Virus record (IMG/VR): IMGVR_UViG_3300038825_000310
Coordinates: 1-25,348 of that record
Strand: one strand, 5' to 3'
Length of the DNA: 25,348 nt
Source: a virus
Shown here: positions 1 through 25,348 of the stretch, piece by piece
Position numbering within the stretch: the first letter of the stretch is position 1
Layout: each line of letters starts with the position of its first letter
Position numbers and translations under genes: made by a program
Notes under the pieces: model-generated
The model's database searches: none
Told to the model about the DNA's origin: nothing
The model's input: only the letters and a program-made list of their open reading frames with translations

Positions 1-489
1 AACTTTTCTACCCCTGTATATTTAACGGATTGTAGTTTTGATTTAACATCAAGCGTATCTGGAAGCTCACAAACATACACAGCAAGCGGTCATATTCTTG
101 GAATTGGTAATACGCAAGAAGGTTCAGAGCCAATTAAAAATTCACTTAATTTAAGTTTATCTGGTGTAGAACAAACTTATATTTCTGTAGCCTTAAATGA
201 AAATATTATTAATGATACAGTTCAAATCTACAGAGGTTTTTTAGATAGTTCTAACGCATTAATTGCTGACCCTTTTTTATTATATGAAGGTTTTATAGAT
301 CAATATTCAATAGAAGATGATACTTCTTCTTCAAATATAGGTTTATCTATTACTTCACATTGGGGTAATTTTGAAAAAGTTTCTGGTCGTAGATCAAGTG
401 ATAATTCACAACAACGTTTTTTTTCTGGCGATAAGGGTTTTGAATTTAGTGCATTAACAGTTCAAGATATTAGATGGGGTAGAGAATAA
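1..489 (+). CDS. Tail-tip assembly/hub protein, 3' part (partial)
   Basis: The reading frame is open from the first base and ends at TAA 487-489; the start lies outside the window. The 162 visible residues are rich in Ser, Asn and beta-type sequence and end with a conserved-looking tail, DKGFEFSALTVQDIRWGRE. The next gene starts inside this stop codon (TAATG), so the two are translationally coupled. Its place directly before a lambda-J-like protein matches the small tail-tip assembly proteins (lambda L/K/I region, DUF2163-like) found there in siphoviruses. The family call rests on position and on my memory of similar marine-phage proteins; no catalytic motif is visible. Confidence 0.6.
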   Translation, partial: NFSTPVYLTDCSFDLTSSVSGSSQTYTASGHILGIGNTQEGSEPIKNSLNLSLSGVEQTYISVALNENIINDTVQIYRGFLDSSNALIADPFLLYEGFIDQYSIEDDTSSSNIGLSITSHWGNFEKVSGRRSSDNSQQRFFSGDKGFEFSALTVQDIRWGRE

Positions 490-3410
490 TGCCTTACGGA
501 ATTTCTATAGGTGGACTAAAAAAGAAACTTTTAGGAAGTGCGGCTGGAAAAATAATTGCTAAAGTTGTTCCTTTTCTAAGTCCTATTCTTTCAGTAATAA
601 GTATTGTTTCAACTGCTCTTACTTGGTTAAGAAAACCAGACGATCCAGAATTTAATTTTGATACAACGCCAGAGAATATTGCCAAAGGTGTTCTAGTCAA
701 TAAAACATCTGCTAATGGTCAAATACCAGTAATTTATGGAACAAGAAAAGTTGGGGGTATAATATCATTCCTTGAAACATCTGGAACAGATAACCAATAT
801 TTATACATGGCTTTTGCTTTAGGCGAAGGCGAGATAGATGATATTACAGAAATTTATATAAATGATAATCTTGTCACATGGTCTGGCGATTTAGCAGACA
901 ATACGCAAGTCACAGTAAATTCTAGTGACTCAAATTATTATAAAGATAGTGCAAGTCTAATTACAGTAGAACCACATTTTGGTTCAAGTTTATTAAGCAC
1001 ATTATCATCATGGACAAGTAATCATAGACTTAGAGGTATTTCTTATTTAGCATTTCGTTTTACTTGGAACTCTGACGCATTTGGTTCTATCCCAACAATC
1101 AATGCCGTAGTTAAAGGAAAAAAGATTTATAATCCAAATCTAGATAGCACAAAAACTGGTGGTTCTGGTTCGCATAGAGAAGATGATAGTTCTACTTGGG
1201 AATATTCAGATAACCCAGTTTATCAATTATTAGATTATTTACGCAACGATAGATATGGAATGGGAATAGCGAATAGTTATTTTGATACTAATTACGCTGA
1301 TTGGCAAACTGCTGGTGATGTTTGTGACGCTGATATAACACCTTATACTGGTGCTAGTGCGATTGATTTAATAGATAGTCATACTGTTATAGATACTTCA
1401 CAAAAAGTTATAGATAATGTTAAAAAATTTCTAACAGGTTCAAGAGCATTTTTAAATTATTCTGCTGGTAAATATCAAATCACAGTAGAGAGTTCTGGAA
1501 GTGCGTCTATAACTTTAACTGAAGATAATATTATAGGTGGGATAGGCGTATCTTCTAAAAATAAAAATGAAAGATTTAATAGAGTTATTGTCACTTTTAT
1601 TAACCCAAATAAAAATTACCAAGTAGATGAGGCACAGTTTCCACCAGTAGATGAAACAGGTTTAGCAAGTGCTGATCAACATGCAACCATGAAAACAGAC
1701 GATGGTGGTATTTTATTAGAAGGTCGTTTTGATATGCCAACAATAACGAGTCCATATCAAGCTCAAGAAATGGCAGAGATTATTTTGCGTAGGTCTAGAT
1801 CAAGTTTAGATGTCACACTCACAGCAGACGCAACAGCTATGGATTTAGTCGTAGGCGATATTGTAAACATCACTCACGCTACTCCAAGTTTTTCTGCTAA
1901 GCCATTTAGAGTTTTATCAACTACTATTAATCCAGATAGTTCTGTTTCCTTACAGCTTACTGAACATCAAGATAGTTATTACACATTTGGAACACAGCAA
2001 GAAGTTGCCACAATTCCAGATACAACGTTGCCAAATCCTTTTAGTATTACTGCCCCAGTTTCAGTCACTCTTGATGATAGTTTAATCTCATACAATGATG
2101 GAACAGTTATCGTTGCAATGGATATTACTATTGGTGCTAGTGCAGATCAATTCGTAAGAGAATATCAAGTAGAATACAAATTAACGAGTGATACAAATTT
2201 TATCGTTCATTCAAAAGGTACAGTTCAATTAAACCATAGAGTTCTAAACGTTATAAGTGGAGAAAATTATACCGTAAGAGTTAAAGCAGTAAACTCATTA
2301 GGCGTTGAATCTACTTATGTGACAGCAACTAGAGATATTGTTGGCGAGATAGCACCGCCAAGTGATGTTGAAGATTTTGCAATTAATATTGTAGGGAGTG
2401 ACGCACATTTAAGTTGGAAGTCTATACCAGACGCAGACTTAAACTATTATGTCTTAAACTATTCAAGCGATACTGTTAATCCAGAATGGCAAAACTCTTT
2501 TCCTATTGTCACAAGAATATCAAGACCAGCTACATCAATCACAGTTCCAGCAAGGGTTGGTTCTTATCTAATTAAAGCAGTAGATAAATTAGGAAACTTA
2601 TCATCTAATGAAGCAATTATAACTACTGATATTATCGCAATAGGTAATTTCAATAATGTTGCAAATGCAGTTGAAAATCCAGACTTTACAGGTACTAAGA
2701 CAAACGTTGTTGCAGTAGACAATGCTTTAGAACTAGATACCATAGAACAATTTGATGACAACACTACCGATAACTTTGATGACATTACGACTAGACTTTT
2801 TGACGGTGGAACTACAAATAGCAATGTTTTCTCAACAGGTACTTATGAGTTTGCAAATGTCATTGACTTAGGTTCAGTACAAACCACTAGACTAACAGCA
2901 AACATCACACAAACTACTGATGATAGGGATAGATTGTTTGATAACGTTGCTGGTTTATTTGATGATCAAGCGTCTAACTTTGATGGAGATACATCGGTCA
3001 ATGCTCAATCACATTTAGAAATTGCAACAAGTGATGATAATGTCACTTTTTCTAGTTTCAGAAACTTTAGTGTTGGCGATTATTCTGCAAGATATTTTAA
3101 ATTCAGATTAATTTTAGAAAGTTTAAATAATGCGGCAACGCCTGTTGTATCAGTTCTTAATGTAGCGTCAGATATGATAGATCGTATTATTTCTGGAAAT
3201 GATATTGTTTCAAGCGTATCTGGAACGACTATAACATTTAGTCCAGTATTTAAAACAACGCCAGCAATAGGTATTTCTGCACAAGGGTTGGCAACTGGTG
3301 ATTTTTATGAGATAACAAGTAAATCAGAAACTTCTTTTGATATAGTCTTTAAAAATTCTAGTAATAGTGCTATATCAAAAACATTTGATTATATTGCTAA
3401 AGGATATTAA
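489..3410 (+). CDS. Lambda J-like central tail-tip / host-specificity protein with FN3 domains
   Basis: A 973-residue protein expected at the tail tip, where such proteins form the baseplate hub and contact the host receptor. Residues 21-48 are strongly hydrophobic. Residues 80-119 carry the hallmark of J-type tail proteins: PVIYGTRKVGG followed by YLYMAFALGEGEIDDI. Two fibronectin type III-like domains follow at about 522-615 and 622-716 (YTVRVKAVNSLG; LSWKSIPDADLNYYVL). Residues about 755-840 hold two Asp/Thr-rich blocks with repeated FDD/FDG units. The last ~60 residues resemble a fibre-type C-terminal domain. The size is near that of lambda J (about 1130 residues). The start ATG overlaps the upstream stop. 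It indicates a siphovirus tail. Confidence 0.85.
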   Translation: MPYGISIGGLKKKLLGSAAGKIIAKVVPFLSPILSVISIVSTALTWLRKPDDPEFNFDTTPENIAKGVLVNKTSANGQIPVIYGTRKVGGIISFLETSGTDNQYLYMAFALGEGEIDDITEIYINDNLVTWSGDLADNTQVTVNSSDSNYYKDSASLITVEPHFGSSLLSTLSSWTSNHRLRGISYLAFRFTWNSDAFGSIPTINAVVKGKKIYNPNLDSTKTGGSGSHREDDSSTWEYSDNPVYQLLDYLRNDRYGMGIANSYFDTNYADWQTAGDVCDADITPYTGASAIDLIDSHTVIDTSQKVIDNVKKFLTGSRAFLNYSAGKYQITVESSGSASITLTEDNIIGGIGVSSKNKNERFNRVIVTFINPNKNYQVDEAQFPPVDETGLASADQHATMKTDDGGILLEGRFDMPTITSPYQAQEMAEIILRRSRSSLDVTLTADATAMDLVVGDIVNITHATPSFSAKPFRVLSTTINPDSSVSLQLTEHQDSYYTFGTQQEVATIPDTTLPNPFSITAPVSVTLDDSLISYNDGTVIVAMDITIGASADQFVREYQVEYKLTSDTNFIVHSKGTVQLNHRVLNVISGENYTVRVKAVNSLGVESTYVTATRDIVGEIAPPSDVEDFAINIVGSDAHLSWKSIPDADLNYYVLNYSSDTVNPEWQNSFPIVTRISRPATSITVPARVGSYLIKAVDKLGNLSSNEAIITTDIIAIGNFNNVANAVENPDFTGTKTNVVAVDNALELDTIEQFDDNTTDNFDDITTRLFDGGTTNSNVFSTGTYEFANVIDLGSVQTTRLTANITQTTDDRDRLFDNVAGLFDDQASNFDGDTSVNAQSHLEIATSDDNVTFSSFRNFSVGDYSARYFKFRLILESLNNAATPVVSVLNVASDMIDRIISGNDIVSSVSGTTITFSPVFKTTPAIGISAQGLATGDFYEITSKSETSFDIVFKNSSNSAISKTFDYIAKGY

Positions 3411-3419
3411 GAGGTAATT

Positions 3420-4133
3420 ATGGCTCAACATGACATGAATATTGCAAATCAAGGTTTCCCTGCCTTCCGTTCTGATTTAAATAATGCTTTATCTGCCATC
3501 AATTCTTTTCAATCTGGAACATCTAGACCTAGTGGTGCAGTATCTGGCACTATCTGGTTAGATACAACTTCAGCAACAACACCAACACTAAAATATTATG
3601 ATGGTGCAGATGATATTTCCCTAGCAACTTTAGATCATACTGCGAATACAGTTAACTGGTTAGATAGCACTGTATCTTTTGATATTGTTGGAGATACAAC
3701 TCCGCAACTAGGTGGCGATTTAGATGTTAATGGAAATGCTTTTGTTTCAACATCAAATGGTAATATTACTTTTACACCTAACGGAACTGGTAAAATTGTT
3801 TTTAATGATCTTGCGTATTATCCAGAGGTAGCAATAACATCTACATCAAATTCAGTAGCTTGGGATAGTCAAGCCGCACCAAACGCAAAACATACAACAA
3901 CAGAAAACACTACATTTGCCGCACCGAGTAATGCACAAACAGGTGCTTTCATAGCATTAAATATTCAATATGGTGGAACACATACAATCGCTTGGAATAC
4001 TGTTTTTGAGTTTTCGGCAAGTACCGCACCAACAGCAACATCAACAAGTGGTAAATCAGATCAATTTGTTTTTAGATATAACGGGACTGTCTGGCAAGAG
4101 GTTGGGCGTTCTTTAAATATGTCAGCAACGTAG
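3420..4133 (+). CDS. Tail fibre / virion structural protein
   Basis: A 237-residue protein rich in Ser, Thr, Asn and Gly with a strongly beta-type sequence, as in phage fibres. A GAGG ribosome-binding site lies 5 nt before the ATG. The N-terminus (MAQHDMNIANQGFPAFRSDLN) and the segment SGTIWLDTTSATTPTLKYYDG resemble marine-phage fibre proteins in which an N-terminal attachment region precedes a parallel beta domain. The segment DTTPQLGGDLDVNGN, typical of phage fibre shafts, is present around residue 91. No enzymatic motif is seen. It sits between the J-like gene and further adhesin genes, which supports a role in host attachment. Exact fold and receptor are unknown. Confidence 0.65.
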   Translation: MAQHDMNIANQGFPAFRSDLNNALSAINSFQSGTSRPSGAVSGTIWLDTTSATTPTLKYYDGADDISLATLDHTANTVNWLDSTVSFDIVGDTTPQLGGDLDVNGNAFVSTSNGNITFTPNGTGKIVFNDLAYYPEVAITSTSNSVAWDSQAAPNAKHTTTENTTFAAPSNAQTGAFIALNIQYGGTHTIAWNTVFEFSASTAPTATSTSGKSDQFVFRYNGTVWQEVGRSLNMSAT

Positions 4134-4140
4134 GAATAAA

Positions 4141-4728
4141 ATGTTTGCATTAGTAGAAAATGGTTCAATAACAAAATTCTTCAAAGGAAATAAAGGCGTA
4201 TCTATTGGCGATACACAATACCCAAAACAAATATTTCAATGGTCTAATGAAGAACTACAAGCTATCGGCATTTACCCAGTAAGAATAGATGGGAGTAATA
4301 AAAAAGATGAAAACTATTATATTAATACTAATATTGATTATACTATACAGGATAATGAAGTTGTTGGAAGTTATGGCACAGCAACAGCTAAACTTTTAGA
4401 AGATACAAACGCAACAGATGAAGATGGCGTAGAGTTAGACCCTGTTGTTGTTATTAAAGGTTTAAAAACAATTAAAAAAGAAATGATAGATCAACAATGT
4501 GCTGGTATTTTAGCACCGAGTGATTGGCGAGTTATTAAAGCAAAAGAAACAGCAACAACAATGGATAGTGGTTGGAAAACTTGGCGTGCTAGTGTCAGAA
4601 CAAAATGTAATTCTATGCAAGATCAAATAGATGGTGCAACAAACGTAGATGAACTCAAAGCATTGTTTGAATACACCGAAACAGACGGAGTTGTATCAAG
4701 ACCACTAGGCGAGTTCCCAGAAAAGTAA
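4141..4728 (+). CDS. Putative tail fibre assembly protein (DUF4376-like C-terminus)
   Basis: A 195-residue protein. The N-terminus MFALVENGSITKFFKGNKGV and the C-terminal helical segment with DWRVIKAKE and WKTWRASVRTKC look like the chaperone-type tail fibre assembly proteins of phages, whose C-terminal domain often reads DWxxxR...W..YR..LR. A TAGGAATAAA stretch upstream gives a weak ribosome-binding site. Its stop codon overlaps the next start (TAATG at 4726-4730). Lying between two fibre genes fits a helper for fibre trimerisation or assembly, but it could instead be a minor structural protein. The function is inferred from family resemblance and position. Confidence 0.55.
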   Translation: MFALVENGSITKFFKGNKGVSIGDTQYPKQIFQWSNEELQAIGIYPVRIDGSNKKDENYYINTNIDYTIQDNEVVGSYGTATAKLLEDTNATDEDGVELDPVVVIKGLKTIKKEMIDQQCAGILAPSDWRVIKAKETATTMDSGWKTWRASVRTKCNSMQDQIDGATNVDELKALFEYTETDGVVSRPLGEFPEK

Positions 4729-6158
4729 TGCCTTTCCCAGTATTAGGTTCTAATTCTGCAGTAGCTGGATATGAAATAGAAAATTCTGCTAGATTTGATA
4801 ATGCAGGGGGTAGTTCTTTAGGTACAACTTTTGGTACTGCTACTAATTCTAAAAAATTTACTTTATCATTCTGGTACAAAATATCTTCTGGAACCATAAG
4901 TGGTGGAAGAACTGTTTTTGGTGGAAGAAGCGGATTTGAAAATATTTTTATTCATGAAGATACAATTAGAATGGATTGGAACAATGCTAGTAGTGGTACA
5001 GTAAACTGGGCACCAAAAATTAGAGATCAATCAGCATGGTATCATTTTGTTATTGCACAAGATACATCTCAATCAACTGACTCAGAAAGAATAAAGTTTT
5101 ATATTAATGGTGTGCAAGCAGGTATTAGAGGTGGAGTAACGTTAAACTATCCTGCTCAAAATTTAGAAAGTGGGTACAATGTAAGTGGGGTAGATTTTTT
5201 CTTATCTAGTTACAATGGTACTGCTGGGGAAGTAAATGCATATTATGCAGATGTTTATTTTGTTGATGGACAACAGTATGCCCCAACAGTTTTTGGCGAA
5301 TACAATGATAATGGAGTTTGGATTCCTAAAGAAGCTAAAGACGATGTATCATTTGGAAACAATGGTTTCTTTTTAGAATTTAAACAAACAGGAACAGGTA
5401 CAAATTCTAGTGGTATTGGTGCGGATACTAGTGGTAATAATAATCATTTATCAGTATTAGGTTTAGACGCACAAGATATTACAACAGATACACCGACAAA
5501 TAATTTTGCTACATTTAATCCTTTAATTTTAGGAACAGGATTTAACCCAACATTTAGTGAAGGAAATACAAAAGTAGTTGTAGACTCTGGCGGTAAACAT
5601 GGAGGTTATTCAAGTATAGGTATTGCAAGCGGAAAATGGTATGCTGAATTTAAATGTGTGACAACGATTGTTTCAGTACTTGGTATTGTTAATGACCCAG
5701 CAGAACAAGTGAGAAGTTTAGGTAAGCCAGGAGAAGGTGCAAATGATGTTGGGTATTTAAGTAATAATGGAAATAAACTTATTAATGATGTTGGTTCAAC
5801 ACATGGGGCAACTTATACAAATAATGACATTGTGATGGTCGCATTAGATTTAGATAATAATAATGTTTATTTTGGTACAAATGGAAACTGGGCTGATGGC
5901 TCTGGTAGTAATAATCAATCAAGTCCGACAAGTGCAATAAGTATAACTGACCCTGCAAGCACACCAACAGGTTTTTATTTTTTTGGAACAGGAGATAATG
6001 ATGGAGGTGGCTCTGGTGGTTGGGAAGCAAATTTCGGCAACGCACCTTTTAGTATATCAAGTGGTAATTCAGACGCTAACGGATATGGAAACTTTGAATA
6101 TGCAGTACCTAGTGGCTATTATGCTCTATGTACAAAGAACCTAGCGGAGTACGGATAA
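4728..6158 (+). CDS. Adhesin-like tail protein with LamG-type and SPRY-type domains
   Basis: A 476-residue protein with two sugar- or protein-binding beta-sandwich modules. Residues about 21-185 look like a concanavalin/laminin-G domain (FTLSFWYKIS at 44-53, WYHFVIAQD at 104-112, IKFYINGVQ at 122-130). Residues about 300-440 look like a SPRY/B30.2 domain (GKWYAEFKC at 302-310, VALDLDNNNVYFGTNGNW at 371-388). The end, PSGYYALCTKNLAEYG, resembles a linker I associate with marine-phage fibre polypeptides that continue into another domain. Start and stop both overlap neighbouring genes by 1 nt. Receptor binding at the tail tip is the likely role; the ligand is unknown. Confidence 0.7.
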   Translation: MPFPVLGSNSAVAGYEIENSARFDNAGGSSLGTTFGTATNSKKFTLSFWYKISSGTISGGRTVFGGRSGFENIFIHEDTIRMDWNNASSGTVNWAPKIRDQSAWYHFVIAQDTSQSTDSERIKFYINGVQAGIRGGVTLNYPAQNLESGYNVSGVDFFLSSYNGTAGEVNAYYADVYFVDGQQYAPTVFGEYNDNGVWIPKEAKDDVSFGNNGFFLEFKQTGTGTNSSGIGADTSGNNNHLSVLGLDAQDITTDTPTNNFATFNPLILGTGFNPTFSEGNTKVVVDSGGKHGGYSSIGIASGKWYAEFKCVTTIVSVLGIVNDPAEQVRSLGKPGEGANDVGYLSNNGNKLINDVGSTHGATYTNNDIVMVALDLDNNNVYFGTNGNWADGSGSNNQSSPTSAISITDPASTPTGFYFFGTGDNDGGGSGGWEANFGNAPFSISSGNSDANGYGNFEYAVPSGYYALCTKNLAEYG

Positions 6159-7216
6159 TGGCTTATACAACAATAGACGACCCATCAGCATATTTTCATA
6201 CACAGTTATATACTGGAACTGGTTCAGCACAATCTATAACTAATGATGCTAATGCAGGTGATTTTCAACCAGATTGGGTATGGGTAAAAAAAAGAGCAGG
6301 GGGAACTGCTAGAAACCATATTTTAACAGATTCAAGTCGTGGAGTAACAAAAGGTTTATTTTCTAGTTTAAATGATGCAGAAGCTACTAATGCACAGGGA
6401 CTAACTTCATTTAATTCGGATGGATTCAGTGTTGGTACTTACAATAATTTTAATGAATCTAGTGGAACTTATGTAGCATGGCAATGGAAAGCTAATGGTG
6501 GCACTACATCAAGTAATACAGATGGTTCAATTACTTCTACAGTTCAAGCTAATACAACGGCAGGATTTTCTATAGTAACTTATACTGGTACTGGCAGTGG
6601 TGCAACTATCGGACACGGGGTTGGTAAAGAATTAGATTTTATAATTATTAAAAGACGTTCTGATAGTGCAACTTGGGCTGTATATTCAAGAGAATTAGGC
6701 TCTGGGAAAAAATTAGAATTAAATGGCACAAGTGGTACTATAACAAATGCTCAATTTTTTACAGCAAATCCAACATCTTCTGTTTTTTCACTTGGTACAG
6801 AATATGATGTAAATGGTTCTGGTGGAACATTTGTAGCTTATTGTTTTGCCGAAAAACAAGGATACAGTAAGTTCGGTTCGTATACTGGTAATGGTAATAC
6901 AGATGGGCCTATGGTGTTCTGTGGCTTTAAACCCGCTTGGGTTATGGTAAAACGTACAGATTCTACAAGTGGTTGGCGGATGATTGATAATAAAAGAAAT
7001 AGCTATAATGGACAGTATTCAACATTGGTTGCTAATACAACTGAAGTTGAATATACTCAAAGTGATGATTTTGGTGGTACTGATATTTTATCAAATGGTT
7101 TTAAATTAAGAGATGATTATTCACAAATTAATACTTCTGGTGGAACATACATCTACATAGCATTTGCTTCTTCGCCTTTCGTTGGTAGTGACGGAGTTCC
7201 TACAACTGCTAGATGA
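6158..7216 (+). CDS. Tail fibre protein with three ~100-residue repeats (DUF7483-like)
   Basis: A 352-residue protein. I chose ATG 6158 because it overlaps the upstream TAA, as in neighbouring genes; an in-frame ATG at 6128 would overlap more and adds an unlikely basic leader. Three homologous units are visible at about residues 17-112, 140-233 and 241-340. Each opens with YTGxG, has a PDWVWVKKR / LDFIIIKRR / PAWVMVKRT strand, and closes with SGTYVAW / GGTFVAY / GGTYIYI. This is the pattern of a repeat domain common in marine-phage fibres. It probably extends or completes the LamG/SPRY adhesin encoded just before it. Confidence 0.7.
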   Translation: MAYTTIDDPSAYFHTQLYTGTGSAQSITNDANAGDFQPDWVWVKKRAGGTARNHILTDSSRGVTKGLFSSLNDAEATNAQGLTSFNSDGFSVGTYNNFNESSGTYVAWQWKANGGTTSSNTDGSITSTVQANTTAGFSIVTYTGTGSGATIGHGVGKELDFIIIKRRSDSATWAVYSRELGSGKKLELNGTSGTITNAQFFTANPTSSVFSLGTEYDVNGSGGTFVAYCFAEKQGYSKFGSYTGNGNTDGPMVFCGFKPAWVMVKRTDSTSGWRMIDNKRNSYNGQYSTLVANTTEVEYTQSDDFGGTDILSNGFKLRDDYSQINTSGGTYIYIAFASSPFVGSDGVPTTAR

Positions 7217-7767
7217 AAACTCTATTTATTTTACTTGCAACAATAACAATAATTGCAGTTGCAACAGATACAAAAAGTGCGGACACAAATACTGTTAGTT
7301 CAACCGTAATAGATAAATCCGTTCCAACAGCTTCTGCTCCAAGTGTTGTTGTCAATAATTCTGATGTTTGTATGGTTGCAACAAGTGGGGCAATTCAAAC
7401 AAATATACTAGGCATAGCTTCTGGAATTATGAAGGAAGACCCTCTATGTGCAAAATTAAAAATTTCATCTAGACTTTATTCTATGGGAATGAAAGTGGCG
7501 GCTGTGTCAGTTTTGTGTTTAGATAGCAGAACTTGGGATAGTATGTATCAAGCTGGAACATATTGTCCTTACGATTCAGCTATAGGTGCAGACGCAAAAA
7601 AAGGTTGGTTAGAAAATCCAGAAATGATCCCAGATGGTAGTATTATCAAAGCTAATTTGCTAGAAGGAAAAGAAATAACAGTAGAGGAAAAAGAAGCTAA
7701 TGATGAATTTACCAAATTTATTTTTTACGCTATGGCTATGTGGATCGGTATTCCTATCCTTTTCTAG
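7213..7767 (+). CDS. Exported protein with C-terminal membrane segment, unknown function
   Basis: A 184-residue protein. The N-terminus (MKTLFILLATITIIAVATDTKSA) is a clear signal peptide with likely cleavage after KSA. The middle contains a compact Cys-containing block (SRLYSMGMKVAAVSVLCLDSRTWD, then YCPYDSAIGADAKKGWLENP) that I recall as conserved in marine phages without a known function. The last 19 residues form a hydrophobic segment, probably a membrane anchor. The start overlaps the previous stop by 4 nt (ATGA). The region encoding the C-terminal anchor is also used, in another frame, for the next gene's signal peptide. It could act on the host envelope during infection or lysis; this is inference. 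Confidence 0.65.
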   Translation: MKTLFILLATITIIAVATDTKSADTNTVSSTVIDKSVPTASAPSVVVNNSDVCMVATSGAIQTNILGIASGIMKEDPLCAKLKISSRLYSMGMKVAAVSVLCLDSRTWDSMYQAGTYCPYDSAIGADAKKGWLENPEMIPDGSIIKANLLEGKEITVEEKEANDEFTKFIFYAMAMWIGIPILF

Positions 7768-9172
7768 TCAAGCTGTAGATTGCTCAACTGATACGACAGG
7801 TCTTTGTACCCCTACAATAGAAGAAATAATTGATGAAGTTATTACTGAAACAATAGAATTTGAAAATGGTGGTATAACAACAACGACTACCACAGAAACC
7901 ACTATAACAACAACCACAGTTACGAATGAAGATTCTGGAAATATTTTAGACAGCAATAATGATTTTGTTACTTCATCAAAAGATGGAGAAATGAATATTG
8001 ATTGGGGAGGTCAAGGCCCAGCTTCAATGCCTAGTGGCAATTCATGTGGTCAATTAGGTACGGATAAATGTGCAGAAATAACAGGTGGTTCTAGTTTTAC
8101 GTCAACAATGGGTGTTGAAAATGTTGGCACAACTTTTATTCAAACAGTAGATATTTCTGATTTAAATATAAAATATGGTGGAGAAACTAATTATTCAATT
8201 AAAGTTGATAAACAAGATGCACAAGATTCAATCTATATGCACATTACAGGTAAAGATGGCACAACTGAAATTTTTTCTGGAACTGATATTCTTTCAGCAA
8301 GTGGAACAGCTTCTGGTTTTAAAGTTTATGAAAATAGTTTTGAATTTTCTGGAAGTCTAACAACATTAATCGTAGAAATTGGAGGGCGTGATATAGGGAT
8401 TTCAGTAGGCGTTTTATTTGATGATGTTCAGATAAGAGTATTATACAACACAATTAGCACAATAATAACACAGGCAATAACAAGCGTAGAAATGTTTATT
8501 GCTTTAAATTCTGATGCTTCAGAAGAAGTAATAAATGTAGTTGAAGATATATTTGAATCTAATGTACCAGTTGAAACAGATGTAGGTATGACATTTGAAC
8601 CAATAGATATTCAAGAACCTACATATGAAGAAATAGAAATTGAAATAGCAGAAATAGAAATTGCTGAAATAGAATTAGAAACTGAAATAGAAGCTACAAT
8701 AGAAGAAACAATAGAGGAGATTGTGGTAGAAGAAGATATAACAGAACCAGAACCGCAACAAGAGGAATCAACAACAGAAGAAAACGAAACAGAAAACGAC
8801 ATAGAGATAAAAGAAGTTGAAAAACAAGAACCAGAACAAACAGAAGATACAAAAGAGGAACAAGAAGAAACTGAACAAGAAAAGCAAGAATCATCAAAAG
8901 AAAAAGCGGTTAAAAAAATTATGAAAAAGATTGATGATAAAAAAAGATATGATGATGTTTCTCAAACTAAAACCTTAATAGTGATGCAAGTGCTAGGCGA
9001 TACTAAAAGTTTTTTTGCTAATCAACAACAGTTAAATGATAGAGTAGGATTTTTTACTGATAAATCTTTGCCAGACACAATGATCAATGATAATGATTTA
9101 GCAAGTTATTTCTTGTTTGTAGGGAGTGACGGATTAATGAATGAACTAGTAGAGAGTCAATGGCAGAAATAA
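7700..9172 (+). CDS. Exported acidic protein with Glu/Ile-rich low-complexity region
   Basis: A 490-residue protein. Residues 1-25 form a signal peptide with likely cleavage after SSQA. GAGGA at 7684-7688 sits 11 nt before the ATG, supporting this start despite a 68-nt overlap with the upstream gene. A Thr-rich stretch (about 59-76) follows, then a beta-sandwich-like domain at about 130-255. Residues about 297-345 are alternating Glu/Ile (EIEIAEIEIAEIELETEIE) and 345-410 are Glu/Gln-rich, strongly acidic and probably extended. The C-terminus (about 420-490, with LIVMQVLGDTKSFF and SYFLFVGSDGLMNEL) looks folded. No enzymatic motif is seen. A tail-associated or periplasmic function is possible; I do not recognise the family with certainty. 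Confidence 0.65.
   Translation: MMNLPNLFFTLWLCGSVFLSFSSQAVDCSTDTTGLCTPTIEEIIDEVITETIEFENGGITTTTTTETTITTTTVTNEDSGNILDSNNDFVTSSKDGEMNIDWGGQGPASMPSGNSCGQLGTDKCAEITGGSSFTSTMGVENVGTTFIQTVDISDLNIKYGGETNYSIKVDKQDAQDSIYMHITGKDGTTEIFSGTDILSASGTASGFKVYENSFEFSGSLTTLIVEIGGRDIGISVGVLFDDVQIRVLYNTISTIITQAITSVEMFIALNSDASEEVINVVEDIFESNVPVETDVGMTFEPIDIQEPTYEEIEIEIAEIEIAEIELETEIEATIEETIEEIVVEEDITEPEPQQEESTTEENETENDIEIKEVEKQEPEQTEDTKEEQEETEQEKQESSKEKAVKKIMKKIDDKKRYDDVSQTKTLIVMQVLGDTKSFFANQQQLNDRVGFFTDKSLPDTMINDNDLASYFLFVGSDGLMNELVESQWQK
8629..8720 (+). repeat. Degenerate in-frame GAAATAGAAATTG-type low-complexity repeat
   Basis: Short purine-rich units (GAAATAGAAATTGAAATAGC and variants) repeat along this stretch, encoding alternating Glu and Ile in the gene 7700-9172. 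Such simple repeats can change length by slippage. Open frames on the opposite strand across this region are artefacts of the repeat. Confidence 0.6.
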
Positions 9173-9645
9173 GTTTTGGCGGTGTTTCCTTTAAAGGTGG
9201 GCGTATTGTTGTTTTTATAACAGCTATTTCTACTTTTATTGGTGCATTATGGGGCGGTTTTGAGATTTATTCTAGGTATTTAGACATGGAAAAGAAGATA
9301 AATAGCTATGTTGCACCAGATTTAAGTGGATTTGATAAACGATTAGACCTTATTCAGCAAGAAACTGGGATGCTACAATCTGAAATGACTATGATATTAG
9401 AAGAAGTAAATTTAGTTGCTGGAGTAGCAAAAGAGTTAAAGAATGATTTGAAAGCAGATGTTAGACGTATTGAAACTATTGTAGAAGATGTTGAACAACG
9501 AGTTAAAGAGGATGGTAGAGAAAACTCTAAAGATTTAAAAGAAACTGTGAATGAATTAAAAGAAGAAATGCAAAAGCTAGAAGAAAAGATTGATAAAAGA
9601 ATTAAGCTAGCTTTAGAAAATCCATTAAGTCAATTAAATGGTTAA
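9160..9645 (+). CDS. Membrane-anchored coiled-coil protein
   Basis: A 161-residue protein with one membrane segment (about residues 16-37, RIVVFITAISTFIGALWGGF) followed by a long heptad-like helix from about 50 to 150, rich in Lys and Glu (KELKNDLKADVRRIETIVED; LKEEMQKLEEKIDKRIK). The start overlaps the end of the preceding gene by 13 nt. Similar TM-plus-coiled-coil proteins sit between tail and lysis genes in many marine phages. A spanin-like or holin-accessory role in envelope disruption is possible from topology and position, but no lipobox or partner is clear. Unknown function is the safe call. Confidence 0.65.
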   Translation: MAEISFGGVSFKGGRIVVFITAISTFIGALWGGFEIYSRYLDMEKKINSYVAPDLSGFDKRLDLIQQETGMLQSEMTMILEEVNLVAGVAKELKNDLKADVRRIETIVEDVEQRVKEDGRENSKDLKETVNELKEEMQKLEEKIDKRIKLALENPLSQLNG

Positions 9646-9775
9646 AAAAATAGATACTGGTAAATCTATATTTGATAAGGTTAAGAAAAGAACAAGCATT
9701 GGCAATTCTTCACGATCTAAGCCAAAAAATAAACATAAATTGAAGTCTTGGAAAAAATACAATAGACAAGGTTAG
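9638..9775 (+). CDS. Small basic conserved phage protein (45 aa)
   Basis: ATG GTT... at 9638 gives a 45-residue Lys/Arg-rich protein ending at TAG 9773-9775, directly followed by the next ATG. Its second half, RTSIGNSSRSKPKNKHKLKS with WKKYNRQG after it, matches a motif I recall as recurrent in small proteins of marine podo- and siphoviruses (SIG..S.SRPKNKHK...KKYRGQG). It has no membrane segment. The charge and size fit a nucleic-acid-binding or virion-associated peptide, but the function is unknown. It overlaps the upstream gene by 8 nt. Confidence 0.65.
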   Translation: MVKKIDTGKSIFDKVKKRTSIGNSSRSKPKNKHKLKSWKKYNRQG

Positions 9776-9985
9776 ATGTGGTCTATCTTTACGATAATAT
9801 GTTTTATAAATATAGGTATAACACCTTTTTGTTCTATTGGTGGCAAGTTGCCAATAAGTTTTGATAATTTTGAAAGTTGTGATAAAGCGATTGATAGTAT
9901 TGTGTTGAAAGTAGATAATCAAATGAAATTAAGAGAAACAACTTTAATTATGAAATGTTTAAACAATGAGCAAGTTAACACCTAA
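9776..9985 (+). CDS. Small exported or membrane protein, unknown function
   Basis: A 69-residue protein that begins immediately after the preceding stop codon. Residues 1-19 (MWSIFTIICFINIGITPFC) are hydrophobic and could be a signal peptide or membrane anchor. The remainder is soluble with Cys35 and Cys61 (SCDKAID; LIMKCLNN), which could form a disulphide in the periplasm. It overlaps the next gene by 20 nt. The position just before another small membrane gene and upstream of the lysis genes suggests an envelope role. I do not recognise a family. Confidence 0.5.
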   Translation: MWSIFTIICFINIGITPFCSIGGKLPISFDNFESCDKAIDSIVLKVDNQMKLRETTLIMKCLNNEQVNT

Positions 9986-10154
9986 AACTACTAGAGAACA
10001 GCTCTTGGATATCTATAATAAAATAGATGTCATTCAGAATAATCATTTGGTGCATTTAGAAAAAAAAATTAATACTTTGCATTATGTTTTATGGACTATT
10101 GGATTTATGGTCTTAACACAATTTGTTTCTTGGGTGTTGCGAATGTTTGGCTAA
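9966..10154 (+). CDS. Small single-TM protein with N-terminal coil (XhlA-like topology)
   Basis: A 62-residue protein. An N-terminal amphipathic helix (residues 8-38, with LEKKINTLHYVLW) runs into one membrane segment (about 39-58, HYVLWTIGFMVLTQFVSWVL). This topology recalls XhlA/haemolysin-type proteins, which assist host lysis, and small tail-region membrane proteins of other marine phages. The start codon overlaps the previous gene. The sequence supports a membrane protein; the lysis-accessory role is inference from shape and from the lysozyme and holin genes about 1.5-2 kb downstream. Confidence 0.5.
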   Translation: MSKLTPKTTREQLLDIYNKIDVIQNNHLVHLEKKINTLHYVLWTIGFMVLTQFVSWVLRMFG

Positions 10155-10155
10155 C

Positions 10156-11274
10156 ATGGATGATAAAGAATGGGATGAGCTAAAGCTCATTCAAGAAAAA
10201 CTACATGAGGCACTAGACAAAGGATATCCACCAATAGGCAAAGGCGGTTTAAATCAACCATCTGGTGCTAAAAAAATTGTAGAAGATATTTTAGATATTC
10301 CACGCACTACCCTTCAAAGAAAAATAGATAAAATAGAAAAGTTAGCATTAGAGAGTTCACATTGGACAATAGAGTGGCACAGATATAAAGAAGTTAAACC
10401 GCAGATTGTTATAGAAGAATATAAAAAACCTGTTGTAAGAATACCAGCACAACGCACTACATTTTCTGAACCAACAAAAGTATTTGTTATACCAGACGCT
10501 CACTGTTCCCCAGGAGAAGATAATTCTAGATTTTTATGGATAGGAAAAGCGATAAGAGAATACAATCCAGATTATGTGGTGTGTATTGGTGACTTCTGTT
10601 CTTTTGATTCTGTAGGGACGTTTGATAAAAATCACACAGTAAAAGGTCAAAAAAAACCGCCTATATTAGAAGATATAAATGTTTCAAAAGAATGTTTAGA
10701 ACTTTTACATAAAGGCATGGGTGATATTAACCCTATAAAGCATTACTGTTTAGGCAATCACGAAATGCGATTATACCGATATGAAAACGAACACAAAGAA
10801 GTTGTTGGTGCTTTTTCCCAGCAATATGAAACTCTATTTAGATCACGAGGTTGGGGTATTTCAGACTATGGAGATTTCTTCTTTATTAAAGGAGTGGCAT
10901 TCGTTCACGTTCCCATGAATGAAATGGGCAAAGAAATTGGTGGAAAGATGGCAGAGGCAAGTATTATCTCTAATGGTGCAACGCATGATATAGTGTTTGG
11001 TCATAGTCACAGAGAACGAAGCTGGAGAGCCAGTAAATTAGGGCGTGGTAATTATGTTAAAATTGTGAATGTTGGAACGTGTATGAATTATGGGCATATA
11101 GAAGAATATGCAAAAAATAACGCAAACGGATGGTCTTATGGTATAACGCAACTTATGATTAGCGATGGGCATATTCAAAGCCACAATTTTATTTCAATGT
11201 TAGAACTAGAGGAGAAATATGACGAAAGACAAAATGATCAAAAAAATAATGCAACGAATGAGTCAGAGGGCTGA
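10156..11274 (+). CDS. Calcineurin-like metallophosphoesterase with N-terminal HTH
   Basis: A 372-residue predicted phosphoesterase. I placed the start at ATG 10156 (MDDKEWDEL), just after the upstream stop; an in-frame ATG at 10123 adds an implausible Cys-rich leader. Metal-binding motifs appear in order: DAH (114-116), GDFCSFDS (145-152), GNHE (200-203), His251 and GHSH (282-285). The N-terminal region (about 28-60, with GAKKIVEDILDIPRTTLQRK) looks like a helix-turn-helix. All key residues of the two-metal site appear present, so the enzyme should be active. The substrate (nucleic acid, nucleotide or phosphoprotein) cannot be told. It sits unusually between tail and lysis genes, and the NTP-pyrophosphatase-like gene starts inside its 3' end. 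Confidence 0.8.
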   Translation: MDDKEWDELKLIQEKLHEALDKGYPPIGKGGLNQPSGAKKIVEDILDIPRTTLQRKIDKIEKLALESSHWTIEWHRYKEVKPQIVIEEYKKPVVRIPAQRTTFSEPTKVFVIPDAHCSPGEDNSRFLWIGKAIREYNPDYVVCIGDFCSFDSVGTFDKNHTVKGQKKPPILEDINVSKECLELLHKGMGDINPIKHYCLGNHEMRLYRYENEHKEVVGAFSQQYETLFRSRGWGISDYGDFFFIKGVAFVHVPMNEMGKEIGGKMAEASIISNGATHDIVFGHSHRERSWRASKLGRGNYVKIVNVGTCMNYGHIEEYAKNNANGWSYGITQLMISDGHIQSHNFISMLELEEKYDERQNDQKNNATNESEG

Positions 11275-11449
11275 TGATGGTATTAAAAAATATGGTTCAA
11301 CAATGCTACATAGTAAAAAATCTTTTGTTGCGTGGGTTGATGACGCCCAGGAAGAATTATGGGATGCAATAGTGTACTTAGAAAAGTTAAAATATTTAAT
11401 GGATTTAGAATTAGAAGAAATACAAAACATAGGAGGAACTGATGATTGA
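11219..11449 (+). CDS. MazG/dATP-dGTP pyrophosphohydrolase-like small protein
   Basis: A 76-residue helical protein starting inside the end of the phosphoesterase gene (56-nt overlap) with a strong GAGGAG ribosome-binding site just upstream. The pattern RADDGIKKYG ... FVAWVDDAQEELWDAIVYLEKLK resembles the all-alpha NTP pyrophosphatase fold of small phage MazG-like proteins, where acidic residues (here EE and D in QEELWDAIVYL) bind Mg2+. It is shorter than full MazG, as phage versions often are. The likely role is hydrolysis of a (d)NTP or nucleotide alarmone, altering the host nucleotide pool. The assignment rests on motif pattern only. Confidence 0.6.
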   Translation: MTKDKMIKKIMQRMSQRADDGIKKYGSTMLHSKKSFVAWVDDAQEELWDAIVYLEKLKYLMDLELEEIQNIGGTDD

Positions 11450-11882
11450 TGATGCTAGATTGCAACAAGAAATAATTGATCACGAGGGCGGTATTTTATT
11501 AAAGCCATATAAATGCACCGCAAACAAGTGGACTATTGGGGCAGGTCATTTAATTAAAGAGAGAGAAATGAATGAGTTTAGAAATGGTATTACTTATGAA
11601 ACAGGACTTAAACTATTCTTAATAGATTATTCTTTAGCTAAAAGAGATATGCAGACATTTTTAAAACCTTGCGGAGATACTGAAAATATAGTTAAGGAAG
11701 TTTGCATAGAAATGGCATTTCAGCTAGGATTGACAAAATTAATGATGTTTAAAAAATTCCAGAAAAAAATAAAAGAAAAGGACTGGAATGGTGCAATAGA
11801 AGAAATGAGGGATAGCAGATGGTACAAACAGACACCAAACAGGGTGGAGGCTCTGATCAAGAAGATGAAAAAGTTGATTTAA
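11442..11882 (+). CDS. T4-type lysozyme (endolysin, GH24)
   Basis: A 146-residue muramidase that cuts the glycan of peptidoglycan at lysis. The N-terminus carries the family motif HEGGILLKPYKC...KWTIGAGH: catalytic Glu15, Cys25 in place of the T4 Asp20, and Thr31 in TIGAGH. A Cys at this site is known in P22-type relatives. Spacing Glu-x9-Cys-x5-Thr is one residue longer than the T4 arrangement. The end (SRWYKQTPNRVEALIKKMKK) matches the conserved C-terminus W..Q.PNR. No signal peptide is visible, so export would depend on the holin encoded just downstream. The start overlaps the previous gene by 8 nt and is preceded by an AGGAGG site. Confidence 0.88.
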   Translation: MIDDARLQQEIIDHEGGILLKPYKCTANKWTIGAGHLIKEREMNEFRNGITYETGLKLFLIDYSLAKRDMQTFLKPCGDTENIVKEVCIEMAFQLGLTKLMMFKKFQKKIKEKDWNGAIEEMRDSRWYKQTPNRVEALIKKMKKLI

Positions 11883-12022
11883 GAAAACACCGAAAAAGAA
11901 TAACGACACCAGAAGAAAAACAGTATATTTATGAAATGCGAAAAAAATATAAAGAAGAGGATTTAAAAGAAAAAATGGCAAGAATAAGTAAACAACTATT
12001 TGGAGATGACCATGTTGGGTAA
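11819..12022 (+). CDS. Small charged protein between lysozyme and holin
   Basis: A 67-residue highly charged protein. GAGG at 11807-11810 lies 8 nt before ATG 11819, supporting translation although the gene overlaps the lysozyme gene by 64 nt and the holin gene by 11 nt. The sequence is rich in Lys, Arg, Glu and Asp, with a helical core (TTPEEKQYIYEMRKKYKEED). There is no signal peptide, membrane segment or known motif. Nested between endolysin and holin, it may be a lysis regulator, but this is only positional inference. Confidence 0.5.
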   Translation: MVQTDTKQGGGSDQEDEKVDLRKHRKRITTPEEKQYIYEMRKKYKEEDLKEKMARISKQLFGDDHVG

Positions 12023-12407
12023 ATTATTTGGTGGTGACACTATAAAAGCAGTAGGGAATGTCATAGACGATATGCATTTCTCTGGAGAAGAAAAAGAAAA
12101 GCTGAAACTTCAAATGAAGGAGATAGACGCTAAACTAAAAGAAAAACAATTAGACATAAATAAGGCAGAAGCCTCCCATAGATCAATATTTGTTTCTGGT
12201 TGGCGTCCCTTCTTAGGTTGGGTATCTGGTTTGAGTATTGGCTATGTCTATCTTTTCCAGCCCATATTAGATATGATTTTACAAATGTTCCAAGTTCAAG
12301 TAGATTGGGTTCAACTTGATCTAGGGCAGTTAATGCCACTGGTATTGGGTATGTTGGGTCTAGGTGGACTCCGCAGTTTTGAAAAAAGCAGAGGGCTAAC
12401 AAAATGA
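12012..12407 (+). CDS. Holin, 3-TM family (GTA_holin_3TM-like)
   Basis: A 131-residue membrane protein expected to form the inner-membrane lesion that releases endolysin. I chose ATG 12012 (MLGKLFGGDTIK) because GGAG at 12002-12005 is 6 nt upstream; TTG 12000 and ATG 12006 are too close to it. An amphipathic, charged N-terminal region (about 20-58) precedes hydrophobic segments at about 66-94 and 105-122, and the protein ends LGLGGLRSFEKSRGLTK. The SGWRPFLGWVSG motif and the GLGGLRSFEK end match holins of the gene-transfer-agent type (PF11351). It follows the lysozyme, completing the lysis pair. Confidence 0.82.
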   Translation: MLGKLFGGDTIKAVGNVIDDMHFSGEEKEKLKLQMKEIDAKLKEKQLDINKAEASHRSIFVSGWRPFLGWVSGLSIGYVYLFQPILDMILQMFQVQVDWVQLDLGQLMPLVLGMLGLGGLRSFEKSRGLTK

Positions 12408-12517
12408 AAAATAAAATAGAAAAATGGTGGGATTCATTTCTTTCATTAAAGTGGTGGGTTCAAGCAATTATCATTGTTTTAGTAACAATTGGTATTCACA
12501 ATTATATTTTACATTAA
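12404..12517 (+). CDS. Tiny single-TM protein (37 aa)
   Basis: ATG 12404 overlaps the holin stop by 4 nt (ATGA) and opens a 37-residue frame ending at TAA 12515-12517. The product is a basic, Trp-rich N-terminus (MKNKIEKWWDSFLSLKWW) followed by one hydrophobic segment (VQAIIIVLVTIGIHNYI). This looks like a real membrane peptide coupled to the holin and could be an antiholin or accessory lysis peptide; the function is inferred from position only. Confidence 0.6.
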   Translation: MKNKIEKWWDSFLSLKWWVQAIIIVLVTIGIHNYILH

Positions 12518-12526
12518 GAGGTTATT

Positions 12527-12631
12527 ATGCCTAAACATTATGGTGGCGGAATGACCGCAAAACAAAAACGTAAACTTCCAAAAGGTTTACAAAAAGCTAT
12601 TATGAAAAAAAAGAAAAAGAAAAAGAAATAA
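12527..12631 (+). CDS. Small lysine-rich protein ending in eight lysines
   Basis: A 34-residue frame with an AGAGG ribosome-binding site before ATG 12527. It begins MPKHYGGGMTAKQKRKLPKG and ends in an unbroken run of eight Lys before TAA 12629-12631, which overlaps the next ATG. The MPKHYGG opening is familiar from tiny basic proteins of marine phages, function unknown. The run of AAA/AAG codons contains an A AAA AAG heptamer in frame (12607-12613), a classic bacterial slippery sequence. Confidence 0.6.
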   Translation: MPKHYGGGMTAKQKRKLPKGLQKAIMKKKKKKKK

Positions 12632-12735
12632 TGGCAAAGAAAAGAAAAAAGAAAAAAGCTCCCAAAGGATATCACTATATGCCAGATGGGAGCTTAATGA
12701 AAAACTCTGCACATAAGAAGAAAAAGAAAAAATGA
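12631..12735 (+). CDS. Small lysine-rich protein with GYHYMPDGSLM core
   Basis: A 34-residue frame whose ATG overlaps the upstream TAA and whose TGA 12733-12735 overlaps the next ATG. Poly-Lys stretches flank the core PKGYHYMPDGSLMKNSAHK, which reads as a conserved motif rather than random sequence. Tight coupling on both sides supports expression. Strong positive charge suggests nucleic-acid or virion association; function unknown. Confidence 0.6.
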   Translation: MAKKRKKKKAPKGYHYMPDGSLMKNSAHKKKKKK

Positions 12736-12848
12736 GTGGATATACAACATCAACATTGATCAGAGAACTTATTGGCACTAAAAAGCGTAGACCTCTCAAA
12801 GCCAATGCCAGAAAAAAAATCAAAAAAAGATATAAAAATCAGAATTAA
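12732..12848 (+). CDS. Small basic protein (38 aa), unknown function
   Basis: ATG 12732 overlaps the upstream TGA by 4 nt and opens a 38-residue frame ending at TAA 12846-12848. The sequence MSGYTTSTLIRELIGTKKRR is followed by a basic C-terminus (KANARKKIKKRYKNQN). It overlaps the next gene by 44 nt. Together with the two previous genes it forms a coupled string of tiny basic proteins. Function unknown. Confidence 0.5.
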   Translation: MSGYTTSTLIRELIGTKKRRPLKANARKKIKKRYKNQN

Positions 12849-13089
12849 TAATACTGATTATTTTCTCCATGAAATTATTTGGGAAGATATTGTAGGCGAC
12901 TCCAGTATTCAAAGTTTAGAAGAAGCATTACGACTACGCACCGCAACAATAAAAACAATAGCTTTTATACTGAAAAAAGATAAAAAATACCTCTATACCT
13001 TCGCTAGTTATTCTGAAGATGGGTTTTATGGAGATAGGAATATTATCCCTTTAGGCGTAGTTCAAAAAATCACTAAAATCACGCCTTAA
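12805..13089 (+). CDS. Conserved small phage protein, unknown function (94 aa)
   Basis: ATG 12805 (MPEKKSKKDIKIRIN) is the first good start; an earlier in-frame TTG lies inside the previous gene. The 94-residue product has a mixed alpha/beta sequence with IWEDIVGDSSIQSLEEALRL and FASYSEDGFYGDRNIIPLGV. I recall this layout (W.DI.GD ... YGD..VIP..VI..I) from small marine-phage proteins without known function. Its 3' end overlaps the convergent VRR-NUC gene by 11 bp, marking the end of the left rightward gene block. Confidence 0.6.
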   Translation: MPEKKSKKDIKIRINNTDYFLHEIIWEDIVGDSSIQSLEEALRLRTATIKTIAFILKKDKKYLYTFASYSEDGFYGDRNIIPLGVVQKITKITP

Positions 13090-13444
13090 TCTTACTATCT
13101 GGGAACAGATCAAAAATACCCTCTAAAACGCTCATATTTGCCTCTACAGAGCCTTTTATGACATAGTGTGGGGTATTTAGTATCTTAGACACTTTTTGCC
13201 ATATAATCTGCTTTTCTGATAGCCTGCCTTTTTCAGCTTTGATCTCTAAATAGACCATTTTACCTTTTGGAAATTCTAGCACTAAGTCTGGAACACCAGA
13301 TTTCATACCCATACGCACCAGTTTATGTAAATACCAAACCTTATGTTTGCCACCATTGGGAACATGAAAATAGCGAAATAAATAGGTTTTTTTCTTATCG
13401 TCTAGATAATCGCAAATTTCTTCTTGTATGTCAGACTCTTTCAC
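13079..13444 (-). CDS. VRR-NUC domain nuclease
   Basis: A 121-residue PD-(D/E)XK-type nuclease, the only gene on the minus strand. QEEI at 7-10 gives the N-terminal Glu, GVPDL at 50-54 the catalytic Asp53, and LEIKAEKGRLSEKQ at 66-79 the E-x-K pair (Glu67, Lys69) with Gln79: the VRR-NUC signature (PF08774). Phage members of this size are stand-alone nucleases, proposed to act on branched or flap DNA in replication, recombination or packaging. The start is GTG 13444; a stop lies two codons upstream and I see no strong ribosome-binding site. It faces the left gene block convergently and the early block divergently. Confidence 0.82.
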   Translation of the reverse strand: MKESDIQEEICDYLDDKKKTYLFRYFHVPNGGKHKVWYLHKLVRMGMKSGVPDLVLEFPKGKMVYLEIKAEKGRLSEKQIIWQKVSKILNTPHYVIKGSVEANMSVLEGIFDLFPDSKIKA

Positions 13445-13467
13445 ACACTAGATATAGCATAAAAAAA

Positions 13468-13512
13468 GGGCTGGAAGGTATTATTTTAGGAGAAAAACAT
13501 GAAAACCAGCCC
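13468..13512. terminator. Long-loop hairpin flanked by A-run and T-run (possible bidirectional terminator)
   Basis: GGGCTGG (13468-13474) pairs with CCAGCCC (13506-13512) across a 31-nt loop. Seven As precede the left arm and TTTT follows the right arm one base later, so each strand shows stem then U-run. The loop contains a ribosome-binding site and the start of an 8-codon ORF. It may end transcription between the VRR-NUC gene and the early block, or act as a switch. The long loop makes a plain terminator uncertain. Confidence 0.4.
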
Positions 13513-13525
13513 CTTTTACTCATAA
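13499..13525 (+). CDS. Possible 8-codon leader peptide (MKTSPFYS)
   Basis: ATG AAA ACC AGC CCC TTT TAC TCA TAA, preceded by TTTTAGGAGAAAAAC, the same ribosome-binding motif used by several genes of the early block. The start lies in the loop and the codons run through the right arm of the hairpin 13468-13512, so translation would open the stem. It could be a regulatory leader peptide or a decayed gene start. It is too short to judge from composition. Confidence 0.35.
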   Translation: MKTSPFYS

Positions 13526-13652
13526 TTTGGAAGGAATATGAATAACTTCTATCTACTTGTAATAAGTAATAATTGCAAAATGTTTATAAATGTATTGCAA
13601 ATGTAAAATAAATGTATTACCAGTTAGATATTAATTAATTATGGAGAAAAAA
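13526..13652 (+). promoter_or_regulatory. Control region upstream of the early gene block
   Basis: About 125 bp without a confident gene between the leader ORF and the first early gene. It is extremely AT-rich, holds the 22-bp tandem repeat 13572-13615, a palindromic ATTAATTAAT just before the start, and TTGCAA hexamers at 13573 and 13595 that could be -35-like. I cannot fix a -10 element with normal spacing. A 22-codon frame (13538-13606, MNNFYLLVISNN...) with GGAAGG nearby is present but unconvincing. Promoter and operator function is inferred from position. Confidence 0.4.
13572..13615 (+). repeat. Tandem 22-bp direct repeat (operator candidate)
   Basis: Two adjacent 22-bp copies, 13572-13593 and 13594-13615, share ATTGCAAA at the left and ATAAATGT at the right, with six differing bases in the centre (16/22 identical). 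Conserved ends and variable centre fit two binding sites for a dimeric regulator. They lie immediately upstream of the first early gene. Confidence 0.55.
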
Positions 13653-13910
13653 ATGACAAACAAAGATACTTTTACTTTAGACTTCAAAACACCTATCAAT
13701 GTAATTTGGAGATTAGAGAAAAAAATTACTACATCTAATATTCTTGGTTCTTATAATGCTTTGAAAAGCGATAAGAAAAGATATGAATTTTTTACAATGT
13801 TAGAATTATCATATCCAAAATTTGCAAAAACTCTTGATATTTATATCCAAGAGGGGATTGTAAAAAATTTTAATTATACAGAAAAAGATTGGCTAAAGGT
13901 GGCTCAATAA
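13653..13910 (+). CDS. First early gene, unknown function (85 aa)
   Basis: I chose ATG 13653 because GGAG at 13643-13646 lies 6 nt upstream; an in-frame ATG at 13641 overlaps this site and would add four residues. The 85-residue product (MTNKDTFTLDFKTPINVIWR...) is mixed alpha/beta, with no membrane segment or known motif. As the first gene behind the control region it should be expressed early, so a host-takeover or regulatory role is possible. Its stop codon lies in the loop of the stem-loop 13898-13919. Confidence 0.55.
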   Translation: MTNKDTFTLDFKTPINVIWRLEKKITTSNILGSYNALKSDKKRYEFFTMLELSYPKFAKTLDIYIQEGIVKNFNYTEKDWLKVAQ

Positions 13911-13919
13911 TGAGCCGCC
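13898..13919 (+). promoter_or_regulatory. Intercistronic stem-loop 1
   Basis: GGTGGCTCA (13898-13906) pairs with TGAGCCGCC (13911-13919), nine pairs with one G-U, closing an ATAA loop that contains the stop codon. It ends 7 nt before AGGAG (13927-13931) of the next gene. GC-rich in an AT-rich genome, with no U-run after it, so a classical terminator is unlikely; RNA processing or mRNA protection are alternatives. Confidence 0.6.
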
Positions 13920-13939
13920 ATAACTTAGGAGAAAAAAAT

Positions 13940-14245
13940 ATGAACGATAAATATATTAAACAAATTAGAAAAGCCCTTAATGAAATACTAGGGCTTTATA
14001 AGTTAGGTTATGATTTTGAAATCCATAAGGGTTTATACGAGGAAGATAATGGTATGTATATAGATGGGAGATATATTGATGGTTTTTTTGTTGTAATTGA
14101 TTATGATTTTTGGAAAGACGAAAAACATAAAAAACAAACTTTTATTGAACTAAGAAATTATTTTCCAAGAATACAATATTGTGAAGATGAAGTTTTAGCA
14201 CACATACCATTTGGTTTTGATAACTTTGGAGAGATCAATGCCTAG
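13940..14245 (+). CDS. Early protein of unknown function (101 aa)
   Basis: The start ATG 13940 follows a TTAGGAGAAAAAAAT site; in-frame upstream ATGs lie within the previous gene or stem-loop and are unlikely. The 101-residue acidic product has an N-terminal helix (YIKQIRKALNEILGLYKLG) and a beta-rich middle with aromatic and Gly/Asp residues (MYIDGRYIDGFFVVIDYDFW). I do not recognise it. The early-operon position suggests a phage-host interaction role. The first codons contain a second perfect inverted repeat (13970-13997). The next tiny gene starts inside its end. Confidence 0.55.
   Translation: MNDKYIKQIRKALNEILGLYKLGYDFEIHKGLYEEDNGMYIDGRYIDGFFVVIDYDFWKDEKHKKQTFIELRNYFPRIQYCEDEVLAHIPFGFDNFGEINA
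13970..13997 (+). other. Perfect 8-bp inverted repeat within the gene start
   Basis: AAAGCCCT (13970-13977) and AGGGCTTT (13990-13997) form a perfect 8-bp stem around a 12-nt loop, starting 30 nt into the coding sequence at 13940. It could influence early translation or transcription; it could also be chance. Confidence 0.4.
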
Positions 14246-14309
14246 TTGGTTATTTATTTTAATATTATTTATTAATGCGGTATTCTTTATGATACCGCAT
14301 TGGATATAG
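14238..14309 (+). CDS. Tiny hydrophobic peptide (23 aa)
   Basis: ATG 14238, with GGAGAG a few bases upstream, overlaps the end of the previous gene and encodes MPSWLFILILFINAVFFMIP followed by HWI and TAG 14307-14309. The peptide is almost wholly a single membrane segment. Its TAG is part of the AGGAG site of the next gene, coupling the two. The hairpin 14274-14301 lies inside it. Either a real membrane peptide or a coupling ORF. Confidence 0.45.
   Translation: MPSWLFILILFINAVFFMIPHWI
14274..14301 (+). promoter_or_regulatory. Intercistronic stem-loop 2
   Basis: AATGCGGTAT (14274-14283) and ATACCGCATT (14292-14301) form a perfect 10-bp stem with an 8-nt loop. It ends 6 nt before AGGAG (14308-14312) of gene 14319, the same geometry as stem-loops 1 and 3 with unrelated sequence. 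No U-run follows, which argues against a simple terminator. Confidence 0.6.
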
Positions 14310-14318
14310 GAGAAAAAA

Positions 14319-14522
14319 ATGACAGATAATATTTGGAAGGTCATAGAAGAAAAATATGACGAACACAAAACAAGCGAAGATGTACTGAAAAGTGTTTGTG
14401 ATTATTATAGATCGCAAGGCGTATTAGTCACTGACACTTTTACAAAAAATACTAAACAAAAAATAATGGAATATGACGCTTATCAAGAAGGGTTTTTAAT
14501 CCATCATGCGAGGGAACTATGA
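14319..14522 (+). CDS. Small early protein, unknown function (67 aa)
   Basis: A 67-residue, mostly helical, acidic protein (MTDNIWKVIEEKYDEHKTSEDVLKSV...) preceded by TAGGAGAAAAAA, the shared strong ribosome-binding motif. There is no membrane segment or recognisable domain. It ends in a 4-nt ATGA overlap with the next gene, so both are likely made together. Function unknown. Confidence 0.55.
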   Translation: MTDNIWKVIEEKYDEHKTSEDVLKSVCDYYRSQGVLVTDTFTKNTKQKIMEYDAYQEGFLIHHAREL

Positions 14523-14926
14523 ACGATATAATTGAAATACCAGAAATAATTAAACAGGCGGCTTTGAAACCAGATACTACAAAGCCAGAACCTAAAGTAG
14601 AAGTTGGTCAGACTTATGTAAGTAAGGATGGCTGGTTAATGCGTAAGGATAAAGATGGGTTTAATTTTCCTGTTCGTGATATGAATGAAACAGAAAAACG
14701 AGATGATAAAAAAGAAATTCAACGTATCATTTTAGAAACTGTTTCAGCCAACACGCTAAAGAAAAAACCACTCTTAAAATTATTAAGAGAACAAAACCCA
14801 ACAATCAATCCTACATCACTTAACAGACAATTAAATAACTTATTAAAGTCTAGAGTCGTAGAAATTGATAGAAAATTTAAAACTAAACCTTTTATTGTTA
14901 AAGGGAAATACTGGAGGGAAGTATGA
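14519..14926 (+). CDS. Possible winged-helix DNA-binding protein (135 aa)
   Basis: A 135-residue protein. Residues 1-60 are Pro- and Lys-rich and probably extended, with a VGQTYVSKDGWLMRKDKDGF segment. Residues about 65-130 look like a winged helix: RIILETVSANTLKKKPLLKL, then TSLNRQLNNLLKSRVVEID and a basic wing (RKFKTKPFIVKGKYW). This suggests binding to DNA, perhaps as a regulator of the early genes or in replication. The fold is my reading of the helix pattern, not a firm match. It is coupled by ATGA overlaps at both ends. Confidence 0.5.
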   Translation: MNDIIEIPEIIKQAALKPDTTKPEPKVEVGQTYVSKDGWLMRKDKDGFNFPVRDMNETEKRDDKKEIQRIILETVSANTLKKKPLLKLLREQNPTINPTSLNRQLNNLLKSRVVEIDRKFKTKPFIVKGKYWREV

Positions 14927-15258
14927 GTAAATTTAAAATATATACGCAAGACCCAGTAATTGGTTATGATGCTAAAACTAGAAAACCAGTTAGGAGATAT
15001 AGAAATCACGATAAACCTTTTAACTGGTATAAAGTTTTTTTCTGGGGTGTAATGATATTTATATTTCTTGGCATGATGAGTTGCTCATATATGCCTGTCT
15101 ATGATCCTAAAGGTTCACAAGCTAAAAACTTTTATGGAGATTTACAAGAATGTCGGTTTACTGCTCAAAGCCAAATGAGTGGCTTTCAGTATGGTTATCA
15201 CGAAGAAAAAGTGATAAAGGAATGTATGACGAATAGAAATTATTCTATTCTGAAATAG
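14923..15258 (+). CDS. Membrane-anchored, Cys-containing envelope protein
   Basis: A 111-residue protein. A basic cytoplasmic N-terminus (1-37) precedes a membrane segment (about 38-53, VFFWGVMIFIFLGMMS) and Cys54 in MMSCS, a poor lipobox. The outer part has Cys77 and Cys101 in DLQECRFTAQ and KECMTNRNYSIL; an end of the type CMxxRxYxxL is common in small phage and bacterial lipoproteins. An envelope protein in the middle of the early block is unusual and could mean superinfection exclusion, although an Rz1-like lysis role cannot be excluded. The stop codon TAG forms part of the next ribosome-binding site. Confidence 0.55.
   Translation: MSKFKIYTQDPVIGYDAKTRKPVRRYRNHDKPFNWYKVFFWGVMIFIFLGMMSCSYMPVYDPKGSQAKNFYGDLQECRFTAQSQMSGFQYGYHEEKVIKECMTNRNYSILK
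15231..15250 (+). promoter_or_regulatory. Intercistronic stem-loop 3
   Basis: GAATAGAA (15231-15238) and TTCTATTC (15243-15250) form a perfect 8-bp stem with an ATTA loop, ending 6 nt before AGGAG (15257-15261) of the Erf gene. AT-rich, unlike stem-loops 1 and 2, but identical in placement. No U-run follows. Confidence 0.55.
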
Positions 15259-15267
15259 GAGAAAAAT

Positions 15268-15756
15268 ATGCAAAGTGAAAAGATCAATGATTTATTAATA
15301 GCTATAGAAAACGCTAGAGAAAATTTTAAATCATTAAAGAAAAGTGGGTCTAATCCTTTTTTTAAAACAAATGGAAAAGCTCATCAATTTAGTACATTAG
15401 ATGATATATTTACTTCATGTAAAGAAGCATTGGCTAATAATGAAATATCAGTGTTCTATACAGTAGAAGATAAAAATGAATTAATATTTTTGACAACTAC
15501 AATTATGCATTTACCGAGTGGTCAATATATTAAATCATCATCATCAATCGGAACTGTTAATTCCAAGCCAATAGAGATTGGTAGTGGAATAACTTATTTT
15601 CGCAGATATCACATTCAAGCTATGTTGAATTTAGAAGCTGATTTTGAAGATGATGGAAACATTGGTTCTGGAAATAGAATTAATGAAACTTTTAATAGTC
15701 ATACGGATAAGCCTAAGATTATTAATAAAATAAATAAGGAGAAATTAGATATATGA
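15268..15756 (+). CDS. erf: Erf-family single-strand annealing protein
   Basis: A 162-residue recombination protein that would coat and anneal complementary single strands. Diagnostic segments: FSTLDDIFTSCKEALANNEI (41-60), LTTTIMHLPSGQYIKSS (75-91) and the family hallmark IGSGITYFRRYHIQAMLNL (104-122) followed by the acidic DFEDDGN. These match the Erf superfamily (PF04404). The C-terminus is short and Lys/Asn-rich. It follows stem-loop 3 and an AGGAGAAAAA site. The PD-(D/E)XK nuclease downstream could supply single strands, making an annealase/exonuclease pair. Confidence 0.85.
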   Translation: MQSEKINDLLIAIENARENFKSLKKSGSNPFFKTNGKAHQFSTLDDIFTSCKEALANNEISVFYTVEDKNELIFLTTTIMHLPSGQYIKSSSSIGTVNSKPIEIGSGITYFRRYHIQAMLNLEADFEDDGNIGSGNRINETFNSHTDKPKIINKINKEKLDI

Positions 15757-15968
15757 GTAAAACATATGTAAAAATGTTCAAGAACGATAATAAGGTTGAG
15801 GGAGATTCCAAACCTTTATATCAAAACAGTAAAGTTCAAGTTAAAGAGAAAATGGTACTTGATCCAGAAAGACTTTATTCAGCCGCTATTTGGAAGAATG
15901 AAGATGGTACATTAAATCTTAAAATTGAACTTAAAGACGAACAGTATAATCAATCGCCAGACATTTAA
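15753..15968 (+). CDS. Small protein coupled to Erf (71 aa)
   Basis: A 71-residue protein starting in a 4-nt ATGA overlap with the Erf gene. The first half is basic (MSKTYVKMFKNDNKVEGDSK...), and the second has a beta-type motif RLYSAAIWKNEDGTLNLKIE, reminiscent of DUF736-like phage proteins (AALWKN..G...L). I am not certain of a family. Coupling to Erf suggests an accessory role in recombination, such as a partner or single-strand-binding helper; this is inference. Confidence 0.5.
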   Translation: MSKTYVKMFKNDNKVEGDSKPLYQNSKVQVKEKMVLDPERLYSAAIWKNEDGTLNLKIELKDEQYNQSPDI

Positions 15969-16240
15969 TGAAAAAGTACCTACGAATGTTTATGAAATAT
16001 TATGGCTATACGGAAGCTGATAGTTATTCTGAACTGTGTTGGTACTGTGCTAAAAATGTTTGGGTTGAAGTACATCATATAATTAGTAGAGGAATGGGAG
16101 GCTCAAAACATAGAGATAAAATTTCAAATCTCATTCCTCTATGCAGATCGTGTCATTCTGACAGTTCTGTAATTAATAAACAAAAAGATAAACTAAAAGA
16201 AATAGTAAGAAGGAGAATGGAAAATGCCAAAACCACTTAG
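15968..16240 (+). CDS. HNH endonuclease
   Basis: A 90-residue metal-dependent nuclease. Zinc ligands CWYC (Cys24, Cys27) and CRSC (Cys59, Cys62) frame the beta-beta-alpha-metal core with HHI (His36, His37), Asn54 and His63. This is the HNH pattern (PF01844 type). The start overlaps the upstream TAA by 1 nt. In phages such small HNH enzymes may be free-standing homing nucleases or packaging/recombination helpers; a location far from the terminase genes and next to Erf favours recombination or mobility. No intron or intein is visible beside it. Confidence 0.85.
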   Translation: MKKYLRMFMKYYGYTEADSYSELCWYCAKNVWVEVHHIISRGMGGSKHRDKISNLIPLCRSCHSDSSVINKQKDKLKEIVRRRMENAKTT

Positions 16241-16415
16241 AGGGTATGAGCCGCAACGATTTGTTCTAGAATTAGATAAAAGCTCATATACTAAAACAAA
16301 ACAAAAAGTAGAAAAGGAAATAGGTATAACTGGATTAAATTCAGCAAAGATTTTAAACTATGTTATGAAAAAATATTTAGGAGAAAACAATGCAGACAAT
16401 CAGACTACGCAGTAA
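16224..16415 (+). CDS. Small protein, possible ribbon-helix-helix DNA-binding protein
   Basis: A 63-residue protein with an AAGGAG site (16210-16215) 8 nt before the ATG. The segment QRFVLELDKSSYTKTKQKVE, a strand then a helix, followed by a turn (GITGL) and a second helix (SAKILNYVMKKYL), has the shape of a ribbon-helix-helix domain, though I cannot confirm it. If right, it would dimerise and bind DNA as a regulator. It overlaps the HNH gene by 17 nt and the next gene by 26 nt. Confidence 0.45.
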   Translation: MPKPLRGYEPQRFVLELDKSSYTKTKQKVEKEIGITGLNSAKILNYVMKKYLGENNADNQTTQ

Positions 16416-16641
16416 GTGGGGAAACCTAATAAGTGTTAGAGATCATCAAATAAAAAAATCTCTAGATAAAAATAAAAACGTTAAGTTCGTTTATGACGGA
16501 GAAGAAATGATCCTAACAACAGAACAATTAAAAAAACCAGTCAGAACTATTCAACAGCAAGATAAGTTTTCTGAACGAATAGATAACTTATTATATTTTA
16601 ACTGGAAACCAATAGATAAAAGACAGGGGTATTTGTTATGA
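16390..16641 (+). CDS. Small basic protein, unknown function (83 aa)
   Basis: An 83-residue Lys-rich protein preceded by TTTAGGAGAAAAC, the shared ribosome-binding motif of this block. It looks mixed alpha/beta (MQTIRLRSKWGNLISVRDHQ; VKFVYDGEEMILTTEQL). No membrane segment or catalytic motif is visible. It ends in a 4-nt ATGA overlap with the nuclease gene, so it is probably made with it. Function unknown; the early replication/recombination context is the only clue. Confidence 0.5.
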   Translation: MQTIRLRSKWGNLISVRDHQIKKSLDKNKNVKFVYDGEEMILTTEQLKKPVRTIQQQDKFSERIDNLLYFNWKPIDKRQGYLL

Positions 16642-17420
16642 TTGATCAAGAAATATTCACAAAGTTTAATTTAGAAAAAGACATGCTACCTTTTTCAGCA
16701 AGTAAGATTAAAACGTGGAAGAATAACCCAGCACAATTTGTTTTAAAGTACATTTATGGGTATCCTACAACGTCAAATCACGCTATGGAACGAGGTACAG
16801 CAGTTGAGTTTGGTTTAAATCATTTATTTACGAATAATTACAGCGTTGAAAATTGCTACGAAAAAGCAATTACCTATTACAAATCGTCAACAGCTTTATT
16901 AGACAAAGAAGATGATAAGCAATATGAGATGATTGCACCAATGGTTGAGTTATGTTTTGATAAACTATCTGCAGTATGGTTCAAAGATTATTATTTGTCA
17001 TTTCAAGGTCGCATAGATACAAACATCTTAGATATACCTTTTTATGGGTTTACTGATTTTGTTTTTGAATACGAAGATAAAATATTAATTGTTGATCTTA
17101 AAACAAAAGCTAAGTTTATGCCAACGCATGATGATATGCTTCAAATGGCTATTTATCAAAAAGCTTTTGAAGAAAAGTTTGACAAACCTATAGATATTAA
17201 ACTTCTTATTTGTACACCTAAGAGATGTGAATTTGTTGATTTTACACCGCATAAAAAATACTTAAAAGAAATTGAAATGCACTTAATGAGCTGTGCTAAT
17301 GTATTTAATGCCTGTAATGAACCAGACGATATGAAATCATTTGTCGTTCCTAATCTAGATGATTGGACATGGAATAGTGCAGAATTATTGGAACAAAGAT
17401 ATGATGTATGGGGCATATGA
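16638..17420 (+). CDS. PD-(D/E)XK (RecB/Cas4-like) exonuclease
   Basis: A 260-residue nuclease of the PDDEXK_1 type. FSASKIKTWKNNPAQFVLKY (19-38) is the usual opening; ERGTAVEFGLNH (51-62) supplies the early His62; GFTDFVFE (137-144) gives Asp140; ILIVDLKTKAK (149-159) gives Asp153 and Lys155; MLQMAIYQKAF (167-177) gives the Gln/Tyr motif. All catalytic positions of the family are present. No Cys cluster for a 4Fe-4S centre is seen, unlike Cas4. With Erf upstream it probably resects DNA ends for annealing. It is coupled to both neighbours by overlaps. Confidence 0.82.
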   Translation: MIDQEIFTKFNLEKDMLPFSASKIKTWKNNPAQFVLKYIYGYPTTSNHAMERGTAVEFGLNHLFTNNYSVENCYEKAITYYKSSTALLDKEDDKQYEMIAPMVELCFDKLSAVWFKDYYLSFQGRIDTNILDIPFYGFTDFVFEYEDKILIVDLKTKAKFMPTHDDMLQMAIYQKAFEEKFDKPIDIKLLICTPKRCEFVDFTPHKKYLKEIEMHLMSCANVFNACNEPDDMKSFVVPNLDDWTWNSAELLEQRYDVWGI

Positions 17421-17715
17421 TTTAATTGAGTGTGTCTATTGTGACAAAGAATACTTAGGCACAAACATGATAGCACTTAATTCAGTAGCCAATTACGAAA
17501 AAGATGGTTTTAAAATAGGGACAACAAATCATAGGGATTCATTTAAATATTCTTGTATTCGTTGTTTTAATCACTTGGTAATTGATAATGATGTGGTTTA
17601 TAGGGAAAAATTAGAACTAAAGAAAAAAATATTAGGAGAAAAAAATGATAAAAAAAGGTTATATAAAGATAAGCAGAGCAATACTTTACCATCCATCACT
17701 ACAGAAGAAGGATAG
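17401..17715 (+). CDS. Zinc-binding (two CxxC) small protein
   Basis: A 104-residue protein. I chose ATG 17401 (MMYGAYDL) just inside the end of the nuclease gene; a longer in-frame start at 17359 would overlap that gene by 62 nt. Cys11-x2-Cys14 (ECVYCDKEYLG) and Cys52-x2-Cys55 (YSCIRCFNH) could bind one zinc, as in small DNA- or RNA-binding phage proteins. The Lys-rich C-terminus overlaps the initiator gene by 71 nt. A nucleic-acid-binding role near the replication gene is plausible, unproven. Confidence 0.55.
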   Translation: MMYGAYDLIECVYCDKEYLGTNMIALNSVANYEKDGFKIGTTNHRDSFKYSCIRCFNHLVIDNDVVYREKLELKKKILGEKNDKKRLYKDKQSNTLPSITTEEG

Positions 17716-18445
17716 ATCATTCTGTGAAGTAGGTGCATTTATTTGGCTATTATTAGAGGCTAGCTTTGCCGATAGAAAATTCAGAATAAATAATGCAGAA
17801 ATTAATCTGAAAAGGGGTCAGTTATGCTGTTCCTTAACATATATGGCTCAAGCCTTTAACTGGCATAAGTCAAAAGTAAGCAGATATTTGGAACGATTAA
17901 TTGAGAATGGAACAATTACAAGCGAAACACCAATCGGAACACCAGCCGATACACCAAATGTCCTTACAATCTGCCAATATGATGACTATCAAGATACGCC
18001 ATCCGATACACCAAGCGAAATTAAACATAATAAACTATATATAAATAAAGAAATAAATGATGCTTTTGAGGATATATGGAATAAGCTCAAGATCAAACGA
18101 GGTACAAAAGCAAAAGGTCTTAAAGCATACAACAAACTGCACGGTAAAATAGAACCCAACATCCTCATAGAGAAATTTAATGCGAAGGCAGATAGCGTGA
18201 GAGAAGTCAAGTTTTTGCCTCATTTTAGTTCTTGGTTAAATGATGAGGGTTGGACGGAAGAATTGCTGACAGAGAAAAAAGATGATAAACCGATTGGTAT
18301 TATACAAAGAGATCAATTTAGGAATCTACCTTTATGGCAAAAAGGTATTAAAACGATGAATGATGATGATACTGATATTCTGTTAAAGTATAAACAAGGA
18401 GAAATAACAAAAGAAGCTATGGAAAAAATGAATTTTAGCATATAA
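17645..18445 (+). CDS. Replication initiator, lambda O-like organisation
   Basis: A 266-residue protein with an N-terminal winged-helix domain (about 1-92): YIKISRAILYHPSLQKKDRS, then GQLCCSLTYMAQAFNWHKSK and VSRYLERLIENGTI, the pattern of phage replication proteins. Residues 94-105 and 117-124 are four-residue repeats (xTPx), encoded by the 12-bp repeats 17922-18014. The C-terminal part (about 138-206, FEDIWNKLKIKRGTKAKGLK; FLPHFSSWLNDEGWTEE) resembles the partner-binding region of phage initiators. The role would be to bind iterons in its own gene, melt the adjacent AT-rich DNA and recruit the host helicase. It has an ATTAGGAGAAAAAAATG start. No helicase-loader gene is seen next to it. Confidence 0.72.
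   Translation: MIKKGYIKISRAILYHPSLQKKDRSFCEVGAFIWLLLEASFADRKFRINNAEINLKRGQLCCSLTYMAQAFNWHKSKVSRYLERLIENGTITSETPIGTPADTPNVLTICQYDDYQDTPSDTPSEIKHNKLYINKEINDAFEDIWNKLKIKRGTKAKGLKAYNKLHGKIEPNILIEKFNAKADSVREVKFLPHFSSWLNDEGWTEELLTEKKDDKPIGIIQRDQFRNLPLWQKGIKTMNDDDTDILLKYKQGEITKEAMEKMNFSI
17922..18014 (+). repeat. 12-bp iterons inside the initiator gene (origin candidate)
   Basis: Three contiguous 12-bp units, GCGAAACACCAA (17922-17933), TCGGAACACCAG (17934-17945) and CCGATACACCAA (17946-17957), and after a 33-bp gap two more, AAGATACGCCAT (17991-18002) and CCGATACACCAA (18003-18014). Two units are identical and all fit about NCGAWACACCAN. They stay in frame as xTPx. Direct repeats within an initiator gene next to AT-rich DNA are the lambda ori layout. 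Confidence 0.65.
18015..18060 (+). other. AT-rich stretch, possible DNA unwinding element
   Basis: Immediately after the last iteron, only 7 of 46 bases are G or C, with a core of CTATATATAAATAAAG. Its place beside the iterons fits the region that melts first at initiation. It also encodes the Lys/Asn-rich linker of the initiator. Confidence 0.5.
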
Positions 18446-18452
18446 ATAATTG

Positions 18453-18626
18453 ATGGACGAAGATTTAAAGAAATTATATATAACTATTCCAGACGTACAT
18501 GGTGGCTTTTCTGCTGTGATACAGATTTCTGGATTTGAAACGGAAGAAGAAGCAAACGATTATTTACTTAAACATCATCAAGTTTATGGAATGGATATAT
18601 TAACACCAGATCAAACTATTCATTAA
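18453..18626 (+). CDS. Small protein before terminase (57 aa), unknown
   Basis: ATG 18453 opens a 57-residue frame ending at TAA 18624-18626, which overlaps the next ATG. The acidic product has alternating strands and a helix (LYITIPDVHGGFSAVIQISG; TEEEANDYLLKHH), a compact alpha/beta shape. It starts 7 nt after the initiator stop without a strong ribosome-binding site. Coupling to the small terminase gene suggests it belongs to the packaging block. No family recognised. Confidence 0.5.
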   Translation: MDEDLKKLYITIPDVHGGFSAVIQISGFETEEEANDYLLKHHQVYGMDILTPDQTIH

Positions 18627-18925
18627 TGGCAAGACCAAAAGTATACGACATAAAAGAAAAAGAAGTAGTTAAATTAGCTTCTTACGGCTGTACCAATGTA
18701 GAGATTGCAGACTTTTTTGGATGTGATGAAAGCCTTATTCGTAAGAGTTATTCCGAATATTTGACAAAAGGAAGAGCAAATATGAAGATAAGACTAAGGA
18801 AGATGCAATTTAACCTTGCAGAGAAGTCAGCAGTAATGGGAATATGGCTTGGAAAACAAATGTTAAATCAATCAGATTATCCAATTACAGAAGATACAGA
18901 GCCATTAAAGTGGTCAGTTGATTAA
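18626..18925 (+). CDS. terS: Terminase small subunit
   Basis: A 99-residue protein expected to recognise phage DNA for packaging. Residues about 11-45 form a helix-turn-helix (VVKLASYGCTNVEIADFFGC; DESLIRKSYSEYL). The following part, KGRANMKIRLRKMQFNLAEK then AVMGIWLGKQMLNQSD, fits small terminases (GRA...LR..Q...A..G...M..WLGK..LG..D). It is short for the family but seems complete. The last codons, PLKWSVD, are repeated after the methyltransferase downstream (19467-19491). The large subunit is 1.2 kb away, separated by two methyltransferase genes, where the two are usually adjacent. Confidence 0.72.
   Translation: MARPKVYDIKEKEVVKLASYGCTNVEIADFFGCDESLIRKSYSEYLTKGRANMKIRLRKMQFNLAEKSAVMGIWLGKQMLNQSDYPITEDTEPLKWSVD
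18901..18925 (+). repeat. 25-bp direct repeat, copy 1 (3' end of terS)
   Basis: GCCATTAAAGTGGTC followed by AGTTGATTAA forms the final codons and stop of terS. Copy 2 at 19467-19491 matches at 23 of 25 positions. Together they flank the MT-A70 gene exactly. Confidence 0.85.
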
Positions 18926-19465
18926 GTGATACCTTTTCCAGATAAGAAATATAATATTATTTATGCTGATCCACCTTGGGAATATAAAGAGTCTGGAACA
19001 GGAACTAGGGTTATAAATAGTCACTATCCTACAATGAATATTAATAATATAAAAAAATTACCTGTTAAAAATATTTCACATAAAAAATCAATTTTATTTT
19101 TATGGATAACATTTCCAAGATTAGAGCAAGGGTTAGATGTTATTCAATCTTGGGGTTTTACATATTATGGTCTTGGTTTTGATTGGATTAAAACATCTGA
19201 AAATGGAAACTTATCTTGGGGAATGGGTTATTACACTAGGCAAAATACAGAAGTATGCTTAATAGGAGTCAAAAAAAAACCATACAGATTTAAACCATTA
19301 GTTAGAAACGAGTTATCTGCTGTTATTCATAAAAGATTATCACATTCTGAAAAACCTAATATTTTTAGAAAAAAAATTGTAAATATAATTGGCGATCTCC
19401 CACGCATAGAACTATTTGCTAGACAAAAAGTAGATGGTTGGGATTGTTGGGGTAATGAAGTCTAA
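18926..19465 (+). CDS. MT-A70-type adenine-N6 DNA methyltransferase
   Basis: A 179-residue methyltransferase starting at GTG 18926, directly after the terS stop. The catalytic motif DPPW is at 15-18 (IIYADPPWEYKE), followed by FLWITFP (about 58-64) and EVCLIGVKKKPYRFKP. The C-terminus (KPNIFRKKIVNIIG; PRIELFARQKVDGWDCWGNE) is typical of MT-A70 proteins (PF05063), which transfer a methyl group from S-adenosylmethionine to adenine N6. No restriction enzyme gene is nearby, so it is an orphan enzyme, probably protecting phage DNA. The gene appears AT-richer than its neighbours and is flanked by a direct repeat, a sign of insertion. Confidence 0.85.
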   Translation: MIPFPDKKYNIIYADPPWEYKESGTGTRVINSHYPTMNINNIKKLPVKNISHKKSILFLWITFPRLEQGLDVIQSWGFTYYGLGFDWIKTSENGNLSWGMGYYTRQNTEVCLIGVKKKPYRFKPLVRNELSAVIHKRLSHSEKPNIFRKKIVNIIGDLPRIELFARQKVDGWDCWGNEV

Positions 19466-19491
19466 TGCCATTAAAGTGGTCGGCTGATTAA
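19465..19491 (+). pseudogene. Duplicated terS 3' end, now an 8-codon mini-ORF (MPLKWSAD)
   Basis: ATG 19465 overlaps the methyltransferase stop and its own TAA overlaps the next ATG (19491). The eight codons copy the end of terS (PLKWSVD) at the DNA level. It reads as a remnant of duplication; it may keep translation coupled from one methyltransferase to the next. Confidence 0.6.
19467..19491 (+). repeat. 25-bp direct repeat, copy 2
   Basis: GCCATTAAAGTGGTC followed by GGCTGATTAA; differs from copy 1 (18901-18925) at two positions. It lies between the two methyltransferase genes, 566 bp after copy 1. Confidence 0.85.
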
Positions 19492-20174
19492 TGATAAATT
19501 TATATAATGATGATTGTTTAAAAATATTACAAAATTTAAATGAAAATAGCATTGATTTAATAATTACTTCTCCACCTTATAATCTGGGAAATAAACATCA
19601 TACTGGAAATAAATATCATAGTTCTTATAATGATAAAATGCCTGAAAATGAATATCAAATATGGCAAATCAATGTTCTTAATGAATGTTTTCGTGTTCTG
19701 AAAGACAATGGCTCAATGATCTATAATCACAAAAATAGAATTTCTAAAGGCGTTCAAATTTCTCCTTATGAATGGATTTTAAAAACTAAATTTATAGTCA
19801 AACAAGAAATAGTATGGATAAATAGAAGTCAAAATTTTGATAAAATAAGATTATATCCTTTTACAGAGAGAGTATATTGGTTGGCTAAGAATCCAAAAAC
19901 CAAACTCATTAATACATTAAATAAATATGATGTATTTGATTGGAATGAATGGAAACCAGTTGGCACAAAAGGTAAACACACGAGAGCTTTTCCAGAAAAA
20001 ATGGTAGAAGATTTTTTAAGTTTATTTCCAAGTGCTAATATAATTCTTGATTGTTTTATGGGAAGTGGAACGACAGGGGTTATTTGTAAAAGAAATAATT
20101 TAAATTTTATAGGTATAGAATTAAACAAAGAACATTTTGAAAACGCAAAACAAAGAATAGATGCCGCTAACTAA
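19491..20174 (+). CDS. N6-adenine/N4-cytosine DNA methyltransferase (N6_N4_Mtase)
   Basis: A 227-residue methyltransferase. The catalytic TSPPYN lies at 26-31 and the S-adenosylmethionine-binding DCFMGSGTTG at 187-196, so motif IV precedes motif I, the beta-class order of PF01555. The end FIGIELNKEHFENAKQRI is the usual acidic loop and helix. TSPPY is shared by N6-adenine and N4-cytosine enzymes, so the target base is uncertain. No cognate nuclease is seen. It overlaps the large terminase gene by 14 nt and is coupled upstream through the mini-ORF. A role in protection from host restriction is likely but inferred. Confidence 0.85.
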   Translation: MINLYNDDCLKILQNLNENSIDLIITSPPYNLGNKHHTGNKYHSSYNDKMPENEYQIWQINVLNECFRVLKDNGSMIYNHKNRISKGVQISPYEWILKTKFIVKQEIVWINRSQNFDKIRLYPFTERVYWLAKNPKTKLINTLNKYDVFDWNEWKPVGTKGKHTRAFPEKMVEDFLSLFPSANIILDCFMGSGTTGVICKRNNLNFIGIELNKEHFENAKQRIDAAN

Positions 20175-21369
20175 ACCTCAAAAAAAAGTAATACTATGTG
20201 ATAAGCGTTTCAGAGTGCTTATATCTGGGCGTAGGTTCGGTAAGACATTCCTTGCTATTCAAGAGATGGCTAAGTTCTCAAGGTTTCCTAATCAAAAAGT
20301 ATGGTATATCTCTCCTAGCTACAGGCAATCTAAAACTATTTGTTGGGATATGCTAAAACAACAAATGATTAAACATAGATGGGTTCAAAAGATTAATGAA
20401 GCTGATCTATCAATGGTTCTTAGAAATAACTCTGTAATTAGCTTAAAAGGTGCTGATAATGAACAATCACTTCGTGGTGTAGGATTAAACTTTGTTATCC
20501 TGGACGAATTTGCCGATATTAAACCTCAAGCATGGTATGAGGTAATTAGACCAACATTATCAGATACACTTGGTTCTGCTTTATTCTGCTCAAGTCCAAA
20601 AGGATTTAACTTTGCATATGACCTGTATTCAAAGCAAGACCCAGAATGGCAATCATTCAAATATACCACATTAGAAGGTGGTCAAGTAAGCCAGGAAGAA
20701 ATAGAACAAGCTAAAAACGATCTAGATGAACGTACATTCCAACAGGAATATCTAGCAACATTTGTTAATTATGCTGGTATTATTTACTATAACTTTGATA
20801 GGAATACGCATATCATAGATCATTATGAAAGAGATTCTAAGGTCATTCATATTGGTATGGATTTTAATATTGATCCTATGGTTTGTGTTGTAGCTCAACA
20901 ACATCAAAATGATTTAATTATTGATGATGAAATACAGATATGGAGTTCTAATACTTCAGAAATGATTGATGAAATTAAATCTAGGTATCAAGGTTATAGA
21001 ATATTTGTTTATCCAGACCCAGCGTCAAGACAACGTAAAACTTCTGCTGGAGGTATGACCGATTTAGCTTTGTTAAGAAATGCTGGCTTTGAAGTAAGAG
21101 TTAGATCACAACATCCATTAGTAAGAGATAGAATAAACGCTGTTAACTCCAAGCTCAAGAACGCTAATGGAGTGTCAAGTCTTTTTATAACAAAATCTTG
21201 TAAAAACTTAATTAAGAGTTTAGAAAGACAGATATACAAAGAGGGAACAAGTGTTCCAGATAAAGATAGTGGCTTTGATCATTTTAATGATGCACTTGGC
21301 TACATGATTGAATATATGTTTCCTTTGCGTAGAGAGTTTAAACCAAGTGAACCAGCTAGGTGGAGTTGA
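20161..21369 (+). CDS. terL: Terminase large subunit
   Basis: A 402-residue packaging motor and nuclease. Walker A SGRRFGKT (22-29), Walker B FVILDEF (111-117, Asp115/Glu116) and the coupling motif SSP (144-146) form the ATPase. The RNase H-like nuclease has Asp234 (GMDFNIDP), Asp286 (VYPDPASRQRK) and FDHFNDALGY (372-381). This matches Terminase_6-type proteins, and all key acidic residues are present, so it should be active. The start lies within the end of the methyltransferase gene. It precedes the portal gene as usual. Confidence 0.93.
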   Translation: MPLTKPQKKVILCDKRFRVLISGRRFGKTFLAIQEMAKFSRFPNQKVWYISPSYRQSKTICWDMLKQQMIKHRWVQKINEADLSMVLRNNSVISLKGADNEQSLRGVGLNFVILDEFADIKPQAWYEVIRPTLSDTLGSALFCSSPKGFNFAYDLYSKQDPEWQSFKYTTLEGGQVSQEEIEQAKNDLDERTFQQEYLATFVNYAGIIYYNFDRNTHIIDHYERDSKVIHIGMDFNIDPMVCVVAQQHQNDLIIDDEIQIWSSNTSEMIDEIKSRYQGYRIFVYPDPASRQRKTSAGGMTDLALLRNAGFEVRVRSQHPLVRDRINAVNSKLKNANGVSSLFITKSCKNLIKSLERQIYKEGTSVPDKDSGFDHFNDALGYMIEYMFPLRREFKPSEPARWS

Positions 21370-22790
21370 TGGCAAATTATAGTAGAGAATTTTTAATAGC
21401 AAAACATCAAGATTATGAAGATAATCTAAAGCATTGGAATTTTCATTATAGATCATACTTAGGTGGAGATGATTTCTCTAATGGTTATTTCCTAAACCGA
21501 TATATCCTAGAACAAGATGATGAATACATAAAGCGTATTGACTTCACGCCACTAGATAATCACTGCCGCAACGTAGTACAAATTTATTCAAGTTTTTTAT
21601 TCAGAGTTCCTCCTAGCAGAGATTACGGCTCAATGACTGGCGACCCCCAGCTTGAGTCGTTCCTGCAAGACGCTGATTTAGACGGTAGGTCTTTTCACAA
21701 TGTCATCAAAGATATGCAACAACACGCATCTGTTTATGGTACTTGCTGGGCGATAATAGATAAACCAGCAACTATTGCTAAGACTAGAGCTGAAGAATTA
21801 GCTCAAGACATAAGACCATATATCTCTATCTTTACTCCAGAGAATGTGACGAACTGGAAATATGAAAGATTACCTAATGGAAGATTTTATTTAACATCAT
21901 TAACTATTGTTGAAGATATAAACCCAGAACAAGCAATTATAAAAGTTTGGACTCCAGAAGATATTACAACATACCGAGTTGATGAATACATGAAACAATA
22001 TGCTACTGATAAGCCAGTAAAGATTGACGAACAACCTAATGCTCTTGGAGAAATACCAGCCGTTGTTTTATATAACCAAAAGTCTATGCGTAGAGGTATA
22101 GGTATTAGTGATTTGTCAGATGTTGCAGAATTACAACAATCTATCTACAATGATTATTCAGAGATTGAACAGTTAATTAGATTATCTAACCATCCTAGTT
22201 TAGTTAAAACACCTAACGTAGAGGCAAGTGCTGGTGCTGGTTCTATTATTGAGATGCCAGAAGATATGGACTCAAATTTAAAACCTTATATCATTCAACC
22301 TAGTTCTCAATCTTTAGATAGCATTATGAAAGTAGTGCAAATGAAAGTTAATGCGATTGATCGTATAACTCATATGGGTTCAGTAAGAGGTACAGAAAAA
22401 ACAATTAATTCTGGTATTGCTTTACAGACAGAGTTCCAATTACTAAATGCTAGGTTATCAGAAAAGGCTGATCTATTAGAAAATGCTGAAGAACAAATAT
22501 GGTCATTCTTTGCTAAATGGCAAAATAAAGTATTTGATGGTGTTATAGACTACCCAGATACTTTTGATTTAAGAGATTATGCTAGTGACTTGCAATTTTT
22601 ACAAATGGCTAAAGCTAGTGGTGTTAAATCAGAAACATTTATAAAAGAAGTAGATAAACAGATCGCAAAAGCTGTCGTTGATGATGATGAAGCAATTAAT
22701 TCAATTAATAATGAGATAGACGCAAGCTCACAAGCAATAGGACAATTCTCTACAACATTACCAACAAACGACAATGGCGAAGAAGCGTAG
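21369..22790 (+). CDS. Portal protein (SPP1 gp6-like)
   Basis: A 473-residue protein expected to form the ring at the capsid vertex through which DNA passes. I chose ATG 21369 (MANYSREFL), which overlaps the terminase stop and follows GGTGGAG; an in-frame GTG at 21360 is less likely. Features of SPP1-type portals include a helical N-terminus, the segment NVVQIYSSFLFRVPP (about 66-80), and the central helix region SDVAELQQSIYNDYSEIEQL followed by SLVKTP. The C-terminus is helical and acidic. The order terL, portal, then the head morphogenesis gene supports the call. Confidence 0.85.
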   Translation: MANYSREFLIAKHQDYEDNLKHWNFHYRSYLGGDDFSNGYFLNRYILEQDDEYIKRIDFTPLDNHCRNVVQIYSSFLFRVPPSRDYGSMTGDPQLESFLQDADLDGRSFHNVIKDMQQHASVYGTCWAIIDKPATIAKTRAEELAQDIRPYISIFTPENVTNWKYERLPNGRFYLTSLTIVEDINPEQAIIKVWTPEDITTYRVDEYMKQYATDKPVKIDEQPNALGEIPAVVLYNQKSMRRGIGISDLSDVAELQQSIYNDYSEIEQLIRLSNHPSLVKTPNVEASAGAGSIIEMPEDMDSNLKPYIIQPSSQSLDSIMKVVQMKVNAIDRITHMGSVRGTEKTINSGIALQTEFQLLNARLSEKADLLENAEEQIWSFFAKWQNKVFDGVIDYPDTFDLRDYASDLQFLQMAKASGVKSETFIKEVDKQIAKAVVDDDEAINSINNEIDASSQAIGQFSTTLPTNDNGEEA

Positions 22791-22953
22791 AGTTCCAAAA
22801 GATAAAAAAACTAAAATACCTAAAAAGTATTTAAGTGGTTTAAAAGGTGCTAAAAGATCAAAAAGAGCTAGTCTTTTAAAAAGAATGAGTGATTTATATA
22901 AAGCTGGTAAGAGAATACCGCTTTCATTATTAAAACAAAGAAGCAAAATATAA
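22774..22953 (+). CDS. Small basic head-region protein (59 aa)
   Basis: ATG 22774 lies inside the portal gene end (17-nt overlap) and gives a 59-residue protein rich in Lys and Arg, ending at TAA 22951-22953. The pattern VPKDKKTKIPKKYLSGLKGA, then LLKRMSDLYKAGKRIPLSLL, resembles a small family I recall from marine phages and giant viruses (PKKY...LYK.GK..P), with no known role. Basic charge in the head gene block suggests DNA or capsid contact. Confidence 0.6.
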   Translation: MAKKRRVPKDKKTKIPKKYLSGLKGAKRSKRASLLKRMSDLYKAGKRIPLSLLKQRSKI

Positions 22954-23198
22954 TGGCTGTACGAAGAAAAGCATTATCGGCAACAACGCAAGCAACTCTT
23001 AGAAGAAAAGCTAAAGCGTCTAAAAGATATACTTATGGCACATTAGCTAAAGTTTATCGTAGAGGACAAGGTGCTTTTTTATCTAGTGGTTCAAGACCAA
23101 GAATACCGATGGCGGCTTGGGCAATGGCTAGAGTAAATTCATTCTTGCGTGGTTCACGAAAACATGATTTAGACTTAAAGAAAAGGAAACGAAAATGA
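22953..23198 (+). CDS. Small basic head-region protein (81 aa)
   Basis: An 81-residue Arg/Lys-rich protein whose ATG overlaps the previous TAA. The core TYGTLAKVYRRGQGAFLSSG then SRPRIPMAAWAMARVNSFLR matches a conserved small viral protein pattern (L.KV..RG.GA..SSGSRP....WA.AR..S), which I recall from marine phages and giant viruses. Function unknown; a virion component is plausible because it sits between portal and structural genes. It ends in a 4-nt overlap with the next gene. Confidence 0.6.
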   Translation: MAVRRKALSATTQATLRRKAKASKRYTYGTLAKVYRRGQGAFLSSGSRPRIPMAAWAMARVNSFLRGSRKHDLDLKKRKRK

Positions 23199-23911
23199 GT
23201 TTTGCAAATGTAAATCAAATGTTGTTTGGTGTATCTATTCAACGAGGAGATATAAATAATTTTTCTGGTATTCAAAAGTTTGGCTACAATGCTTCTGTTG
23301 GTACTTCTTTTGAAACTATCTGGGATGGTGGCGGAGATTATACTTTTATAACTTCTGCTGGAACTGCTACTGCAACAAGTTCAGATACAGGTTCAGATAA
23401 TACAGGAACTGTTGAGATACAAGGATTAGACTCTAATTATGATCTAGCTACTGAAACATTAACGATTGGTGGTTCTGCTGGTTCTACAAGTTTTATCAGA
23501 GTATTTAGAGCAAAGATGATTAATGCTAATACAGGTAACGCAAATGTAGGAACAATTACTATAACAGTTTCATCAACAACAGTTGCACAGATACAACCTA
23601 CTTATGGTCAAACATTAATGGCTGTTTATACTATACCTAGAAAATACCAAGCATATTTAGTCCAAATGGATATTGGAAGTTCTAAAGATTTAGAAAATGA
23701 AATTAAATTTAGAATTAAAGAAATAGATAATGGCAATTCATGGAATACTAGATCATTTATTACAACTAGAGGTGGCTTTGTAGAAAAGAATTTTGCTGTA
23801 CCAGAAATTATTAATGCAAAAACTGATATAGAAATGAGAGCTAAATCAAGTGCAACATCATCTATTAGTTCTGGCTTTGAATTAATACTAGAAAAAATAG
23901 ATCAATCATAG
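23195..23911 (+). CDS. Virion structural protein (head decoration or fibre-like)
   Basis: A 238-residue beta-rich protein, Gly/Ser/Thr-rich with few charged residues in the middle. The opening GIQKFGYNASVGTSFETIWD then GGGDYTF, and the later TVEIQGLDSNYDLATETLTI, match a virion protein type common in marine phages (KFG.N...G...T.WD.GG.Y; VEI.GLD..Y). Such proteins are found as structural components, possibly capsid decoration. Not the major capsid protein, which should follow the scaffold gene beyond the window. Coupled on both sides by overlaps. Confidence 0.65.
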   Translation: MSFANVNQMLFGVSIQRGDINNFSGIQKFGYNASVGTSFETIWDGGGDYTFITSAGTATATSSDTGSDNTGTVEIQGLDSNYDLATETLTIGGSAGSTSFIRVFRAKMINANTGNANVGTITITVSSTTVAQIQPTYGQTLMAVYTIPRKYQAYLVQMDIGSSKDLENEIKFRIKEIDNGNSWNTRSFITTRGGFVEKNFAVPEIINAKTDIEMRAKSSATSSISSGFELILEKIDQS

Positions 23912-24189
23912 TGGCTAAGTATCAAGGCAGAGCAGTTAAGTTAAACAAACCTTTTCGTACTCCAAGCGAAAGAAAAAAGTTTGCGGTATATGTAAAAGAC
24001 CGTTCAACAGGTAATGTAAAGAAGGTTAGATTTGGCGATCCTAATATGAAGATTAAAAAGTCAAACCCAGCTAGGCAAAGAAGTTTCCTGGCAAGGCATG
24101 GGGCTATTCTCAAAAAGGTGCGAGGACAAAAAACCCTAGCCCCTGTCTATTGGGCTATTAAATCATGGAGAAAAGGTTTTAATGTATAA
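23911..24189 (+). CDS. Conserved small basic head-region protein (92 aa)
   Basis: A 92-residue protein starting at GTG 23911, which overlaps the previous TAG. The motif KKFAVYVKDRSTGNVKKVRF, GDPNMKIKKSNPARQRSFLA, RHG...APVYWAIKSW is characteristic of a small protein family found beside head genes in many phages (RFGDP.M....NP.R..SF.ARH...YW..K.W); the biochemical role is not known to me. The usual Cys residues of that family are absent here. Location before the head morphogenesis gene supports a virion or assembly role. Confidence 0.7.
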   Translation: MAKYQGRAVKLNKPFRTPSERKKFAVYVKDRSTGNVKKVRFGDPNMKIKKSNPARQRSFLARHGAILKKVRGQKTLAPVYWAIKSWRKGFNV

Positions 24190-24962
24190 TGTCCAGAAAT
24201 CCATTCCTAGAACGTTTAGCTGATCAGCACGAAGCACAAATTAAAAGAACTTTAGAAGATTTAGAGTCAAGAATTATTGCCGATATATCTAGAGCAGTTA
24301 ATGAACAGGATATAATTACAACACAAATAGCAATTCAACTACGACCAAACCTAAGACGATTTATAGAGGAAACTTATTCCACAGTCGCTGATACTAATGT
24401 TAGAGATTATGACCGAATTGTGACTTCATTTATGGATGAGTTCGGAGAATTAAATATTCCAGATAATTTTAAAACATTAACTCAAGTTGATTTAGATACA
24501 ATTACGCAATTAAAGTTTCAAAGTTTTAGTGGCTATGAAGAAATAGCTAATAGATATTTAACCGAGATAAGTAATAATGTTTATCAAAATGCTATTGCTG
24601 GGAAACCTTTTGAGGAAATGGTTAAGGATATATCTGGATTAATTACAGGGGATGTTGATAGACGTGGCAGAACGATGGCTGGATATGCCTCACAAATAGC
24701 TCACGATAGTGTTATGCAATTTGATGGTCAGTTCACAGTTTATAAAGCAAAAGAGGCTGGTTTAAATAAATATAAATATACTGGAACATTAGTTAGAGAT
24801 AGCCGAGATCATTGTAGAAAACACGTTGGCAAAACATATACGGAAGAAGAATTGCGAAGAATATGGCAAGGTTCTTGGGCTGGAAAAGCTGAAGGCGATC
24901 CATTTATCGTTAGAGGTGGTTATCGTTGCAGACACACTTGGTTGCCAGTTGTAGAAATCTAG
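24189..24962 (+). CDS. Head morphogenesis protein (SPP1 gp7 / Mu F-like)
   Basis: A 257-residue protein. The C-terminal part carries the family signature (PF04233): YKYTGTLVRDSRDHCRKHVG, then RRIWQGSWAGKAEGDPFIVR and GGYRCRHTWLPV, with conserved Asp, Cys and His residues. The N-terminal two thirds is helical. In SPP1 the homologue gp7 associates with the portal and enters the procapsid. The start overlaps the upstream TAA. Its position after portal and before scaffold follows the SPP1-like order. Confidence 0.85.
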   Translation: MSRNPFLERLADQHEAQIKRTLEDLESRIIADISRAVNEQDIITTQIAIQLRPNLRRFIEETYSTVADTNVRDYDRIVTSFMDEFGELNIPDNFKTLTQVDLDTITQLKFQSFSGYEEIANRYLTEISNNVYQNAIAGKPFEEMVKDISGLITGDVDRRGRTMAGYASQIAHDSVMQFDGQFTVYKAKEAGLNKYKYTGTLVRDSRDHCRKHVGKTYTEEELRRIWQGSWAGKAEGDPFIVRGGYRCRHTWLPVVEI

Positions 24963-24998
24963 TTTATACTTACACAATATCTAAATAAGGAGTTAATT

Positions 24999-25348
24999 AT
25001 GGCTGAAGAGCAAAAAACTGAAACTATTGAAGAAACAAAACCAGTAGAACAAGCTACTGAACAAAAACAAGAAGAAGAAAAAACATTTAATTTAAAACAA
25101 AATGATTTGGAGAGAATAATTCAAAAAAGGATAGCTCAAGAGAGATCAGCACTAGAAAAAAAATATTCTGGTATTGATCCAGAAGAAGCTAGGAAATTAA
25201 AACAAGAAAAAGAAGAACAAGAAGTTGAACGTAAAAAACAACGTGGTGAGTTTGAAGATTTATTAAAACAACAAGCTGAAAAGTTCAACCAAGAGAAATC
25301 TCAACTGCAAAAACAACTAGAACAAATCAAAATCAACGATGCTCTAGT
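24999..25348 (+). CDS. Scaffolding protein, 5' part (partial)
   Basis: ATG 24999 is preceded by AAGGAG (24987-24992) at good spacing; the frame is open to the window end, giving 116 complete codons. The sequence is highly charged and helical: an acidic Glu/Gln-rich N-terminus (MAEEQKTETIEETKPVEQAT), then LERIIQKRIAQERSALEKKY and RGEFEDLLKQQAEKFNQEKS, typical of phage scaffold proteins that direct capsid assembly and are later removed. The major capsid gene would be expected next. The 36-bp gap before it holds no convincing promoter. Confidence 0.75.
   Translation, partial: MAEEQKTETIEETKPVEQATEQKQEEEKTFNLKQNDLERIIQKRIAQERSALEKKYSGIDPEEARKLKQEKEEQEVERKKQRGEFEDLLKQQAEKFNQEKSQLQKQLEQIKINDAL

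Follow-up and report, generated by a model that had tools for sequence, protein, structure and literature searches.

Two methyltransferase genes stacked between terS and terL of a marine phage: a short repeat as the probable scar of recombination between loaded cargo slots

Two methyltransferase genes, one of the MT-A70 family and one of the N6/N4 family, lie in succession between the small (terS) and large (terL) terminase subunit genes of a phage represented by a single metagenomic virus record in IMG/VR (25,348 bases, the whole of which was analyzed and is referred to here as the window). The end of terS is repeated between these two genes, and this repeat is probably a recombination scar, at which two insertions, terS-(MT-A70)-terL and terS-(N6/N4 methyltransferase)-terL, were joined. 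The junction between terS and terL is a cargo slot, empty in most relatives and occupied by DNA-modification genes in many others; the second copy of the repeat is hybrid in its anatomy, the genes of the locus are intact, and analogous scars are present in three other loci with stacked cargo.

Judged from its sequence, the phage is a marine tailed phage related to the viruses of SAR11 bacteria, and its host is probably a SAR11-type or similar bacterium, given that its TerL is 54–56% identical to those of four cultured pelagiphages (HTVC026P being the closest, at 56%). A scan of genome contigs for relatives of terL yielded only distant ones (38–44%). The features of the locus are listed in Table 1.

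Table 1. Positions of the genes and repeat elements discussed, in window coordinates.
Feature	Position	Strand	Sequence, profile match or remark
Erf-like single-strand annealing protein	15268..15756	+	PF04404 1e-18; PHROG 2324 1e-24
PD-(D/E)XK exonuclease	16638..17420	+	PF12705 2e-9; PHROG 69 exonuclease
58-codon gene	18450..18626	+	Conserved ahead of terS; in relatives, the boundary between the two genes is a further cargo slot
terS, small terminase subunit, 99 aa, intact	18626..18925	+	PHROG 309 terminase small subunit, E 4e-5
Repeat copy 1, native terS 3' end, allele KWSVD	18901-18925	+	GCCATTAAAGTGGTCAGTTGATTAA
MT-A70 family adenine methyltransferase, cargo 1	18926..19465	+	PF05063 E 9e-29; start GTG, DPPW present
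8-codon ORF MPLKWSAD-stop	19465..19491	+	Best read as a terL start fused to a terS end; overlaps each neighbor by one base
Left half of the putative scar, ATGCCATTAA	19465..19474	+	10/10 with the terL starts of, e.g., L430, L432, L433 and L435
Repeat copy 2, terS 3' end carrying a different allele (KWSAD)	19467-19491	+	GCCATTAAAGTGGTCGGCTGATTAA
N6_N4 family DNA methyltransferase, cargo 2	19491..20174	+	PF01555 E 2e-35; SPPY and GSGTT motifs
terL, large terminase subunit, intact	20161..21369	+	PF03237 E 7e-13

The terS gene of the window is undamaged, as the preliminary description of this DNA had stated, and as long as that of its relatives; its homologues adjoining terL are 64–94% identical to it (first 80 loci). 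The MT-A70 gene matches its Pfam profile over positions 1–172 of 172 (101 bits, against a cut-off of 23.9), and its product resembles solved MT-A70/METTL3 proteins. The N6_N4 gene matches over positions 1–220 of 221 (123 bits, against a cut-off of 26.7), and the closest solved structures to its product are a DNA cytosine-N4 methyltransferase (8s9m) and DpnA (5hfj). Both enzymes are likely to guard the phage DNA against restriction, as their families suggest. The slot of the window contains no terminator, and promoter-like sites of the sigma-70 type are at chance level there (11, against 11.3 in shuffled sequences), so that the cargo genes are probably expressed as members of the terminase operon; their expression between the terminase genes would put protection before packaging. 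The last codons of several N6_N4 methyltransferases (RIDA, RINA or similar; window 20160–20174, L005, L048 and L077) double as the start of terL in another frame.

After loci identical in both terS and gap had been discarded, the relatives of terS retrieved from IMG/VR amounted to 185 loci, 174 of which show terL; these 174 are interrelated, and the counts describe the sample, not independent events. The slot is empty in 125 of them (terL within a few bases of terS) and loaded in 49, and it is because terS so often abuts terL that the MT-A70 gene can be recognized as inserted cargo, as had been proposed before any relatives were compared. The inserts occupy precisely the interval from the terS stop to the terL start, and are mostly DNA methyltransferases, of the MT-A70 type (L042, L058, L259–L277, L299, L355, L426, L430 and others), the N6_N4 type (L005, L048, L077, L243 and L422) or the Dam type (L048), with a weak EcoRI-methylase-like match in L035. 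The other inserts are a 72-aa HNH_3 gene (L063, L319, L341, L356, L376, L422 and L435), a PAPS-reductase-like gene and a 92-aa gene of unknown function. Kin of the 92-aa gene of the structural region of the window (23911–24189) occupy the slot in L297, L300, L311, L313 and L452, and are also found between the terS-like and terL genes of HTVC026P and HTVC112P.

The slot MT-A70 genes of relatives (n = 21) have a median pairwise dN/dS of 0.31, which indicates that this type of cargo has been kept working. The slot MT-A70 protein nearest to that of the window is 49% identical, leaving the earlier description of the insertion as recent unsupported. Kin of the two enzymes in other phages, up to 76% identical for MT-A70 (L201) and 69% for N6/N4 (L238–L242), have no related terminase genes in view. 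No description of the slot was found in the literature searched, most subscription journals being outside reach. The start codon of terL (window position 20161) is GTG in 57 of the 125 empty loci and ATG in 46 of 47 loaded ones, and in several pairs of closely related loci, one empty and one loaded, this first base of terL is the main difference. A second slot exists at the junction of the 58-codon gene and terS (window position 18626), where the gap is below 30 nt in 28 loci and 372–2136 nt in 24 of 52; the genes found there include a ParB-N6_N4 methylase fusion, PAPS-reductase-like genes, a C5 methylase and a Mom family gene (loci L004, L021, L264 and L282), and no scars of the stacked-cargo type stood out at this junction.

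The repeat that had been reported at the end of terS and again after the methyltransferase is well above chance. Its two copies, 566 bp apart, are identical at 23 of 25 positions, whereas the best match to the repeat unit in 500 dinucleotide shuffles of 18300–20400 was 19/25, and the best 25-mer pair anywhere in 60 shuffles reached 21/25; the rest of the actual window contains no match to the unit above 17/25. The MT-A70 gene is the sole gene between the copies, and copy 2 is followed by the N6_N4 gene and then terL. The short ORF described in copy 2 is also present as stated, linked to both neighbors by overlapping codons: its start codon takes its A from the stop of the MT-A70 gene (TAATG), and its own stop ends in the A that opens the ATG of the next gene (TAATG). 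The 22 coding bases of copy 1 are identical to those of one relative (L007). The copies hold different natural alleles of terS, SVD in copy 1 and SAD in copy 2; GGCT, as in copy 2, is found at the site in 19 of 148 compared relatives, and AGTT, as in copy 1, in 17, so the differences in copy 2 need not be due to decay.

Copy 2 is best read as a terL start (ATGCCATTAA) fused to a terS end (GCCATTAA...TGATTAA). The repeat feature starts at 19465 rather than 19467, because the ATG and the bases next to it (ATGCCATTAA) are those of a terL start; the feature also takes in the second methyltransferase. The first eight bases of copy 2, GCCATTAA, are common to the terL start and the terS end. Its left edge, TA/ATGCCATTAA, is the standard boundary between cargo and terL, where TA/ATG is present in 30 of 47 loaded loci and TA/RTG in 21 of 22 MT-A70-type inserts, and its right edge, GATTAATGAT, is the boundary between terS and cargo in L005. 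When six forms of the terL start were compared with the window terS, the sole 8/8 match (GCCATTAA) fell at 18901, the first base of the repeat. A terL-start sequence thus lies between the two cargo genes, as in the other scarred loci, but it is just 10 nt long, 8 of them in common with terS; since only the AT of its ATG is specific to terL, the case for a hybrid depends on the pattern at the boundaries together with loci L042, L048 and L422.

Leftover terL-start sequence lies between the cargoes in four of the six stacked loci, including the window, and an N6_N4 gene is downstream in all four. The match to terL starts is 23/24 nt in L042, 21/24 in L048 and 24/24 in L422, the last figure referring to the first 24 nt of a terL-like stretch; shuffled controls gave 18 at most. 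In L042, terS and an MT-A70 gene are followed by GTGCCATTATCTGATCTTCAAAGA (compared with the terL starts of its own group), which reads through, in the same frame, to the N6_N4-type start LYNDDC. In L048, a Dam-type gene is followed by ATGCCTCTAAGTGAGCCACAAAGATAA, an 8-codon ORF (MPLSEPQR-stop), the N6_N4 gene and terL. In L422, an HNH gene precedes about 14 terL-start-like codons (MPLTNPQRNVIDNS) in frame with the N6_N4 methyltransferase, after which a complete terL start follows. The N6_N4 genes that open in frame with the first codons of terL (L422:3524–4312 and L042:5168–5359) are natural TerL-methyltransferase fusions. The junctions of the other two stacked loci, L243 (MT-A70 then N6_N4) and L435 (HNH then EcoRI-like), are clean, so scars are not obligatory. 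No single-cargo locus had a terL-start scar in this search, which is blind to terL scars as short as the 10-nt part in the window.

The terL-like beginning of copy 2 points to a join between two slots that were already loaded. One parent would have been a genome of the type terS-(MT-A70)-terL, and the other, presumably brought together with it by co-infection, a genome of the type terS-(N6/N4 methyltransferase)-terL. An out-of-register crossover between the terL start of the first (ATGCCATTAA) and the terS end of the second (GCCATTAAAGTGG), over the common GCCATTAA (about 8 bp), would produce terS-(MT-A70)-(10 nt of terL start/25 nt of terS end, 8 nt in common)-(N6/N4 methyltransferase)-terL. 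In its general form, the terL start behind cargo A would join the terS end before cargo B, or the start of cargo B itself, thereby stacking the two cargoes and keeping a complete terL behind B. The leftover would become the 8-codon ORF, and because this retains the stop/start overlaps, the operon could still be read by coupled translation. The Erf-like protein encoded by the window is a candidate agent of short-homology recombination, with the PD-(D/E)XK exonuclease as its probable partner, and the two could have made the join. Red-type proteins are reported to join diverged DNA, Erf having remained to be tested in that work (Martinsohn 2008, PMC2327257), and RecET-type recombination over 5–13 bp is cited in the same article (PMC2327257).

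Neither parent was identified, because a scan of IMG/VR for a terS end directly followed by an ATGAT cargo start returned only L005, the N6/N4 enzyme of which is 30% identical to that of the window. A DNA pattern scan for MPLKWS-like starts gave, among the matches listed, a convincing terS-terL pair only in the contig of L141, and segment-by-segment identity to relatives across the slot (haplotype comparison) was mixed as to the parent of each side. The precise loss of the gene through its flanking repeats, suggested in the preliminary description, is geometrically possible and would give terS-(N6/N4 methyltransferase)-terL, an arrangement that exists, with another gene, in L005, but the excised form of the locus itself was not found in IMG/VR.

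The repeat had originally been attributed to the insertion of the MT-A70 gene: its entry behind terS would have generated a copy of the final 25 bp of terS beyond the gene, by target-site or repair duplication. Near-identical copies do flank this gene exactly and terS is intact, but such an origin is improbable: no other loaded locus has a comparable terS-end duplication, including the single-cargo MT-A70 loci (L058, L262–L277, L299, L355, L426 and others), the two base differences match different natural alleles, the second copy starts like terL, and the interval between terS and terL contains neither transposase nor integrase. The notion of a clean cargo insertion is, thus, right for the slot in general, and most likely wrong as the origin of the repeat. 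The duplication of a transposon target site was rejected, the methyltransferase ORF being the only one between the copies, with no transposase, no pair of inverted repeats ending at the two edges of the MT-A70 insert, and no flanking repeat at the other slot MT-A70 loci. A homing endonuclease cassette was also rejected, as the window has no endonuclease gene in the terS-terL interval, its HNH gene (15968–16240) being located outside the slot.

It is very unlikely that an assembler misjoined two strains with different cargo, even though the window is one metagenomic virus record and the join of a terS end to an N6_N4 start recurs among IMG/VR contigs only in L005, which is a different locus. 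About 8 bp are common at the join, well under the k-mers used by assemblers, all the ORFs run through it with exact overlaps, and similar joins are found in other assemblies (L042, L048 and L422). It is equally unlikely that the repeat has been retained for a function, such as that of a leader for translational coupling or of part of a pac signal overlapping the end of terS. In favor of such a role, the scar still overlaps each neighbor by stop and start codons, an 8-codon linker occurs in L048 too, and pac sites lie inside terS in some phages, but the element is absent from all single-cargo loci and L243 stacks two methyltransferases without a linker. The joining of two loaded slots, by comparison, is consistent with the allele difference, the terL-like start and the scars of other loci.

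Like morons, the cargo genes are additional genes separating two that adjoin each other in most relatives (125 of 174 loci), and their G+C content (29% for the MT-A70 gene and 26% for the N6_N4 gene) differs from that of terS and terL (34%). Unlike morons, they have no terminator or promoter-like site above chance (sigma-70 type scan), they are joined to their neighbors by overlapping codons, and two of them are stacked with a scar in between. HNH genes beside terminase genes are known as packaging components, and the 72-aa HNH_3 gene is cargo of the same slot in several relatives, whereas the slot of the window holds methyltransferases. These have the full-length Pfam matches and catalytic motifs of phage MT-A70 and N6_N4 DNA methyltransferases, but the MT-A70 gene lies between terS and terL, whereas the MT-A70-like genes of the two annotated phages inspected, Pm86 and Venkman, are located among early/replication genes. 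Illegitimate or homeologous mosaicism at phage gene boundaries has been described (Juhala 2000, cited in PMC2327257; Martinsohn 2008, PMC2327257), and the window resembles it in its boundary joins over short similarity and in encoding an annealing-type recombinase, but differs in that its join is out of register, from terL start to terS end, such that cargo would be stacked and a readable fossil of the site left behind. The locus is a variant of ordinary phage mosaicism.

A broader proposal, possible but doubtful, is that both junctions beside terS serve as a fast-exchanging rack for MT-A70, N6/N4, Dam, C5, Mom and PAPS-reductase-like genes, tied through translation to the packaging genes, with cargo gained and stacked by annealing between terL starts and terS ends and shed via the leftover repeats; the population would then have reversible control over its genome modification. 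The locus lets one read off how accessory genes may be added serially to a small phage genome while their essential neighbors stay unharmed. Scars of this type show which sequences were joined, and therefore allow the contribution of annealing over short homology to phage mosaicism to be tested. The neighborhood of terS is a place in which to seek DNA-modification (anti-restriction) genes in the kin of SAR11 phages.
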